DNA of 64,000 nucleotides from Halobacterium salinarum DSM 3754. Lineage in GTDB: Archaea > Halobacteriota > Halobacteria > Halobacteriales > Halobacteriaceae. Position numbers and translations under genes: made by a program. Positions 1 through 64,000 of this stretch are shown here, piece by piece. The notes beneath the pieces are model-generated. The model was not told the origin of the DNA. It saw only the letters and a program-made list of their open reading frames with translations, and ran no database searches. The stretch spans positions 62,001 through 126,000 of the forward strand of contig NZ_VRYN01000002.1 of the NCBI RefSeq assembly GCF_008124605.1. Direction: 5' to 3'. Within the stretch, counting starts at the first letter, position 1, and each line of letters begins with the position of its first letter.

Positions 1-1856
1 TTGCATCCGAGGACCCACTGGGCGAGGGTGCGAACACGTTCTTCGGTCGGGAGGTCCACGAATCCATCCACGAGTTCGTCAACAAGGTCAAAAGCGGCGC
101 TCGGGGGCTCGGCCCTGAAAAGCGCATCATCCTCCTGCTCGGGCCCGTTGGCTCGGGGAAATCAGACGTCGACCGCCAGGTCCGCCGCTATTTCGAGGAC
201 TACACCGCACAGCGCGAGGGGCGGCTGTACACGTTCCGCTGGACCGATCTCTGCTCGGTCATCGACGACCAGGACCCCAACGACGACACGATCACCTCCC
301 CGATGCACCAGGATCCGCTCGTGTTGCTCCCGGAGGCCCAACGCCAACAGGTCATCGACGACCTCAACGAGGACCTCGACGCGCCGTACTCGCTGCGCAA
401 CAGCCAGAGCCTCGACCCCGAAAGCGAGTTCTACATGGACGAGCTGCTCGCGCACTACGACGACGACCTCCAGGCCGTCCTGGAATCCCACGTCGAAGTG
501 GTGCGGCTCGTCGCCAGCGAGAACCGCCGCGACTGCATCGAGACGTTCGAGCCCAAGGACAAGAAAAACCAGGACGAAACCGAGCTCACGGGCGACGTTA
601 ACTACTCGAAGCTCGCGGTCTACGGCGAGAGCGACCCACGGGCGTTCGACTACGCCGGCGCGTTCTGCAACGCCAACCGCGGCATCTTCTCCGGCGAGGA
701 GCTGCTGAAACTCCAGCGGGAGTTCCTCTATGATTTCCTGCACGCCACCCAGGAACAGACCATCAAGCCGAAGAACAACCCCCGGATCGACATCGACCAG
801 GTGATCGTCGGGCGCACGAACATGCCCGAATACCAGGACAAGCGCGCCGACGAGAAGATGGAGGCGTTCAACGACCGCACCAAGCGTGTGGACTTCCCGT
901 ACGTCCTGGAGTACGATCGGGAGGCCAAGATCTACGAGAAGCTGCTCGGGAACGCCGACGTGCCGGACATCCACGTGGAGCCACACACGCTCACGATGGC
1001 CGGGCTGTTCGGCGTGCTCACGCGCATCCGTGAGCCCGACACCGACGCCATCGGGCTCTTGGAGAAGGCCAAAGCGTACAACGGGGAGCTCGATGACATC
1101 GACGACGTCGACCCGGAGAAGCTCCGCGAGGAGGCCGAGGTCACCGGTGATCGGGAGGGCATGGACGGCGTCAGCCCGCGGTTCGTCGGCGACGAGATCG
1201 CCGCCGCGATCATGGAGTCGATGGACCGCGACCGCGGGTTCCTGTCGCCGCTGACGGTGTTCAACCGGGTCGAGGACAACCTCCCCCAGCACGGATCGAT
1301 CCCAGAGGACCACGTCGCGGACTACCAGCGCGTCCTCGAACAGGTCCGCGAGGAGTACAAGGAGCGCGCCATCGAGGACGTCAGGCACGCCCTCGCCTAC
1401 GATCTCGACGAGATCCAGCGCCAGGGCGAGAAATACATGGACCACGTGATGGCGTACATCGACGACGACACCGTCGCCGACGAGCTCACGGGCCGCGAGC
1501 AGGAGCCCGATGAGACGTTCCTGCGCGCCGTCGAGGAGCAACTCGGCGTGCCCGGCGACCGCAAAGACGACTTCCGCCAGGAGGTGTCGAACTGGGTGAG
1601 CCGGCGCGCCCGCGAGGGCGAGCCGTTCGACCCCCAGGACAACGACCGACTGCGCCGCGCCTTGGAGCGGAAGCTCTGGGAGGACAAGAAGCACAACATC
1701 AACTTCTCGGCGCTGGTGTCGAACGCCGACGTCGACGAGGAACAGGACAACGAGTGGGTGGCGGCGCTCGTCGACCGCGGGTACAGCGAGGACGGTGCCC
1801 GTGAGGTCTTGGAGTTCGCCGGCGCCGAGGTCGCGAAAGCGGAACTGGAATCGTGA
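1..1856 (+). CDS. prkA: PrkA-family serine protein kinase, first copy (5' truncated by window edge)
   Basis: The frame is open from base 3 to the TGA at 1854-1856 (617 codons), so the true start lies outside the window. About 65 N-terminal residues seem to be missing, judging from where the Walker A motif GPVGSGKS (bases 141-164) falls in bacterial PrkA. The family combines an AAA+ domain with a C-terminal kinase-like domain, and bacterial YeaG/PrkA acts in stress and stationary-phase signalling. The C-terminus is acidic and helical. The last bases overlap the GTG start of a second PrkA gene by four, which points to translational coupling. Family assignment is firm; the substrate is unknown. 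Confidence 0.93.
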   Translation, partial: ASEDPLGEGANTFFGREVHESIHEFVNKVKSGARGLGPEKRIILLLGPVGSGKSDVDRQVRRYFEDYTAQREGRLYTFRWTDLCSVIDDQDPNDDTITSPMHQDPLVLLPEAQRQQVIDDLNEDLDAPYSLRNSQSLDPESEFYMDELLAHYDDDLQAVLESHVEVVRLVASENRRDCIETFEPKDKKNQDETELTGDVNYSKLAVYGESDPRAFDYAGAFCNANRGIFSGEELLKLQREFLYDFLHATQEQTIKPKNNPRIDIDQVIVGRTNMPEYQDKRADEKMEAFNDRTKRVDFPYVLEYDREAKIYEKLLGNADVPDIHVEPHTLTMAGLFGVLTRIREPDTDAIGLLEKAKAYNGELDDIDDVDPEKLREEAEVTGDREGMDGVSPRFVGDEIAAAIMESMDRDRGFLSPLTVFNRVEDNLPQHGSIPEDHVADYQRVLEQVREEYKERAIEDVRHALAYDLDEIQRQGEKYMDHVMAYIDDDTVADELTGREQEPDETFLRAVEEQLGVPGDRKDDFRQEVSNWVSRRAREGEPFDPQDNDRLRRALERKLWEDKKHNINFSALVSNADVDEEQDNEWVAALVDRGYSEDGAREVLEFAGAEVAKAELES

Positions 1857-4123
1857 CAGACTACATTGGGCGGGCGAACCGCGCGCTGCGGGACGCCTAC
1901 GACGAGCCGATGAGCCTCGCCGAGTACGTCGACCGGGCGTTCGAACAGCCGTTAGCCGCCGCCCACGCCAGCCGGTACCTGCTGGCGGCGATCGAGAGCG
2001 CGGGCACCCGGGAGGTCGTGGAGAACGGCGAGCGCGCGCAGCGCTATCGGTTCTTCGACGACCCCCACAACGACGGCGAGCACGCGGTCCTCGGGAACAC
2101 GGCGACGCTGAACGCGTTCGTCGACGACGTGCGCGCGATCGCGGCGGGCCGCGGCAAGGCCGAGACCATCCTGTGGTTCGCCGGGCCGACGGCCACCGGG
2201 AAGTCGGAGCTGAAGCGGTGTCTGATCAACGGGCTCCGGGAGTTCTCGAAGACCGACGCGGGCCGGCGATACACCATCGAGTGGAACGTCTCGGACGCCG
2301 ACCGCGGCCCGGGGTTGACCTACGGCGAGGAGCCCGTCGACCGCGAGGACGACTGGTATGAGAGCCCCGTGCAGGCGTCGCCGCTGTCGGTGTTCCCGAC
2401 GGACGTCCGCGAGGACGTGCTCGCGGACGTCAACGACCACCGCGAGGACGCCGACGCGTTGCGCGCCGACGCCGACCTGCCGCCGTTCTCCCGGGAGGCC
2501 TACGACCACCTCGAACAGCAGTACCGCCGCGAGGGCGTCGCGGACGTGTTCGCGGCGGCGACCGACCCCAAGCATTTGCGCGTGAAAAACTACGTCGTGG
2601 AGCGCGGCCAGGGGATCGGCGTGTTGCACTCCGAGGACGCCGGCAGCCCGAAAGAGCGCCTCGTGGGGTCCTGGGTCGCGGGGTTGCTCGGGCAACTGGA
2701 TTCGAAGGGGCGCAAGAACCCCCAGGCGTTCAGCTACGACGGCGTGCTCTCGCAGGGCAACGGCTGTCTCACCATCATGGAGGACGCCAGCCAGCACGCC
2801 GACCTGCTACAGAAGCTGTTGAACGTGCCCGACGAGCGCCGCGTGAAACTCGACAAGGGGATCGGGATGGACCTGGACACGCAGCTGGTCGTGATCTCGA
2901 ATCTGGACCTGGAAGCGCAGCTGAACAAACACGACGACCGGCAGGGGTTCGACCCGCTGAAGGCGTTGAAGCGGCGGCTGTCGAAACACGAGCTCGGCTA
3001 TCTCACGTCGATCAGTCTCGAAGCCCAGTTGCTGCGCCGGGAGCTCACCGGTGACGCCGGCGTGTGGACGGCCACGGACCCGGAGGTGTTGGCCGAGCGC
3101 GCCGCACAGCCGGTGACGGTGTCGGTGCGCGACGATGACGGGGAGACGGAGCGCGAGCTTGCGCCGCACACGATCGAGGCGGCCGCGCTGTACAGCGTCG
3201 TGACGCGGCTCGATGACGACGACCACGGCGACGAGCTGTCGCTGGTCGAGAAGGCGTTGCTGTTCGACCGAGGGTACGTCGGCAGCGGGGAGGACCGCCG
3301 GGACGCGAGCGAGTTCGACCTCGCTGACGGTGCCGACGGTGCCAACGGGATCCCGGTGACGTACACGCGGGACGTGCTGGCCGATCGCCTGCACGCGGAC
3401 GCCGACCGAAGCCACCCCGACCTCGCGGTCGAGCGGGTCATCACGCCCGGTGACGTGCTGTCCGGGATGGTCGACGGGCTGTCGTCCGCGCCGGTGTTCT
3501 CCGACGCCGAGCGCGCGGAGTTCAACGACCGGGTGGCGGTCGTGGAGGCGTACATCCACGACCAGCAGGCCGAGGACGTGCGCGACGCGGTGCTGGCCGG
3601 GGAGGGAGCGAGCGAGTCGGCGGTCGAGGAGTACGTCGACAACGTCCACGCGTGGGCGACCGGCGACACCGTCGAGAACGCGCGCGGCGAGCAAGCGGAG
3701 CCGGACGCGCTGTCGATGAAGCTGTTCGAGACGGAGACGCTGGGGCGCTTTGACGCCGACACCCACTACCACGGCAACGACCCCACGCCGGCCGTCGAGA
3801 CGTTCCGCGAGGACACCGTGATGACGGCGGTGACTCGCCACGCCTGGGAGCACCGCGACGACGAGTTCCACGCCCACGACGTGGATCTGTCGACGGTGCC
3901 GGTGTTGCGCGACGTGCTCGCGGGCAACGACTGGGACGACGTCAAGCGCGTGCACCCGGAGTTCGACCCGACGCAGTGGGCGGACCCGCCGGAGGGCACT
4001 GACACGGCCGCGGTCAAGGCGGACGCCATCTCGTTTCTGGTGTCCGAGCGGGGGTATTCGCGGGCGAGCGCCGAGCTGGCGTCCCGAAGCGTGATCTCGG
4101 AGGTGACGGACGAATGGGACTGA
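1853..4123 (+). CDS. prkA: PrkA-family serine protein kinase, second copy
   Basis: A 756-residue protein starting at GTG 1853 inside the stop of the preceding PrkA gene. The P-loop GPTATGKS lies near residues 110-117, followed by the long PrkA core (for example [18 protein letters not shown], typical of the AAA+ Walker B region). It is divergent from the first copy and longer than bacterial PrkA (about 640-680 residues), but both copies keep an intact P-loop. It overlaps the downstream yeaH-like gene by 10 bp. The pair may form a hetero-oligomer or have split roles; that is inference. Confidence 0.92.
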
Positions 4124-5442
4124 GAGAGGACCGCGAACGGTTCCACGAGATCGGTGAACAGCGCCGCCAAGACCTCGCGGAGTTCATCCAGTACGGCGAT
4201 CTGGGGGGCAGCGGCCCCGACGCCGTGCGGGTGCCGATCAAGCTCGTGGACCTGCCCGCGTTCGAATACGACCAGCTCGACCGCGGCGGGGTCGGGCAGG
4301 GCGACGTCGACCCCGGCGATCAGGTCGGGGAGCCCGACGAGGCCGGTGAGGGTGACGACGACGAGGCCGGCGACGAGAGCGCCGACCACGAGTATTACGA
4401 GATGGACCCCGAGGAGTTCGCGGCGGAGCTCGACGAGCGCCTGGGGTTGGATCTCGACCCGAAGGGGAAGAAGGTGGTCGCGGAGACGGAGGGCGCGTTC
4501 AACGAGACCGCGCGCCGTGGCCCGCGTGGCACCCTGGATTTCGCGCACCTCTACAAGCAGGGGTTGAAGCGCAAGATCGCGATGGACTTCGACGAGGCGT
4601 ACGTCACGGCGGCGTTGCGGGTCGACGGCTGGGGGGTCGATGCGGTGTACACCTGGGCGCGCGAACAGCACATCCCGGTGTCGCGGGCGTGGATCGCCGA
4701 GCGCGCCCGCAGCCCCAGCCCGGACGACGACGCCGGCCGAGTTGTCGACGACGCGGTGTGGGCGTCGATCGACGCGATGGAGGCGGCGGTCGACGTCGAA
4801 CCCACGCGGACCCGGATCCGGCGCGGCGGCCCGGGACGGGTGCCGTTGCGGCGGGAGGACGAGCGGTTCCGGCATCCGAAGGTCGTCGAGCACCGCGAGC
4901 GCAACGTCGTCGTGGTGAACATCCGCGACGTGTCGGGGTCGATGCGGGAGTCCAAACGCGAGCTCGTCGAGCGGACGTTCACCCCGTTGGACTGGTATCT
5001 CACCGGGAAGTACGACAACGCCGAGTTCGTGTACATCGCCCACGACGCCGACGCCTGGGAGGTCGACCGCACCGACTTCTTCGGGATCCAGTCCGGGGGC
5101 GGCACCCGCATCTCGACCGCCTACGAGCTCGCCGAGAACGTGCTCGACGAGTACCCGTTCTCGGAGTGGAACCGGTACGTGTTCGCGGCCGGCGACGGGG
5201 AGAACAGCCACGACGACACCGAGGAGAACGTGATCCCGTTGATGAACGACATCGACGCGAACCTGCACGCGTACGTCGAAACACAGCCCACCGATGGCGT
5301 CCAGACGGGTACGCACGCGGGCAAAGTCCGGGACGCGTTCGGCGACACCGACAACGTCGCCGTGACGACGGTCACCGAGCCCGATGACGTGATGGGTGCC
5401 ATCGAGACGATTCTCAGCACAGAGGACAATGACACGGCCTGA
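4114..5442 (+). CDS. yeaH: YeaH/YhbH-family (UPF0229, DUF444) VWA-like protein
   Basis: A 442-residue protein. An acidic, low-complexity stretch lies near residues 65-95. The C-terminal half is a von Willebrand A-like fold with the metal-site motif DVSGSM near residue 272. [11 protein letters not shown] segment and a FAAGDGEN segment follow, as expected for VWA-type domains. In bacteria yeaH sits next to prkA (yeaG) and often spoVR (ycgB), exactly as here. The start ATG overlaps prkA2 by 10 bp and the stop overlaps spoVR by 14 bp. Family is clear; biochemical function is not established. Confidence 0.93.
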
Positions 5443-7411
5443 TCCAGCCAAGCACGCGGCGGCCCAGACGCTCGACGAGCCGGCCCGGGAAGCCAACGCG
5501 CTCGCCCGGAAGCTCGGCCTCGACCCATACGACGTGCAGTATTGGGTCGTGGACCACGACGAGATGAACGAGCTCATCGCCTACGATGGGTTCCAGACGC
5601 GGTATCCACACTGGCGGTGGGGGATGAAATACGAGAAACAACGCAAGCAGACGCAGTTCCTCGGCGGGAAGGCGTTCGAGATCGTGAACAACGACGACCC
5701 CTCGAACGCGTTCCTGCAGGTGAGCAACGACCTCGCGGACCAGAAGGCGGTGATCACGCACGTCGAGGGGCACGCGGATTTCTTCAACAACAACCAGTGG
5801 TTCGGGCTGTTCGCGGACGGCGAGGGGCCGGACGCGGCGGCGATGCTGGAGCGCCACGCCGACCGCGTGGCGTCGTTCCTGTCGGACCCGGAGATCGGCC
5901 GGGAGTCCGTCGAGCGGTTCATCGATACGGTGTTGACCATCGAGGACAACATCGAATACCGGCGGGCGTTCGACCGGGACGCGGAGGGCGGTGATCCGGA
6001 CGCGCTGGCGGAGACGCTGGCGTCGCTTGGCGTCAGCGAGGAGGTCCGCGACGAGGTGTTCACGGAGACCTGGCTGGACGACATTGCGGCGGTCGACGAC
6101 AGCGTGCAGTTCCCCGAAACCCCCGAGTACGACCTGCTGGCGTTCCTGCGCGATCACGGGCAGGCCTACGACGAGGACGCCGAGAAGGCGGCGGCCTTCG
6201 AGGACTGGCAGCGCGAGCTCCTGGAGTTGCTGCGCCGGGAGGCGTACTACTTCGCCCCCCAGCGCACCACGAAGGTGATGAACGAGGGGTGGGCGGCGTA
6301 CTGGGAGTCGATGATGATGGGCGAGGAGGCGTTCGCGGGCGACGACGAGTTCCTGAGCTACGCCGACCACCAGGCCCGGGTGCTGAACAGTCCGGGGTTC
6401 AACCCGTACAAACTCGGGAAGGAGCTGTGGGAGTACGTGGAGAACCGCGCCAACCGGCGGGCGGTGCTTGAGCACCTGCTGCGCGTGGATGGGGTGACGT
6501 GGCGGAACTTCCACGACACGGTCGACACCGCGGACGTGGTGGACACGTTGGCACCACCGGCCGCGGTGGCGGCCGTCGCGCCCGACGAGTTGGATGCCGT
6601 CGAGTCGCTGCCGGACGCGTACGTCGACTGGCAGGGGCTCGCGGCCGCCCGGGAGCGCGAGATCGACGTCCAGCGGTATCCGTGGAAGCTGTTCACCTAC
6701 GAGGGGCTTGCCCACCGGCATTACTCGCTGGCGAAACCCCAGTACCGGGGGTTCCTGGGGCGCGTGACGCGCGACGAGTTGGAGTCCGTGAGCCGATACC
6801 TCTTCGACACGGCGCGGTACGCCAGCGTCGAGGCGGCGCTGGCGGACGTGTCGGTGACTGCGGGGTGGGATCGCATGTACAGCGTCCGGGAGAGCCACAA
6901 CGACGTGACGTTCGTCGACGAGTTCCTCACCCAGGAGTTCGTGGACGCCAACGAGTATTTCGCCTACGAGTTCAGCCAGACCCGGGGTGATTTCCGGGCG
7001 ACCAGCACCGACGCCGCGGACGTGAAGCGCAAGCTCCTGTTGCGGTTCACGAACCTCGGAAAGCCGACGATCGCGGTGTACGACGCGAACCACGAGAACC
7101 GCGGCGAGCTGTTGCTCGGCCACGAGTACAACGGCGTGATGTTGGACCGCGAACAGGCCGAGGCGACGCTACAACGCGTCTTCGAGCTGTGGGGGCGGCC
7201 CGTGGTGTTGCACACGATCACGAAACGCGTCACGGACAGCGAGCGGAAGCGCGCGCGCCGCAACGACCGCGAGCCCGAACCCGAAGAGGTGGGGGTCGCG
7301 TTGCGGTACGACGGCGAGTCGGTCAGCCACGCCGAGCTCGACTGGGAGACCGTCGAGCACCTGGCCGCGGACGACCTCGATTACGACACGAAACCCGACG
7401 AGTGGCTGTGA
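5429..7411 (+). CDS. spoVR: SpoVR-family protein
   Basis: A 660-residue SpoVR/YcgB-like protein. The ATG at 5429 was chosen because it overlaps the yeaH stop by 14 bp; the upstream in-frame ATG at 5396 lies deeper in yeaH. Conserved SpoVR features are the N-terminal MKYEKQRKQ segment, the [15 protein letters not shown] block, the [10 protein letters not shown] motif and the [14 protein letters not shown] block. It is longer than E. coli YcgB (about 510 residues) because of a C-terminal extension. It is last in the prkA-prkA-yeaH-spoVR operon. SpoVR is named for spore cortex formation in Bacillus, but the archaeal role is unknown and probably tied to PrkA signalling. Confidence 0.94.
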
Positions 7412-7421
7412 GCGCGCGCCG

Positions 7422-7868
7422 TCAGGTCGTGATGACGGTGACCGCGCCGTCGAATTCGAGGATGATGCGCTGGGTGACGTCGCCGAAGATGGCTTTCCCG
7501 GTCGGGGAGCGCTTCCGGCCGGCGATGAAGATGTGGTCGGCGTCGCGGTCGTCGGCCAGCGCCAGGATCTCGTCGCCCTTGTCGCCGACGCGGCCGACGG
7601 ATGTCGGCTCGATGTCGACATCGGAGAGCACGTCACGGCCGATGTCGGAGGCGAACTTGCGCGCGCCGTCGGTGGCTTCGTCGATGGTGTACGTGACGTC
7701 GAAATCCGGGATGTTGGCCATCGACTCGCGGCGCTCGCCGTACTCGGTTTCGGTGGTGACGTGTAACAACAGGAGGTCAGCGCCAACGCCCGCGGCCAGT
7801 TCGCCGGCTTCTTCGACGAGTTGCTTGGCGGAGTCGCTGGCTTCGACGACTGCGATCGCTCGATCCAT
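7422..7868 (-). CDS. Universal stress protein, UspA family
   Basis: A 148-residue single-domain UspA-like protein starting MDRAIAVVEASDSA. The C-terminal segment (GRKRSPTGKAIFGDVTQRII) matches the nucleotide-binding G-x2-G-x9-G pattern, so it may bind ATP. The start at 7868 was chosen because a TATA-like box lies about 27 bases upstream, giving a leaderless mRNA. It converges on the spoVR operon, with 10 bp between stops. Client and signal are unknown. Confidence 0.92.
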   Translation of the reverse strand: MDRAIAVVEASDSAKQLVEEAGELAAGVGADLLLLHVTTETEYGERRESMANIPDFDVTYTIDEATDGARKFASDIGRDVLSDVDIEPTSVGRVGDKGDEILALADDRDADHIFIAGRKRSPTGKAIFGDVTQRIILEFDGAVTVITT

Positions 7869-7889
7869 ACCTGAGACCGCTTGTGCGGC

Positions 7890-7899
7890 AACCATAAAA
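7890..7899 (-). promoter_or_regulatory. TATA box of the uspA-like gene
   Basis: On the minus strand the bases read GTTTTATGGT, centred 27 bases before the ATG at 7868. This is the usual spacing for a leaderless haloarchaeal transcript. Confidence 0.55.
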
Positions 7900-7958
7900 C
7901 ATGGGGCGGTCGCTGGGTATGAACAACGCATTTGTACGCGAGGGGAGAACGATCAGTG

Positions 7959-8663
7959 ATGAGTCTCCGGCACCTAATGGCGGAGGTACGGGGCCGCGAG
8001 AAGGCACTGACGGTCTACGCACCGGCGGGTGACGGCGTCGTCACTGCCGTGCGCGAGTACTTTTCGTCCCAGCACGTTGCCATCGAGCACGAGCCGACCG
8101 AGGACGCGCTGCGGGCGGTCCTCGCGGACGCCGACGGGACGCAGCTGGCGTCGGTTGACGCGCCGGCGCTGCGCGAGTTGGCGTCCCGGGACCTCCACAA
8201 GGTGGGCGACGAAGCACCGTACAGCCCGCTGTTGGAGCACCTCGATCACACCACGTTCACCTCCTACGACCGGCGCCAGATGACGATGGCGTCCCGGGAG
8301 ATCGAGGACCGGGCGTGGCGCGCCAACGGCGGCCAGCTTCACACGGGGTTCCAGCGGCTGTCGAACGTGCGAAAGGAGCGTGACACCTACGAGCAGCTCG
8401 CGGCGTGTGATCTCTCCGTGCACGTCTACGGCGTGCCGGACGCGGAGCTCGGTGACACGTCGTTTGCGGTGCACGCCCCGGAGAGCGACGAGCTTGCGGT
8501 GTCGTGGTTCGTGCTCTACGACGGGGGCACCGACCGCGCGCAGTCCTCGGCGTTGCTGGCCGAGGAGCGCGCCGACGGCGGGTTCTATGGGTTTTGGACG
8601 TACGACCCGGCGCTCGTACAGCGCGCGCTTGAGGCGGTGACGGGCTACCAGCAGCCGGCGTGA
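7959..8663 (+). CDS. DICT-domain sensory protein
   Basis: A 234-residue protein resembling the DICT domain (sensory domain linked to diguanylate cyclase and two-component proteins, widespread in haloarchaea). The N-terminal segment MSLRHLMAEVRGREKALTVY is typical. The middle (YEQLAACDLSVHVYGVPD) and the end (SWFVLYDGG, GFWTYDPALVQRALEA) fit the family. No DNA-binding or catalytic domain is attached. It is divergent from the uspA-like gene across 90 bp. Ligand and partner are unknown. Confidence 0.85.
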   Translation: MSLRHLMAEVRGREKALTVYAPAGDGVVTAVREYFSSQHVAIEHEPTEDALRAVLADADGTQLASVDAPALRELASRDLHKVGDEAPYSPLLEHLDHTTFTSYDRRQMTMASREIEDRAWRANGGQLHTGFQRLSNVRKERDTYEQLAACDLSVHVYGVPDAELGDTSFAVHAPESDELAVSWFVLYDGGTDRAQSSALLAEERADGGFYGFWTYDPALVQRALEAVTGYQQPA

Positions 8664-8676
8664 GTACCCGCCGGTG

Positions 8677-8979
8677 TCACTCGTAGGCGCGGGCGCGCCA
8701 CGCCGTGGTGAGTGCGACCGACAGCACGGCCACGCCGTAGCCGGCGACCACCACGACGGAGTCCCGGCCCACTGCCCGGAGCACGGTGAACGCGAGCGTC
8801 GCGACTGCGAACGCGGCGAGCGACACCGCGACCACGGTGGACAGGGCCGCGGGATCGCTGGCGGCGTCCGCGTCGTACAGCGGCACCACAGTCATTGAGC
8901 CGGCGCGGAGCAGCCCCCAGCTGGCGGCGAGCAGTCCTCCCGTGAGCAGTCCGTACGGTAACGCGGCCACCACCCCCAT
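8677..8979 (-). CDS. Small hypothetical membrane protein
   Basis: 100 residues, with hydrophobic segments near residues 1-28, 45-65 and 73-92, so probably three membrane helices. A TTAAAG-like TATA element at about 9002-9008 on the minus strand lies 27 bases before the ATG and supports this start. I do not recognise the family. It stands alone between convergent and divergent neighbours. Confidence 0.75.
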   Translation of the reverse strand: MGVVAALPYGLLTGGLLAASWGLLRAGSMTVVPLYDADAASDPAALSTVVAVSLAAFAVATLAFTVLRAVGRDSVVVVAGYGVAVLSVALTTAWRARAYE

Positions 8980-9065
8980 ACGAATCCCTGTGGGAGGCCC
9001 GCTTTAACGCTTACCGGTATTTGTGGATCGCGGGGTTCAACGGCGGGCGGGGTGTAGGCGGCGGC

Positions 9066-9698
9066 ATGCGCGATCTGTCACACGCACTGGGGTCGGGCGA
9101 GCCGTATCCCGGTGATCCGCCGGCAGCGGTGACGCCACACGCCACGATGGCGGCCGACGGCTACCGGGTGTCGGCGGTGGCGTGTAGCACGCATTCGGGC
9201 ACGCACATCGACGCCCCGAGTCACCTCCTCGCTGACGGGCGGTCCCTGGACGCCTTCGACGTGTCGGCGTTCCGGTTCGACGCGCACGTCGTCGACTGCA
9301 CCGGTTACGGCCCCGGGGACGCCATCCCCGTGGATCGCGTGCCAGCACTGGACGACCACGATATGGTGGTGTTCAACACCGGGACGGCCGCGGACTGGGG
9401 CCGCCCTGAGTACTACGAGCACCCGCACCTGAGCGTGGCCGCCGCCGAGCGCTGCGCCGACGCCGGGTGCGCCGTCGCGGTGGACGCGCCCAGCGTGGAC
9501 CCGACCCGAACAGCGCCCGCGGGGGAGTCATCCGACGCCGCGGCGTATCCGGCCCACCGCGCGCTCCTCGGTGCGGGAGCGCTGATCGTTGAGAACGTGA
9601 CGAACCTCGACGGGCTCCCCGAGCGCGTCCCGGTCCAGGCGTATCCGCTGCCGGTTGCGGCCGACGGCGCGCCCGCTCGCGTGATCGCAGCGCCGTAG
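9066..9698 (+). CDS. Cyclase-family metal-dependent hydrolase (kynurenine formamidase-like)
   Basis: A 210-residue protein with the family motif HSGTHIDAPSH near residues 42-52, whose His and Asp residues bind the metal. An N-terminal DLSHAL block and a VAVDAPSVD segment are also present. The family (PF04199) includes arylformamidase, isatin hydrolase and uncharacterised hydrolases. No tryptophan-degradation genes are nearby, so the substrate cannot be assigned. ATG 9066 was preferred over an upstream in-frame ATG because the conserved MRDLSHAL begins there. Confidence 0.9.
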   Translation: MRDLSHALGSGEPYPGDPPAAVTPHATMAADGYRVSAVACSTHSGTHIDAPSHLLADGRSLDAFDVSAFRFDAHVVDCTGYGPGDAIPVDRVPALDDHDMVVFNTGTAADWGRPEYYEHPHLSVAAAERCADAGCAVAVDAPSVDPTRTAPAGESSDAAAYPAHRALLGAGALIVENVTNLDGLPERVPVQAYPLPVAADGAPARVIAAP

Positions 9699-9709
9699 CC
9701 GGCTGCGGG

Positions 9710-9934
9710 TCAGGCCGTGCCGCGATCGTCCACGAACCCGGATTTGAACGCGATCCAGCCGAGCACGCTGATGAACAGGATCGGCGGCAGGATGACGAAC
9801 CCCCAAAGCGGATCCAGCCCCCAGCCGAGCAGCAGGACAACGTCGAGCAGGCCCAACAGCAGGAACGGGAGGATGGCAACCGCCGCCTGTTTGCGGCTCC
9901 CGATGCGGTTGTCGGTCGGCGTGGGTACGTCCAT
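9710..9934 (-). CDS. Small hypothetical membrane protein (2 TM)
   Basis: 74 residues starting MDVPTPTDNRIGSRKQ. Two hydrophobic helices follow, near residues 17-37 and 44-62, then a short charged tail. It is a typical small haloarchaeal membrane protein with no recognisable domain. It converges on the cyclase-family gene, with 11 bp between the stops. Confidence 0.72.
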   Translation of the reverse strand: MDVPTPTDNRIGSRKQAAVAILPFLLLGLLDVVLLLGWGLDPLWGFVILPPILFISVLGWIAFKSGFVDDRGTA

Positions 9935-10025
9935 ACGCTGTGTTCGTCGGCGACGCGCAAAAACGATCCGGCTCACTGTGGATGGGACCGCGAGCGTTTT
10001 GCTTGTCGGGCCCCCACGCGGTCGT

Positions 10026-10469
10026 ATGACCGAACGCGTGACGCATGAGACAGTCCAGTCGGGGCGTGGCTCCGTCGTGCGGGCTGGCGGTACGCGGCGG
10101 CTGGCGGTCCAGGTGCCGGCTGACAGCGCCGCGTCGCTGCCGGTCGGCGACGTGGTGCGGGTCGTGTTGGATGGCTCCGAACACCACGCCAGCGTGGCCG
10201 CAACGGCCGACGACACGCCTGTCGTCCGGGGCGCGTACGCGACCCCGCGGCTCGCGCGCCAGCCCAACGGCGCGGACAACGAACTCGCCGCGTGGCTCGC
10301 CGACGCCGGCCTGGAGGCTGGGCGGTCGGTACACGTCGACGTCGTGGCCGCCGGGTTCAAATACGGCCTGCGTGCACCCGGGGAGACGGCGACCTACGAG
10401 TCGACCGGCACGCCGGACGAAGGCCTGGCTGACATCGCCGCGTCACTCGGGGACGGCGACGGCGCGTGA
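10026..10469 (+). CDS. Conserved haloarchaeal protein (possibly DUF7112)
   Basis: 147 residues, soluble and acidic. The N-terminal part (SVVRAGGTRRLAVQVPADS) and the ARQPNGADNELAAWLADAGLEAGRSVHVDVV segment recall a small haloarchaea-specific family that I remember as DUF7112; this is from memory and unchecked. No catalytic motif is seen. It is divergent from the small membrane gene at 9710-9934 and convergent with the histidine kinase. Confidence 0.8.
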   Translation: MTERVTHETVQSGRGSVVRAGGTRRLAVQVPADSAASLPVGDVVRVVLDGSEHHASVAATADDTPVVRGAYATPRLARQPNGADNELAAWLADAGLEAGRSVHVDVVAAGFKYGLRAPGETATYESTGTPDEGLADIAASLGDGDGA

Positions 10470-10474
10470 ACCGC

Positions 10475-12388
10475 CTAAGCTAGCACCGGGACGCCGGTGA
10501 TTTCGAAGCGCGCGCCGCGGTCGGCGGGCGCGTCATCGCCTGCCGGCACCGCGGTGATCGACCAGCCGTGCGCGTCGGCGATCTCGCGCACGATCGCGAG
10601 CCCGAACCCGGTGCCGGTGTCGGTGCCGGAGACGCCGCGTTCGAAGACGGTGTCCGCGGCGTCGCGTTCGATGCCGGGGCCGTCGTCCTCGACGTAGAAC
10701 CCCTCCGGGGTGGACCCCACCCGGATGGTGACGTCGTCGCCGGCGTGCTCGACGGCGTTCCGGAACAGGTTCTCGAAGAGCTGCTGGAGGCGTCCGGGGT
10801 CGGCGTCGACGTCGATAGCTGCGGCGTCGTATTCGACGCTGGCGTCGGGGGCGTTGATCGACGCCCAGGCGTCGGCGGCGATCTCCGCGAGCGTGGTGCG
10901 CTCGGTTTCGGCGACGAGCTCGCCCTGCCGCGACAGTGCGAGCACGTCCTCGACGAGGCTGTCCATGCGGTCGAGGGCGTCGGCGGCGCGGTCGAAGTGC
11001 TGGTGCTCGCCGGTGTTCCTGGCGAGTTCGAGGCTGCCTTTCGCGACGTTCAGCGGGCTGCGGAGGTCGTGGCTGACGATGCTGGCGAACTGTTCGAGGC
11101 GGTCGTTTTTGCGTTCGAGGGCTTGTTCGTGGCGCTTGCGCTCGGTGATGTCACGGATCGACGCCAGCACCGCGGGGTCACCCTCGTAGGTGATGGTGGT
11201 CGTCGACACTTCGCACTGCCTGATGGTGCCGTCGGGGCGCTGGACGCGCGCGTCGAAGGTGTCGTGGTCGTCGCCGGGCACGGCGTCGTCGGTGATGGGG
11301 GTGAGTGCGTCGTGGTCGTCGGGGTGAACGAGATCGCTGGCCGCCAGGTCGAGGAGCGTCGACTCGTCGCGGCCGAACAGCTCGGTGGCGGGCTCGTTCA
11401 CGAACGCGAAGCCGTCGCGGGTGTGGATGGTGACGGCGTCGTGGCTCTGTTCGATGAGGGTGCGGTATTTGCGCTCGCTCTCGCGCAGCGCGTGCGCCGA
11501 CCAGAGGCCGCTGAGGGTTTCGCCGACGTGGGCCATCAGGAGCTCGACGACTTCGGCGTCGCGGTCGTCGAACGCGTTCTCGCGCTCCGCGGCGGCCTGG
11601 AACACGCCGAGGTCCTTGATGGGGACGCTGAGCAGCGACCGGTAGGCGTCCTTTGCCGGGGCGGCGTCGGGCCTGGCGTGGAGGTCGTCGACGATGATCG
11701 TGGTGGTGTCCTGGTAGGTTTGGCCGGCGATGCCTTCGTCGTCGGGGAGGCGCTGGGAGTCGGCGGCGTTGAGGCTCGTGGAGAGCGCGACCGGTTCGAG
11801 GACGCCGTCGCGGGCGATGTCGATGCCGCAGATGTCGAACTCGAGGATGTTCTCGGCGGCGTCGATGGCGAGCTGGTAGATGGCGCGCTCGTTTTCGCAG
11901 CCGATCATCTGTGCGGCGATGCTGTGGAGTTTCCGGAACTGGCGCTGTTCGACGTCGAGGTCGTCCGCGAGGCTGTCGCGGGCCGCTTCGGCGGTGAGTT
12001 TCGCCGCGGCGAGGCCGATCGTCTGTCCGACGGCGCGGAGGTCGTCCGTGGGGGCTGGCGTGCCGTCGGCGATGTGGACCGAGAGTGTGGCGTAGCGGTC
12101 GTCGCCGTCCAGGATGGGGACGTGGCATTCACGTCCCCCAGCGGTGTCGACGGTGGTGACGCCGGCCGACGGCGCAGTGGGTACCGTCGGGATGGCCGCG
12201 GAGTCGGTGTCCCCGGCGGTGGCGTGGACGGTGGGCGCAGTGGGGTCGTCGGACTGGGTGTAGACGTAGGCGTACGTGGTGCCGGTGTTGGCAGCGGCGT
12301 CACAGACGCCGTCGTAGAGCGCCGTGGTCGAGTCAGCGGTGTGTGCTGCTGCGCGGATGGCCGACCGCAGGTTCCGGTGAACGTGCAT
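10475..12388 (-). CDS. Sensor histidine kinase, GAF-GAF-PAS-HisKA-HATPase
   Basis: 637 residues with no membrane helices. The order is a degenerate GAF-like region (about 1-130), a GAF domain (about 150-295), PAS (about 305-420), HisKA with phospho-acceptor SHDLRSP near residue 440, and HATPase (N box ENLFRNAVEHA, G1 DDGPGI, G2 GTGFGLAI). It is therefore a cytosolic sensor of a small molecule or redox cue. It starts 3 bp after the stop of the HalX response regulator, so the two are co-transcribed and are probably cognate partners. The signal is unknown. Confidence 0.94.
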   Translation of the reverse strand: MHVHRNLRSAIRAAAHTADSTTALYDGVCDAAANTGTTYAYVYTQSDDPTAPTVHATAGDTDSAAIPTVPTAPSAGVTTVDTAGGRECHVPILDGDDRYATLSVHIADGTPAPTDDLRAVGQTIGLAAAKLTAEAARDSLADDLDVEQRQFRKLHSIAAQMIGCENERAIYQLAIDAAENILEFDICGIDIARDGVLEPVALSTSLNAADSQRLPDDEGIAGQTYQDTTTIIVDDLHARPDAAPAKDAYRSLLSVPIKDLGVFQAAAERENAFDDRDAEVVELLMAHVGETLSGLWSAHALRESERKYRTLIEQSHDAVTIHTRDGFAFVNEPATELFGRDESTLLDLAASDLVHPDDHDALTPITDDAVPGDDHDTFDARVQRPDGTIRQCEVSTTTITYEGDPAVLASIRDITERKRHEQALERKNDRLEQFASIVSHDLRSPLNVAKGSLELARNTGEHQHFDRAADALDRMDSLVEDVLALSRQGELVAETERTTLAEIAADAWASINAPDASVEYDAAAIDVDADPGRLQQLFENLFRNAVEHAGDDVTIRVGSTPEGFYVEDDGPGIERDAADTVFERGVSGTDTGTGFGLAIVREIADAHGWSITAVPAGDDAPADRGARFEITGVPVLA

Positions 12389-12391
12389 TCG

Positions 12392-12979
12392 TCAGTTTGC
12401 GTTGGCGCCGCCTTCGGGGTCCTGGGGTGTAAGGTCGTGGAATGCGGCACGGAAGTCGTCGTGGCTGAACTCGGACACCGTGTCGGTGAGATCGGCCCGA
12501 AGGGCGTCGATGCGGTCGTCGAGGTCGTCGTAGGCGTCGGTGTCGGCGGCGTCCGGGTCGGTTTCGAGGAGGGCGCGCTTGGACAGCAACGCGTACAGCT
12601 CCTGGAGGTCGTCGCTGTACGCCAGCCGATCCCGCAGCGTCTCGACGGTGCGGTGGAGGTCGTCGCTGTCGACCGGCTTGACGAGGTATTCGTCGAACCC
12701 CATGGCGATCACGTCCGTGGTGGGTTCGACGCCGGTGACCATGGCGACGCGGCAGTCGTGGCCGTCGGCACGGATCTCCGCGAGCACGTCGTCGCCGGAG
12801 AGCCCCGGCATGCGGCGGTCGAGGAGTACGATATCGACGTGGTCGTCGATTACGTCGAGGGCAGCAGCCCCTGACGTGGCTGTCTCGACGGGGTAGTCGT
12901 CGGCGAGCCAGGCGGCGTAGACGTCTGTGAGGGCTGCATCGTCGTCGACGATGAGCACGGTGCCCGCTTGTGAACTCAT
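12392..12979 (-). CDS. Response regulator, receiver plus HalX domain
   Basis: 195 residues. The N-terminal receiver domain has acidic pocket VDDD near residues 11-14, phospho-acceptor Asp in LLDRRMPG near residue 55, and conserved Lys in YLVKPV. The C-terminal part (YSDDLQELYALLSKRALLE and the coiled-coil that follows) matches the HalX domain, a haloarchaeal output module of unknown action without a DNA-binding motif. It is first gene of a two-gene operon with the histidine kinase and is divergent from tfb. A TATA-like CATATAACG (minus strand, about 13014-13022) probably drives it. Confidence 0.93.
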   Translation of the reverse strand: MSSQAGTVLIVDDDAALTDVYAAWLADDYPVETATSGAAALDVIDDHVDIVLLDRRMPGLSGDDVLAEIRADGHDCRVAMVTGVEPTTDVIAMGFDEYLVKPVDSDDLHRTVETLRDRLAYSDDLQELYALLSKRALLETDPDAADTDAYDDLDDRIDALRADLTDTVSEFSHDDFRAAFHDLTPQDPEGGANAN

Positions 12980-13121
12980 AGAACTGGCCGTTCGTGCTAC
13001 GTTGGGTGGACTGGCGTTATATGTCTTTCACTGGTGGGGAGTCGGCAACGGGGGTCGATTACTGGATGCTACCACCGTAATATACAGTGATAAGCCTTTC
13101 GCTAAGTGGAGACACACCGAC

Positions 13122-13139
13122 GGTAACGTTTTGGTTACC
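13122..13139. repeat. Inverted repeat GGTAAC-N6-GTTACC upstream of tfb
   Basis: Perfect 6-base arms (13122-13127 and 13134-13139) flank a 6-base spacer, about 160 bases before the tfb start. A related GTTACC/GGTAAC dyad occurs at 35993-36010, so it may be a binding site for a shared regulator. Confidence 0.5.
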
Positions 13140-13187
13140 CCAAAGCACCAGTCAGTGGCCGTGATAACCGTTGCCTACGCCGATACG

Positions 13188-13218
13188 GTTTCCCAAGAAA
13201 CGCACAGTTCTGGGAAAC
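13188..13218. repeat. Inverted repeat abutting the tfb TATA box
   Basis: The left arm GTTTCCCAAGAA (13188-13199) and right arm TTCTGGGAAAC (13208-13218) are complementary except for one extra A. The right arm ends two bases before the TATA box and so covers the BRE position where TFB itself contacts DNA. It fits an operator or an autoregulatory element. Confidence 0.5.
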
Positions 13219-13219
13219 A

Positions 13220-13227
13220 TTTAAGTA
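13220..13227 (+). promoter_or_regulatory. TATA box of tfb
   Basis: TTTAAGTA is a close match to the haloarchaeal TATA consensus. Transcription would start near 13248, leaving a leader of about 50 bases before the ATG at 13297, which is unusual among the mostly leaderless genes here. Confidence 0.6.
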
Positions 13228-13296
13228 CTTGTCGCTCTTACTTTGATTCACGACAAGCCGGGCGCACCAGCGCCATCTCCCGGCACTTCCAACATA

Positions 13297-14274
13297 ATGA
13301 GTGACAGTACAATCAGAACATACAGCAGCGACCAGCGCCAGACAGACAACGACGAGACAGTATCGACCCCCGACGAAGACGTCCTGACCTGCCCGGAGTG
13401 TGGCGGGCAGGTCATCGACGACGAGGAGCACGGCGAGTCGGTCTGTGTCGACTGCGGGCTCGTCGTCGAGGAGAACGGCATCGACCGCGGCCCCGAGTGG
13501 CGGGCGTTCAACTCCACGGAGAAAGACGAGAAATCCCGCGTGGGCGCCCCGACCACGAACATGATGCACGACAAGGGGTTGTCCACGAACATCGGCTGGC
13601 AGGACAAGGACGCCTACGGGAACAGTCTCTCCAGCAACCAGCGCCAGAAGATGCAGCGCCTGCGCAAGTGGAACGAGCGCTTCCGCACCCGCAACAGCAA
13701 GGAACGCAACCTCAAGCAGGCGCTCGGCGAGATCGAGCGCATGGCCTCCGCACTCGGGCTGCCCAAGGAGGTCCGGGAGACCGCCTCGGTGATCTACCGC
13801 CGCGCGCTCAGCGAGGACCTGCTGCCCGGGCGCTCCATCGAGGGCGTCGCCACCGCCGCCCTGTACGCGTCCGCGCGCCAGCTCAGCACGCCACGCTCCA
13901 TCGACGAGGTGGCGAACGTCAGCCGCATCGACGAGATGGAGTTCAAGCGCACGTACCGCTACATCGTCCGGGAGCTCAGCCTCGAAGTCGCGCCCGCCGA
14001 CCCCGCGCAGTACGTGCCGCGGTTCGCAAGCGACCTCGACCTCCCCGACGAGGTCGAGCGGCGGTCCCGAGAACTCATCTCCAACGCCCAGGCCGACGGC
14101 GTCACCAGCGGCAAGTCGCCGGTCGGACTGGCCGCCGCGGCGATCTACGCGTCCAGCCTCCTCACCAACCACAAGGTCACCCAAAGCGAGGTCAGCGAGG
14201 TGACCGACGTCAGCGAGGTCACCATCCGCAACCGCTACCAGGAGCTGCTGGAAGCCACCGAAGCAGCCGCCTGA
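13297..14274 (+). CDS. tfb: Transcription initiation factor TFB (TFIIB homologue)
   Basis: 325 residues. The N-terminal zinc ribbon is CPEC (Cys32, Cys35) and CVDC (Cys50, Cys53). The B-finger/linker follows (GPEWRAFNSTEKDEKSRVGAPTT), then two cyclin-like repeats (about 125-215 and 220-315). It recruits RNA polymerase and contacts BRE. Haloarchaea carry several TFB paralogues used as global regulators; which one this is cannot be settled from the window alone. The ATG at 13297 was chosen because the upstream in-frame ATG (13243) lies at or before the predicted transcription start. Confidence 0.97.
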   Translation: MSDSTIRTYSSDQRQTDNDETVSTPDEDVLTCPECGGQVIDDEEHGESVCVDCGLVVEENGIDRGPEWRAFNSTEKDEKSRVGAPTTNMMHDKGLSTNIGWQDKDAYGNSLSSNQRQKMQRLRKWNERFRTRNSKERNLKQALGEIERMASALGLPKEVRETASVIYRRALSEDLLPGRSIEGVATAALYASARQLSTPRSIDEVANVSRIDEMEFKRTYRYIVRELSLEVAPADPAQYVPRFASDLDLPDEVERRSRELISNAQADGVTSGKSPVGLAAAAIYASSLLTNHKVTQSEVSEVTDVSEVTIRNRYQELLEATEAAA

Positions 14275-14308
14275 CGCCGCCTGTTTTCCGCGTCCCGTGG
14301 ACCGCCGA

Positions 14309-15959
<1,651 letters not shown>

Positions 15960-16430
15960 TCACTGGAGCATAACCGCGGGTGCCGCGGTGGCGGCGGCGA
16001 CCACCAGCCAGCCGGCGGTGTTCCACCACGGCACGCCACAGTACTGCGGGCCGCCGAGTGCGGTACGGTACGTCCAGTAGTCGCTGGCAACCCCGACCGG
16101 GTCGGTGACGGCGTCGAACGCGGCCGCCAAGACGGCTGCGGTCGCGACGGCCGTCCACCCGGCAGTCACGAGCAGCGCGACACGGGCTGCGGCGTACACG
16201 ACGGCGGTCCAGCCGGCCAGAGCGTACAGGGGGACGCCGCGGATCGCGGGGTCGATGTGGTGGGTCAGCCAGCCGGCCCGGATGACGACGCGTTCGGCGA
16301 GGAACGCGATCGCCGCGCCGCCACCGAACAGCGCGGCGGTCGCTGCGGGCGGCCACGTGAGACCCGCGGAGGCGAGTGCAGCCAGCCACACCACGGCGAC
16401 GACGCGGACGAAGCGGCGCGCGGTCAGCAT
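15960..16430 (-). CDS. Short CruF/DUF422-like membrane protein
   Basis: 156 residues with about five membrane helices. The motif run FDAVTDPVGVASDYW and GPQYCGVPWWNTAGW resembles the conserved D-P / W / YYGVP-N-GW pattern of carotenoid hydratases of the CruF/DUF422 family. Full-length members are about 250-300 residues, so this is a short or diverged homologue lacking the C-terminal part. No other carotenoid gene is adjacent. It could be a hydratase-related enzyme or a repurposed relative. Confidence 0.75.
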   Translation of the reverse strand: MLTARRFVRVVAVVWLAALASAGLTWPPAATAALFGGGAAIAFLAERVVIRAGWLTHHIDPAIRGVPLYALAGWTAVVYAAARVALLVTAGWTAVATAAVLAAAFDAVTDPVGVASDYWTYRTALGGPQYCGVPWWNTAGWLVVAAATAAPAVMLQ

Positions 16431-16515
16431 ACCGGGACCGGGGTGGCCAGCGGTAAAAACCGGTCGGTGGCGGCGACCGGACAGCTATTTGTGCCCGCGT
16501 GGGAAGCGTTGTGAC

Positions 16516-17427
16516 ATGCGCGTTGTTGTGCAAGGACCCGGCTCTCTGGGGTCGCTGGTTGGTGGCGTGTTGGCTGGCGGCGAGACCGCGGTGACGCTGC
16601 TCGGACACCAAAGCGAACACCTCACTCGGGTCCGGGAGGACGGGCTGCGGGTCGTGCAGCCGGACGGCACCACGAGGGTGACACGGCCCAGTGTGGCGAC
16701 CGATCCGTCGGTGGTTGCGGACGCGGATCTCGTTGTGGTGTGCGTGAAGAGTTACGACACCGCGTCGGCGGCGCGGGCGCTCGGCCGGCAGTGCGACGGC
16801 GCGATGGTGTTGACACTCCAGAACGGGCTGGGGAACGCCGCCGTGCTCGCCGAGCACGTGCCGGCGGACACGGTGCTGGTGGGGACGACCACCCACGGTG
16901 CGGCGCGCACGGAGCCGGGGGTGGTCCGTCACGCCGGCGGCGGTGAGACCACCATCGGGCGGTATCGCGGCGCGAACGACGCCCGCGTCGCGTCGGTTGC
17001 GGCGGCGTTCTCGACGGGCGGCATGGAGACGACGGTGACTGCGTCCCCCCAGCGTGCGGTCTGGGAGAAGGTGCTCGTGAACGTCGGGATCAACGCGGCG
17101 ACGGCGCTCGCCGACGTGGACAACGGCGCGCTCGTGGAGTTCCCGCCGGGCGAGCGGGTGCTTGAGCGCGCGGTCACGGAGGGGGTGCGGGTGGCGGAGG
17201 CCGAAGGGGTGTCGGTGTCGGAGTCCGTCGTCGAGCGGGCGCGGCAGGTCGCGGCGCGCACCGCGTCCAACGAGTCCTCGATGCGCCAGGACCTCGCGGG
17301 GGGCGCGCGAACGGAGGTCGAGTCACTCCACGGGGCGGTCGTCGAGCGCGCTCGCGACCACGACATCGCGGTGCCAGTGATTCGGACGCTGGCTGATCTC
17401 GTGCGGCTCGCCCAACGGGACGGTTAG
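16516..17427 (+). CDS. panE: 2-dehydropantoate 2-reductase-like protein
   Basis: 303 residues. The N-terminal Rossmann motif is GPGSLGSLVGG; VVVCVKSYDT and LTLQNGLGN are family blocks. The catalytic Lys lies in WEKVLVNVGINAATAL, and the C-terminal helical domain has SSMRQDLAGGARTEVESL-like residues. It reduces ketopantoate with NADPH on the way to pantothenate/CoA, or acts on a related 2-keto acid. A TATA-like CTATTTG about 27 bases before ATG 16516 supports the start. It overlaps the convergent downstream gene by 4 bp. Confidence 0.92.
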   Translation: MRVVVQGPGSLGSLVGGVLAGGETAVTLLGHQSEHLTRVREDGLRVVQPDGTTRVTRPSVATDPSVVADADLVVVCVKSYDTASAARALGRQCDGAMVLTLQNGLGNAAVLAEHVPADTVLVGTTTHGAARTEPGVVRHAGGGETTIGRYRGANDARVASVAAAFSTGGMETTVTASPQRAVWEKVLVNVGINAATALADVDNGALVEFPPGERVLERAVTEGVRVAEAEGVSVSESVVERARQVAARTASNESSMRQDLAGGARTEVESLHGAVVERARDHDIAVPVIRTLADLVRLAQRDG

Positions 17428-18041
17428 TCGCGGTCCGTCTCCGGCGGGCGCGGGCAGTCGTAGGTGTCCCTGACGGTGTCCGCGAGCACGGAGTCGCGGT
17501 GCGCCACCAGGTAGACGATGGTGAACTCGTGGTCCAGTGGGTCGAACACGAACACCTCGTGGGCGTCGGCGGCGTCCTCGTCGAGGCGGTCGACGAGCGG
17601 CTCGATGGGGAGCCGGCCGGTTCTGATCTCCGTGAAGATGTCGCGCTCGCCGGGCTGCTGGGCGAACGCGTACACCGCGCCGTTGGGTTCGTTGTCCGTG
17701 TTGAACGTCGGCCGCCCGGTCACGCCCACGCCGTTCTCGTGGGCGTCGGCCATCGTGTCGAGTGCGGCCTCGAACAGCCCGGAGACGCCGCGGGCGAACG
17801 TCAGTAGGGTGCGCCGTTGGATGTCGACGTCGGTGAAGCGGGCGTCGCCGTCGTTCCAGGCCAGCGTGGCGTCCACGAGGTATCCGGGACGGAGCGCCGC
17901 CACCGTGTCGTCGAGCGCGCCCTCGGCGTCGTCGGTGGTGACGCGGAGGGGTTCGTAGTCGGCGCGATCCAGCACGAGCAGGCCGTCGCGGTCGGGGGCG
18001 TCGCCGAGCACGCGGTACTGGCTGGCCGTCGTGGTCTGCAT
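17424..18041 (-). CDS. Conserved haloarchaeal protein (possibly DUF6663)
   Basis: 205 residues, soluble and acidic. The start MQTTTASQYRVLGDAP and the block GDARFTDVDIQRRTLLTFARG recall a haloarchaeal family that I remember as DUF6663 (unchecked). Later blocks include FNTDNEPNGAVYAFAQQPGERDIF and HEVFVFDPLDHEFTIVYL. No catalytic motif is evident. A CTTTTC stretch at about 18065-18070 may be its TATA region. Confidence 0.82.
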   Translation of the reverse strand: MQTTTASQYRVLGDAPDRDGLLVLDRADYEPLRVTTDDAEGALDDTVAALRPGYLVDATLAWNDGDARFTDVDIQRRTLLTFARGVSGLFEAALDTMADAHENGVGVTGRPTFNTDNEPNGAVYAFAQQPGERDIFTEIRTGRLPIEPLVDRLDEDAADAHEVFVFDPLDHEFTIVYLVAHRDSVLADTVRDTYDCPRPPETDRD

Positions 18042-18206
18042 GCGCGGTGATAGCGCGGGCGGCGGGAAAAGGGCGTTCGTCCGCACGCGCCGGCGTGCCT
18101 CTGACGGCCGCGCTGATTGATTCGGGTGTGAAACATAAACTGGGCGTGCTCTCGGCAGATGTCGCCGCGTTTACAACTGGCGGCGAGGCCGGGTCGAGCG
18201 GCGCTG

Positions 18207-19691
18207 TCAGTCGGTTTGTGCGGACTGCTCGACGCCCGTGTCCTCCTGGGCTGTCGTCGCGTCCACGACGCCGGTGTCGCGCCACGTGCCCCGGCGATAC
18301 CACGCGTACGCGATGATCGCCCCGATGACGTTCGAGACGGCGAACGACAGCCAGATGCCGGCCGATCCCAGGCTGCCGATGGTGGCCCACGCCAGCGGGA
18401 ACCGGATGACGCCCAGGGTGATCACGGAGATCGCGGCCGCGACCATGGTTTTGCCGGCGCCACGGAAGCTCCCCGTGTAGGCGCGCGCGATCCCGATGAA
18501 ACCGAACGTGAGCGCGACGTACCGGAGGAACTGGCTGCCGGCCTCGATGACCTGCGCGCTGTTCTCCTGGCCGGCACCGACGAACACGGAGACGATGGGC
18601 TCCGGGTACCAGTACACGATCAGCCCGAGCACCGACAGCACGCCGAACAGCATGGTGGCTGCGAGCCGCGCGGCGCGGGCGGCGCGGTCCGGCTTGCCGG
18701 CGCCGACGTTCTGCCCGGTCATGGTTTCGACGCCCCGGGCGATGGCGATCGCCGGCAGGAACACCACGGAGAACACGCGGGTGCCGATCCCGTAGGCGGC
18801 GACGATGTGATCGGGGAACGTCGCGACGATGAACAACAGCAGGTTCATCGAGAGCGCGCGCCCCGTGCCTTCGATGGAGGCCGGCAGGCCGATGCGGACG
18901 AGCCGCCGGAGATACGAGAGATCCGGGAGCATGTCGGCGGCGTTGATCTCGACGCCCCGGGTCCCCCGGAACATGATCGCGAGGCCGACGGCGAACGCGA
19001 GCGCCCGCGAGAACACGGTCGCGATGGCTGCGCCCTGGATGCCGAGCCTGGGGAACGAGACCGTGCCGACGAGGGGCGCGTTCTCGACGACGGTCCACCC
19101 GAAGATGAGGAACGGGTCGAGGACGATGTTCAACACGACGGAGCCGAACATCACCAGCATGGGTGTGATGGTGTCGCCGTACCCCCGCATGAGCGCGATG
19201 AACACCGCGAACCCGAACATGGCTGCGAGGCCGAGCGCGACCACCTGCATGTAGCTGGTGGCGGGCCGCAGCACCGCGTCGGACGCGCCAACCACCGAGA
19301 GGAAGTCCTCGACGAAGAAGTAGCCGATGCCGCCCAACAGCAGCGACGCCAGCACCGAGAAGGTGACCGTCTGGGAGGCGGCGTACTCGGCTTGCTCGTC
19401 CTTGCCGGCACCCGTGTACTGGGCGACCAGGACGCTGCCGGCGACGGAGATCCCCATCCCCAGCGAGATGAGCAGGAACACCATCGGGAACGCGAAGCTG
19501 ATGGCGGCCAGCGCGTCGGTGTTGTACTGGCCCAGCCAGAAGGTGTCCGCCAGGTTGTACGCAGTCTGGAAGAGGTTCGTGATGACGATCGGCATCGCCA
19601 GGAAGAACAGCGGCTTGCCGATGCGGCCGGACGTGAGATCGAAGGACTCCGGCCCTCTGAACAGCTTCGAGAGCTGGCTGCGCAGTCCCAT
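18207..19691 (-). CDS. MATE-family multidrug/solute exporter
   Basis: 494 residues with about 12 membrane helices. MATE blocks are FFLAMPIVITNLFQTAYNLADTFWLGQY, GMGISVAGSVLVAQYTGAGK and the second-half copy TMTGQNVGAGKPDRAARAARL. Exporters of this family use Na+ or H+ gradients; in a halophile Na+ is likely, but that is inference. It is divergent from a TetR-type regulator across 413 bp containing a dyad, the classic layout for repressor-controlled efflux. ATG 19691 begins the conserved region; upstream in-frame sequence lacks membrane character. Confidence 0.95.
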   Translation of the reverse strand: MGLRSQLSKLFRGPESFDLTSGRIGKPLFFLAMPIVITNLFQTAYNLADTFWLGQYNTDALAAISFAFPMVFLLISLGMGISVAGSVLVAQYTGAGKDEQAEYAASQTVTFSVLASLLLGGIGYFFVEDFLSVVGASDAVLRPATSYMQVVALGLAAMFGFAVFIALMRGYGDTITPMLVMFGSVVLNIVLDPFLIFGWTVVENAPLVGTVSFPRLGIQGAAIATVFSRALAFAVGLAIMFRGTRGVEINAADMLPDLSYLRRLVRIGLPASIEGTGRALSMNLLLFIVATFPDHIVAAYGIGTRVFSVVFLPAIAIARGVETMTGQNVGAGKPDRAARAARLAATMLFGVLSVLGLIVYWYPEPIVSVFVGAGQENSAQVIEAGSQFLRYVALTFGFIGIARAYTGSFRGAGKTMVAAAISVITLGVIRFPLAWATIGSLGSAGIWLSFAVSNVIGAIIAYAWYRRGTWRDTGVVDATTAQEDTGVEQSAQTD

Positions 19692-20104
19692 CAGCGGACC
19701 GCCTCTGTTCGGGGTACAGGACGTGACGCGGCGGGGCTGTGCGTGTGGCACAGTCGCGCTGTCGCGCGCTCGCCTGCCGGCTGGTGCGTGCGCCGTGCCG
19801 GCTGGTGGTTCGACGGCGGCCCCGGGACACTGCCCGTCGGGGCGGCGGGTGACCGGACACCACGGGGCCAGGCGGCCGCCAGCGTCCGGGGTCGCGTGAG
19901 TGATGCAGGTACAGACAGGAGTACGGAGTCAGTATACATACCGTGGACGAGTGGACGTACTAACCGGTCAGTCAAAAGACTTTGGCTACCCGAATATTCT
20001 GAATACGGCCGCCTCACGCCCTGTGAAAGCCATACCATGGGACTCGACTGCATGGGAATCGGCGCGTGAAAACAGTTATCTGACTCTGCGGTAAGTGTTC
20101 CGTA
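19692..20104. promoter_or_regulatory. Long divergent promoter region between MATE exporter and TetR regulator
   Basis: 413 bp. The half next to the exporter is GC-rich and shows no coding signal. The half next to tetR is AT-rich, with a TATACATA element (19933-19940) suited to the exporter and a weak GTTATC (about 20075-20080) 27 bases before tetR. If 19933-19940 drives the exporter, its leader is over 200 bases long. Confidence 0.5.
19959..19972. promoter_or_regulatory. Candidate TetR operator dyad
   Basis: ACTAACCGGTCAGT is palindromic at 12 of 14 positions around a perfect ACCGGT core. Size and placement near the exporter TATA element suit a TetR-family operator. No binding data can be inferred from the sequence. 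Confidence 0.5.
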
Positions 20105-20695
20105 ATGGCGGCGCCCTCGAACCGGGAGTTCTCGGAAGCCGAAGCGGAGCTCATGCAGGCGACGTACAGCGCGCTCCGCGAGCACGGCTACGTCGACCTG
20201 ACGATCAAACGGATCGCCGACGAATACGGGAAGTCGACGGCCGCCGTCCACTACTACTACGACACCAAAGAGGAGCTGTTGGCGGCGTTTCTCGACTACC
20301 TCCTGGAGGAGTTCGTCGCGTCCATCCGCGCGGTCGAAACGACGGCCCCCGAGACGCGGCTGTCACTGCTGCTCGACGAGCTACTCGTCGACCCCCAGCC
20401 CAACCAGGCGCTGTCGGTCGCGCTGCTGGAGATGCGCGCGCAGGCCCCCTACAACGAGCCGTTCCGGGAGCGGTTCCAGCAAAACGACGAGTACACGCGG
20501 TTCATGCTCAAGTCGGTCATCAGCCACGGCATCGACGAAGGCGCTTTCGAAGCCGTCGACGCCGACCACGTCGCCCGCTCGCTCATGACCATCGTCGACG
20601 GCGCGCGCACCCGGTCGGTCGTGCACGGCGATCCGTCGGCGCTGGCGGCCGGCAGGCGGACCGCCAGCGAGTACGTCGACGCCACCCTGCTGTAG
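20105..20695 (+). CDS. TetR/AcrR-family transcriptional regulator
   Basis: 196 residues. The N-terminal HTH is clear: LMQATYSALREHGYVDLTIKRIADEYGKSTAAVHYYYDTKEELLAAFLDYL. The C-terminal part (about 70-190) is the helical ligand-binding and dimer domain. It is divergent from the MATE exporter and probably represses it, with drug or metabolite binding giving release (inference from family and layout). It is convergent with a zinc-ribbon HTH gene. Confidence 0.94.
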   Translation: MAAPSNREFSEAEAELMQATYSALREHGYVDLTIKRIADEYGKSTAAVHYYYDTKEELLAAFLDYLLEEFVASIRAVETTAPETRLSLLLDELLVDPQPNQALSVALLEMRAQAPYNEPFRERFQQNDEYTRFMLKSVISHGIDEGAFEAVDADHVARSLMTIVDGARTRSVVHGDPSALAAGRRTASEYVDATLL

Positions 20696-20704
20696 CCCCC
20701 GCGA

Positions 20705-21613
20705 TCACGCCCGGGTGGTGTCGACGACCGACAGGCTGCCGTCGAGGGTGACGGTCAGCGATTCGTCGTCGAGGCGGATGGTGACCGTGGCGCGGTCGCG
20801 GTCAGGGTCGTACGCGGTGGTGTCGTCGGTCACACACCAGCCAAGCGTCCAGTGTGGCGTGCTCGTCACGTCGATCCCGTGGTCGGCGTGGAACGCGACC
20901 ACCGTGGCGTCGTCAAGCAGCGACAGCCCGACCGGGGAAGACAGCGTGTGCTGGCACTGCTGGCAGGTGTGGTCGACGCGCACGTCCAGGTCGAGGCGGG
21001 AGTCGTCGTCGGGGGTCAGGGTGGTCGTCATGCGGCCCCCGCATTCGGGACAGACGCCGTCGGCGGCCAGGCAGTGGAGGTGGCGGATGCGCTGATCGAA
21101 GGCCGCCGCGACCTCGGCGTCCGAGCGGTTGCGGAGGCCCCCCGGCGGGAACGCGTACCGGGCGTACGTGGTGGTGCACGCCGCACACTCGACGCTGAGG
21201 CGTTCGTCGGCGTACTGGCCGACGAGTGTCTCCCCGCACGCAAAGCAGGTGCCCGTGATCGGCACCGAAAGGGACACGCGGTCGGTGAACGTGCCCGCGA
21301 GGATCGCGCGCACGACCTTCTCGCCGGCGTACTGGAACTCGTAGCCGTCGTCGGTCGACCGCACGAAGTGGTCGGTGAGCTTCGAGAGGTGGTAGTTGAA
21401 CTGCGCGGAGTCGCGCATCCCGACGCGCTTGCGCAGCGCCGAGAACGACACCGGGCGCTCGGGGGCGCGCCACAGCGCCTGCAGGATGTCGATGCGGGTT
21501 TCGTTCCCGAGAAGCGCGAACGCATCAGCGGCGGCCAGTCCGTCGTCGTCTTGGGTCGCCGACGAGGCGGACTGTGGGGTGTCCGGATCGGGCGACTGCT
21601 CGGAGCCACTCAT
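20705..21613 (-). CDS. ArsR-like HTH regulator with zinc-ribbon C-terminal domain
   Basis: 302 residues. An acidic N-terminal tail is followed by a winged HTH (ADAFALLGNETRIDILQALW, then FSALRKRVGMRDSAQFNYHLSKL). The C-terminal part carries Cys pairs CFAC/CAAC, CPEC and CQQC, giving two zinc ribbons, and ends in a beta-rich segment. Haloarchaea have many such HTH plus zinc-ribbon regulators (DUF7351-like, from memory). Target genes are unknown; the small membrane gene upstream on the same strand is a candidate. Confidence 0.88.
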   Translation of the reverse strand: MSGSEQSPDPDTPQSASSATQDDDGLAAADAFALLGNETRIDILQALWRAPERPVSFSALRKRVGMRDSAQFNYHLSKLTDHFVRSTDDGYEFQYAGEKVVRAILAGTFTDRVSLSVPITGTCFACGETLVGQYADERLSVECAACTTTYARYAFPPGGLRNRSDAEVAAAFDQRIRHLHCLAADGVCPECGGRMTTTLTPDDDSRLDLDVRVDHTCQQCQHTLSSPVGLSLLDDATVVAFHADHGIDVTSTPHWTLGWCVTDDTTAYDPDRDRATVTIRLDDESLTVTLDGSLSVVDTTRA

Positions 21614-21662
21614 GGGCGTGCTTGGGCGACCACGCTCATAACCGTTCCCGGTGGACGGCGTA

Positions 21663-21923
21663 CTAGGTGGCGTCCCGGACGACGAGCGCCACCCCGACGA
21701 TCGCGGCGGCGACGTACGCCGGGTGCGCCGTCGGATACGTGGCCAGCGCCGACGCCGCGGCGACGTACTGGCCGCCGCCGAGCGCGGTGCTGAACGTCCT
21801 CCCGGGACCGGGCGTGACCGTCCACCACCAGACGTGCGCGATCGCCGCCACGACGAACAGCACGCCGACCAGCGACAGCGGTCGTCTGGCGACGACATCC
21901 CCTGGGCCTCCCCTGCGTCTCAT
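21663..21923 (-). CDS. Small hypothetical membrane protein
   Basis: 86 residues from ATG 21923. A positively charged N-terminus (MRRRGGPG) precedes hydrophobic segments near residues 18-35, 45-60 and 65-83. An in-frame ATG at 21941 would add six residues. It is upstream of the zinc-ribbon HTH gene on the same strand, with 49 bp between them. No family recognised. Confidence 0.7.
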   Translation of the reverse strand: MRRRGGPGDVVARRPLSLVGVLFVVAAIAHVWWWTVTPGPGRTFSTALGGGQYVAAASALATYPTAHPAYVAAAIVGVALVVRDAT

Positions 21924-22009
21924 CGGCCGAACGTTGGCCAACCACCCGGAAAAGTGTAGCCACTCGCCGCCCCACCGGGATTGAAGGGCGGGCGCGACGA
22001 CTGCCAGCT

Positions 22010-23119
22010 ATGCCCGACTTCGAATCGCGGACGCGGGACTGCCAGCGAACCATCCGGGACGCCGGCGCGGCCGGCGCGGTGTTGTTCCCGAGCCCGAACC
22101 TCTACTACCTCAGCGGCTTCGACGAGACGCCCTCCGAGCGCCTGCTGGTGTTGGTCGTTCCGGCCGACGGCGAGCCGGCGTTCGTCGCGCCGGCGCTGTA
22201 CGAAACGCAACTCGCCGCGGAAACCTGGGTCGATGACATCCGAACGTACACCGACAGCCAAGACCCCAGTGCGGTGGTGCGCGCCGTCGCCGCCGACCGC
22301 GGGCTGACCGACGGCCGGCTGCTCGTTGACCCCACGATGTGGGCGCAGTTCACGCAGTTGCTGCGGGACACGCTGCCGGACGCCACCTGGGGGTTGGCTG
22401 ACGCCGTGCTCGGGTCGCTGCGGGTGCGCAAAGACGACGCCGAGCTGGACGCGCTCCGGCGGGCGGGCGGGGCCGCCGACGCCGCGATGGCAGACGTGCG
22501 CGGGCTCGGCGCGGACGCCATCGGGATGACCGAGCACGAGCTCGCCGACTTCATCGCCGACCGGCTGGCCGCCCACGGCGGCACCGGCGTCTCGTTCGAT
22601 GTGATCGCCGGCAGCGGTCCCAACGGCGCGAAGCCACACCACACCCACGACGCCCGGGAGATCCAGCGGGGCGACCCGGTGGTGTGTGATTTCGGCACGG
22701 TCGTCGACCGCTACCCCAGCGACCAGACCCGGACGGTGGTGTTCGCGGGCGATCCACCGGCGGCGTTTCGGACGGTCCACGAGGTCGTGCGGGACGCCCA
22801 CCGGGCCGCCGTGGACGCGGTCGAACCCGGGGTGTCCGCGGGCGCGGTCGACGCCGCCGCGCGGCGCGTCATCGCGGACGCCGGCTACGGCGACGCGTTC
22901 GTGCATCGGACCGGCCACGGGGTCGGCCTCGACGTCCACGAGGCCCCGTTCATCGTCGCTGACAGCGACCGCAAACTCGATGTGGGGATGGTGTTCTCCA
23001 TCGAACCCGGCGTCTACCGCCCGGGGGAGTTCGGCGTCCGCATCGAGGACCTCGTGGTGGTCACCGCCGACGGCTGCGAGCCGCTCACGGACACCGCGCG
23101 CGGCTGGCGGGTCGACTGA
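22010..23119 (+). CDS. M24-family Xaa-Pro peptidase
   Basis: 369 residues. The N-terminal creatinase/prolidase-like domain (about 1-140) includes PNLYYLSGF. The pita-bread catalytic domain has the dimetal ligands expected for M24: the CDFGTVVDRYPSDQTRT pair of Asp, His in HRTGHGVGLDVHE, Glu in FSIEPGVY and Glu in GVRIEDLVVV. It cleaves Xaa-Pro bonds or imidodipeptides in the cytosol, fitting a peptide-consuming heterotroph. ATG 22010 follows a GC-rich leader with no clear TATA box. Confidence 0.94.
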   Translation: MPDFESRTRDCQRTIRDAGAAGAVLFPSPNLYYLSGFDETPSERLLVLVVPADGEPAFVAPALYETQLAAETWVDDIRTYTDSQDPSAVVRAVAADRGLTDGRLLVDPTMWAQFTQLLRDTLPDATWGLADAVLGSLRVRKDDAELDALRRAGGAADAAMADVRGLGADAIGMTEHELADFIADRLAAHGGTGVSFDVIAGSGPNGAKPHHTHDAREIQRGDPVVCDFGTVVDRYPSDQTRTVVFAGDPPAAFRTVHEVVRDAHRAAVDAVEPGVSAGAVDAAARRVIADAGYGDAFVHRTGHGVGLDVHEAPFIVADSDRKLDVGMVFSIEPGVYRPGEFGVRIEDLVVVTADGCEPLTDTARGWRVD

Positions 23120-23206
23120 GCCACGGGGGCTGGGTGGTCGGTCGCGGCGGCGCGGCGTTCCGGGATGCAGACGTTTTTCAGCGGGGCAAGCCGAGCACCT
23201 GTATCC

Positions 23207-24634
23207 ATGGTCCCGAATCCCTTCAGCTGGCTGCTCCGGGCAGTCGGCGTCGCGATCGCGCGCCTCGGGTTGATCTCCGAGTCGCGCGCACGGCGAACCG
23301 CCGAGTTGGCGTGGCCGCGAATCCTCACTGGCATCGGCAGGATGTCGAAGAGTGCGGCCGACGTCGCAATGGTGGGTGCCGCCCTGGGGTCGGCGGCCAT
23401 CACGGGCGTCGGCTACGCGGGACCGTTCTGGGGGGCGGCGTTCAGCATCGGCGGCGGGCTGGCAGCCGGCACCATCGCGTTGGTCTCCCAGCGGTTCAGC
23501 GCCGACGAGATCGCGGACGCCGGGCAAGCGCTGCGATCGAGTGCCGCGCTCACCGTGGCTGCGACGCTCCCGATCGCGGTGCTGTTCTACTCGCATCCGG
23601 CCGCGCTGATCGGGCTGTTGACCGACCGGCAGGCGGAGATCGCCTTCGGAGCGGACTACCTCCGCGTGGTCGCGTTCGGGGTGCCGTTTGCGGGCCTGAA
23701 CCTCATCGGGAGCCGCGCGCTCATCGGCGCTGACGACGCCTACACCGCGATGGTGCTGCGCGGCGGCGGCGCGCTCGCCAACATCGGCCTCAACGGCGTG
23801 TTCATCTTCGGCCTGGGGTGGGGTGTCGTGGGTGCCGGTCTGGGCACCGTGCTCAGCAACGTCGTGGTGACCACGGCGTTCGTCGTGGGGCTGTCGCGTG
23901 GCCGCCTGCCGGCCGTCGGCGCGTTCCCCATGACGGTCTCGGTGCGGGGCGCGTACTGGGTGCGCGATGACTGCTGGGACATCGTCACCATCGGGCTGCC
24001 CGTGGTGGGCCGGAACTCGGTGTGGACGCTGGCACGGTTCCCGCTGTTGGCGTTCATGAGCCTGTTCGGGCAGCCCGTCGCCGCCGCGTACATCATCGTG
24101 CGCCGCGTGTTCGGCATCATGAACACGCCCGGCTGGGGGTTCGGGCTCGCGGCGTCCAGCCTCGTCGGCCAGGAGCTCGGGCAGGGCAGGGAGTCCACGG
24201 CGGCCGCCTACGGCCGCGAGATCACGCTGTATTCCGTGGTGATGTACGTCATGTTCGCGGGCGTCGTCTGCGCGTTCGCCGGCCAGATCGTGGGTGTGTT
24301 CGTTGACTCCGCGAGCGACCCCAGCGTCCCGATCGCCGTGACGATGGTGTACGTTGCGGCGGCCGCGGTGGTCCCCCAGGGGATCGGCGCGACGGTTGCG
24401 GGCGCGCTCGACGCCACGGGCGACACCCGGTGGCCGTTCTACTCGCGGGCGGTGGGGATGCTCGGCGCGCTGCCGCTGGTGTATCTCGGCGCGACAACGC
24501 CGCTCGGGCTGTACGGCATCTACCTCTCGTTGTTCTCGGAGACGTGCGTGCCCGCGGTGGTCAACTACCTCCGGTTCCGGTCGGGCAAGTGGAAGGCGAT
24601 CAGCCGCGAGTACCGGCCGGACGCGGCGGACTGA
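23207..24634 (+). CDS. MATE-family exporter, second copy
   Basis: 475 residues with about 12 membrane helices. It begins MVPNPFSWLLRAVG, then WPRILTGIGRMSKSAADVAMVG, corresponding to the first MATE helix. Duplicate halves are visible, with SLVGQELGQGRESTAAAYGRE in the second. It differs clearly from the MATE at 18207-19691, so the two are not recent copies. No regulator is adjacent. It is convergent with the HAD gene, 4 bp apart. Substrate is unknown. Confidence 0.93.
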   Translation: MVPNPFSWLLRAVGVAIARLGLISESRARRTAELAWPRILTGIGRMSKSAADVAMVGAALGSAAITGVGYAGPFWGAAFSIGGGLAAGTIALVSQRFSADEIADAGQALRSSAALTVAATLPIAVLFYSHPAALIGLLTDRQAEIAFGADYLRVVAFGVPFAGLNLIGSRALIGADDAYTAMVLRGGGALANIGLNGVFIFGLGWGVVGAGLGTVLSNVVVTTAFVVGLSRGRLPAVGAFPMTVSVRGAYWVRDDCWDIVTIGLPVVGRNSVWTLARFPLLAFMSLFGQPVAAAYIIVRRVFGIMNTPGWGFGLAASSLVGQELGQGRESTAAAYGREITLYSVVMYVMFAGVVCAFAGQIVGVFVDSASDPSVPIAVTMVYVAAAAVVPQGIGATVAGALDATGDTRWPFYSRAVGMLGALPLVYLGATTPLGLYGIYLSLFSETCVPAVVNYLRFRSGKWKAISREYRPDAAD

Positions 24635-24638
24635 CCGC

Positions 24639-25436
24639 TCACGTGAGCGCCGGCAGCACGGTGTCGAGGTCCGACACCGAGTCGATGACGTGATCGGGCT
24701 CGACGTCGCTCGCCGCCAGCGCGGCGTCGTCCGTGACCCCGGACAGCACCAGGACGGTCGTCATGCCGGCGCGGTTCCCCATCTCGATGTCCGTCTCGAT
24801 GCGGTCGCCGACCATCACACACCGGGCCAGCGGGACGCCGAGCAGGTCCGTCGCGGCCTCGACGGCGACCGGCGACGGCTTCCCCAACACCCGGTCGAGG
24901 GACCGCCCGGTAGCCCCCTCGATGGCACCGACCATCGACGCGCAGTCCGGAACCTCGCCGCCGGCGACGGGACACGTCCGGTCGGGGTTCGTCGCCAGGA
25001 ACGGCGTCCCCTCGTCGACCGCGTTGAACGCGTCGGTGAGGGTGTCGTAATCGAAGTCGTGGTCCATCGACACCAGCAGAACGTCGGCGCGACCGGGGTC
25101 TGTGGTGGTGGCGACGCCATGGGCGGCGAGCTCCTCGAACAGCGGCGGCTCGCCGACGACGAACACCGACTCCCCGGGGTGGGCGCGCGCCAGGTAGGAC
25201 GCCGCGATGGACGCGGCGTTGAGGATCGCGGACTCGTCGGCCGGCACCCCGAGCCCGTCGAGTTTCGACGCGAACGCGTCGCGGCGCTCGATCGCCTTGT
25301 TCGAGAGGAACCCCACGCCGACCCCGGCGGCCCGCAGCCCGTCGACCGCCGCCGCGGCCCCCGGCACCAGGGCGTCGCCCACGTAGATCGTTCCGTCGAG
25401 ATCGAACAGAACGCCGTCAGCGGCTTCGTCTGACAC
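24639..25436 (-). CDS. HAD-superfamily hydrolase, class IIA (NagD/p-nitrophenyl phosphatase-like)
   Basis: 265 residues from GTG 25436. Motif I is FDLDGTIYVGD, motif II lies in GFLSNK, the Lys motif is GKPSPVAVE, and motif IV is MVGDRIETDIEMGNRAGM. The class IIA cap sits between motifs II and III. The GTG was chosen because upstream sequence (residues rich in Pro/Arg) is not family-like. It dephosphorylates small metabolites; the substrate is unknown. It is divergent from a second, class IIB HAD phosphatase. Confidence 0.91.
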   Translation of the reverse strand: MSDEAADGVLFDLDGTIYVGDALVPGAAAAVDGLRAAGVGVGFLSNKAIERRDAFASKLDGLGVPADESAILNAASIAASYLARAHPGESVFVVGEPPLFEELAAHGVATTTDPGRADVLLVSMDHDFDYDTLTDAFNAVDEGTPFLATNPDRTCPVAGGEVPDCASMVGAIEGATGRSLDRVLGKPSPVAVEAATDLLGVPLARCVMVGDRIETDIEMGNRAGMTTVLVLSGVTDDAALAASDVEPDHVIDSVSDLDTVLPALT

Positions 25437-25532
25437 GCCTGCTACTCGGGGCGGTGGCGCAAAAAGGGCTGCTCCGGCTCCCGACCGGTGGGAAGGACAC
25501 GGCATTTACGCGCGCCGTCCCTGACGGCCGGT

Positions 25533-26210
25533 ATGGACACCGCCGACCCGCCGCTTGCGGTCGACATCGATGGCACGCTGAGTCGCGCCGATCGCTCCAT
25601 CGACGGCCGCGTGCTGGACGTGCTTCGTGGGTGGGATGGACCGGTCGTCGTCGCGACGGGCAAGGCACTGCCGTACGCGGTCGCGCTCTGCCAGTTCGCG
25701 GGCATCGCCGAGCGCGTGATCGCGGAGAACGGCGGCGTCGCGTACGTCGGCGACGAGCTGCTGCAGTTCGGTGACAGCCGGGCGGTCGAACAGGTCGCGG
25801 CGGCGTTCGAGGACGCCGGCCACGACATCGGCTGGGGGGACGCGGATCTCACGAACCGGTGGCGGGAGACCGAGCTCGCCGTGAGCCGCGAGCAACCCCT
25901 GGACGTGCTGTCGGCGTTGGCCGCCGATCACGGCCTCCACGTCGTCGACACCGGGTTCGCGTACCACGTCAAACCCGAGTCGATGAGCAAGGGCAACGCG
26001 TTACCCGCGGTCGCGGCCCGCCTCGGCGTCACAGCCGGCGACTTCGTGGCCGTCGGTGACTCCGCGAACGACGTCGAGCTGTTCGAAGCCGTGGGGGAGT
26101 CGTACGCCGTCGGGAACGCCGACGACCACGCGAAAGGCGCGGCCGAGACAGTGCTGTCCGAGACGCACGGCGACGGCTTCCTGGCGGCCGTCGACCGGAT
26201 CCGCTCGTAG
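25533..26210 (+). CDS. pgp: Phosphoglycolate phosphatase-like HAD hydrolase (class IIB)
   Basis: 225 residues. Motif I is AVDIDGTLSRADRSID, motif II is VVATGKALPYA, the cap is in between, and motifs III/IV are SMSKGNALPAVAARLGV and VAVGDSANDVELFEAVG. This matches archaeal phosphoglycolate phosphatase (TA0175-type), which removes phosphate from 2-phosphoglycolate produced by DNA repair or side reactions. Sugar-phosphate specificity is also possible in this class. Confidence 0.9.
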   Translation: MDTADPPLAVDIDGTLSRADRSIDGRVLDVLRGWDGPVVVATGKALPYAVALCQFAGIAERVIAENGGVAYVGDELLQFGDSRAVEQVAAAFEDAGHDIGWGDADLTNRWRETELAVSREQPLDVLSALAADHGLHVVDTGFAYHVKPESMSKGNALPAVAARLGVTAGDFVAVGDSANDVELFEAVGESYAVGNADDHAKGAAETVLSETHGDGFLAAVDRIRS

Positions 26211-26222
26211 CGGCGACGCCGG

Positions 26223-26549
26223 TCAGGAGAACAGCGACCGCAGCCAGTCCATGATGCCGTCGGTCTGGGTGCGCTCGCGCTCGAACTCGTCGTAGAGCGC
26301 GTCGAGGAACGCGCGACGCGTGTCGAACTCGCTGCGATCGGTCGCCTCGACGGCGGCCGAGAGTGCGATCCGGTGGCCCGTGGGTCCGACCTTGATCTCG
26401 GGGTCGCCGAGCGCCGCAACGACGGCGTCACCGGTCGCTGGGAAGGACACGTCGGCGTCCCGGAGGTGTTCGTCGACGGTCGCGATGCCGAACACAGCCG
26501 AGTCGGCGCCTGTCGTGTCGTCGTCTCCCGTCGGAGAACGCGCAGCCAT
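26223..26549 (-). CDS. Hypothetical haloarchaeal protein
   Basis: 108 residues, soluble and acidic. Visible blocks are FGIATVDEHLRDADVSFPATGDAVVAALGDPEIKVGP and the helical C-terminus RRAFLDALYDEFERERTQTDGIMDWLRSLFS. No family or catalytic motif recognised. A GGTTTTTG element about 27 bases upstream (26571-26579, minus strand) supports ATG 26549 and a leaderless mRNA. Confidence 0.75.
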   Translation of the reverse strand: MAARSPTGDDDTTGADSAVFGIATVDEHLRDADVSFPATGDAVVAALGDPEIKVGPTGHRIALSAAVEATDRSEFDTRRAFLDALYDEFERERTQTDGIMDWLRSLFS

Positions 26550-26642
26550 ACACACGTGTTGTGGTGTGCTCAGCAAAAACCCATGGGTCCCCCCATTGAG
26601 GGCCACATTTAGGCGTCTGGAAGCCCTGAGTCACGAATCCTG

Positions 26643-28271
26643 ATGAGCGACGCGCCAGTCGGGGATCGCCACTCGGAGCACGAACGCCGGCTGGTACGGG
26701 AGTTTGCGGCGCTGCTGTACCGCCCGCAGTCGTGGTACGCGGGCGTTGTCGGCCCCGACGGCCGGATCGAGTACGCCAACGAGGCCGCGCGGGACGTGAT
26801 CGACGCGAACGCACGCGACCTCGTCGGGACGTTCTTCTGGCAGGCCCCGTGGTTCACTCACGACCAGGACGTGCAGGCGGCGGTCCGCGAGCAGGTCGCG
26901 GCGGCCGTCCAAGGGGAGGCAAGCCAGTTCACCGCGACCCACCGCACGAGCGGCGGTGGGACGGCCACGGTCGAGTTGGAGTTGCAGCCGATGCCGGCAC
27001 CCGCCGTGGACGGCATCGACGACCATGACCACGCGTTTGCGGTCGTGGTCGTCGGTCGGCGGGCGGCCAGCGAGTCGACGGCGGCCGACGTCGAGTCGGC
27101 GCTCGACGCGGTGCAGGCACTGTACGCCGCCACCGACACCGACGACCAGGTGCCGTTCGACGACCGCGTTCGCACGGCGCTTGCGGTCGGCGCCGACTAC
27201 CTCGGGTTCGAGGAGGGGTTCTACACGAAGATCGACGCCGGGACGCAGTTCGTTCGCGTCTCCGTCGGCGACCACCCGCTGTTACAGCCCGGCGAGCAGA
27301 CCGCGCTGGCGGACACGTACTGTCGGGAGACGATCGCCGACGACGCGCCGACGGTGGTGCGGGACGCCGGTGCGTCGGCGTTCGCCGACGACACCGCCTA
27401 CGACGTGTTCGGCCTGGAGTGTTACATCGGCGCGGAGATCCGTCGGGACGGCACCACGCACGGGACGGTGTGTTTCGCCGACCGGGACGCCCATCCGGAG
27501 CCGATCACGGCGGCCGACGAGGCGTTCGTTGGGGTGCTTGCGGACTGGCTGGAGCGCGAGCTCAGACACCGCCGCGAGCGCGACCAGCTCACCCAGCAGG
27601 CCGACCGGCTGGGGGAGTTCGCGGGCGTCGTCAGCCACGACCTCCGCAGCCCGCTGAACGCGGCCAGCGGGCACCTCGATCTGGCTGCCGAGCACCTCGA
27701 CGCCGGAGACACTGACGGCCGCGCGAGCGACGCCATCGAGAACGCGCACGCCGCCATCGACCGCATGACCGATCTCGTGGCGGGCGTCCACGAGTTGGCG
27801 GCGCAGGGCGACGTTGTCGGTGATCCTGCGGCGGTGTCGGTGGCGTCGGTGGCCGCCGACGCGGCGGCAACCGCGCTTCCGGACGCGGCGACCCTGACCG
27901 TCGACATCGGTGCCGACGTGCGGCTGGCGGCCGATCCGGAACGCCTCCGCACGGTGTTCGAGAACCTGTTCCGGAACGCCGCCGAGCACGGCGGCGAGAC
28001 CGTCTCGGTGTCGGTTCGGCGCGTCGATCCACACCCCGATGCGGGCGGGGCTGGGTTCGTGGTGTCCGACGACGGCCCGGGCTTCGGCGATCTCGATCCG
28101 GAGGCCGCCTTCGAGCCGGGGCTGTCGACGCGCGCCGGCGGGAGTGGCTACGGGCTGCGCATCGTTCGCGCCGTCGTGAACGCCCACGGGTGGACGGTGA
28201 CGGCCGCCGACGCTCCCGATGGCGGTGCCCGATTCGAGATCCGGGGCGTGGAGTTCACGCCGGACTGCTAG
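26643..28271 (+). CDS. Sensor histidine kinase, PAS-GAF-HisKA-HATPase
   Basis: 542 residues, no membrane helices. PAS (about 20-140, [24 protein letters not shown]), GAF (about 150-300, including [19 protein letters not shown]), HisKA phospho-acceptor in [15 protein letters not shown] near residue 330, then HATPase ([29 protein letters not shown]). It is an orphan kinase with no response regulator adjacent. A TATA-like CATTTAGGC (26606-26614) lies about 30 bases before the ATG. It overlaps the stop of thiC by 4 bp tail to tail. Confidence 0.94.
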
Positions 28272-29698
28272 TCGTCGTCATCGTCGCCCGGGCTGGGCGC
28301 CTGTTCGGCGGCGGGCGCGTCGTGGGTGCCGGTGGGCGGCCGGTTCACTTCCGCGGCCGCCGACTCGCTGAGGTCCGTCTCAGTGGTGAGTTCGGTCATG
28401 TCGTCGGCGTCGTCGCCGGCGTCGCGGGCGTCCTGGTCGATGCGCATCGAGCAGAAGTCCACGCCACACATCGAACAGAAGCGGGCGTCCTTGTAGTTGT
28501 CACCGGGCAGCGTCTGGTCGTGGAACGCCTGTGCGCGCTCGGGGTCGAGCGCGAGGTCGAACTGGCGGTTCCAGTCGAAGTTGTAGCGCGCCTCCGAGAG
28601 CGCGTCGTCCCAGTCGCGGGCACCGGGTTTGCCGGCGGCGACGTCGCCCGCGTGGGCGGCGATCCGGTAGGCGGCCATGCCGTCGCGGACGTCCTCGGCG
28701 TCGGGGAGTCCGAGGTGCTCTTTGGGCGTGACGTAGCAGAGCATCGCGGCGCCGGCGCGCGCGGCCTCGGTCGCACCGATGGCGCTGGTGATGTGGTCGT
28801 AGCCGGGGGCGATGTCGGTCACCAGCGGGCCCAGCACGTAGAACGGGGCGCCGTCGCAGACCTCCTGTTGGCGGTCGACGTTGGCGCGGATCTGGTCCAT
28901 GGGGACGTGGCCGGGGCCTTCGACCATCGCTTGGACGCCGTGGTCCCAGGCGCGCCGGGTGAGCTCTCCGAGGGTGTCGAGTTCGGCGAACTGGGCGTCG
29001 TCGCTGGCGTCCGCGACCGACCCCGGGCGTAGGCCGTCGCCCAGCGAGATGGTGACGTCGTGGGCCTGCAGGATCTCACAGAGCTCGTCGTAGTGGGTGT
29101 ACAGTGGGTTCTGTTCGCCGTGTTCGGTCATCCACTGCGAGAGGATCGACCCGCCCCGGGAGACGATGCCGGTGGTGCGGTCGTCGGTGAGCGGGAGGTG
29201 TTCGGCCAGAACGCCGGCGTGCAGGGTCATGTAGTCGACGCCCTGCTTGGCCTGCTTCTCGACGACGTCGATGAGGAGGTCGGGCGTGATGTCGGTGACG
29301 TCCTCGACACGGGTCACCGCCTCGTAGATGGGCACCGTCCCCACGGGAACCGGCGAGTTGTCGATGTTCGCCGTGCGGATGCCGTCGAGGTTCTCCCCCG
29401 TCGAGAGGTCCATGACGGTGTCGGCGCCGTAGTGGACTGCGGTGTGGAGCTTTTCGAGCTCGTCGTCGATGTCGCCGGTGGTGTCGCTGTTCCCGATGTT
29501 CGCGTTGACCTTGGTGGCGAAGTCGCGACCGATGATCATCGGGTCGAGGGCGTCGTGGTGGTGGTTGGCTGGGATGACGGCGTGGCCGTCGGCGACCGCC
29601 TCGCGGACGACTTCGGGATCGCGGCCTTCACGGTCTGCGACGCGGCGCATCGCGTCTGTGACGGTTCCGTCGCGGGCGTGTTGGAGCTGTGTTGACAT
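28268..29698 (-). CDS. thiC: Phosphomethylpyrimidine synthase ThiC
   Basis: 476 residues. It is a radical SAM enzyme that turns aminoimidazole ribotide into HMP-phosphate for thiamine. The archaeal/bacterial core is complete: [49 protein letters not shown] and the C-terminal cluster motif [12 protein letters not shown] (about 406-417). An acidic low-complexity tail follows. ATG 29698 is supported by a TATA box 27 bases upstream, with a dyad between the box and the ATG. Confidence 0.97.
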
Positions 29699-29707
29699 CA
29701 ATTACTT

Positions 29708-29719
29708 AGTGATACCACT
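29708..29719. promoter_or_regulatory. Dyad between the thiC TATA box and start codon
   Basis: AGTGATACCACT is palindromic in 10 of 12 positions and lies between the TATA box and the ATG, where a bound protein would block transcription. I see no room for a TPP riboswitch in the roughly 10-base leader. Haloarchaeal thiC is reported to be controlled by the DNA-binding protein ThiR, so this is a candidate site (inference). Confidence 0.4.
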
Positions 29720-29720
29720 A

Positions 29721-29730
29721 GATAATAAAA
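29721..29730 (-). promoter_or_regulatory. TATA box of thiC
   Basis: Reads TTTTATTATC on the minus strand, centred 27 bases before ATG 29698. It is one of the strongest TATA matches in the window. Confidence 0.6.
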
Positions 29731-29775
29731 TCACGTGGTCGACGCGAGTCACCGGGAACACACCACCCGGCTGTG

Positions 29776-30471
29776 TCACCCATCGGTGGGCTCCGAAGGC
29801 GGTTCCGTGTCGTCGGTGGCGGCGCTGACCGCGATCCCCTCCCCCAACGGCACCAGCGTCGTCTCGAACCCGGGGGCGTCCCGAACGCGCCGGACGTACG
29901 CCGCGACCCCCGCGGTTGCGTCGTCGGCCGCCCCGCCGCCGTCCCGGACCGCGTCGGTGACCGCCGGCGCGGTGACCGGGCCGGCCATGACGTTGTCGGC
30001 AACGATCAGTCCGCCCGGCGCGAGCACGTCCACGGCGTGCTCGAAGGCCGCCGGATACCGCGCCTTGTCGTGGTCGATGAACACGACATCGAACGGCCCC
30101 TCGTAGTCGGTGATCGTGTCGAGCGCGTCACCGGCCTCGAACACGGCGGTTGCGTCGGCGTCGGCCCGATCGAGGAACGACCGCGCGTCCGCCAGTCGGT
30201 CGCTGTCGTGGTCGGTGAGCACCAGTTCCCCGTCGGCCGGCAGCACCGGCAGCATCCACGCCGCCGAGTAGCCGAACCCGGACCCGAACTCGAAGACCCG
30301 TTCGGCGTCGCTGAGCGTCGCGAGCACCCGCAGAAACCGGCCGACGTCGGGGCCGACCGTCGGGAACGAGCGGTCCTCGCCGTGGGCGGCCATCTCCGCC
30401 AGCAGCGGCGACGGCTCGGCGTGGCCGGCGGTGAGCAGTGCAGTGATGTCGGTGTCGAGGAGTCGACCCAT
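29776..30471 (-). CDS. Class I SAM-dependent O-methyltransferase
   Basis: 231 residues. The methyltransferase fold shows motif I VFEFGSGFGYSAAWML (SAM-binding GxGxG-like), motif II DGELVLTDHDSDRL, then DVVFIDHDKARYPAAFE and GGLIVADNVM, as in caffeoyl-CoA/catechol O-methyltransferase-like and TrmR enzymes. The Asp-His-Asp and DN pairs could bind a divalent metal. The acceptor is unknown. ATG 30471 begins the MGRLLD segment; upstream in-frame sequence belongs to the neighbouring gene in another frame. Confidence 0.9.
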   Translation of the reverse strand: MGRLLDTDITALLTAGHAEPSPLLAEMAAHGEDRSFPTVGPDVGRFLRVLATLSDAERVFEFGSGFGYSAAWMLPVLPADGELVLTDHDSDRLADARSFLDRADADATAVFEAGDALDTITDYEGPFDVVFIDHDKARYPAAFEHAVDVLAPGGLIVADNVMAGPVTAPAVTDAVRDGGGAADDATAGVAAYVRRVRDAPGFETTLVPLGEGIAVSAATDDTEPPSEPTDG

Positions 30472-30517
30472 GCGGCATGGTGACGGCGGCCCGCCAGTTA
30501 GGCGTTGGTGGCGCGCG

Positions 30518-31102
30518 TCACTCGCCGTCCGTCCACTTGATCGAGCAGCCCCGGGCCGGCAGAAACGCCGTCTCGACGGTGTCGCCGGCGAGCACGGCGT
30601 CGATGGCGTCCCGCATGTCGCCGCCGTCCCGCGTCGGGTCCTCGTCGGGGGCGAGCGCGTCGTCGAGGCGGCCGTGGTACGCGACCCTGAACGCGGCGTC
30701 GTCGTCGGTGTCGGCCGTGCGGAGCAGGAACGGATCGGGGGTGCAGGTCGCACCGTACGCCCGGGCGGTGGCCTGGGTGGCGTCGCGCAGGTACGCGTCG
30801 TACTGGATGGTGCCGTCCGCGACGAGGGCCTGCATGCGCGCCATGGAGTCCGCGGGATACTCGTCGGCGTCGTTGGGGTTGATGCCGACGACCGCGACGC
30901 GGTCGTAGTCGGCGGCGATGGCGTTGAGCGTGTCGACTTTCGCCTTCGCGTACGGGCAGTGGTTGCACGTGAACACGACGACCACCGCGTCAACGTCGGT
31001 GAACGACGTCAGCGAGTGTGTTTCGCCGTCGGCACCGGGCAGCGAGAACCCGGGGGCGGGAGCGCCCACCTCCAGCTCCGGCTCGGAGTCTAGTTGCACC
31101 AT
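30518..31102 (-). CDS. Thioredoxin-fold protein, AhpC/TSA-like
   Basis: 194 residues. It begins with the peroxiredoxin-like GAPAPGFSLPGADGETHSL, then VVVVFTCNHCPYAKAKVDTLNAIA containing a CxxC redox motif near residues 46-49. The GINPNDADEYPADSMARMQ block is typical of the thioredoxin-like family seen in many bacteria. It probably reduces disulfides or peroxides in the cytosol. A GCTATTTG element (minus strand, about 31128-31135) supports the ATG at 31102. Confidence 0.92.
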   Translation of the reverse strand: MVQLDSEPELEVGAPAPGFSLPGADGETHSLTSFTDVDAVVVVFTCNHCPYAKAKVDTLNAIAADYDRVAVVGINPNDADEYPADSMARMQALVADGTIQYDAYLRDATQATARAYGATCTPDPFLLRTADTDDDAAFRVAYHGRLDDALAPDEDPTRDGGDMRDAIDAVLAGDTVETAFLPARGCSIKWTDGE

Positions 31103-31177
31103 AGCCGGCGATGTCGGGCGCGCCGATCAAATAGCCGGGGGGTGTGCGCCCCGCCGCCCGTGTGGATCACCGGACAG

Positions 31178-32164
31178 TCAGGCCGACGCGGCGAGCGCGT
31201 ACTCGCCGGGCTGGGACTCGACGAGCACGCCCTCGTGGACGAGGTGGTCGAGGTGGGCGTACGCCTCGCCCGGGCCGTGGAGGACGTGGATGTCGTGCAA
31301 CTCGCCGAACAGGGCGTCGCTGACGGTCCACGCCGAGACGGGCCCCCGGGCACGAACCACGTCGAGGACGCGCTCGGTGCGCTCGTCGTGGTGGGCGGCG
31401 ATGTCGCGGGCGCGTGCTGCCGGCGCGAAAACGGGGCCGCGGTGGCCGGGCCACGCCCGGTCAAGGTCGAGGGCCTCGATGCGCTGGAGGCTGTCACGGT
31501 ACCGCTGGAGCGGGCGCTCGACACGCACGTCCGCGCCGCCGACGTTGGGGGTGTACTTCGGGAGGATGGCGTCGCCGACGAACGCCTCCCGGCGGCCGTC
31601 GCGCTCGACAACGTATGCCACGAGGCCGGCGGCGTGCCCGGGGAGATGGACGACCTCTGCGTCGAGGCCGCCGAGCTGGACGGTGTCCCCGTCGGACAGC
31701 GGCGTCACGTCGGCCGGTTGGCCCTGGAGGCCGTCGTGGGTGTCGAGGAAGTCGTTGAGTTCGGCCTGTTTGTCGGCTGGCATCCCCCATTCGTCGAGGT
31801 AGGCCGCCTGCGTGGCCGCCATCCCACTGACGGCGTCGGCGTCCTGCGCCACCATGGCTGCGTCCGCTTCGTGGACGTAGACGGTGGCGTCGCCGTCGGC
31901 CTGGATCGTGCCCGCGAGGCCGGCGTGGTCGTGGTGCCAGTGTGTCAATAGGATCTGGTCGATGGCGGCAAACGACGTGCCGCGGTCGTCGAGCGCCGTC
32001 CGAAGCTCCGCCTCGACGGCCGGTGTGGCGATACCGGTGTCAACGAGCGTTGTCGGCGCGGCGTCGTCGCCGACGCCGAGGAGGTAGACGCTGTTCCGGC
32101 CCTCGAAGGCGGCGTTCGTCAACTGGAACTGATGCACGACACAGGGTAGCGTGTGCGTGCTCAT
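31178..32164 (-). CDS. MBL-fold metallo-hydrolase
   Basis: 328 residues. Metal-binding motif LTHWHHDHAGL (HxHxDH type) near residue 75, a further His in VHLPGHAAGLVAYVV, Asp in FVGDAILP, and a C-terminal winged-helix-like part (DERTERVLDVVRARGPVSAWTVSDALFG). This layout is like LACTB2-type and haloarchaeal MBL proteins. The substrate may be a thioester, lactone or RNA. No operon partner; 75 bp separate it from the thioredoxin-like gene downstream. Confidence 0.91.
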   Translation of the reverse strand: MSTHTLPCVVHQFQLTNAAFEGRNSVYLLGVGDDAAPTTLVDTGIATPAVEAELRTALDDRGTSFAAIDQILLTHWHHDHAGLAGTIQADGDATVYVHEADAAMVAQDADAVSGMAATQAAYLDEWGMPADKQAELNDFLDTHDGLQGQPADVTPLSDGDTVQLGGLDAEVVHLPGHAAGLVAYVVERDGRREAFVGDAILPKYTPNVGGADVRVERPLQRYRDSLQRIEALDLDRAWPGHRGPVFAPAARARDIAAHHDERTERVLDVVRARGPVSAWTVSDALFGELHDIHVLHGPGEAYAHLDHLVHEGVLVESQPGEYALAASA

Positions 32165-32297
32165 ATAGCTGTGTCGTTGGCTCCCACGCCGATCCGGGAC
32201 TGCGGGTGTCTCCAGCGGGAACGGGCGCCCTGTGCCGGCCGCGTGTCCCGCAGCGTCCGTGGACAGCCCGTCAGCACCGACTGTTCGGTGGACGGTG

Positions 32298-32834
32298 CTA
32301 CGCAGGGGTGCCGCGACTCGCGATGACGAACCCGGCGAGGCAGCCGACAGGAACGGTGAGCCACCACGTAAGCCGGAACCCGGCGTAGAAGAAAACCAGT
32401 GGGAGTGTGACGTCGAACGTCGCGAACCCAGCGACGCTGAGCACCCCGATCACGAGCACCCCGAGCGCCGAACCACCGAGATACGCCAGGAGTGCGCCGA
32501 TGCCACCGAGCAGCGTTCCCGTGATCCGCCGTCGCGGCGGGAACACGCGCCAGCCGGCGAAGCCGATGAGGAACGCTGCCGGGGCGGCGACGAAGAGCCC
32601 GCTGCTTGCCAGGACTGTCGCATCGGACGTGTTGATTTCGGCGAAGAACTGTGGAACGAGTCCGCCGTACCCGGTCGGGATGATGGTTTTCTGGACGGCC
32701 GCGACGGCGGCGACGTACAGCAGTGCCGCAACGGCAGCGGCGATCATCGCAGTGTAGCCCGCGGTGACGTCACCACGGTCGGTGCCGGGGCCGTAGTTCT
32801 TGCGGAGGGTCTGGAGGGCGGTTGCGTACCCCAT
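32298..32834 (-). CDS. Hypothetical membrane protein (about 4-5 TM)
   Basis: 178 residues from ATG 32834. An N-terminal cytosolic segment (MGYATALQTLRKNYGPGTDRGDVTAGYT) precedes hydrophobic segments near residues 29-47, 75-95, 105-125, 128-148 and 152-170. A second ATG (32846) would add four residues. The CTATATTG element (32858-32865, minus strand) sits 27 bases before 32834, so I prefer the shorter form. No family recognised. Confidence 0.78.
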   Translation of the reverse strand: MGYATALQTLRKNYGPGTDRGDVTAGYTAMIAAAVAALLYVAAVAAVQKTIIPTGYGGLVPQFFAEINTSDATVLASSGLFVAAPAAFLIGFAGWRVFPPRRRITGTLLGGIGALLAYLGGSALGVLVIGVLSVAGFATFDVTLPLVFFYAGFRLTWWLTVPVGCLAGFVIASRGTPA

Positions 32835-32906
32835 GACCGGACCCATACGCGCACCGACAATATAGCTGTGGGAACGCGAGCGGGTGCTGCACCGCGAGGC
32901 GGGGCG

Positions 32907-33545
32907 CTACCGAACGGTGTACGGCTCCGGGCCGACGAGGAACCGCCCGAGGTCGGCCTGCCGCTGGTAGTCGGTGGCCATGACCGCACGCAGCGCCTCG
33001 ACGTACGCGGTTTCCTGGGCGGCGCTCCAGGCGTCGGGCTGAACGCAGGGGACGACCAGCCAGCCGCTGCCGTGGAGTTCCGTGGCGTGGCGGTCCTCAA
33101 GGCTGGCGTCCGCGGGGTCGATTGCCGTACACGTTTCGAGGACGTGCGTGGTTGCGCGCTCGCCGACCGGGAGGAGGACGTGGGCGGTGATGGCGCGGAG
33201 CTCCGCGTCGAAAAACGGCTCCAGCTCCCGGTAGTCGGCCGGCGTCGGGGCGCCCTCGGGGACGCAGGGGTGGAGGTACGAGAAGAAGCTGTTGTCCGGG
33301 TCGTCGATGGGCGGCGTGTCGTCGGCGGCCGTCGTGAGGACGCCGGCGTCCCGGAGTGCGCTCCGGAGCCGGTCGCCCGCCGCCGAGCCGGTGAACGGGG
33401 TTCCCGTGTCGGTGCCGCCGTGGACGCCGGGGTGGTCGCCGATGACGTGGATGTCGGCGTTGGCGTCGCCGTGCCCGGGAACGAACGATTCACACGGTGG
33501 CTGCATGTCGAAGGGGTTGGTCGTTCGGTCCGTGACGTTCTGCAC
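32907..33545 (-). CDS. Uracil-DNA glycosylase superfamily protein, divergent
   Basis: 212 residues from GTG 33545, with a TTAAG-type TATA element about 27 bases upstream. The fold is recognised from VIGDHPGVHGGTDTGTPFTG and AAGDRLRSALRDAG, and from ELRAITAHVLLPVGERATTHVL, which parallel family 4 UDG blocks. Unlike family 4 enzymes it lacks the paired N-terminal cysteines of the Fe-S site (only Cys18 there), and the GEAPG motif with its following acid is changed to GDHPG. It may be a structural homologue with altered chemistry. It is divergent from a photolyase gene. Confidence 0.8.
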   Translation of the reverse strand: MQNVTDRTTNPFDMQPPCESFVPGHGDANADIHVIGDHPGVHGGTDTGTPFTGSAAGDRLRSALRDAGVLTTAADDTPPIDDPDNSFFSYLHPCVPEGAPTPADYRELEPFFDAELRAITAHVLLPVGERATTHVLETCTAIDPADASLEDRHATELHGSGWLVVPCVQPDAWSAAQETAYVEALRAVMATDYQRQADLGRFLVGPEPYTVR

Positions 33546-33679
33546 GCCCCCGGGTAGTCAGCCGGCCGGCTTAAGCCCCGCGAGCCACGGTGTGGCGTCA
33601 CTATCCACGGCTCGCGGGCCGGTCCGGGTCGCCGGTCCGCGGGAGTAAGGCTATGCACGTGCCGCCACTATGACAGCCC

Positions 33680-35191
33680 ATGACAACCGTCTGGGTGCTC
33701 GGGAACCAGCTCACCAGGACCGCAGGGCCGCTCACGGACGACCCCGACCGCGTGTTGCTGATCGAGGCCGCGGCGCTCGCGCGCCGCCGGCGCTACCACC
33801 CCCAGAAGCTGTGCATGGTGTTCGCAGCGATGCGGCATTTCCGGGACGAACTCCGCGACGACGGCGTCGACGTCGTCTACGAGCGCGCCGAGACGTTCGG
33901 CGCGGGGCTGGACGCGTACTTCGACGCGCATCCGGGCGACGACCTGGTCGTACAGCGGCCGGCGAACCACGGGACGGCCGACCGACTCCGAGAGCTGGTG
34001 GCTGCCCGCGGTGGCAGCCTCCGCGTGGTGGCGAACGCGCAGTTCCGCTGCTCGCCCGCGCAGTTCGACGACTGGATGGGGACGGAGCCGCCGTTCAAGC
34101 ACAGACCGTTCTACCGCCACATGCGCCGCGAAACCGGCTATCTGATGCGCGACGACGACACCCCGGAAGGCGGCGACTGGAGCTACGACGACCAGAACCA
34201 GGAGACACCCCCGGCGGAGTACGACTCGCCGTCGGTCGGCGGCTTCGAGTACGACGAGCACGTGCCGGCAGTCCGCGACTGGGTCGCCACGGAGTTCGAC
34301 ACCTGGGGCGACCCGGACGGGTTCGACTGGCCGGTGACCCGCGAGCAGGCCACGCGCGCCCTGGAGTCGTTCGTCGCGGATCGGCTGGCGGGGTTCGGTC
34401 CCTACGAGGACGCCGTCCTCGCCGACGACTGGCACCTCGAACACAGCCTGTTGTCCGCGGCGGTGAACATCGGCCTCCTCCACCCCGAGGAGGTCGCCGA
34501 CGCCGCGCTCGACGCGTACCGGTCGCGCGACGACATCCCGCTGAACTCCATCGAGGGGTTCGTCCGCCAGCTCATCGGCTGGCGGGAGTTCATGCGCCAC
34601 GTCTACCGCCACCAGATGCCGGGGCTGGCGACCGCGAACCAGCTGGGGGCCGACCGCGACCTGCCGCCGCTGTACTGGACGCCAACGGCGACCGACATGG
34701 CGTGTCTGGGGTCCGCGGCCGGGCGCGTCTACGACCGCGGCTACGCCCACCACATCGAGCGCCTGATGGTGCTGTCGAATTTCGCGCTGACGTACGGCGC
34801 GCGCCCGCAGGCGCTCACGGAGTGGTTCCACGGCGGGTTCGTGGACGCCTACGACTGGGTGGTCACGCCCAACGTGGTGGGTATGGGCTCGTTTGGGACC
34901 GACGCGTTCACCTCGAAGCCGTACGCGTCGTCGGCGAACTACATCGACAAGATGACCGACCACTGCGACGGCTGTGCGTTCGACCCCGACAGCACGGTCG
35001 GCGAACGCGCGTGCCCGTTCAACAGCCTCTACTGGGATTTCCTCGCGACACATGAGGACACCCTGCGGTCGAATCACCGCATGGGGCTGGTGTACTCGCA
35101 TTTGGACAGCAAACGCGACGCCGGCAAGCTGGCGGCGATCCGGGAGCGCGCACAGCGCGTCCGGGAGGGCGTGGCCGCGGGCCGGCTGTAG
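33680..35191 (+). CDS. FeS-type photolyase/cryptochrome (PhrB/CryPro class)
   Basis: 503 residues. The N-terminal alpha/beta domain starts VWVLGNQLTRTAGPL; the FAD-binding helical domain includes SIEGFVRQLIGWREFMRHVY and YAHHIERLMVLSNFALTYG. Cysteines at about 341, 429, 432 and 445 have the same spacing as the four 4Fe-4S ligands I recall for bacterial PhrB. This class repairs (6-4) lesions and uses FAD with a lumazine chromophore. A GGCTATGC element lies 28 bases before ATG 33680. It is a likely part of the UV resistance of a brine-surface organism. Confidence 0.94.
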   Translation: MTTVWVLGNQLTRTAGPLTDDPDRVLLIEAAALARRRRYHPQKLCMVFAAMRHFRDELRDDGVDVVYERAETFGAGLDAYFDAHPGDDLVVQRPANHGTADRLRELVAARGGSLRVVANAQFRCSPAQFDDWMGTEPPFKHRPFYRHMRRETGYLMRDDDTPEGGDWSYDDQNQETPPAEYDSPSVGGFEYDEHVPAVRDWVATEFDTWGDPDGFDWPVTREQATRALESFVADRLAGFGPYEDAVLADDWHLEHSLLSAAVNIGLLHPEEVADAALDAYRSRDDIPLNSIEGFVRQLIGWREFMRHVYRHQMPGLATANQLGADRDLPPLYWTPTATDMACLGSAAGRVYDRGYAHHIERLMVLSNFALTYGARPQALTEWFHGGFVDAYDWVVTPNVVGMGSFGTDAFTSKPYASSANYIDKMTDHCDGCAFDPDSTVGERACPFNSLYWDFLATHEDTLRSNHRMGLVYSHLDSKRDAGKLAAIRERAQRVREGVAAGRL

Positions 35192-35276
35192 CCGAGCGCC
35201 GCGCACAGCGCCGTTACGAACGCGTAACTGAGTGTGGTGAGGTAGCCTTAACATCCCGGCTGCCGTACCGGCTGAC

Positions 35277-35648
35277 ATGACAGACACGGATCGCCTGCCC
35301 GCGTGGTGTCCCGGTGACAGTTGGTGCTCGATCACCACGACGGCGTCGTTGGTCGGGAAGAAATGGCATCCCGTGATCATTCACCGCCTCCTCAGTGAGG
35401 GCCCCCTGGGGTTCAACGCGCTGCAGGAGGAAGTCGACGGCATCTCCAGTAAGGTGCTCTCCGAGAGCCTCGACGACCTCGAAGACAAGCAGATCGTCTC
35501 CCGAACGATCGTCAGCGAGAAACCCGTTCGCGTCGAGTACGCACTCACCGAACTCGGTCAGTCACTCGAACCCGTGGTGTCGTCGATGGCCGAATGGGGC
35601 CACCAACACCTCGATCCGGTCGACGAAGAAGCAGCGTCGGTCGTGTAG
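35277..35648 (+). CDS. HxlR-family HTH regulator
   Basis: 123 residues. The opening WCPGDSWCSITTTASLVGKKWHPVIIHRLL followed by GPLGFNALQEEVDGISSKVLSESLDDLEDKQIVSR is the HxlR winged HTH. HxlR proteins often sense aldehydes or redox state through a cysteine; here Cys11 and Cys17 are candidates. A TTAACAT TATA element (35248-35254) lies about 26 bases before the ATG. Its stop meets that of the next HTH gene tail to tail. Target unknown. Confidence 0.92.
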   Translation: MTDTDRLPAWCPGDSWCSITTTASLVGKKWHPVIIHRLLSEGPLGFNALQEEVDGISSKVLSESLDDLEDKQIVSRTIVSEKPVRVEYALTELGQSLEPVVSSMAEWGHQHLDPVDEEAASVV

Positions 35649-35651
35649 GCG

Positions 35652-35936
35652 CTAGTCGAGGAGGGCTTCAACGGGCTTGTCGGCGTCGTCCTCGGCGGTC
35701 TCTTCGTCCCCGAGTTTCAGTCGGTAGAGGTTCTGGCGGGCGTCCGGGATGTAGATGTCCTTCTCGACGACATCGGCGTCCTGCAGTCGGTCGAGTGCGT
35801 CGCGGACGGTGCGCTGTGAGAGCCGGGAGTTCTCCACGATCTGCTTTTGAGTTAGTCCGCCGTTGTACTCCAGAACCTTCAGTACAAGCTTCGCACTCGG
35901 CGGCAGCTCTTGGACGGTTTCGTCAGTTGAACTCAT
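35652..35936 (-). CDS. Small winged-HTH regulator (MarR/ArsR-like)
   Basis: 94 residues. The HTH runs from PSAKLVLKVLEYNGGLTQKQIVENSRLSQRTVRDALDRLQDADVVEK, followed by an acidic tail. It has no ligand-binding domain beyond the wing. ATG 35936 was chosen because a CCTAAGTG TATA element (minus strand, 35961-35968) lies 27 bases upstream. GGTAAC-type repeats sit directly upstream and may be its own operator. Confidence 0.88.
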   Translation of the reverse strand: MSSTDETVQELPPSAKLVLKVLEYNGGLTQKQIVENSRLSQRTVRDALDRLQDADVVEKDIYIPDARQNLYRLKLGDEETAEDDADKPVEALLD

Positions 35937-35973
35937 TCGTATCAATGCAGGGGTGCCGGCCACTTAGGCACTC

Positions 35974-36010
35974 GGTAACGCCGGTGTGAGCCGGTTACCT
36001 GCCGGTAACC
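35974..36010. repeat. GGTAAC/GTTACC repeat cluster upstream of the small HTH gene
   Basis: A perfect inverted repeat GGTTACC (35993-35999), TGCC, GGTAACC (36004-36010), plus a third half-site GGTAAC at 35974-35979 next to the TATA element of the HTH gene. It could be an operator for autoregulation. The 7-base stem could alternatively act as a terminator for the gene ending at 36075, but no T-run follows. Confidence 0.5.
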
Positions 36011-36074
36011 CGGTGTCTTCGGGGGGTTGAGTGGCCGCCGACGAACCCGGCGGCACGAACGGTGACTGGCGGCC

Positions 36075-36281
36075 CTATGCGTCGGCCAGTTCGGCGTCGT
36101 AGCCGGCGAGTTCGACGCTCCGCAACAGGTCGTCGTCGGTCGCGTCTCCATCCACGGTCACAGTGCCGCTCTCGTGGTCGGCGTCCACGTCGGAAACCGC
36201 GGCCACGCCTGCGAGTGCGTTCTCCACGATGTCTTCACAGCCCTCACAACCCATCTCGTCGATGGAGAGAGTCTTTGGCAT
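36075..36281 (-). CDS. Small HMA-domain metallochaperone
   Basis: 68 residues forming a single heavy-metal-associated domain: MPKTLSIDEMGCEGCEDIV, with Cu(I)-binding CxxC at residues 12 and 15, then a ferredoxin-like fold. It probably delivers copper to the CopA pump encoded 61 bp upstream on the same strand. A CCTAATC TATA element (minus strand, about 36308-36314) suggests it also has its own promoter. Specificity for Cu over Zn is inference. Confidence 0.92.
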   Translation of the reverse strand: MPKTLSIDEMGCEGCEDIVENALAGVAAVSDVDADHESGTVTVDGDATDDDLLRSVELAGYDAELADA

Positions 36282-36342
36282 GCGACCGGCGCTACTCGAT
36301 CAACTGATTAGGGTCTTGCGGCTTCGCGCCGCCACACCCCGG

Positions 36343-38916
36343 CTAGCGACCGAGCAGCGAGTAATCCTCGTCGGGCGTGTACCTGCCGAAGAGCAGGCTG
36401 TTGGTGAGCACGCTGACACTCGACACCGCCATCGCGCCGGCCGCCAACACCGGCTGAAGCAGCCCCAGCGAGGCCAGCGGGATCATCGCGGTGTTGTAGC
36501 CCAGCGCCCAGAAGAGGTTCTGTTTGATCTTCGCGAGCGTGCCCTCGCCGATGCGGATGGCTTGGATCACGTCCGCGGGGTCGTCGCGCATCAACGTCAC
36601 GTCCGCCGCCTCGATCGCCACATCGGTGCCCGATCCGATCGCGGCGCCGACGTGCGCGGTGGCGAGCGCGGGGGCGTCGTTGACACCGTCCCCGACCATC
36701 ATGGCGTCGGCGTCGCCCGCCTGGATGGCGTCGACGGCGTCGGCTTTCTCCCCGGGGAGCACGCCCGCCCGAACGTGCTCGGGCGAGACCCCCACGTCGG
36801 CGGCGACCGCGCGCGCGGTGCGTTCGTTGTCGCCCGTGATCATGTGCACGTCGAGGCCGCGATCCTGGAGGGCGTCGACGGTGGCGGCTGCCTCGGGCTT
36901 GACCGTGTCGGCGTCCGCGACGACACCGGCAACCCGGTCGTCGACGGCGACCAGCATCGCGGTCTTCCCCTCGCGTTCGAGGCGTTCCATGGCGTCGGCG
37001 GCGGGCGCCGGGTCGATGTCCGCGCTCGTGAGGAGCGCGCGGTTCCCCACGCGGACGCGGCGACCGTCGACGGTCGCGACGATGCCTTTGCCGGGGACGT
37101 TCTCGAAGGCATCGACTGCGGGAACGTCGAGGCCGCGGTCCTCGGCGCCCGCGACGATGGCGGTCCCGAGCGGGTGCTCGCTGTTGGACTCGGCGGCGGC
37201 GGCCAGCCGGAGCACGGCGTCCTCGTCGACAGCGGCGTCGCTCCGGGTGGCGGTGCCGCCATCGGGGACGGCGGCGACGGCCTCGACGTCCGTGAGCTCC
37301 ATCGCGCCGGTGGTCAGAGTCCCGGTCTTGTCGAACACCACCGCGTCCAACTCGGTCACGCGCTCCAGGACGTCGCCGCCCTGGAAGAGCACGCCGTGTT
37401 TCGCGCCGATGCTCGTGCCGATCATCGTCGCGGCCGGCGTCGCGAGCCCGAGCGCACACGGGCACGCGATGAGGACTGCGGACGCGAACACGACGACGGC
37501 GAACTCGCCGGTGCCGACGGCCGCCGGGCCGCCGCTGACGAGCCCCCACAGCGGAAGCGCCGACACCACGTCAGCCAGCAGCCCGGGGGCGAACCACCAT
37601 ACCGCCCCCCAGAAGACGGCGTTGGCGATGACCGCGGGGACGAAGTACGCGCTGATGCGGTCGGCCAGGCGCTGGATGTCCGGCTGGCGGGACTGGGCGT
37701 CCCGAACCGTGGTGACGATCTGCTGGATCGCGGTGTCCGCCCCCACCTTCGTGGCCTGCACGACGAGCACGCCGTTCTCGTTGATCGTGGCGCCGACAAC
37801 GTCGTCGCCGGGGGCCTTGGACACGGGCACGGACTCGCCGGTGACCATGGATTCGTCGACCGCGGACTCCCCGGACACCACGACGCCGTCGGTCGGAATC
37901 TGCTCGCCCGGTTTGACTTTCAGGCGGTCGCCGACCTCGATGTCGTCGGCGGGGATCTCGCGTGTCTCGCCGTCGGCGTCGACGAGGCGCGCGGTGTTGG
38001 CCTCCATCTCCAGGAGCTCCCGGAGGGCGTCGCTGGCTTGGCTCTTCGAGCGGGCTTCGAGGTAGTTCCCGAGCGTGATGAACACGAGGATGAGCGCCGC
38101 CGTGTCGAAGTAGAGGCCGCCGCCGGCCAGGACGCCGAGCAGCGACGCGAGCGAGTACACGTACGCGGTCGTCGACCCCAGCGCCACGAGGACGTCCATG
38201 TTCGCGGTGCCGTTGCGCACGAGCGCCGCATACGAGTTGCTGAGAAACGACCGCCCCAGGACGACGTAGACGGGGGTCGCCAGTGCGAACTCCGCCCACC
38301 CGAACGGGATCGTGAGGCCGCCAACGGTGATGCTGTCGGGAACGACAGCGCCCCCGAACAGGAAGGTGTCGGCGACGAAAAACAGGAGCGGTGCCGACAG
38401 CACCGCGCCGAACGCCAGGCGGATGCGTTGTCGTCGCCGCTCCGCGTCCCGAGCCTCGTCGGCGGCGGTCTGGGTGCTGGCACCGGTGTCGGAGTCGGCA
38501 TCGATGGGGTCGTAGCCGGCGTCGGTGATGGCGGCGTGGACGGCGTCCCGGTCGAACGCTGCGGGGACGTACGTGAGGTGTGCGTCGTCGGTGGCGAAGT
38601 TCGCGGACACGTCCAGGACGCCGGGGGCGTCGGCGACGGCGTCTTCGATCGTCTGCGCGCAGTTCGCACAGGTCATCCCGTGGACCGGGATCGTGGTGTC
38701 GGCCGTGATCGGGGTGTAGCCGGCGTCCGAGATCGCGGCACAGACGCCCGCCAGGTCGGCGGCAGTGGGATCGTAGGTGACGGTGGCGGCGTCGGTGGCG
38801 AAGTTCGCGGTCGCGTCGGTGACGCCGTCGAGCGCGCCCACGGCGTCCTCGACGGTGCCCGAGCAGTTCGCACAGGACATCCCCCCGACATCGATCCGCG
38901 CTGTTCTGGTCGTCAT
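36343..38916 (-). CDS. copA: Copper-translocating P-type ATPase CopA
   Basis: 857 residues. Two N-terminal HMA domains (GMSCANC near 12-18 and GMTCANC near 80-86), eight membrane helices, actuator TGES, membrane metal site IACPCALGL near residue 484, phosphorylation site DKTGTLTTG near 528, SEHPLG, and hinge GDGVNDAP. It is a complete P1B-1 ATPase exporting Cu(I) or Ag(I) across the membrane. The ATG at 38916 is used; a GTG lies one codon upstream. A dyad at 38987-39001 is about 70 bases upstream and the HMA chaperone gene is downstream. Confidence 0.96.
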
Positions 38917-38986
38917 CACTGGAGACTACGGCATCCCGATTCAAGCGGTTTCTCCCTTCGACTGTTCGGTGAACCGCCCGCCAGTA

Positions 38987-39001
38987 CTTTTGATTCGAAA
39001 G
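38987..39001. promoter_or_regulatory. Dyad upstream of copA, candidate metal-responsive operator
   Basis: CTTTTGATTCGAAAG reads as an imperfect palindrome, with six of seven base pairs matched around a central base. It lies in the 269-bp divergent region between copA and the RecA-like gene, near a weak TATA-like CTTGAATC that may serve copA (minus strand, about 38942-38949). Confidence 0.45.
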
Positions 39002-39185
39002 CGCTCGCCCGAGCCACCCCGGGCGGCGGACGAAGTCGGGGGCTGGCTCGCTGCGGCTGTCCGGGGCCGTCACTGTGGAACGGCAGCGAGACATCAGGTC
39101 GCTGGGCTGGCATGTGGCGCATACTTATGTGGCTCCGGGTCGGAGAGACTGACAGCGCCGAACACTGACTCGGCGAACTACAAGG

Positions 39186-39851
39186 ATGCCGTACGATGCC
39201 ACTGGCGTGCTCCCGCGTCCGCTCCCCCAAGAGATCGACGACGGAACGAACCTCTTGGTCAGTGGGCCGGCGATGTCCGGCACGCGCACGCTCCTGTTCG
39301 AGCTCGTTGCGCGCGGCGAGCCCGACGGCGAGGGGGCGGTCCTGACAACGTCGACGGACCCCGCAGAGACGGTCATCGACGACTACGAGGCCATCCGCGG
39401 CGGGGACAGCGCGTTCCGCCACGTCATCGACTGCGTGAGCACGCAGTCCGGGAGCGCGTCGCCGGCACCGGGCGTCCATCACGTGTCTTCGCCCAGCGAC
39501 CTCACGGGGATCGGCATCGAGTTCTCGGGCGTCGCGGAGGCCGCCGAGGCCGCCGGCGTCGACCGGCTTCGCGTGGGGTTCGACTCGCTGTCGCCGGTGT
39601 TGATGTACGTCGACGTTCAGCGGCTGTTCCGGTTCCTGCACGTGTTCACCAGCCAGATCCAGAGCCAGGGCTGGCTGGGGGTGTTCGCCATCGACCCGGA
39701 GAGCCAGGACGACCAGACGATCACCACGCTCAGCCAGCTGTTCGACGGCGTGCTCGAGGTGCGGCTGCACGACGGCACCCAGGAGGTGCGGCTGCGCGGG
39801 CTCGCCGACGCGCCGACGGACTGGCTGCCCGTGGCGGGCGTCCGCCAGTGA
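39186..39851 (+). CDS. RecA-superfamily ATPase-like protein (RAD55/DUF7504-like)
   Basis: 221 residues. It opens LPQEIDDGTNLLVSGPAMSGTRTLLFELVARGEPDGEGAVLTTSTDP, a P-loop-like region as in KaiC/RAD55 relatives, but the Walker A Lys-Ser/Thr is replaced (SGPAMSGTRT), so ATP hydrolysis is doubtful. VDRLRVGFDSLSPVLMYVDVQRLFRFLHVFTSQI matches the Walker B region. Haloarchaea have many such proteins near signalling genes. It overlaps the downstream VOC gene by 4 bp (GTGA), so they are coupled. A CTTATG TATA-like element is at about 39124-39129. Confidence 0.83.
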   Translation: MPYDATGVLPRPLPQEIDDGTNLLVSGPAMSGTRTLLFELVARGEPDGEGAVLTTSTDPAETVIDDYEAIRGGDSAFRHVIDCVSTQSGSASPAPGVHHVSSPSDLTGIGIEFSGVAEAAEAAGVDRLRVGFDSLSPVLMYVDVQRLFRFLHVFTSQIQSQGWLGVFAIDPESQDDQTITTLSQLFDGVLEVRLHDGTQEVRLRGLADAPTDWLPVAGVRQ

Positions 39852-40198
39852 GCGGGATCGTGTTCTTCGGGACGGCCGACCGCGAGCGCGTCGTGTCCTT
39901 CTACCGGGAGCGGCTGGGGTTCGTGGTGTGGCGCGAGCAGGACGCCGGCTGCACGATCCTCCAGCACGACGACCTGAAGCTGGGGTTCTGCACCAGCGAA
40001 GACGTGGACACCGAGGGCATCGTGACGTTGTACTATCCGACCCGCGACGCAGTCGACGGCGTCCACGCGGCGCTGACCGACATCGCGGACGGCGCGCCCC
40101 GCCACAACACCGACTACGACATCTACCAGTTTTTCGCCGTGGACCCCGACGGACGGACCCTCGAGTTCCAAACGTTTCTCGACGAGCCCGCCGAGTGA
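39848..40198 (+). CDS. VOC-family (glyoxalase-like) protein
   Basis: 116 residues from GTG 39848, which overlaps the stop of the preceding gene by 4 bp. The vicinal oxygen chelate fold is suggested by GIVFFGTADRERVVSFYRERLGFVVWREQDAGCTILQHDDLKLGFC and YQFFAVDPDGRTLEFQTFLDEP, which carries the typical C-terminal DPDGrtLEFQ motif. Such proteins act as dioxygenases, glyoxalases or antibiotic-binding proteins; no specific role can be given. Confidence 0.87.
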   Translation: MSGIVFFGTADRERVVSFYRERLGFVVWREQDAGCTILQHDDLKLGFCTSEDVDTEGIVTLYYPTRDAVDGVHAALTDIADGAPRHNTDYDIYQFFAVDPDGRTLEFQTFLDEPAE

Positions 40199-40235
40199 CC
40201 GGCCACGAACCGGGCTGGCACACAGCGACGGCCGC

Positions 40236-40652
40236 TCACAGCGACGTGTCGTGGATCTCCGCCAGGCGCTGGGCGAGCGCGTCACGGGTGGGCGCGAAAA
40301 CCAGATGTGTCTCACAGGTGCAGTCCGACGCGCCCAGTCCGGGAACGGGTGTGGCGTCGTCGGCGAGCAGGCGCGCGGTCGCACACTCCACGTCGTCGTG
40401 TGTGGTGGCGTAGACCGCGTCGACGCTCGCTGCCGGGTGGCCGAGCAGGTAGTCGATGTGCCAGTGGCGGGCGTCGCGCTCCCCGGCGGCGAGTTCGCGG
40501 TGTCGCTGCACCCGAGTGAGGCCGCCCGGGCCGAACGCGGAGCCGGTGTAGGCGTACCAGCCGGCGTCGAGGCTGCGGGTGCCGGCCGCGCCGAACGTGA
40601 TGGATGGCGCGTCGTCGAGCGCCACCAGGAGGGTGTACGTGCCGGGCTGCAT
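40236..40652 (-). CDS. DUF123 (GIY-YIG-like) protein
   Basis: 138 residues. DUF123 marks are GTYTLLVAL, WYAYTGSAFGPGGLTRVQRHRE and HWHIDYLLGHPAASVDAVYAT, followed by CTCETHLVFA. The domain is a GIY-YIG relative found alone or fused to endonuclease III in archaea, and may act on DNA. It converges on the VOC gene, with 37 bp between stops. A short leader separates it from the ABC genes upstream on the same strand. Confidence 0.92.
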   Translation of the reverse strand: MQPGTYTLLVALDDAPSITFGAAGTRSLDAGWYAYTGSAFGPGGLTRVQRHRELAAGERDARHWHIDYLLGHPAASVDAVYATTHDDVECATARLLADDATPVPGLGASDCTCETHLVFAPTRDALAQRLAEIHDTSL

Positions 40653-40704
40653 GCACGACCGTCGGTGCGGCGTCCGATTCTGTGTTGCGGTTTCCGGCGC
40701 GCGG

Positions 40705-41754
40705 CTACGTCTCTGCGCCCCCCGCGAGCCACCGGAGGCCGGTGTACGACGCCGCTGCGACGGTCAGGGCCACGCCCAGCAGCCCCCACGTGAGCGTGGT
40801 GGGGCTGTCGACTGCCAGCCGCGCGATGAGGTTCTGGGGGCTCTGTGGGAGCAGGCTGGCGACACCGAACACCGCCAGCGCAACGAACGAGTACAGCAGC
40901 TGGGCTTCGCGGCGCGCCCCGACGCGGAGCGCGAGCGCCGCGCCGGTGGCGACGAGCACGGCAGCGACGCCCGCGACGAGCGCGAGCAGCGCCAGCGGGT
41001 TGGCGATGTGCGTGCCGTTGAGCCACAGTAACAGGAGCCAGAGCGCGACCTGTGCCGGTGCCAGCCCGACCAGCGCGATCGCTTTCCCGTCGACGATCTC
41101 GGGCAGCGACAGCGGCGCGACCCGCAGCAACGAGAGCGTGTCGCGTTCGAGTTCCTCGGCCATCGAGTCGGCCATCACGCTCCCGGAGATGAACGCCGGC
41201 AGGAACGCCAACAGCGGCAACAGCACGGTGTACGTGAACGAGAAGTACGGGTTGGATCGTTCGTCGGGGGGCAGGTCGACCGGCGTCCGCTCCAGGCGGT
41301 GGTCGAGGTCGGCGCGGCGCTCGCGCTCCAGGGTGGACAGCGCGCCCTTCAGCTCCGTGACCACCAGTGTGGTTCGAAACGACCCCTCCGGCGCTGTGGC
41401 CGCGGCCAGGATGCGCCCGCCCGGTTGCCTGGTGGCGTGAACGAGCGCCTGGACATCGCCGCGCTGGAAGGCAGCGCTCGCGGCGGCCTGCGACGGGTAC
41501 GGAACGACGCTGCGGCTGTCGTCGTCGGCGATGGTGGCCGCAACGTCGCTTGACGCGTTTCCGGTGACGCCGACCGACACCGTGAGCGCGTCGCCGTTGG
41601 CGGTCCCCGGGTCGTAAAGCGACACCAGTCCCACGACCAGGAACGACGAGAACCCAGCGATGAACAGCTGGATGACGAGCGCGAGAACGATGGTTTTCTC
41701 CGAGCGCAGCGACCCGAGGGTGCGCCGCGCGAGGACGACGCGTGGGTTACCCAA
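40705..41754 (-). CDS. ABC-2 type exporter permease
   Basis: 349 residues from TTG 41754, which overlaps the upstream permease-PrsW gene by 8 bp; no better ATG or GTG exists before the first helix. One N-terminal helix (about 18-45), a large extracytoplasmic domain (about 48-170), then five or six C-terminal helices with the SGSVMADSMAEELERDTLSLLRVAPLSLPEIVDGK block typical of ABC-2/NatB-like permeases. Last gene of the three-gene ABC operon. Substrate unknown. Confidence 0.9.
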   Translation of the reverse strand: MGNPRVVLARRTLGSLRSEKTIVLALVIQLFIAGFSSFLVVGLVSLYDPGTANGDALTVSVGVTGNASSDVAATIADDDSRSVVPYPSQAAASAAFQRGDVQALVHATRQPGGRILAAATAPEGSFRTTLVVTELKGALSTLERERRADLDHRLERTPVDLPPDERSNPYFSFTYTVLLPLLAFLPAFISGSVMADSMAEELERDTLSLLRVAPLSLPEIVDGKAIALVGLAPAQVALWLLLLWLNGTHIANPLALLALVAGVAAVLVATGAALALRVGARREAQLLYSFVALAVFGVASLLPQSPQNLIARLAVDSPTTLTWGLLGVALTVAAASYTGLRWLAGGAET

Positions 41755-43486
41755 GGGCGATCACCACCACGGCGATGTTGTACGCGAGGTGCACACCGAT
41801 GGCGGCGGCGAGCGCGCCCACGTACGCGAGCCGTGATCTGGCAGCGCCGACCGCCGAGATGGCGGCCGTCACGACGTGCCACACCAGCGGAGCCACCAGT
41901 AACAGCCCGGGGGACGCACCCCGGAGCGCGGGCGCGAACGCCGCCCGGCCGATGTCCAACCCGGGAAGCCCGACCAGCTGCGTGACGAGCAGCGCCTTCT
42001 CGGCGACGAAGAACCCGACACCGGAGGCGGCTCCGACCGCCAGCGCGGTCCGGAAGCTGCGTCGGTACTGGCCGCGCTCGAAGGCCGCGAACACGTGGAT
42101 GCTTTTCGCGACTTCCTCGATGACGGCGATGGCCCCCAGCAACACCGGGATCGACAGCGAGACGGGCGCGACGAACAGCAGGGCAACGGCGAACAGCTCG
42201 GCGACGAGCACGAACGGGAGGAACAGCGCCGTCCAGACCCCGGCCCGCCGCGGGGTCGCCAGCGGCGCGGCGAGCGCGTCCAGCAGCTTCGACGGGATCG
42301 GCAGCTGGGTGAACATGTCCTCCTCGCGGTAGACGCCCGTCCCCAGGCCGAACAGCACGAACGCTGCCAGCCCCGGCGGCGCAGTCGAGAGCACGAACTG
42401 GCCGGTACTCACGCCGCTGTCGGTGATCGAGTCGACGACCACTGTGAGCGGGGAGATGGCGGCGATCTGGTTGACTTCCGCGAAGACGGCGGGCACGAAC
42501 GCGTACGTGGTGAGCGCGACGCTCACGGCGACCGTGACGAACGTGAGCTCCTTGTACGAGCGCGCGAACATCGCGCCGAGGAACGTCGCCGCGAGGAACA
42601 GCGCGGCCAGCGGCGCGACGGCGAGCACCGCGAGCACGCCCGCGCCCGTTGCGGCGGCGATCACGGAGACGAGCGCGATCGCGCCCGCGAAGTACGGCAG
42701 CGTCTTGCCGGCGACGATGTCGCCCCGCGAGACCGGAGCCACGAGCAGCGGCTCGCCCCGGCGGTCGATGCGTTCGGCGAGCACGCTGGAGCCGTACGCC
42801 TGGATCACGATGTTCAACGGCAACAGGAACGCGAACGCGAACACGAGCGACTGCAGCGGGAACGGCGGCGAGATCGACGACGGCGTGCCGGACTGGGCTT
42901 GTCCGAGCAGTCCGCTCAGCCCGCCGCCGGAGGCGCCCGCCGTCGGTGACGTGCCCGTGGCCCCGTCGTCAGTGGACGGCGTGTCGGTCCGGCCGCCGTC
43001 GCCACCAGTGGTGGAGGATCCGGCACCGTCAGTGTCGGCTTGTGCGCTGGTCACGTCGATCGACTGTGGCCGGTACGTGAGCGACACGACCACGGGGAAC
43101 GCGGCGGCCTGGTCCGGTTCGTCCGCCATGACGGCGTCGTTGTACGCGACGGTGGCGGATCGAAGCGTGGACAGCGCCGCCCGGCCTTTCGCGGTGTCGG
43201 CGTACTGGATGCCGACCGGGGAGACCGTGACATCGGCGTCGCTGCCGGGCTGCACGGCGGCGAGTTGCGGGTCGCTGGCGGCGACATCGGCGTACGGGCT
43301 GTCGTCGTCGACGCCGATCCGGTAGATCCCCTCGCCGGGCGTGGGGCCGGTGGTGACGACCGCGGGCACGATGGCGGCCAACGCAACCGCCACGACGACG
43401 AACGCGATCGCAGTCTCGCGGTCGAGGCTGGTGGCGCTTCGCGTGGTCTCCCAGCGGGCGATCCGCAGGACGTTTCCCGCCTTCAT
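41747..43486 (-). CDS. ABC-2 permease fused to a PrsW-like intramembrane protease domain
   Basis: 579 residues. The N-terminal half is ABC-2/NatB-like: helix near 25-45, a large outer domain with a Gly/Ser/Thr-rich linker (about 155-200), then helices with ERIDRRGEPLLVAPVSRGDIVAGK. The C-terminal third has PrsW-family motifs: IEEVAKSIHVFAAFERG (EE near 456-457), ASGVGFFVAEKALL (about 486-500) and a final VHLAYN (His near 563). PrsW-family proteins are membrane proteases that cut anti-sigma factors in Bacillus. The fusion overlaps the ATPase gene by 4 bp, so it belongs to this exporter. Confidence 0.88.
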   Translation of the reverse strand: MKAGNVLRIARWETTRSATSLDRETAIAFVVVAVALAAIVPAVVTTGPTPGEGIYRIGVDDDSPYADVAASDPQLAAVQPGSDADVTVSPVGIQYADTAKGRAALSTLRSATVAYNDAVMADEPDQAAAFPVVVSLTYRPQSIDVTSAQADTDGAGSSTTGGDGGRTDTPSTDDGATGTSPTAGASGGGLSGLLGQAQSGTPSSISPPFPLQSLVFAFAFLLPLNIVIQAYGSSVLAERIDRRGEPLLVAPVSRGDIVAGKTLPYFAGAIALVSVIAAATGAGVLAVLAVAPLAALFLAATFLGAMFARSYKELTFVTVAVSVALTTYAFVPAVFAEVNQIAAISPLTVVVDSITDSGVSTGQFVLSTAPPGLAAFVLFGLGTGVYREEDMFTQLPIPSKLLDALAAPLATPRRAGVWTALFLPFVLVAELFAVALLFVAPVSLSIPVLLGAIAVIEEVAKSIHVFAAFERGQYRRSFRTALAVGAASGVGFFVAEKALLVTQLVGLPGLDIGRAAFAPALRGASPGLLLVAPLVWHVVTAAISAVGAARSRLAYVGALAAAIGVHLAYNIAVVVIALG

Positions 43487-44346
43487 GCGCCGGTCACGTC
43501 GAGGAAGACGTCTTCGAGTGTGGACTCGTCGGTTCGGATGTCGACCACGCCGCCGCCGGCGTCGGCGGCCGCAGCCCGGATCGCGTCGACGTCGGCCATC
43601 GAATCGACGGTGGTGACGTAGCGGCCATTAGACGGCCGGGCGTCGTCGACGTCGACGTCGGTGAACACCCGATAGGAGACCTCGCCGTGTTCGTCGCGGA
43701 TGTCGGCCAGCGTGCCGGTGGCGGCGAACTGTCCGTCCCGCATGATGGCGACGCGGTCACAGACGCTTTCGACGTGGTGGAGGTCGTGGGCGCTGAACAC
43801 GATCGTCTTGCCGTCGGCGGCGAGTTCGCGGGTGAACTCGATGACGGTGTTCGTCGTGAGCGGATCGAGTCCGCTTGCGGGTTCGTCGTACACCAGCACG
43901 TCGGGGTCGTTGACCAGCGAGCGCGCGATCGCGACCTTCCGGGTCATGCCCTTCGAGAAGTCGCCGACGGGACGGTCACGGGCGTCGAGGTCGAGGCGAT
44001 CGAGGGCGGCCTCGATGCGCTCGTTTGCGGTCGCCCGGTCCACGTCGTAGAGATCCGCGAAAAACCGCAGATAGCTCCGGGGCGTCATTTCGTCGTACAG
44101 CGGCGACTCCTCTGGCAGGAACCCGAGGGTGCGGCGCATCGCCGTGTCGCCGGCGTCGAACCCGTTGACGGTGATGTCGCCGGCGGACGGCTCAACGAGC
44201 CCACAGAGCATCTTCAGCGTGGAGGTCTTGCCGGCACCGTTGGGGCCGACGAGTCCGAAGACTTCCCCGGCACCGACGTCGAAGGAGACGCCGTCCACGG
44301 CGGTGACGCCGCCGTACCGTTTTTCTAGGCGTTGCACGGAGATCAT
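43483..44346 (-). CDS. ABC transporter ATP-binding protein
   Basis: 287 residues. Walker A GPNGAGKTST near residue 35, Q-loop region FLPEESPLYDEM (Q replaced by E), signature FSKGMTRKVAIARSL (degenerate LSGGQ), Walker B VLVYDEPASGLDP, and switch His in SAHDLHHVE. A C-terminal extension follows, as in NatA-type exporter ATPases. First gene of the operon with two permeases. Likely exports or inserts a compound or protein across the membrane. Confidence 0.95.
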   Translation of the reverse strand: MISVQRLEKRYGGVTAVDGVSFDVGAGEVFGLVGPNGAGKTSTLKMLCGLVEPSAGDITVNGFDAGDTAMRRTLGFLPEESPLYDEMTPRSYLRFFADLYDVDRATANERIEAALDRLDLDARDRPVGDFSKGMTRKVAIARSLVNDPDVLVYDEPASGLDPLTTNTVIEFTRELAADGKTIVFSAHDLHHVESVCDRVAIMRDGQFAATGTLADIRDEHGEVSYRVFTDVDVDDARPSNGRYVTTVDSMADVDAIRAAAADAGGGVVDIRTDESTLEDVFLDVTGA

Positions 44347-44404
44347 ACCGGTAGATGGAACGGTGGTGATTTGAGCATTGGGGTGCCACCGCGGCGTGTC
44401 GTCG

Positions 44405-45175
44405 TCATCTCGGGAGGGTGGTGGCGTCGGCTCGCAGGTCTGCCGTCACGCGGTCGGCCCACGCCACAGCCTGGGCGTCGTCGGTGTGGACGAGGCTGGT
44501 GTGGCCGGTGTCGTCGTAGAACAGCCCACAGGCGTACGTGGTCGATGTGGTGTCGAGGGTGAACAGGCTGTACGGGAGTGTGGTCGTGGCTTCGCGCAGC
44601 GTGAGTGCGTCGGTGCGCAGCGCGTCAGTGACGCTGTCGCCGTGTGTGGCGACGAGCGCGTCCAACACGTCGGGGTGTAACACCAGCGAGACCTGCAGCT
44701 CGCCCGCACGGATGCGCTCGCGGAGCGTCGACACGACGCTGTCGAGGACGGCGCTCGCGTACCCCTCGATGCGCGTGGCGTCGGCGAGCAGCGACCGGTA
44801 GGCCTCGGTGGCGCGCTGGGGCGCAACCGACGTGGCGTTGACCACCGTCGCGTCCCGGAACAGGACGGTGTCCATGCGGGCGTCGGCCGGGACCGTCGCG
44901 AGGGCGGCGTCAGCCGCGTCCAGGCCGTCGATGTCGGCGGCGAACGATTCGTAACTGCGCAACGCGAGTCGACCCTTGAGCGTGAGCGACACCTGACCGG
45001 CGCGCTCAAGCAGGGTGTGGGCCTCCAGTTCACGAACGGCGCGGTCGACCGTCGACCGGGAGACGGGCAGCGTGTCAGCGAGCTCCGGCTTCGTCGTGGT
45101 GGTGGCGTCTCGGACTGCCCGCATGAGGTCGGCGCGCTGCGCGAGCAGCTGGAACAGCGAGTCGGGTGCCGGCAT
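44405..45175 (-). CDS. HTH transcriptional regulator with DUF1724-like C-terminal domain
   Basis: 256 residues. The N-terminal winged HTH is LLAQRADLMRAVRDATTTTKPELADTLPVSRSTVDRAVRELEAHTLLE. The C-terminal part (about 95-250) resembles the methanogen/haloarchaeal regulator domain: SVAPQRATEAYRSLLADATRIEGYASAVLDSVVSTLRERIRAGELQVSLVL, then TLPYSLFTLDTTSTTYACGLFYDD. Upstream of the ABC operon on the same strand (58 bp gap), so it may regulate it or itself. An upstream in-frame ATG exists (45217) but the conserved part starts at 45175. Confidence 0.87.
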   Translation of the reverse strand: MPAPDSLFQLLAQRADLMRAVRDATTTTKPELADTLPVSRSTVDRAVRELEAHTLLERAGQVSLTLKGRLALRSYESFAADIDGLDAADAALATVPADARMDTVLFRDATVVNATSVAPQRATEAYRSLLADATRIEGYASAVLDSVVSTLRERIRAGELQVSLVLHPDVLDALVATHGDSVTDALRTDALTLREATTTLPYSLFTLDTTSTTYACGLFYDDTGHTSLVHTDDAQAVAWADRVTADLRADATTLPR

Positions 45176-45577
45176 CGTTTCTACACTAGTGGCGTTGCGT
45201 GAAAACGTCTTCCACATAAACGACCGTTATAGTTATCTGTGATGCGTGACGACTGCACGTCTCGGCAACACGTAGGGTAAAGCATTCACCGGCCGTGTGT
45301 ACAGTTGCTGGTGCGCACGCACCGGCTGTGCCTCTGACACGCTCCGAGCCGGTTCGAACGCCGGCTACCGGGGTGCCCGACACGCTCCAGCCACCGACCA
45401 CGCCCGACACGGCGATCCAGTCCCCCACTTGTCCAGCGCCACGTCGGTGGGGCGTGGTCGCCGGCTCGCCGCCAGTACTGCCCCAGGCTGGACGGCGGCC
45501 ATCGGCTGCCCGAGCGTTCGACCCCCGGGCCACTATTCATTACCGGTCGCTCCGCTACCGCGCGTCACGTCGCCTGT
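45176..45577. other. Intergenic region without a supported gene
   Basis: 402 bp. The first 110 bases are AT-rich and contain promoter-like sequence, including a minus-strand GATAACTATAACGG element at about 45224-45237, suited to the HTH gene. The rest is GC-rich; open frames on both strands there are Pro/Arg/Gly-rich and look random. No repeat or RNA fold stands out. Confidence 0.5.
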
Positions 45578-46267
45578 TCACGCCGGCTCGACGAGCGCCG
45601 GCCGGTCGACTGTCGGGTCGTTGACCGCCGTCGAAACCCGCCAGGCCTGGAGGTCGAACGCGCCCGGCGTGAACAGGTCCGTTGGATCGTCGTCGGTCAG
45701 CCACCGCTGACCCTGGGCGGGTGTGAGCACCACCGCCATCCGGTGGTGGTAGTCCGCGAGGAACGCGTTGGGCTGCGTCGTCACGACGGTGAACGACCGC
45801 ACTGTCTCGGGGTCGCGACTGGGACCGTCGTCGCCCGTGAACTCGCCCAGGCCGGTCTGGGTTTGCTCGGGCGTCCACGTCTCCCACAGCCCCGCCAGCA
45901 GGAACGGCGCGCCGTCGGTTCGAGACACGAAATACGGGACCGTCGCGCCGTCTTCGTCGCGCCACTCGTAGAACCCGTCGACCGGCACGAGACACCGCCG
46001 GTGTTCGTAGGCCGCCTGGAAGTGTCGCGTCTCGGTGAGTGTCTCGGCGCGCGCGTTGATCGGGTCGGGTGCCGACTGCGGGCCGTCGGACCACGACGGC
46101 ACCAGTCCCCACCGCGCGCGCACCGTTTCCGTCGGTTCAGTGTCCAGAATCACGGGCAGCGATTGGCTGGGCGCGGCGTTGTACGTCGGTTCGACGGGGG
46201 CGGTCGTCAGCCCGAACGTTTCGCGCAGCGTCTCGGGGGTAGAAAACAGCGCGTACCGGCCACACAT
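45578..46267 (-). CDS. SOS response-associated peptidase-like protein (YedK/HMCES)
   Basis: 229 residues. The catalytic MCGRYAL places Cys2 at the mature N-terminus. Family blocks are YNAAPSQSLPVI, WGLVPSW, INARAETLTETRHFQAAYEHRRCLVPVDGFYEW (Asn, Glu and substrate loop), and HHRMAVVL with the catalytic His. The family cross-links to abasic sites in single-stranded DNA to protect them. A GAATTAAC TATA element at about 46290-46297 (minus strand) sits over the 3' end of the FBPase gene. Likely part of DNA repair. Confidence 0.95.
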   Translation of the reverse strand: MCGRYALFSTPETLRETFGLTTAPVEPTYNAAPSQSLPVILDTEPTETVRARWGLVPSWSDGPQSAPDPINARAETLTETRHFQAAYEHRRCLVPVDGFYEWRDEDGATVPYFVSRTDGAPFLLAGLWETWTPEQTQTGLGEFTGDDGPSRDPETVRSFTVVTTQPNAFLADYHHRMAVVLTPAQGQRWLTDDDPTDLFTPGAFDLQAWRVSTAVNDPTVDRPALVEPA

Positions 46268-46292
46268 GGACGGATGGACGTACCGATGGCGG

Positions 46293-47156
46293 TTAATTCG
46301 TGTGGTCGGGAAGCGCCGCGTCGAGGGCCGCGATCACGTCGTCGGTGCCGACGAACGTGGGCGTGCGCTCGTGGAGGCGTGTCGGTGCCACGTCCAGCAG
46401 CGACTGGGTGCCATCCGAGGACGCGCCGCCGGCTGTTTCGACGATGTACGCGATCGGCAGTGCCTCGAACTGCGCGCGGAGCTTTCCGTCGGGCGCGGAC
46501 TCCATGCCGGGGTAGCCGAACACGCCGCCGTAGACCAGCACCTGGTTCACGTCGGCGATCATCGCGCCGCCGTAGCGCAGCTTCAGGTCGTCTTCGACGT
46601 CCCGGACGAACGACTCGAACGCCGGCGTCCAGTCGGGGACCCGGCCGCCGAACCCGTAGACGGTGGGGTCGGCCGGCAACTCGACGGGGCCGAGGTCGGT
46701 TGTGGCCCCCGTCTCGGAGACGAGTGACTCCCGGACGGTGTCGTCGCGCGCGACGACCATGGTGGTCGTGGGTCCGTAGAGGACGAACCCGGCGGCGACG
46801 AGGCTGGAGCCGGGCGCGGGCAGCGGCTGGTCGTAGATGCCGACGACGGTGCCACAGGGGTTGTTGGATTTCACGTTCGAGGAGCCGTCAAGGGGGTCGA
46901 GTGCGACGGCGTACCCGCCTTCGGCGTCGCCCACCGTGACGACGGCGTCGCGCTCCTCGCTGGCGTACCAGTTCACGCCCTCGATGGACTCGGTGCGGTC
47001 GAACAGCAGGTCGTCGGCCCACACGTCGGCCTCCAGTTGGGTGTCTCCGGAGGCGTTCTGGTCGTCACGGGTCGCGCGGTGGTCGGGCAGCCCCGCGCGG
47101 ACCTCGGGGGCGGCGTCCGCGATCGCATCGAAGACGGCGTCGATGACGTCGGCCAT
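46293..47156 (-). CDS. fbp: Fructose-1,6-bisphosphatase, class I
   Basis: 287 residues. The metal/phosphate motif ALDPLDGSSNVKSNNPCGTVVGIYD and the substrate block LRYGGAMIADVNQVLVYGGVFGYPG are class I FBPase signatures; the acidic EERDA residues also fit. It dephosphorylates fructose 1,6-bisphosphate to fructose 6-phosphate in gluconeogenesis. Its ATG shares one base with the aldolase stop (TGATG), so the two steps are translated together, which fits an organism that makes rather than burns sugar phosphates. Confidence 0.96.
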   Translation of the reverse strand: MADVIDAVFDAIADAAPEVRAGLPDHRATRDDQNASGDTQLEADVWADDLLFDRTESIEGVNWYASEERDAVVTVGDAEGGYAVALDPLDGSSNVKSNNPCGTVVGIYDQPLPAPGSSLVAAGFVLYGPTTTMVVARDDTVRESLVSETGATTDLGPVELPADPTVYGFGGRVPDWTPAFESFVRDVEDDLKLRYGGAMIADVNQVLVYGGVFGYPGMESAPDGKLRAQFEALPIAYIVETAGGASSDGTQSLLDVAPTRLHERTPTFVGTDDVIAALDAALPDHTN

Positions 47157-47947
47157 CAGATGCGTCCGAGCGCCTCGTCGACGCTGGCTTCCTCGTAGAC
47201 GACGGCTTCCAGGCCGTCGAGGAACGCCGCGGGGTGCTCGCGCTGCCAGACGTTCCGGCCGACCGCGAGCCCGGACGCGCCGGCGTCGATTGCGCCCTTC
47301 ACGGATTCGAGGAAGTCGCGGTCGCTGGTCTTGGAGCCCCCCGACATCACGACGTTGGTCGGGCCGGCCATGTCGACAGCGTGGGACATCGCGTCGGTGC
47401 TGCCGGGGTATTTGACCTTCGCGATGTCGGCGCCCAACTCCAGGGCCTGGCGGGCGGCGTACGCGATGGTGTCCGGGTTCTTGTCGTTTTTGAGGCCCTG
47501 GCCGCGGGGGTACGACCACATCACCACGGGGAGGTCGTGGTCGCGGGCGGCTTCCTGGGCGTCCCGGAACTCCTCGGCCATCTCGACTTCGCTGTTGGAG
47601 CCGCCGTACAGCGTGAACCCGACGGCGTCCGCGCCGACGTCGGCGGCGTAGTCGACCGTCCAGTTCACGGCGGAGTCGGGCTCGCCCATCCAGAGGTTCG
47701 AGGTGCCGTTGAGCTTCGCCAGGAGGTTCACGTCGTCGCTGTAGGAGGGGTAGTAGGCTTCGGCGATGCCCTTCTGGGCGGCCATCGCGGAGACGGCGTC
47801 GTGGGTCGCGACATCCCAGACGGCTTCGGGGTCTTTGGTGGCTGGCACTGCCTCGAAGTCGACCGGACCGTGTTCGAGGCCGTGGTCGTACGCCAGAATC
47901 AGTACCTTGCCGTCGCGGGAGATCGGTGAGTCCTCGAAGGGTCGCAT
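47156..47947 (-). CDS. fba: Fructose-bisphosphate aldolase, archaeal class I (DhnA/FbaB)
   Basis: 263 residues. Motifs of the archaeal class I family: VLILAYDHGLEHGP, GFTLYGGSNSEVEM, VMWSYPRG, and ADIAKVKYPGS, whose Lys is the Schiff-base residue, then NVVMSGGSK for phosphate binding and ASGLAVGRNVWQRE. ATG 47947 is 28 bases from a CTCTTAAC element, so the mRNA is leaderless. Works with the FBPase gene directly downstream. A bifunctional or ADH synthase-like role is possible in this family, but adjacency to FBPase favours gluconeogenesis. Confidence 0.95.
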   Translation of the reverse strand: MRPFEDSPISRDGKVLILAYDHGLEHGPVDFEAVPATKDPEAVWDVATHDAVSAMAAQKGIAEAYYPSYSDDVNLLAKLNGTSNLWMGEPDSAVNWTVDYAADVGADAVGFTLYGGSNSEVEMAEEFRDAQEAARDHDLPVVMWSYPRGQGLKNDKNPDTIAYAARQALELGADIAKVKYPGSTDAMSHAVDMAGPTNVVMSGGSKTSDRDFLESVKGAIDAGASGLAVGRNVWQREHPAAFLDGLEAVVYEEASVDEALGRI

Positions 47948-47968
47948 CACGACACACTCCGATTGAGA

Positions 47969-47979
47969 GCGTTAAGAGT
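47969..47979 (-). promoter_or_regulatory. TATA box of the fba-fbp operon
   Basis: Minus strand reads AGACTCTTAAC (47969-47979), centred 27 bases before ATG 47947. The gap to the upstream gene is 98 bp. Confidence 0.5.
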
Positions 47980-48045
47980 CTAACCCTCTGTGCGCCCGCC
48001 GGCAGCCGCCCCGTACGGCGTTTTAACTCTGTTCTGAGTGAACGT

Positions 48046-48732
48046 TTAGAGGCGGTCGCGGGCGGCGTCCCGGAGCGCGCGCACGCGATCACTCGACACG
48101 CCCAGGGAGTCCGCGACCTGGTCGACGTGGGCGGTCGCCAGGCTGCGCACGGAGGTGATCCCGGCGCTCGCCAGCAGCGCCGCCGCGTCGTCGTCGACGG
48201 CCCGAAGCGCTGTCACCGGCGTCGGCGCTGACGCCTCCTGCCACGCCGCCTCCCCGCGCTCGGCGGCGTCGTCCGCGTCGCCGGTGGGCCACGACCCCTC
48301 GCGCCACGCCGCTTCCTCGTCCGCGGCGTCCGACGTGTCGGTCTGCTCGGGGGGCGAACCACCCCCGCCACCGGCGACCGCGGCCGCCTGCCAGTCCGAC
48401 TCCGCGGCCGCCGCGTCCCCGCTCCCGTCGGCCTCGGCGTCCACGCCGTAGCTCGCGGCGACCCACTGGCGTTCGTCGTCCTGCAACCCGCGGACCTGCT
48501 CGGCCCGCTGATCGAGGTCCGCGCCGCCCTCGAACGACCACTGCAGGGAGTGCTCGCGGCGGATCCGCGCCGCCACACCCGGATTGACGCCGTACTCGAC
48601 GAGCTGTGCGTGCGAAACGCGTTTCCCGGTGATGTCCGCTGGCACCACGTCCGCGGCCGCCAGCGCGTCGGCTGTCGACGGCCCGACGAACCGAAGCTCG
48701 CGGAGGCGCGCCCGCAAGTCAGGAGCGGACAC
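48046..48732 (-). CDS. Helix-hairpin-helix domain protein (possibly DUF7409)
   Basis: 228 residues from GTG 48732. An N-terminal HhH-like segment (LRELRFVGPSTADALAAADV) and a C-terminal one (LLASAGITSVRSLATAHVDQVADSLGVSSDRV) flank a low-complexity Ala/Asp/Gly-rich middle (about 90-165) with repeated WREGSW / WQEA-like elements. HhH motifs bind DNA backbone non-specifically. From memory such proteins carry the DUF7409 label. The GTG overlaps an inverted repeat shared with the divergent hbd gene. Confidence 0.78.
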   Translation of the reverse strand: MSAPDLRARLRELRFVGPSTADALAAADVVPADITGKRVSHAQLVEYGVNPGVAARIRREHSLQWSFEGGADLDQRAEQVRGLQDDERQWVAASYGVDAEADGSGDAAAAESDWQAAAVAGGGGGSPPEQTDTSDAADEEAAWREGSWPTGDADDAAERGEAAWQEASAPTPVTALRAVDDDAAALLASAGITSVRSLATAHVDQVADSLGVSSDRVRALRDAARDRL

Positions 48733-48754
48733 AGTTGCATCGAAGGTGCAACTG
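48732..48754. repeat. Inverted repeat between HhH gene and hbd
   Basis: Perfect 8-base arms CAGTTGCA (48732-48739) and TGCAACTG (48747-48754) with a 7-base spacer. It overlaps the GTG of the HhH gene and lies about 35 bases before the TATA-like CTTAGG (48788-48793) of the hbd gene. Good candidate for a shared regulator site. Confidence 0.55.
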
Positions 48755-48817
48755 AAGCTGCTTGAGTGTTTCCACGTTTCCGGCACGCTTAGGTTCCGGC
48801 CGCACCCACCACCGCCC

Positions 48818-49678
48818 ATGCGATCACTCGCAGACACGGAGACGATCGGCGTTGTTGGCGCGGGCACCATGGGCGCCGGAATCGCGCAAGTCGCGGCGAC
48901 CGCCGGCTACACGGTCGTGATGCGCGACATCGAACAGGAGTACGTCGACGCCGGCTTCGACAGCATCGAATCCTCGCTCGACCGCTTCGTCTCGAACGAC
49001 GACCTGAGCGAGGCCGACGCCGACGCCATCGTCGACCGCATCACGGGCACGACCGACCTCGCGGAGCTCGCCGACTGCGACGTCGTCATCGAGGCCGCCG
49101 TCGAGGACATGGAGATCAAGCAGGACATCTTCCGCGACCTCGACGACGCCCTGCCCGAGGACGTGGTGTTGGCGACGAACACGTCCACGCTGTCGATCAC
49201 CACCATCGCGTCGGTCACCGATCGGGCGTCCCGCGTCGTTGGCCTGCACTTCATGAACCCGGTCCCGATCATGACCGGCGTCGAGGTCGTCGTCGGCGAG
49301 AAAACCGACGCCGACGTGGTGGCGTTCGCCCACGCCCTCGCCGAGGACCTCGACAAGGAGACCTGGGAGTCCGACGACAAACCCGGCTTCGTCACCAACC
49401 GCATCCTGATGCCGTGGATCAACGAGGGCGTCCGGGCGTTCGACGAAGGAGTGGCCAGCAAGGACGACATCGACACCGGAATGAAACTCGGCACCAACGT
49501 CCCCATGGGACCCCTGGAGCTCGCCGACCACATCGGCCTCGACGTCTGCCTGGACGCCAGCGAAACACTCCACGAGGAGCTCGGCGACCGGTACAAGCCC
49601 GCGTACCTGCTGCAGCGAAAGGTCGACGCCGGCGACCTCGGGAAGAAGACCGGTGCGGGCTTCTACACGTACGACTGA
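48818..49678 (+). CDS. hbd: 3-hydroxyacyl-CoA dehydrogenase
   Basis: 286 residues. NAD-binding GVVGAGTMGAGIAQVAATAGY near the N-terminus, catalytic His in GLHFMNPVPIMTGVEVV, with the Glu of the family downstream of it, and the C-terminal domain block KPGFVTNRILMPWINEGVRAFDEGVAS. It ends GKKTGAGFYTYD, as in HBD/PaaH enzymes. It oxidises L-3-hydroxyacyl-CoA to 3-ketoacyl-CoA. Other beta-oxidation-type genes follow at 50883-53967. Direction of flux (degradation versus synthesis) cannot be told from sequence. Confidence 0.96.
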   Translation: MRSLADTETIGVVGAGTMGAGIAQVAATAGYTVVMRDIEQEYVDAGFDSIESSLDRFVSNDDLSEADADAIVDRITGTTDLAELADCDVVIEAAVEDMEIKQDIFRDLDDALPEDVVLATNTSTLSITTIASVTDRASRVVGLHFMNPVPIMTGVEVVVGEKTDADVVAFAHALAEDLDKETWESDDKPGFVTNRILMPWINEGVRAFDEGVASKDDIDTGMKLGTNVPMGPLELADHIGLDVCLDASETLHEELGDRYKPAYLLQRKVDAGDLGKKTGAGFYTYD

Positions 49679-49704
49679 GTCGGGCACTCAGACAGCGCCG
49701 CGGG

Positions 49705-50748
49705 TCAGGACAGCGACTCGGTCGCGATCCGTTCGCGCACGCTGTCGATGGCGCTGCGGTCGAAATCGTCGGCGACCAGGCCGATGACGGCGTGCACTTC
49801 CTCGCGGTCGACTTTCACGTCCCCCTCGCGGACGACGTCGGCGGGCCGGTTCCCGAGCTCCCGCATCGTGCCGACCGCAAGCAGGAACGGCACCGCCCAC
49901 GCGGCGAGCGTGTTGCCCTGGCTGGTCGGCATGACCTCAAGCCAGCGCTGGGCGTCGGCGACGTAGCCGCGGGCGCGGTCGGTGACGCGCTCGACGACGG
50001 AGGCCACGCGGCCCGCGTGTTCGGGGTCGGCGACGTCTTCCGGGGCGAGGTCGTGGTCGTCGAGCCACTCCTGTGGCAGGTAGACGTTGTTCTCCTCCTC
50101 GTAGTCCGGGCGGACGTCTTTGGCGACGTTCACGAGCTGCAACAGCAACGCGAACGACCGCGCGTTCTCGCGCATGGCGGCGGCGGCGTCGCTGGGCGCG
50201 TCGCGGGCCAGCAGCTCCGTGACGAGTTCGCCGACGGTGCCGGCGACGTACCAGCAGTACTCTTCGAGCTCGGTTGGTGATTGGATGCGGAGCCCGCCGG
50301 CGTCGGCGTACCGCTGTACGAACGACGCCATCCCGGTGGCCATCTCCCGGACCGTCGGCCGGATCGCGGCCTTGGCGGCGTCGTCCAGGGACTCGAACGC
50401 GGAGACGACGCGGGTGGTGTTGGCGACGACGCGCCAATCGGCGTTCGGCTCGCTGGGGACGTGGTCGCCGACGGCGGCCTGGAACTCCGCGACGGTCGTC
50501 CCGCAGTCGGGATCGAGCGCGGCGTCATACGTCTCCAAGAGCTGTGCTTGTTCGGTGGGCGGCATCGCGGTGGCGTCCTCGACGGTGTCGGCAACCCGGC
50601 ACAGGAGGTAGCCAACGCAGATGCGCGTCGCCATCGGCTCTTCGAGGGCGTCGATGGTGAGCGCAAACGTACGTGAAACGTCCTGTACCGCGCTGTGGCA
50701 CCACTCGCGGTCCGACGCGGTCGGCTGGTGGGACTGACGGCCGTCCAT
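49705..50748 (-). CDS. Squalene/phytoene synthase family, probably squalene synthase
   Basis: 347 residues. First Asp-rich motif RVADTVEDA in [15 protein letters not shown] matches squalene synthase (LRALDTVEDD-type). [34 protein letters not shown] is the second Asp-rich motif with the P-x-E block. [17 protein letters not shown] is the start of the family. It joins two farnesyl-PP to squalene, a membrane lipid in haloarchaea. Phytoene synthase is the alternative, but length and motif details favour squalene. It lies between, and opposite to, hbd and the acyl-CoA dehydrogenase. Confidence 0.9.
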
Positions 50749-50882
50749 CACTCGTGGTCGGGCTAGGGTGGGGGAATACAAAAGAGGTTGGGGCGTCGAC
50801 CCGTCGCCCACTGCGATCATCGCGCCCCGCGATGGGGTTCCGGGATGCCAACAGTAAAGGGCAGACCGACAAAGCATACCAC

Positions 50883-52025
50883 ATGGATTTCACGCGCTCC
50901 GCCGAACACGACCAGATCGCGGAGATGGTCGCGGAGTTCGTCGACGAAGAGGTCAAACCACGGGCCGCTACCATCGATAAGGCCGACGAGTTCCCCGCCG
51001 ACCTGGTCGCGGAGATGAGCGATCTGGGACTGATGGGGATGCCGTTCCCCGAGGAGTACGACGGCGCCGGCCTCGACTACCACACGTACGCCACCGCGCT
51101 GTCGGAGATCGCGCGCGGCAGCGGCGGGCTGGGGACGGTCGTGGCCGCGCACACGAGCCTCGCGGGGAACATGGTCTACGAGTACGGCAGCGACGACCAG
51201 AAACACGACTACCTCGCGCCGCTCAGTCGCGGCGACGACATCGGCGCGTTCGCGCTCTCGGAGGCCGGCGCGGGCTCCGACGTGCCGGCCATGGAGACCA
51301 CCGCACAGCGCGACGGCGACGCGTACGTCATCTCCGGGGAGAAGCTCTGGATCTCCAACGGCAGCGTCGCGGACACGGTGACGGTGTTCGCGAAGACCGA
51401 CCCCGACGCCGGCCACCGCGGCATCTCGTCGTTCATCGTGCGGCCCGCCGAGGACGACGGCTTCATCGTGGCGGGCACCGAGGACAAACTCGGCGACAAG
51501 GGCTGCCCCACGGCGGAGCTCCGGTTCGACGACATGCGGGTACCCGCCGACCGCCTGCTCGGCGAGGAGGGCGACGGGTTCAAACACGCCCTGGAGACGC
51601 TGAACGGCGGCCGCATCACGATCGCGGCGCGGTCGGTGGGCCTGGCTCGCGCGGCGCTCGACGACGCCCGGGAGTACGCACAGGACCGCGACCAGTTCGG
51701 GCAGGCGATCAGCGACTTCCAGACCATCCAGCACAAGCTGGCGGACATGGACACCAAACTCCAGGCCGCGGAGCTGCTGATGCACAAGGCCGCGGACCTG
51801 AAGATCCGCGGGGAGTCGTTCATCAAGGAGGCCGCACAGGCGAAGCTGTACGCCTCGGAGATCTCCCGGGAGGTCGCCAACGAGGGCATCCAGATCCACG
51901 GCGGCTACGGCTACACCAAGGACTTCGACGCGGAGCGGTACTACCGGGACGCGAAGCTCAACGAGATCTACGAGGGAACGTCGGAGATCCTCCGGAACAC
52001 GATCGCGAACGAGCTCCTCGAATAG
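50883..52025 (+). CDS. acd: Acyl-CoA dehydrogenase
   Basis: 380 residues. FAD-binding [18 protein letters not shown] and [11 protein letters not shown], the [22 protein letters not shown] helix, [23 protein letters not shown], and the catalytic Glu in [17 protein letters not shown]. It oxidises acyl-CoA to enoyl-CoA, passing electrons to ETF. The start ATG at 50883 is preceded by CAGTAAAG (about 28 bases upstream), suggesting a leaderless mRNA. Short- or medium-chain or branched acyl-CoA substrates are all possible. Confidence 0.96.
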
Positions 52026-52070
52026 CCCGAACCCACCTCGTTTTTGCCGGCGGCGTCCGTACGTGGGCGT

Positions 52071-52358
52071 ATGACCGACGACCCCGCTGCGACCGCCGAG
52101 GCCGACGGCATCACCGCGCAGTACTACGAGACCGACGCCGAGCGCGTGCTGGCGTTCACCGTCGAGCGCGGCACCACCGCGGCCATCGCGCAGAACGTCG
52201 AGGGGTATGCGATGCTGAAAGTGCGGTCGTCGCCGGACGGCGACGAGCTCGAACGCTACTACGGGTTCGACATGGCGCTGGATCACGCCGCCGAGCGCCT
52301 CGGCGTCGGGAAACACGACCTCCCCGTGCCGGCGGGCGCGGCGGACATGGGGATGTAG
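52071..52358 (+). CDS. Conserved small haloarchaeal protein (possibly DUF7111)
   Basis: 95 residues, acidic. The sequence ITAQYYETDAERVLAFTVERGTTAAIAQNVEGYAMLKVRSSPDGDELERYYGFDMALDHAAERLGV is compact and looks well-conserved; from memory it matches a haloarchaeal family (DUF7111). No catalytic motif. It follows the acyl-CoA dehydrogenase by 45 bp and precedes the thiolase, so it may be co-transcribed. Confidence 0.82.
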   Translation: MTDDPAATAEADGITAQYYETDAERVLAFTVERGTTAAIAQNVEGYAMLKVRSSPDGDELERYYGFDMALDHAAERLGVGKHDLPVPAGAADMGM

Positions 52359-52399
52359 GTTTCGGACTGTTTTTGAACCCGCTCGGAGTACGGTCGTGC

Positions 52400-53587
52400 A
52401 TGACAGACGCGCGCGTAGCTGGCGTGGGGTTGACCCACTTCGGTGTGCATCCCGAGCGGACGAGCCGCGACCTGTTCGCGGAAGCCGGGCTGGCGGCGCT
52501 GGACGACGCCGGCGTCGCCCGCGAAGACGTGGCCGCCGTGCACTACGGCAACTTCATGGGGGAGTTGAGCGAGCACCAGGGCCACCAGGGGCCGCTGGTC
52601 GCGGAGGCGCTGGGCCTCGACGTGCCCGCAACCCGGTACGAGTCGGCGTGCGCGTCGAGCGGCGTCGCGCTCCGGCGCGCCGTCCGTGACGTTCGCAACG
52701 GCGAGGCTGACGTGGTGGTTGTCGGCGGCGCCGAGCGCATGAACAACCTCGAAACCGCCGAATCGACGGACGCGCTGGCGATCGCGGCCGACGGCTTGTA
52801 CGAGGTGCGCGCGGGCATGACGTTCCCCGGCGCGTACGCCCTGATGGCGGCGTCGTACTTCGAGCAGTTCGGCGGCAGCCGGGAGGACCTCGCGCACATC
52901 GCCGTCAAAAACCACGCCAACGCGGTGGACAACGACCGCGCGCAGTACCAGCAGGCGATCACCGTCGCGGACGCCCTGGAGTCGCCGCCGGTCGCGGAAC
53001 CACTGCATCTGTACGACGCGTGCCCCGTCACCGACGGCGCGAGCGCGCTCGTGCTCGTGAGCGAGTCGTACGCCGACACGCACGACGTCAGCGCACCGGT
53101 CGCGGTGACCGGCACCGGCCAGGGCGGGGACAAGATGGCGCTCCAGGACCGCCAGAACATGGCGACCTCGCCGGCCGCGACCGACGCCGCCACCGAAGCC
53201 TACGCGGACGCAGGGGTGTCCGCCGACGACGTGGACGTGGCGGAAGTACACGACTGTTTCACCATCGCGGAAGTGATGGCGACGGAGTCGCTGGGCTTTT
53301 TCGACCCCGGAGCCGGCATCACTGCCGCGCGCGAGGGTGTCACGACCAAAGACGGGCGGCTGCCGGTGAACCTCTCGGGGGGCCTGAAAGCCAAGGGCCA
53401 TCCGGTCGGCGCGACCGGCACCAGCCAGGTCGCGGAGCTCACCAGGCTGCTGCGCGGCGACCACGTCAACAGCGAGCACGTCGCGGACGCACAGACCGCG
53501 GTCGCGCACAACGCCGGGGGCACGGTCGCCAGCGCCGTCGTGCACGTGCTTGAGACGGTCGCGGACACGGAGGCGGATGCGGCATGA
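52400..53587 (+). CDS. Thiolase-family protein (acetyl-CoA acetyltransferase-like)
   Basis: 395 residues. The nucleophile Cys lies in YESACASSGVALRRA, with VVGGAERMNN, DCFTIAEVMATESLGF, and GGLKAKGHPVGATG with its catalytic His, as in archaeal thiolases related to SCP2. The His/Cys ending of typical degradative thiolases is altered (VAHNAGGT), as in archaeal members that work with DUF35 partners. The next gene, a DUF35 protein, overlaps it by 4 bp. It makes or cleaves acetoacetyl-CoA-type substrates; mevalonate supply is one possibility. Confidence 0.94.
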   Translation: MTDARVAGVGLTHFGVHPERTSRDLFAEAGLAALDDAGVAREDVAAVHYGNFMGELSEHQGHQGPLVAEALGLDVPATRYESACASSGVALRRAVRDVRNGEADVVVVGGAERMNNLETAESTDALAIAADGLYEVRAGMTFPGAYALMAASYFEQFGGSREDLAHIAVKNHANAVDNDRAQYQQAITVADALESPPVAEPLHLYDACPVTDGASALVLVSESYADTHDVSAPVAVTGTGQGGDKMALQDRQNMATSPAATDAATEAYADAGVSADDVDVAEVHDCFTIAEVMATESLGFFDPGAGITAAREGVTTKDGRLPVNLSGGLKAKGHPVGATGTSQVAELTRLLRGDHVNSEHVADAQTAVAHNAGGTVASAVVHVLETVADTEADAA

Positions 53588-53967
53588 GCGACCGCGTTCG
53601 GGACGACGGCTACGACGACGCCATCGACGCGCTGGCCGCCGACGAGGGGTACTATCTGGCGTGTCCGGACGGCCACGGGAGCCTGCCGCCGCGGCACGCG
53701 TGTCCGCACTGCGGGGCCCGGGAGCTGACCGAGACGGCGCTGCCGGAGACGGGCACGATCGACTCGTGTTCCACGCTGCACGTGGCGACGCCGGCGTTCG
53801 CCGACGACGCGCCGTACGTGCTTGCGGTGGCGTCGTTCGGCGCGGTGCGGCTGACTGGCCAGGTGCGGGCGGAGCCGGGAACGGTCGAGATCGGCGACGA
53901 GGTGGCGGCGACGGTCGGCGAGTCGGCGACGACCGGCGACCGGCTAGTGGTGTTCGAGTTGCGGTAG
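53584..53967 (+). CDS. DUF35 zinc-ribbon/OB-fold partner of thiolase
   Basis: 127 residues. Zinc-ribbon ligands CPDGHGSLPPRHACPHCGA, then an OB-fold with LPETGTIDSCSTLHVATPAFADDAPYVLAVASF. In archaea this type of protein bridges thiolase and HMG-CoA synthase and passes acetoacetyl-CoA. It overlaps the thiolase by 4 bp, and its end overlaps the convergent hydrolase by 24 bp. One of the usual four zinc cysteines is less clear (CPDGHG), so metal binding should not be taken as certain. Confidence 0.93.
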   Translation: MSDRVRDDGYDDAIDALAADEGYYLACPDGHGSLPPRHACPHCGARELTETALPETGTIDSCSTLHVATPAFADDAPYVLAVASFGAVRLTGQVRAEPGTVEIGDEVAATVGESATTGDRLVVFELR

Positions 53968-54876
53968 CGCCGCGCCGAGCGCGTCGCAAAACGACGCCGG
54001 GTGTTCGACGTGTGGCACCGCGCCCGCGTCGTCGAGGACGGTCAGCCGCACGTCGGCGGCGTCCGCGAGCGCGCGGCCGTCCGCAAGCGGCGTGATGCGT
54101 GCCTCCCGCCCCCAGACGAGGGTGACCGGGGCCGGCACCGACTGGACTGCGTCCACGAGATCGACTGCCGGGTCGAGCATGCCGCCCGCGAACGACGCCG
54201 GTGCCAGCCGTGCGTTCGGCTGGTGGCTGGTCCGGTGTTGGTAGTCGAGCAGTCCGGCGGGGACGTTTGCGGACTGGTAGAACGCGTGGCGGTTGGTGAA
54301 ACACCGGAGGCCGCGGCGGCTGACGAGCGCGTTGAACACGGCGGTGCCGACCACCGGCGTGCGGAGCAGGCGGCGCACGGCCGGGCGTCGCTGCCCGGTG
54401 TCGGCGATCGGACACACCAGCGCGAGCGCGGACACGGACGTGTCAGCGGCCGCCATCGCGGCCCACGCGCCGGTCAACGAGGACGCGACCACGGCCGGAT
54501 CGTCGGCGACGTCGCCGATGAACGACGCGACGAACGCCTCGTAGAGCGCGCTTGTGTACGCGATCGACGGCCGGTCGGTGTGGCCGAACCCGGGGAGGTC
54601 GGGGGCCAGCACGTGGTAGTCCTCCGCGAGAGTGTCGACGACACCGGCGAACGCGCGACTGGACGCCGCCGCGTGAACGCCGTGTAGAAGCACGAGATCG
54701 GGGTCGTCGGGATCGCCGGCCGTGGTGTACGACACGTCGAAGCCGCGCCAGCGCGTGGTCGTCCGGGTGCCGGGAAGCGGGTCGGGGGGCTGCTCGTCGG
54801 CGCGCACCAGCCGGTTGGCTGCGGCCGTGGCGGCGGTGCCCCCGGCCACGCCAGCCAGCAGTCTGCGGAGTGTCAT
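53944..54876 (-). CDS. Alpha/beta-hydrolase
   Basis: 310 residues. HGVHAAASSRAF is the oxyanion region and VLAPDLPGFGHTDRP the classical strand-4 motif. AVVASSLTGAWAA holds the likely nucleophile Ser (a Gly-poor elbow), with Asp in TLVWGREARITPLADG and His in VPHVEHPASFCDA. An N-terminal Ala-rich helix (1-20) suggests membrane association, possibly a signal or anchor. Substrate unknown; similar haloarchaeal proteins are annotated only as hydrolases. The 24-bp convergent overlap with the DUF35 gene is notable. Confidence 0.9.
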   Translation of the reverse strand: MTLRRLLAGVAGGTAATAAANRLVRADEQPPDPLPGTRTTTRWRGFDVSYTTAGDPDDPDLVLLHGVHAAASSRAFAGVVDTLAEDYHVLAPDLPGFGHTDRPSIAYTSALYEAFVASFIGDVADDPAVVASSLTGAWAAMAAADTSVSALALVCPIADTGQRRPAVRRLLRTPVVGTAVFNALVSRRGLRCFTNRHAFYQSANVPAGLLDYQHRTSHQPNARLAPASFAGGMLDPAVDLVDAVQSVPAPVTLVWGREARITPLADGRALADAADVRLTVLDDAGAVPHVEHPASFCDALGAALPQLEHH

Positions 54877-54933
54877 ACGTGAGGGCGATGAGGGCCAGTG
54901 GTTTAGCCGTTGTGTCGCCGCGCCGGTGCGCGG

Positions 54934-55908
54934 TCAGTCCTCGCGCAGCGCGTCCCGGATCGGGTCGAGCACGTCGGCGGCGACCTCGTAGGGCGTGGTC
55001 GCGCCGCTGTCGATGCGCGCGACCAGCTCGTCGACCCCACCGCGGTCGGCGAGCTCGGCCTCAAGCACCTCGTTTGCGTCCGCCCGCAGCAGCGTTCGGA
55101 GCTCCTCGGCGTACCGCGTGCGGCGCTTCTCGGTGCGGCGGCCGGATTCGTCCAGCCAGGTGGTGTGGGCGTCGAACACGTCGAGCAGGTCGGTGACGCC
55201 GGTCCCGCGTTCGGCGACCGTCTCCGTGATCTCCGGGCTCCAATCGGTGTCGTCGTCGGGGTCGCGGAGATCCAGCATGTTCCGGAGTTCGGTGACCGTC
55301 TTGTTCGCGCCGTCGAGGTCGGCCTTGTTCACGACGAACACGTCGCCGATTTCGAGGATGCCGGCTTTCAGCATCTGCACGTCGTCGCCCGATGACGGCG
55401 GCACGAGCACCGCGACGGTGTCGGCGGTCTTGACGATGTCGACCTCGTTCTGGCCGGCACCCACGGTCTCGATGATGACCTTGTCCTTGCCGAACGCGTC
55501 CAGGGCTTTCACCGCGTCCGCGGTCGCCGTCGACAACCCCCCGAGGCTGCCGCGGGCGGACATCGACCGGAAGAACACGTCCATGTCCGTCGCGGTGGAC
55601 GCCATGCGGATGCGGTCGCCGAGCACGGCTCCGCCGGTGAACGGCGAGGACGGATCCACGGCGATGACGCCGACGGTCAGGCCGCGCTCGCGGTACTGGC
55701 TGGCCAGCTTGTCCACGAGCGTTGATTTCCCCGAGCCGGGACTGCCGGTGATCCCGATCACGTCGGCCTGTCCCGTGTGTGGGTACAGCGCCGAGACGAT
55801 GTCGCGGTAGCCGTCGTTCCGGTCCTCGATTTTGGTGATGGCGCGGGCGAGCGCTCTGTGTTTGCCCGCGAGCAGATCCGCAACGAGGTCGGGCTGATTG
55901 GCCGGCAT
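54934..55908 (-). CDS. meaB: MeaB/ArgK-family GTPase, methylmalonyl-CoA mutase chaperone
   Basis: 324 residues. P-loop GITGSPGSGKSTL, VIAVDPSSPFTGGAVLGDRIRM, the ETVGAGQNEVDIV block and NKADLDGA. It protects and loads the B12 cofactor of methylmalonyl-CoA mutase, whose B12-binding subunit is encoded just upstream. ATG 55908 leaves 1 bp between the genes; a GTG at 55917 would add three residues and overlap by 8 bp, and cannot be excluded. The large mutase subunit is not in the window. Confidence 0.95.
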   Translation of the reverse strand: MPANQPDLVADLLAGKHRALARAITKIEDRNDGYRDIVSALYPHTGQADVIGITGSPGSGKSTLVDKLASQYRERGLTVGVIAVDPSSPFTGGAVLGDRIRMASTATDMDVFFRSMSARGSLGGLSTATADAVKALDAFGKDKVIIETVGAGQNEVDIVKTADTVAVLVPPSSGDDVQMLKAGILEIGDVFVVNKADLDGANKTVTELRNMLDLRDPDDDTDWSPEITETVAERGTGVTDLLDVFDAHTTWLDESGRRTEKRRTRYAEELRTLLRADANEVLEAELADRGGVDELVARIDSGATTPYEVAADVLDPIRDALRED

Positions 55909-55909
55909 C

Positions 55910-56326
55910 TCAGTCACGGTGTGGGGCGTTGGATTCGATGAACGAGATCGTGTCCGCCATCGGCGTCCCCGGGCCGAAAATGGCGTCCACGCCCGCGGCT
56001 TCGAGGTCCGCGCGGTCCTCGTCGGGGATGATGCCGCCGACGATGACGAGCGTGTCCTCGGCGGCGTCGTACTCGGCCAACCCCTCGATGATCTTGGGCA
56101 CGAGGGTGTTGTGCGCCCCCGAGAGGATCGAGATCCCGAGCACGTCGACGTCCTCCTGGACGGCGGCCTGCACGATCTCGTCGGGTGCCTTATGCAGCCC
56201 CGAATAAATCACCTCGAAGCCGGCGTCGCGGAACGCACGCGTGATCACGTGCGCCCCACGGTCGTGGCCGTCGAGTCCGACTTTGGCCACGAGACACCGG
56301 ACGTTCCGTGTGGAGTCCTCACTCAT
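55910..56326 (-). CDS. Methylmalonyl-CoA mutase, B12-binding subunit
   Basis: 138 residues. The cobalamin motif KVGLDGHDRGAHVI (DxHxxG type with the Co-ligand His), ISILSGAHNTLVPKIIEGLAEY (SxL) and VGGIIPDEDR (GG) are all present. It belongs to the archaeal small mutase subunit that partners a separate catalytic chain. It works with MeaB in the propionyl-CoA to succinyl-CoA path. A CCGTTAGAG TATA-like element lies about 30 bases upstream of ATG 56326. Confidence 0.96.
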   Translation of the reverse strand: MSEDSTRNVRCLVAKVGLDGHDRGAHVITRAFRDAGFEVIYSGLHKAPDEIVQAAVQEDVDVLGISILSGAHNTLVPKIIEGLAEYDAAEDTLVIVGGIIPDEDRADLEAAGVDAIFGPGTPMADTISFIESNAPHRD

Positions 56327-56447
56327 GGCGGAACCATCATCGCAGGCCGGCTTCACTCTAACGGACTTGTATGATAGTTCCGCACACACCGCGGCGGTGG
56401 CGGCGTGAAGCGAAAACGGGTTGCCACTCCCCCACTAACCACGGCGT

Positions 56448-57056
56448 ATGGTATCTGTCCGCGCCGCCAGCTACGCGAAAGCCAACCCGGGACGGGTCAC
56501 CATCGTGTTGTCCGTGCTCGGGTACGCGCTCGTCGCCGGCGCATTCACCGACGTCGTTGCGTTGTTCCCGCCCCTCGATGATCCGACGGTGTTGCTGTTC
56601 GCGGACCTCATCGCAGTCGTGAACACGCTCGCGCTCACCAGCCTGCTGGCCGGCGTCGCGTTCATCAAGCGCGGCGCGGTCCGCAAACACCGCGCGGCGA
56701 TGCTCACCGCGTTCACGCTCATCTGCGTGTTCCTCGTGTTGTACCTCTGGAAGGTCGGCGGTGGCTTCGAGAAATCCATCGTCATCACCCAGGGGATGTT
56801 CCTCGGGCAGTTCGCGGGCGTCGTCAAGGGCGCGTACCTCCTGATGCTGGCGGTACACATCCTGCTGTCGGTCGTCTCGGTGCCAGTCGTGCTGTACGCG
56901 ATCGTCCTGGGGCTGACGCATTCGCCCGCCGAGCTCAAGCGCACCAGGCACGCGACGTTCGGCCGCATCGCCGCCACCGCGTGGTCGCTGTCGCTGTTCC
57001 TCGGCGTCGTGACGTACGTCATGCTGAACCACGTCTACGCCTGGGTGCCCAGATAA
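56448..57056 (+). CDS. DUF420 family membrane protein
   Basis: 202 residues with five membrane helices (about 18-38, 50-72, 85-103, 125-150, 170-190). The DUF420 pattern is VVNTLALTSLLAGVAFIKRGAVRKHRAAMLTAFTLICVFLVLYLW, with KH residues that fit a metal or heme role. DUF420 genes sit beside cytochrome oxidase genes in many organisms, and related proteins (CtaM) assist oxidase assembly. The oxidase genes of this window lie 4-7 kb downstream, which agrees. Confidence 0.92.
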   Translation: MVSVRAASYAKANPGRVTIVLSVLGYALVAGAFTDVVALFPPLDDPTVLLFADLIAVVNTLALTSLLAGVAFIKRGAVRKHRAAMLTAFTLICVFLVLYLWKVGGGFEKSIVITQGMFLGQFAGVVKGAYLLMLAVHILLSVVSVPVVLYAIVLGLTHSPAELKRTRHATFGRIAATAWSLSLFLGVVTYVMLNHVYAWVPR

Positions 57057-57073
57057 CACCACACGTCCACCCG

Positions 57074-57553
57074 ATGTCACGCAGCGACGAGACGGCGACC
57101 GAACCCGCGACGGAGCCGGCCGCCGACGACACGGACCGCTGGCGGTGTGAGGACTGCGGCGCGGTCCAACGGACACCCGAGCCACCCTGCGAGCGCTGTT
57201 GGGGGACGACGCTGTCCCCGTTGACGGACGCCCCCGACGACGGCGCGCGTGGCACGCAGGCGCTGCTGGGGCATTCACCGCCGCCACAGGACGCCACGAC
57301 GGACACGCCGCCGCGGCTCGCACACGTCACCGCAACGTCAACACGAACGGCCGTGGTTGCCGGTGGCGGTGCCCTCTGCCTGGGTGGCCTCGCCACCGTC
57401 GTCTCCGGCACCCCGGTGTTGGCGTCGATACCGTTGCTTGCACTCCTGTTGTGGGCCGGGACCGTCGTCGCCGCCGGGATCGCGGTCCTCGGCGTGGCCA
57501 TCGCCGCCACGGCGTTCGCCGCCGCCCGCATGCGAGCCACGGACGGGGCGTGA
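57074..57553 (+). CDS. Zinc-ribbon membrane protein
   Basis: 159 residues. A zinc ribbon (CEDCGAVQRTPEPPCERCWG) near residues 24-43, a Pro/Thr-rich acidic linker, and two hydrophobic helices near residues 95-115 and 120-150. A zinc-finger plus membrane anchor layout is common in haloarchaea but its function is unknown. It follows the DUF420 gene by 17 bp and may share its transcript. Confidence 0.83.
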   Translation: MSRSDETATEPATEPAADDTDRWRCEDCGAVQRTPEPPCERCWGTTLSPLTDAPDDGARGTQALLGHSPPPQDATTDTPPRLAHVTATSTRTAVVAGGGALCLGGLATVVSGTPVLASIPLLALLLWAGTVVAAGIAVLGVAIAATAFAAARMRATDGA

Positions 57554-57558
57554 CCGCC

Positions 57559-58308
57559 TCACTCCGTCCACGGGATCAGGGCGGCTCCCACCCCGAACGC
57601 GACGACGGCCAGCACCAACACCACGCCGGCGTTGAACACGACCCCGTCGCCGCCGGTGAACGTCGCCGCGCGCACGCCGCGCGCGAAGTACACGAGCGGC
57701 GACGCGTTCAACAGCGGCCGGAACCACGCCGGGAACAGCGCCGGCTGCACGAACGTCTCCGAGAGGAACAACAGCGGCAACGCGATGCCGTTGCTGGCCG
57801 CGATCGCGCCGTCCTGGCCGTCGGCAAGGCTCCCGAGGATGGCGCCGATCCCGCAGAACAGCACCGACGCCGCCGGCACGAAGAACGCCAGCCACGGCGA
57901 CACCGTGAAGTTCGCGCCCGTCAACAGCAACGCGACGACCAACACCGCCGCCGCGAGCACGATCAACACCACGTTCACCAGCGCGTGCGCGGCCAGCCAC
58001 TCGGCCCGCGACAGGGGTGTGGTGGCGAGCTTCTCGAAGCGGTTGTCCGCGCGGTACCGCGCCACCTCACTGCCGACGCGCGACAGCGGCGTGAACAACA
58101 CCACGGTTGCGAGGTACGCGGGCAGGTAATACCCCGTGGGCTGCGAGAACAGCCCCGCGCTGCTGCCGCCCTGTGTGCGCACCAGGCCGGCGAAGATCAC
58201 GATCAACACCACCGGGAAGAAGAAGGTGAAAAACACCGCCGTGCGGCGCCGGAGGAACGTCCGCATCGCGCCTGTGGCTTCCGCTCGCACGCGGCCCGCC
58301 GCGCTCAT
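57559..58308 (-). CDS. ABC-2 type exporter permease
   Basis: 249 residues with six predicted helices. Starts MSAAGRVRAEATGAMRTFLRRRTAVFFTFFFPVVLIVIFAGLV and has LSRAEWLAAHALVNVVLIVL and LFLSETFVQPALFPAWFRPLLNASPLVYFARGVRA, typical of ABC-2/DrrB permeases. It overlaps the ATPase gene upstream by 4 bp. It is the last gene of the ctaA/B-DUF-ABC strand. It may export heme or another factor for the oxidase, as proposed for similar clusters, but this is inference. Confidence 0.92.
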   Translation of the reverse strand: MSAAGRVRAEATGAMRTFLRRRTAVFFTFFFPVVLIVIFAGLVRTQGGSSAGLFSQPTGYYLPAYLATVVLFTPLSRVGSEVARYRADNRFEKLATTPLSRAEWLAAHALVNVVLIVLAAAVLVVALLLTGANFTVSPWLAFFVPAASVLFCGIGAILGSLADGQDGAIAASNGIALPLLFLSETFVQPALFPAWFRPLLNASPLVYFARGVRAATFTGGDGVVFNAGVVLVLAVVAFGVGAALIPWTE

Positions 58309-59201
58309 TGCACCACCTCCCCGCGCTCGGCGTCACCGGCGAGCGCCAGGTAGGCGTCCTCCAGGCTGGGCTCGCGCCACGACAGCGCGTCGAAGGCCAC
58401 GTCCGCGTCGTCGAGCGCGGCGGCGATCTCGCCCACTGCGGTGGGGTCGACGCCCTCGAAGACGAGCCCCGCATCGGTGCGCGTGCAATCGAAGCCGGCA
58501 AGCTCTGGGTCGGCGTCGGTGTCGACGACCAGCCGCGGGCTGCCGGCGTGCGCCGCCACGAGGTCCGCGGGGGTTCCGGTGGCGGCGATGTCGCCGTCGG
58601 CGAGCAGGCCGACGCGGTCCGCGAGCGCGCTCGCCTCGGCCATGTCGTGGGTCGTCAACACGATCGTCGTGCCGTCGGCCGCGAGCCCCTCGAACACCGA
58701 CCAGAGGGCGTGTCGGCCCGCCGGGTCGACGCCCGTCGTGGGTTCGTCCAGGAACAACACGTCCGGGTCGTTCACCAGCGCGGCGGCGACGCAGGCTCGG
58801 CGGCGCTGTCCGCCGGAGAGATCACCGTACCGGGTCGCGTCGTCGGGGTCGAGGCCGACCGATTCGAGCACGGCGTCGGGGGCGCGGCTGTCGGCGTACA
58901 GCCCCGCGTAATACCCGACGAGCTCGGCGGCGGTCAGGCGGTCCGGTGGCGAAAACGACTGCGGGAGCAGCCCCAGGCGCTGTTTCTGCGCGTCCTGGGG
59001 TGGCTCACCGAGCAGTTCGACGCGCCCGCCGTCGGGCGTCGTCGTGCCGGTCAGGCACCGCACGAGTGTGGTCTTCCCCGCACCGTTCGGGCCGACGAGG
59101 GCGAACACCTCCCCCTCGGAGACGGACAACGATACGCCACGAAGAGCGGCGGCGTCGCCGTACGACTTGGCCACGTCGTCGGCAACCAGTACCGAGTCCA
59201 T
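58305..59201 (-). CDS. ABC transporter ATP-binding protein
   Basis: 298 residues. Walker A GPNGAGKTTL, Q-loop LGLLPQSFSPPDRLTAAELV, signature LSGGQRRRACVAAALV, Walker B VLFLDEPTTGVDP and switch His in TTHDMAEA. Complete canonical exporter ATPase (DrrA-like), with a C-terminal regulatory extension. ATG 59201 is used; an in-frame start at 59228 exists but would add residues not typical of the family. Pairs with the permease directly downstream. Confidence 0.94.
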   Translation of the reverse strand: MDSVLVADDVAKSYGDAAALRGVSLSVSEGEVFALVGPNGAGKTTLVRCLTGTTTPDGGRVELLGEPPQDAQKQRLGLLPQSFSPPDRLTAAELVGYYAGLYADSRAPDAVLESVGLDPDDATRYGDLSGGQRRRACVAAALVNDPDVLFLDEPTTGVDPAGRHALWSVFEGLAADGTTIVLTTHDMAEASALADRVGLLADGDIAATGTPADLVAAHAGSPRLVVDTDADPELAGFDCTRTDAGLVFEGVDPTAVGEIAAALDDADVAFDALSWREPSLEDAYLALAGDAERGEVVQ

Positions 59202-59241
59202 ACCGAGAGATCTAGCCCGGGCACTCAAATGAGTGTGGAAG

Positions 59242-59898
59242 TCACCAGGACGGACGCCACAGCAACACGACCACGGACGACACGAACACGACCGTAGAGA
59301 CCCCGTATGGGTCGGACTCCGCGATCGTCACGGCGGCCGACGTGCTCCCGAACAGGCCCGCGAGGAGCGTTCCGAGGACCGGCCACGCGCAGCTCACACA
59401 GGACGCCAGCCCCACGAGACCCGCAACCCCCGTGCGGGCGGCGTCGGCGACGGCGGCGGCGACGAGGTACGCCAGCGTCGCGTAGCCGACGAGCTTGAAC
59501 GGGATCAGGCTCACCGTCACCGCGGTGCCGCTGTACACCAGCGCCGGCCCCCAGCCGGGGGACAGCCACGCCACGCGCGCACCCAACCCCGCCCCCTGGA
59601 GCATGTACAGCCCGCCGACGCCGCCGAGCAACAGGAAGTAGCCGACGCCCACGCCGGCCGCAACCGCTGCCTGGCGGCGGGACGCCACGGACGGCACGCC
59701 CACGCGGCGGACCGCCCACACGGCGACGTTGATCCAGACGAACGGGTACACGATCGCGACCGTGTCGGTCGGGGTCGCCGTGGTCAGTGCAAAATACAGC
59801 AGGACAGCGACGAGCTCGCCGTTCAGGACGGCCGCCCACGTGAGCAGTGTCTCCCGGCTCGGGCGGACCACACTGGTCGAGACGGTCCGTGTGGGCAT
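59242..59898 (-). CDS. Membrane protein downstream of ctaB (possibly DUF7546)
   Basis: 218 residues with six or seven hydrophobic segments. VLNGELVAVLLYFALTTATPTDTVAIVYPFVWINVAVWAV is the first half; VGLASCVSCAWPVLGTLLAGLFGSTSAA with a CxxC is the second. Its ATG lies immediately after the ctaB stop, so it is translated as part of that operon. In haloarchaea this protein accompanies ctaB and may help heme or copper handling for the oxidase. No enzymatic motif is visible. Confidence 0.85.
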   Translation of the reverse strand: MPTRTVSTSVVRPSRETLLTWAAVLNGELVAVLLYFALTTATPTDTVAIVYPFVWINVAVWAVRRVGVPSVASRRQAAVAAGVGVGYFLLLGGVGGLYMLQGAGLGARVAWLSPGWGPALVYSGTAVTVSLIPFKLVGYATLAYLVAAAVADAARTGVAGLVGLASCVSCAWPVLGTLLAGLFGSTSAAVTIAESDPYGVSTVVFVSSVVVLLWRPSW

Positions 59899-61278
59899 TC
59901 AGACCACCATCGTGTCGAGCACGACAGCGACCAGCAGACAGCCGAGGTAGGCGTTCGACGCGTGGAACGACCGCATCGCGGCGCGGCGGTCGCGCTCGCG
60001 GTGCAGCCGGATCGCGAAGTAGAGGAACACGGCCCCGAGCAACACGGTGGTTGCGGCGTACAGCGGGCCGAGCCCGGTGAGTTCTGCGAGCACGACGGCG
60101 GACGCCAGCGTCGCGCCGATGTAGTAGACGATGTGGCGGCGGGTCTTCGCCTCGCCCTCGACGACCGGCATCAGCGGGAACCCGCCGCGCTCGTAGTCGT
60201 CCTTGTACGCGAGCGCGAGGTTGTAGAAGTGCGCCGGCGTCCACAGGAAGATGACGCCCGCGAGCACGACGCCGCCGACCCCCACCGCGCCGGTGACGGC
60301 GACCCAGCCGATGAGCGCGGGCAGCGCGCCCGCGGCACCGCCGATGACCGTGCTCTGCCTGGTGTTGGGTTTCAACACGAGCGTGTACACGATCGAGTAG
60401 AACGCGATGGCGGTGAGCCCGAGCACGGCCGTCAGGAGGTTCACGGCCGCGAATGCGGCCAGTGAGGCCACCCCCAACACGACGCCGAACGCCAGCGCGT
60501 TCCGGGGTGGGATGCGGTCCGTGACCACCGGCCGGTCGTCGGTTCGCGCCATCTTCTCGTCCTGCTCGCGCTCCAGGACGTGGTTGAACGTTCCCGACGC
60601 GCCGATCGAGAGGACGCCACCGCCGAGCGTCAGCACGACGGTGGCCGCCGAGAGCTGCTGGCCGGCCCCGAGTTGGCTGCTGGCGAGCGCCATGCCGGCA
60701 CCGGCGACCAGACACAGCAGCCACATCAGCCGCGGCTTCATGAGCTGCACGTACGCGCGGACGATGCCCGGCTGGGTGGGGTCGCCGTCGTCGGTGTGAC
60801 GGGGTTCGCCCTCCCACTCCGCGGACGGGAGGTCGCCGGTCTGCGCGTCAAGCGTCCAGGCGAGGGCCACGACGAGCGACGCGAAGATCCCCACGCCGAG
60901 CGTCAGATGCACGCCGGTGAACGGCGCAGCGCCCGCGGACATGGCTGTGTACGCGCCGATGACGACCTGGACGGGGTAGAGTGCGAGCGCGAGCGTGACC
61001 GCCGTGCGGACGCGCCGGGACGCCCCAGTGCGCCACGCGAGCACGGCCGCGCCGACCACGGCGAGCCCGGTGAGCGCGGCGGCGGTCCGGTGGCCCCAGA
61101 CGACGACCAGGTCAAGCGACTGCAGTGCGAACCACTGCCCGTTGCAGGACGGCCACGTCTGGCACGCGCTCGCGGCCCCCGTCAGCGAGGTGGTTGCGCC
61201 GAGCACGAGCAGCGAGTACACGCCCATCGCGGCGGCGGCGAGCACGGCGACGAACTGGGTGGCGGTGTTTCTGCTCAC
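59899..61278 (-). CDS. ctaB: CtaA-like half fused to protoheme IX farnesyltransferase (CtaB)
   Basis: 459 residues from GTG 61278. The N-terminal part (about 1-145) looks like half of heme A synthase CtaA/COX15: LLVLGATTSLTGAASACQTWPSCNGQW, with Cys pair, then VVWGHRTAAALTG and FTGVHLTLGVGIF with possible heme His. The C-terminal part (about 170-459) is a UbiA-type heme O synthase with NHVLEREQDEKMARTDDRPVVT and NLALAYKDDYERGGFPLMPVV. It farnesylates heme B to heme O for the terminal oxidase. It is divergent from the COX2 gene; the GTG is chosen because the family begins there. Confidence 0.93.
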   Translation of the reverse strand: MSRNTATQFVAVLAAAAMGVYSLLVLGATTSLTGAASACQTWPSCNGQWFALQSLDLVVVWGHRTAAALTGLAVVGAAVLAWRTGASRRVRTAVTLALALYPVQVVIGAYTAMSAGAAPFTGVHLTLGVGIFASLVVALAWTLDAQTGDLPSAEWEGEPRHTDDGDPTQPGIVRAYVQLMKPRLMWLLCLVAGAGMALASSQLGAGQQLSAATVVLTLGGGVLSIGASGTFNHVLEREQDEKMARTDDRPVVTDRIPPRNALAFGVVLGVASLAAFAAVNLLTAVLGLTAIAFYSIVYTLVLKPNTRQSTVIGGAAGALPALIGWVAVTGAVGVGGVVLAGVIFLWTPAHFYNLALAYKDDYERGGFPLMPVVEGEAKTRRHIVYYIGATLASAVVLAELTGLGPLYAATTVLLGAVFLYFAIRLHRERDRRAAMRSFHASNAYLGCLLVAVVLDTMVV

Positions 61279-61350
61279 TGCGGTTCTCAGCCGGAGCTTA
61301 CGGGTCGGGACACTTAGCCTATCCGACTCGCAGCGCCCCCCATTCAGCAC

Positions 61351-61360
61351 CTATTTATGG
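61351..61360 (+). promoter_or_regulatory. TATA box of the COX2 gene
   Basis: CTATTTATGG is centred about 29 bases before ATG 61385, giving a near-leaderless transcript. Confidence 0.6.
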
Positions 61361-61384
61361 AGCCACTCCCTACCGTCAGTCAGT

Positions 61385-62152
61385 ATGAGAGGGAAGCGGC
61401 TTGTACCTGTTCTCGTCGCTGGCATCGCGGTCCTCGTGGCGTTCGTGGACCCGGCTGCCGCGTCGTCCGGGTACCAGTCGGCGACCGAGGAGCTCATCCG
61501 CAATCTCAACAGCCAGCTGGTTGCCGCCGCCATCACGATCACGCTGCTCGTTGAGGGGATCCTCGTATACACCGTCTGGAAGTTCCGGAACGCCGACGAG
61601 GCGAAACCGACCAAGGAGAACCGCCGGCTCGAAATCACGTGGACAGTCGCGACCGCGGTCGTCCTGCTGTTCGTCGGCGTGTCGGCCTACAGTGCAATGG
61701 GGACACCGTACTTGTTGTCCTCCGGGGACGACGTCCAGGCCGCGATGGCCAACGAGGACAGCGCCACCGTCACCGTCGAGGGCGTTCAGTGGTACTGGAA
61801 CTACGACTACGCGGGGTCGAACGTCTCGATGAGTTCGGGTGCCGGCAACGACACGGTGGTTGGCAACCAGCCGCTGGTGTTACCGGCGGACACGGAGGTC
61901 ACCATACAAACCGAATCCAACGACGTCATCCACGCGTTCCACGCGCCGGAGCTGGGGCTGAAAATGGACGCGCTGCCCGGCCAGCAGAACCACCTCGTCA
62001 CGAACGACCTCGATGAGGGCACTTACCAGCTGTACTGCGCTGAGTTCTGTGGCGCGGGCCACTCGAAGATGCTCAGCAAGATCCACGTCGTCGACCGCGA
62101 CACGTACGACGCGTACATCAACGACCCGGAGAACGTCTCCGTCGGCGCCTGA
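61385..62152 (+). CDS. coxB: Cytochrome c oxidase subunit II (CuA-type)
   Basis: 255 residues. An N-terminal signal (about 1-25) precedes two membrane helices (about 45-65 and 80-100), then an outer cupredoxin domain. CuA ligands are complete: His183 in VIHAFHAPELG, and Cys218, Cys222, His226 and Met229 in CAEFCGAGHSKM. VEGVQWYWNYDY is the typical entry-site aromatic strip. It receives electrons (from halocyanin in haloarchaea) for oxygen reduction. Its stop abuts the birA stop tail to tail. Confidence 0.96.
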   Translation: MRGKRLVPVLVAGIAVLVAFVDPAAASSGYQSATEELIRNLNSQLVAAAITITLLVEGILVYTVWKFRNADEAKPTKENRRLEITWTVATAVVLLFVGVSAYSAMGTPYLLSSGDDVQAAMANEDSATVTVEGVQWYWNYDYAGSNVSMSSGAGNDTVVGNQPLVLPADTEVTIQTESNDVIHAFHAPELGLKMDALPGQQNHLVTNDLDEGTYQLYCAEFCGAGHSKMLSKIHVVDRDTYDAYINDPENVSVGA

Positions 62153-63001
62153 CTACGCGCGCCGCAGTCGCTGACACACTCCTTCTGTTACGTGCACGCG
62201 CGCTCCGTCGGGTCGCTCCACGACGAGCGCGCCACGGTCGTCGATCGCCACGGCAGTGCCGGTGACTGGGTCGTCGTCGAAGCGGGTCACGCGCACCCGC
62301 TTGCCCAGCGTCGCGCTGCGTTCGCGGACCGCGGCGACGGCGTCGTCCATCCCGCCCGCTGTTTGGACGCGCGACACCCACGTTCGGAGGTGCTCGTGCA
62401 GCGTCGCCGCCACGGCCGTCGGATCGACAGCGCCACGCTCCGCTCGGAGCGTCGTCACGGCGCGGTCGAGGTCACCGAGCGAGTCGGGGTCAAGCGCCGC
62501 GTTCACGCCGATGCCGAGCACCGCAAACGACATGTCGGCGTTCGCAGGGTCGGTCTCCGGAAGCACACTCCCGACGGGCTTGCCGGCGACAGGGACTTCG
62601 TCGATGACCGCCTCAGTGAGCACGCCACACAGCTTCGACTGGTCGCTGCCGTCGGCGGCCGCGACCACCACGTCGTTGGGCCACTTCAGCCGGGCGTCGA
62701 CGCCGAACGACGCGGCGGTGTCGGCGGCGGCCAGCCCGCCGGCAAGCGTGAGTCGTCCCACGTGGCTGGCTGCGATGTCGGCGCGAACGACGGTGCTCGA
62801 CCAGACGCCACCGGGCGGGCTCGCCCAGGCGTTGCCGGTGCGCCCGCGGCCCGCCGTCTGTTCGTCCGCGATCACGAACGTGCCGTCGGTGGCCCCTGCC
62901 CGCGCTTCGGCGCGCGCGATGTCGTTCGTGCTCGGGCACGTCTCGCGGTGGACGACCGGTGCCGACACCTGGCGCTGGAGCGCCGCGGGATCAACAGTCA
63001 T
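62153..63001 (-). CDS. birA: Biotin-protein ligase (biotin-[acetyl-CoA-carboxylase] ligase)
   Basis: 282 residues. Biotinyl-AMP motif TAGRGRTGNAWASPPGGVWSS, KWPNDVVVA, KLCGVLTEA and VLGIGVNA. It lacks the N-terminal DNA-binding HTH of E. coli BirA, so it is an enzyme only. It attaches biotin to carboxylase carriers such as acyl/propionyl-CoA carboxylase, which would feed the methylmalonyl-CoA path encoded nearby. C-terminal residues form the usual small SH3-like domain (RVTRFDDDPVTGTAVAIDDRGALVVE). Confidence 0.95.
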   Translation of the reverse strand: MTVDPAALQRQVSAPVVHRETCPSTNDIARAEARAGATDGTFVIADEQTAGRGRTGNAWASPPGGVWSSTVVRADIAASHVGRLTLAGGLAAADTAASFGVDARLKWPNDVVVAAADGSDQSKLCGVLTEAVIDEVPVAGKPVGSVLPETDPANADMSFAVLGIGVNAALDPDSLGDLDRAVTTLRAERGAVDPTAVAATLHEHLRTWVSRVQTAGGMDDAVAAVRERSATLGKRVRVTRFDDDPVTGTAVAIDDRGALVVERPDGARVHVTEGVCQRLRRA

Positions 63002-63050
63002 ACGGCGGCGTTCGCAACGCCAGCGAAAAAGACCAGCGGGTTCGCCGTGG

Positions 63051-63908
63051 TTAGGCGACCGACCCGGCGTACAGCACGACGACCAGGAAGATCCAGACGA
63101 TGTCGACGAAGTGCCAGTACATCGACACCGTGCTCACCGACGTGTGGCGGTCAGCGGAGTACTGCCCCCGAAGCCCGCGGACCATGATGATGCCAATGAG
63201 CACCGCGCCCATCGTGACGTGCAGTCCGTGTAGGCCAGTGAGCCCGAAGAACGCGCTCTCGAAGAGGCCGCCGGAGAGCGTGAACCCCTCGTGGGCGATG
63301 AACTCGTAGTACTCGTAGACCTGGCCGCCGATGAAGACGACACCCAGGACGAGCGTGGACACCAACAGCGCCAGGAACCGAGACCGGTTGCCCTTCCGGA
63401 GCGCGACGTGTGCGAAGTGGAGGGTGAAACTCGACACCACGAGGATGGCGGTGTTCACAACGACCAGGGAGCCCAGGAACCCGTCCGGAATGGCGCTGGC
63501 CGCGGTGCTCCACTGGGTGCCCGCGCGGATGAAGAAGTAGTACGCGAACCCGGCACCGAACGTCGCGATCTCGGAGCCCAGGAACCCGATCATCCCCCAC
63601 CGGAGTGCGGTGCTGCCGCCGCCGTCGTTGCTCCAGTAGGCGGCCACGAAGGCGTGGTACACCCAGCCGTAGAGCCCGGCAAGGAAGGCGAACGTGCTTG
63701 CGATGAACACGCCCGGCCCCACCATCGGACCCACGAGTGCGCTCTCGCCGCGGCCAAGCACGTAGAGTGCGGCGCCGATGTAGAAGCCCGCAGCGCCAAT
63801 GGCAGTGATGAAGGGCCACCAGCTGGCCTCCCCAAAGCCCTTCGGCCAGTCCTCCACGGCCGGCAGGTGGTGGCCGTGGTCGTCGGTCGAGTCGTCCGCT
63901 ACGCTCAT
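63051..63908 (-). CDS. coxC: Cytochrome c oxidase subunit III
   Basis: 285 residues with seven membrane helices. Family blocks are WGMIGFLGSEIATFGAGFAYYFFIRAGT, FTLHFAHVALRKGNRSRF, GQVYEYYEFI and LTGLHGLHVTMGAVLIGIIM, ending MYWHFVDIVWIFLVVVLY. A complete COX3, which stabilises the oxidase and supports oxygen access. It runs opposite to the COX2 gene, 49 bp from the birA start. Subunit I is not in the window and may lie beyond 64000. Confidence 0.96.
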   Translation of the reverse strand: MSVADDSTDDHGHHLPAVEDWPKGFGEASWWPFITAIGAAGFYIGAALYVLGRGESALVGPMVGPGVFIASTFAFLAGLYGWVYHAFVAAYWSNDGGGSTALRWGMIGFLGSEIATFGAGFAYYFFIRAGTQWSTAASAIPDGFLGSLVVVNTAILVVSSFTLHFAHVALRKGNRSRFLALLVSTLVLGVVFIGGQVYEYYEFIAHEGFTLSGGLFESAFFGLTGLHGLHVTMGAVLIGIIMVRGLRGQYSADRHTSVSTVSMYWHFVDIVWIFLVVVLYAGSVA

Positions 63909-63927
63909 ACAACGGGGTTACGGAGCG

Positions 63928-63940
63928 AGTATTAAAAACC
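63928..63940 (-). promoter_or_regulatory. TATA box of the COX3 gene
   Basis: Minus strand reads GGTTTTTAATACT, centred about 26 bases before ATG 63908. Strong AT-run in a GC-rich area. Beyond it to 64000 I see no gene. Confidence 0.55.
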
Positions 63941-64000
63941 CATCCAACTGCGGCGGCCAGCCAGCGCGTCCGAGGCGAACGTGTGGCTGGTGTCCCAGGA

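Follow-up and report, generated by a model that had tools for sequence, protein, structure and literature searches.

An ABC-2 permease fused to a PrsW-type intramembrane protease domain in Halobacterium salinarum and other Halobacteriota: a candidate cleave-and-export machine

Why would the permease of an exporter carry an intramembrane protease domain at its C terminus? The question is raised by a gene in a 64,000-nucleotide stretch of Halobacterium salinarum DSM 3754 (contig NZ_VRYN01000002.1, positions 62,001 to 126,000 of the forward strand), hereafter called the window, whose first letter is position 1. A reading made from the sequence alone had claimed an ABC-2 permease fused to a PrsW-like protease at 41747-43486, and translation yielded an open reading frame (ORF) of 579 amino acids at exactly these coordinates, on the minus strand, with its ATG at 43486 and its stop codon ending at 41747. 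The fusion protein, delimited on the basis of this translation and of an alignment of 34 sequences, consists of an ABC-2 permease domain (about residues 1 to 396; 42299..43486, minus strand) followed by a PrsW-type protease domain (about residues 400 to 579; 41747..42289, minus strand). The AF2 model of the whole protein reached a mean pLDDT of 79.5, with values mostly above 90 in the C-terminal third. In one public record, the protein carries the label "ABC transporter permease subunit", and the protease goes unmentioned.

The assignment of the N-terminal half to the ABC-2 permeases was upheld. The Pfam family ABC2_membrane_3 matched the window copy weakly (E 0.29) and 20 of the 34 orthologues at E<=0.01 (best 8e-7), and ABC-2 families were found by Pfam in most of the 34. 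In the AF2 model, this half contains six long transmembrane (TM) helices and an extracytoplasmic part (about residues 47 to 210) that sits between TM1 and TM2, and its stretch 138-207 is of low confidence, acidic and rich in Gly, Ser and Asp. Structural comparison with VIA-align gave NosY as the top match to the permease model (Z 16.5, 207 residues, 3.8 A), followed by insect ABCH and then by a mycobacterial ABC efflux pump (Z 14). The profile matches in orthologues, the fold and the presence of a cognate ATPase all identify this half as an ABC-2 exporter permease.

The fusion gene is the middle one of three tightly packed, co-directional genes. Immediately upstream, on the minus strand at 43483..44346, lies the gene of an ABC ATPase of the NatA/DrrA type, the translation of which shows a Walker A motif (GPNGAGKT) and a Walker B motif (VYDEP); it matched PF00005 with an E value of 5e-30 and the drrA-like model TIGR01188 with 1e-68, yet under the cut-off of that model. 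Downstream of the fusion, also on the minus strand (40705..41754), is a second ABC-2 permease lacking a protease domain (PF12698, E 2e-16). The overlaps reported by the sequence-only reading, 4 bp between ATPase and fusion (43483-43486) and 8 bp between fusion and second permease (41747-41754), are both present, the latter provided that the first possible start of the second permease, a TTG at 41754, is used. Homology between both permease halves was considered and rejected, the alignment covering one short conserved stretch only.

Further upstream, and co-directional with the operon, we found a helix-turn-helix (HTH) regulator of the HVO_A0261/FilR1 type (44405..45217, minus strand; PF08350, E 1.5e-26; PF25213, E 2e-12). 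Comparable HTH regulators upstream of the operon were found at Halobacteriaceae loci only, and the gene is probably just a family-level neighbour. At nearly all non-haloarchaeal loci, clustering of the ORFs of more than 110 amino acids revealed no recurring neighbour beyond the three-gene set. Not far from the locus, 36343-38919 of the window encodes a P-type ATPase (CPx, copper-type) with two N-terminal metal-binding motifs, GMSCANC and GMTCANC, which appears to be unrelated to the fusion operon.

The evidence that the C-terminal third is a PrsW-type protease domain starts from its motifs. The EE..K, GVGF..E and late His named in the sequence-only reading are all present in the translation: the EExxK motif reads EEVAK at residues 457 to 461 (nucleotides 42118-42104; E457, E458 and K461), the second motif is GVGFFVAEK at 489 to 497 (F492, F493, E496 and K497), the third is H537, and the fourth is HLAYN at 566 to 570 (H566, Y569 and N570). 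The residues singled out earlier (456, 494 and 563) do point to genuine motifs, but their numbering is off by one to three, and H537 and N570 had been overlooked; moreover, what had been described as a Glu/His metal site is better called a glutamic-type intramembrane protease site, in keeping with Rce1-type chemistry (PMC6588880, PMC11980579).

Profile searches depended on how the protein was presented. With hmmscan, neither the window copy nor any full-length protein among the 34 orthologues gave a significant match to PF13367 (PrsW), and full-length NCBIfam scans likewise missed the PrsW half. In contrast, when the C-terminal domains of orthologues were scanned in isolation, seven of seven matched PF13367 (E 8e-10 to 9e-7; 29.0-39.1 bits, for a gathering cut-off of 23.5 bits), two of them from proteins 79-80% identical overall to the window copy, and further orthologues exceeded the cut-off in six-frame searches of relatives. 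The expected PrsW homology was thus recovered in isolated orthologue domains and not in the window copy or in full-length proteins, and the full-length miss is taken to be an effect of filtering or composition, not absence of the domain. That whole-protein hmmscan overlooked it in all 34 orthologues amounts to a systematic annotation gap. In line with a PrsW identity, hhalign aligned the domain to 30 stand-alone haloarchaeal PrsW proteins with an E value of 5e-6 and a probability of 87%, all four motifs being in register. CPBP was rejected as the protease family, since its hhalign E value was 9e-3 compared with 5e-6 for PrsW.

We then considered the fold. Modelled alone from 86 sequences, the protease domain reached a mean pLDDT of 91.9; its best match among solved structures was APH-1 of gamma-secretase (Z 10.6, 5.1 A, 161 of 180 residues), the next a subunit of the BOS complex, and the match to Rce1 (4cad) was weak (Z 4.8, 4.4 A, 137 aligned). 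VIA-align did find matches, whereas Foldseek against the PDB returned nothing significant for either the whole protein or the domain (for the domain, none at E<=0.001); a PDB sequence search with a 34-row profile gave no match. APH-1, Rce1/CPBP and PrsW have been described as remote homologues (PMC6588880). In the AlphaFold model, four TM helices carry one motif each, within about five residues of the helix midpoint, where an intramembrane active site would be expected to lie. The structural check proposed for the motif residues was therefore positive at the level of helices, with each motif in mid-helix and a fold like that of APH-1 and Rce1, and the domain model places the motifs in TM helices of an RCE-1-like/APH-1 fold, as in PrsW. 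It comprises about five long helices in addition to short ones, and not the approximately eight TM helices of most PrsW representatives (PMC3482391); since that number was drawn from "most representatives" (PMC3482391), we regard the mismatch as variation rather than strict failure. The other membrane helices of the fusion belong to the ABC-2 half. Because the membrane domains of ABC exporters share the APH-1 topology (PMC6588880), the fold alone is no proof of a protease, and it is the polar motifs that discriminate.

These motifs are strikingly constrained. Among 86 archaeal copies, drawn from haloarchaea as well as from further lineages of the phylum and with identities down to about 24-30%, the domain has only eight invariant positions (E457, E458, K461, E496, K497, P533, H537 and H566), and six of them are PrsW motif residues (EExxK, E, H and H). 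The chance of finding the six motif residues among random invariant columns of a domain of about 180 positions is about 6e-10, a rough figure given that alignment columns are not independent. A few deep copies have D in place of N570. Invariance of the same motifs in 86 diverse relatives shows that the PrsW-like motifs are not there by chance and, by the same token, makes it very probable that the fused protease is active. Residues 496-497 are an invariant E-K in the fused clade and E-N in stand-alone haloarchaeal PrsW; judging from the alignments, the E-K pair is a signature of the fused clade, beside the presumed active site.

A survey of this domain pairing had been suggested for haloarchaea and was extended past them. 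In the phylum sample of 393 genomes, 202 carry the fusion, as do 34 of 59 relatives; Haloferax species are among its carriers, and it is single-copy in most genomes. All full-length copies inspected, from haloarchaea and from other lineages, keep both halves; the fused form with the same motifs occurs at more than 100 loci in many genomes, and the divergence of one half tracks that of the other (r = 0.92 over 100 sequences). Given its distribution over the phylum, the fusion is ancient. A stand-alone PrsW gene is found in most relatives, whether or not they have the fusion, and the window's own genome has a separate one (G000:C1:882714-883319); the fused domain is thus not merely the resident PrsW relocated. 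Two genomes of the same order (G049 and G034) have four or five PF13367 matches each, compared with the usual one or two.

The partners of the fusion are inherited with it. The second permease and the fusion occur in an identical subset of 34 of the 59 genomes, and this joint presence and absence implies that gain and loss affect the gene set as a whole. The ATPase gene adjoins the fusion in nearly all relatives, and the order ATPase-fusion-permease is kept at 78 of 80 haloarchaeal loci, the two exceptions being a locus truncated by the end of a contig and a solitary fusion in Halorussus salinisoli. The latter (L088) is a second copy in its genome, its protease motifs are intact, and no recognisable ATPase or second permease lies within 6 kb of it. 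In most non-haloarchaeal lineages (L195-L203, L205-L206 and L209-L213), the ATPase gene is adjacent to, and divergent from, those of the fusion and the second permease, a difference in orientation best read as a rearrangement that retains the gene set.

The domain make-up, the ancient and consistent fusion, the strict conservation of the motifs and the co-inheritance with the second permease are what an answer to our opening question has to accommodate. We propose that the three genes would encode a single ABC exporter, made of the ATPase and two unlike ABC-2 permeases, one of which bears a PrsW-type glutamic protease; the two permeases would form a heterodimer around the exporter pore. A membrane-embedded peptide, be it a signal peptide after its cleavage, the stub of a transmembrane segment or the tail end of a small membrane protein, would enter the protease domain from the bilayer and be cut in mid-membrane at the E457/E458-E496-H537-H566 site, and the fragment would be passed to the neighbouring ABC-2 channel and expelled at the expense of ATP. 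The protease would then supply, trim or control what passes through the exporter, and the cleavage product would be the exported cargo. To this reading, a cleave-and-export machine for membrane or signal-peptide fragments drawn by analogy as an in-cis counterpart of Eep/EcsAB, we assign a probability of about 0.4. Since the clustering of neighbours at non-haloarchaeal loci revealed no conserved candidate for a substrate gene, the link to a signal protein or an exported peptide, already suggested from the sequence alone, is put forward as a hypothesis. More tentatively, the fusion operon might specify a self-contained cleave-and-export complex across Halobacteriota and possibly a pathway by which archaea in general clear their membranes or signal through peptides. 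The idea that the fusion clears the tails left by the archaeosortase ArtA was abandoned: every one of the 321 near-complete genomes sampled contains ArtA (TIGR04125), and 191 of them have the fusion, so that their co-occurrence is uninformative.

Against cleavage followed by export, the physical fusion would be explained just as well by transport regulating proteolysis, and this is the main rival. The ABC module would sense a compound acting on the envelope, or else its own transport cycle, and switch on the PrsW domain against a membrane-tethered regulator, much as B. subtilis PrsW acts on RsiW, with the sensor residing within the same protein. Such control finds precedent in the founding PrsW, a site-1 protease for an anti-sigma factor (PMC3482391, PMC9263693), and in the control of RasP-dependent proteolysis by EcsAB in B. 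subtilis (PMC7478892), and it would agree with the strong conservation of the protease motifs and with the HTH regulator just upstream in Halobacteriaceae. However, a family scan showed this regulator to have no membrane domain, it is confined to one family, and clustering of the ORFs of more than 110 amino acids found no conserved membrane-bound regulator at non-haloarchaeal loci. To our knowledge, moreover, archaea have no ECF sigma/anti-sigma pairs. We thus hold this alternative to be doubtful, while regarding it as a serious competitor.

Another alternative is that the operon encodes an exporter dedicated to one substrate class (a secreted peptide, a small lipoprotein or a lipid-linked molecule), the protease stripping a leader during export as in bacteriocin exporters. 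The fusion of a protease to an exporter is indeed the design of leader-peptidase exporters, and the ABC-2 fold with its extracytoplasmic part would suit such a role. No small precursor gene recurs among the ORFs over 110 amino acids at non-haloarchaeal loci, though, and the system is widespread and mostly single-copy, unlike accessory bacteriocin loci, which makes a dedicated processing function unlikely.

It is rather improbable, too, that the PrsW-like domain is a non-catalytic scaffold holding the exporter or a partner, as APH-1 does in gamma-secretase. The nearest solved fold is indeed that of a scaffold subunit, followed by the BOS complex subunit, and the topological resemblance of ABC-2 membrane domains to APH-1 (PMC6588880) would fit a structural role. 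Yet EExxK, E, H and H are invariant over the 86 copies while nearly everything else varies, and APH-1 itself reads QExxR; a scaffold or pseudo-protease would not be expected to hold exactly these residues and is disfavoured by the aligned sequences. Finally, a mis-joined ORF, or an ordinary ABC-2 permease with C-terminal helices of PrsW-like composition, would account for the lack of hmmscan matches to PF13367 in the window copy and the full-length members, but is refuted by the isolated orthologue domains passing the PF13367 cut-off, by the fused form with the same motifs at more than 100 loci of many genomes and by the 86-copy invariance of the motifs.

Cleavage coupled to export would bear on a poorly understood process, the clearance of hydrophobic leftovers after intramembrane cleavage. 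In bacteria, the links between Eep and EcsAB and between RasP and EcsAB are genetic; a protease permanently joined to an exporter permease would allow this coupling to be tested directly in haloarchaea amenable to genetics. The analysis also assigns a probable class of function to a gene family present in half of the sampled genomes of the phylum.

Compared with known systems, the permease half shares its fold with NosY of NosDFY-type ABC-2 exporters, from which the fusion differs by its protease domain and by the large extracytoplasmic insert between TM1 and TM2. The protease half has the four motifs EExxK, FxxxE, H and HxxxN in common with the PrsW family (PF13367, MEROPS M82; for instance, B. 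subtilis PrsW), but sits behind an ABC-2 permease and has fewer TM helices than stand-alone PrsW. Its fold is that of APH-1 and Rce1 (the RCE-1-like group of ECOD); APH-1, however, has drifted to QExxR and lost the EE motif (PMC6588880), and it is a subunit of another protease.

No paper on an ABC-2/PrsW fusion was found in the literature searched, subscription papers being outside its coverage. Closest in architecture is the family NF041647, "ABC transporter permease subunit/CPBP intramembrane protease", which by its name has the same order of permease and then protease, the latter from the same superfamily, the difference being that its protease half is CPBP and that of the fusion PrsW. The permease half of NF041647 resembles instead the second, unfused permease of the operon, through a weak match (E 7e-4). 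NF041647, whose cut-off is 435 bits, did not match the window fusion, matched one of the 34 orthologues (2.9e-5) and gave no match over its cut-off in 120 genomes of the phylum. ABC-2 permeases fused to the related CPBP proteases are thus already a named family, and it is the PrsW version that full-length profile annotation has missed; together, the two suggest repeated fusion of glutamic intramembrane proteases to ABC-2 exporters.

Closest in proposed function are the Eep/RseP and EcsAB/PptAB systems, where membrane peptides are the common substrates of an intramembrane protease and an ABC exporter, as we propose for the fusion. In Gram-positive bacteria, the production and secretion of peptides derived from lipoprotein leaders require both Eep and EcsAB (PMC7157817), and RasP of B. 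subtilis depends on EcsAB for its function (PMC7478892). There, the two activities are encoded by separate genes and the protease is an intramembrane metalloprotease, of a family other than PrsW, whereas in the haloarchaeal protein a PrsW-type domain and an exporter permease are parts of one polypeptide.
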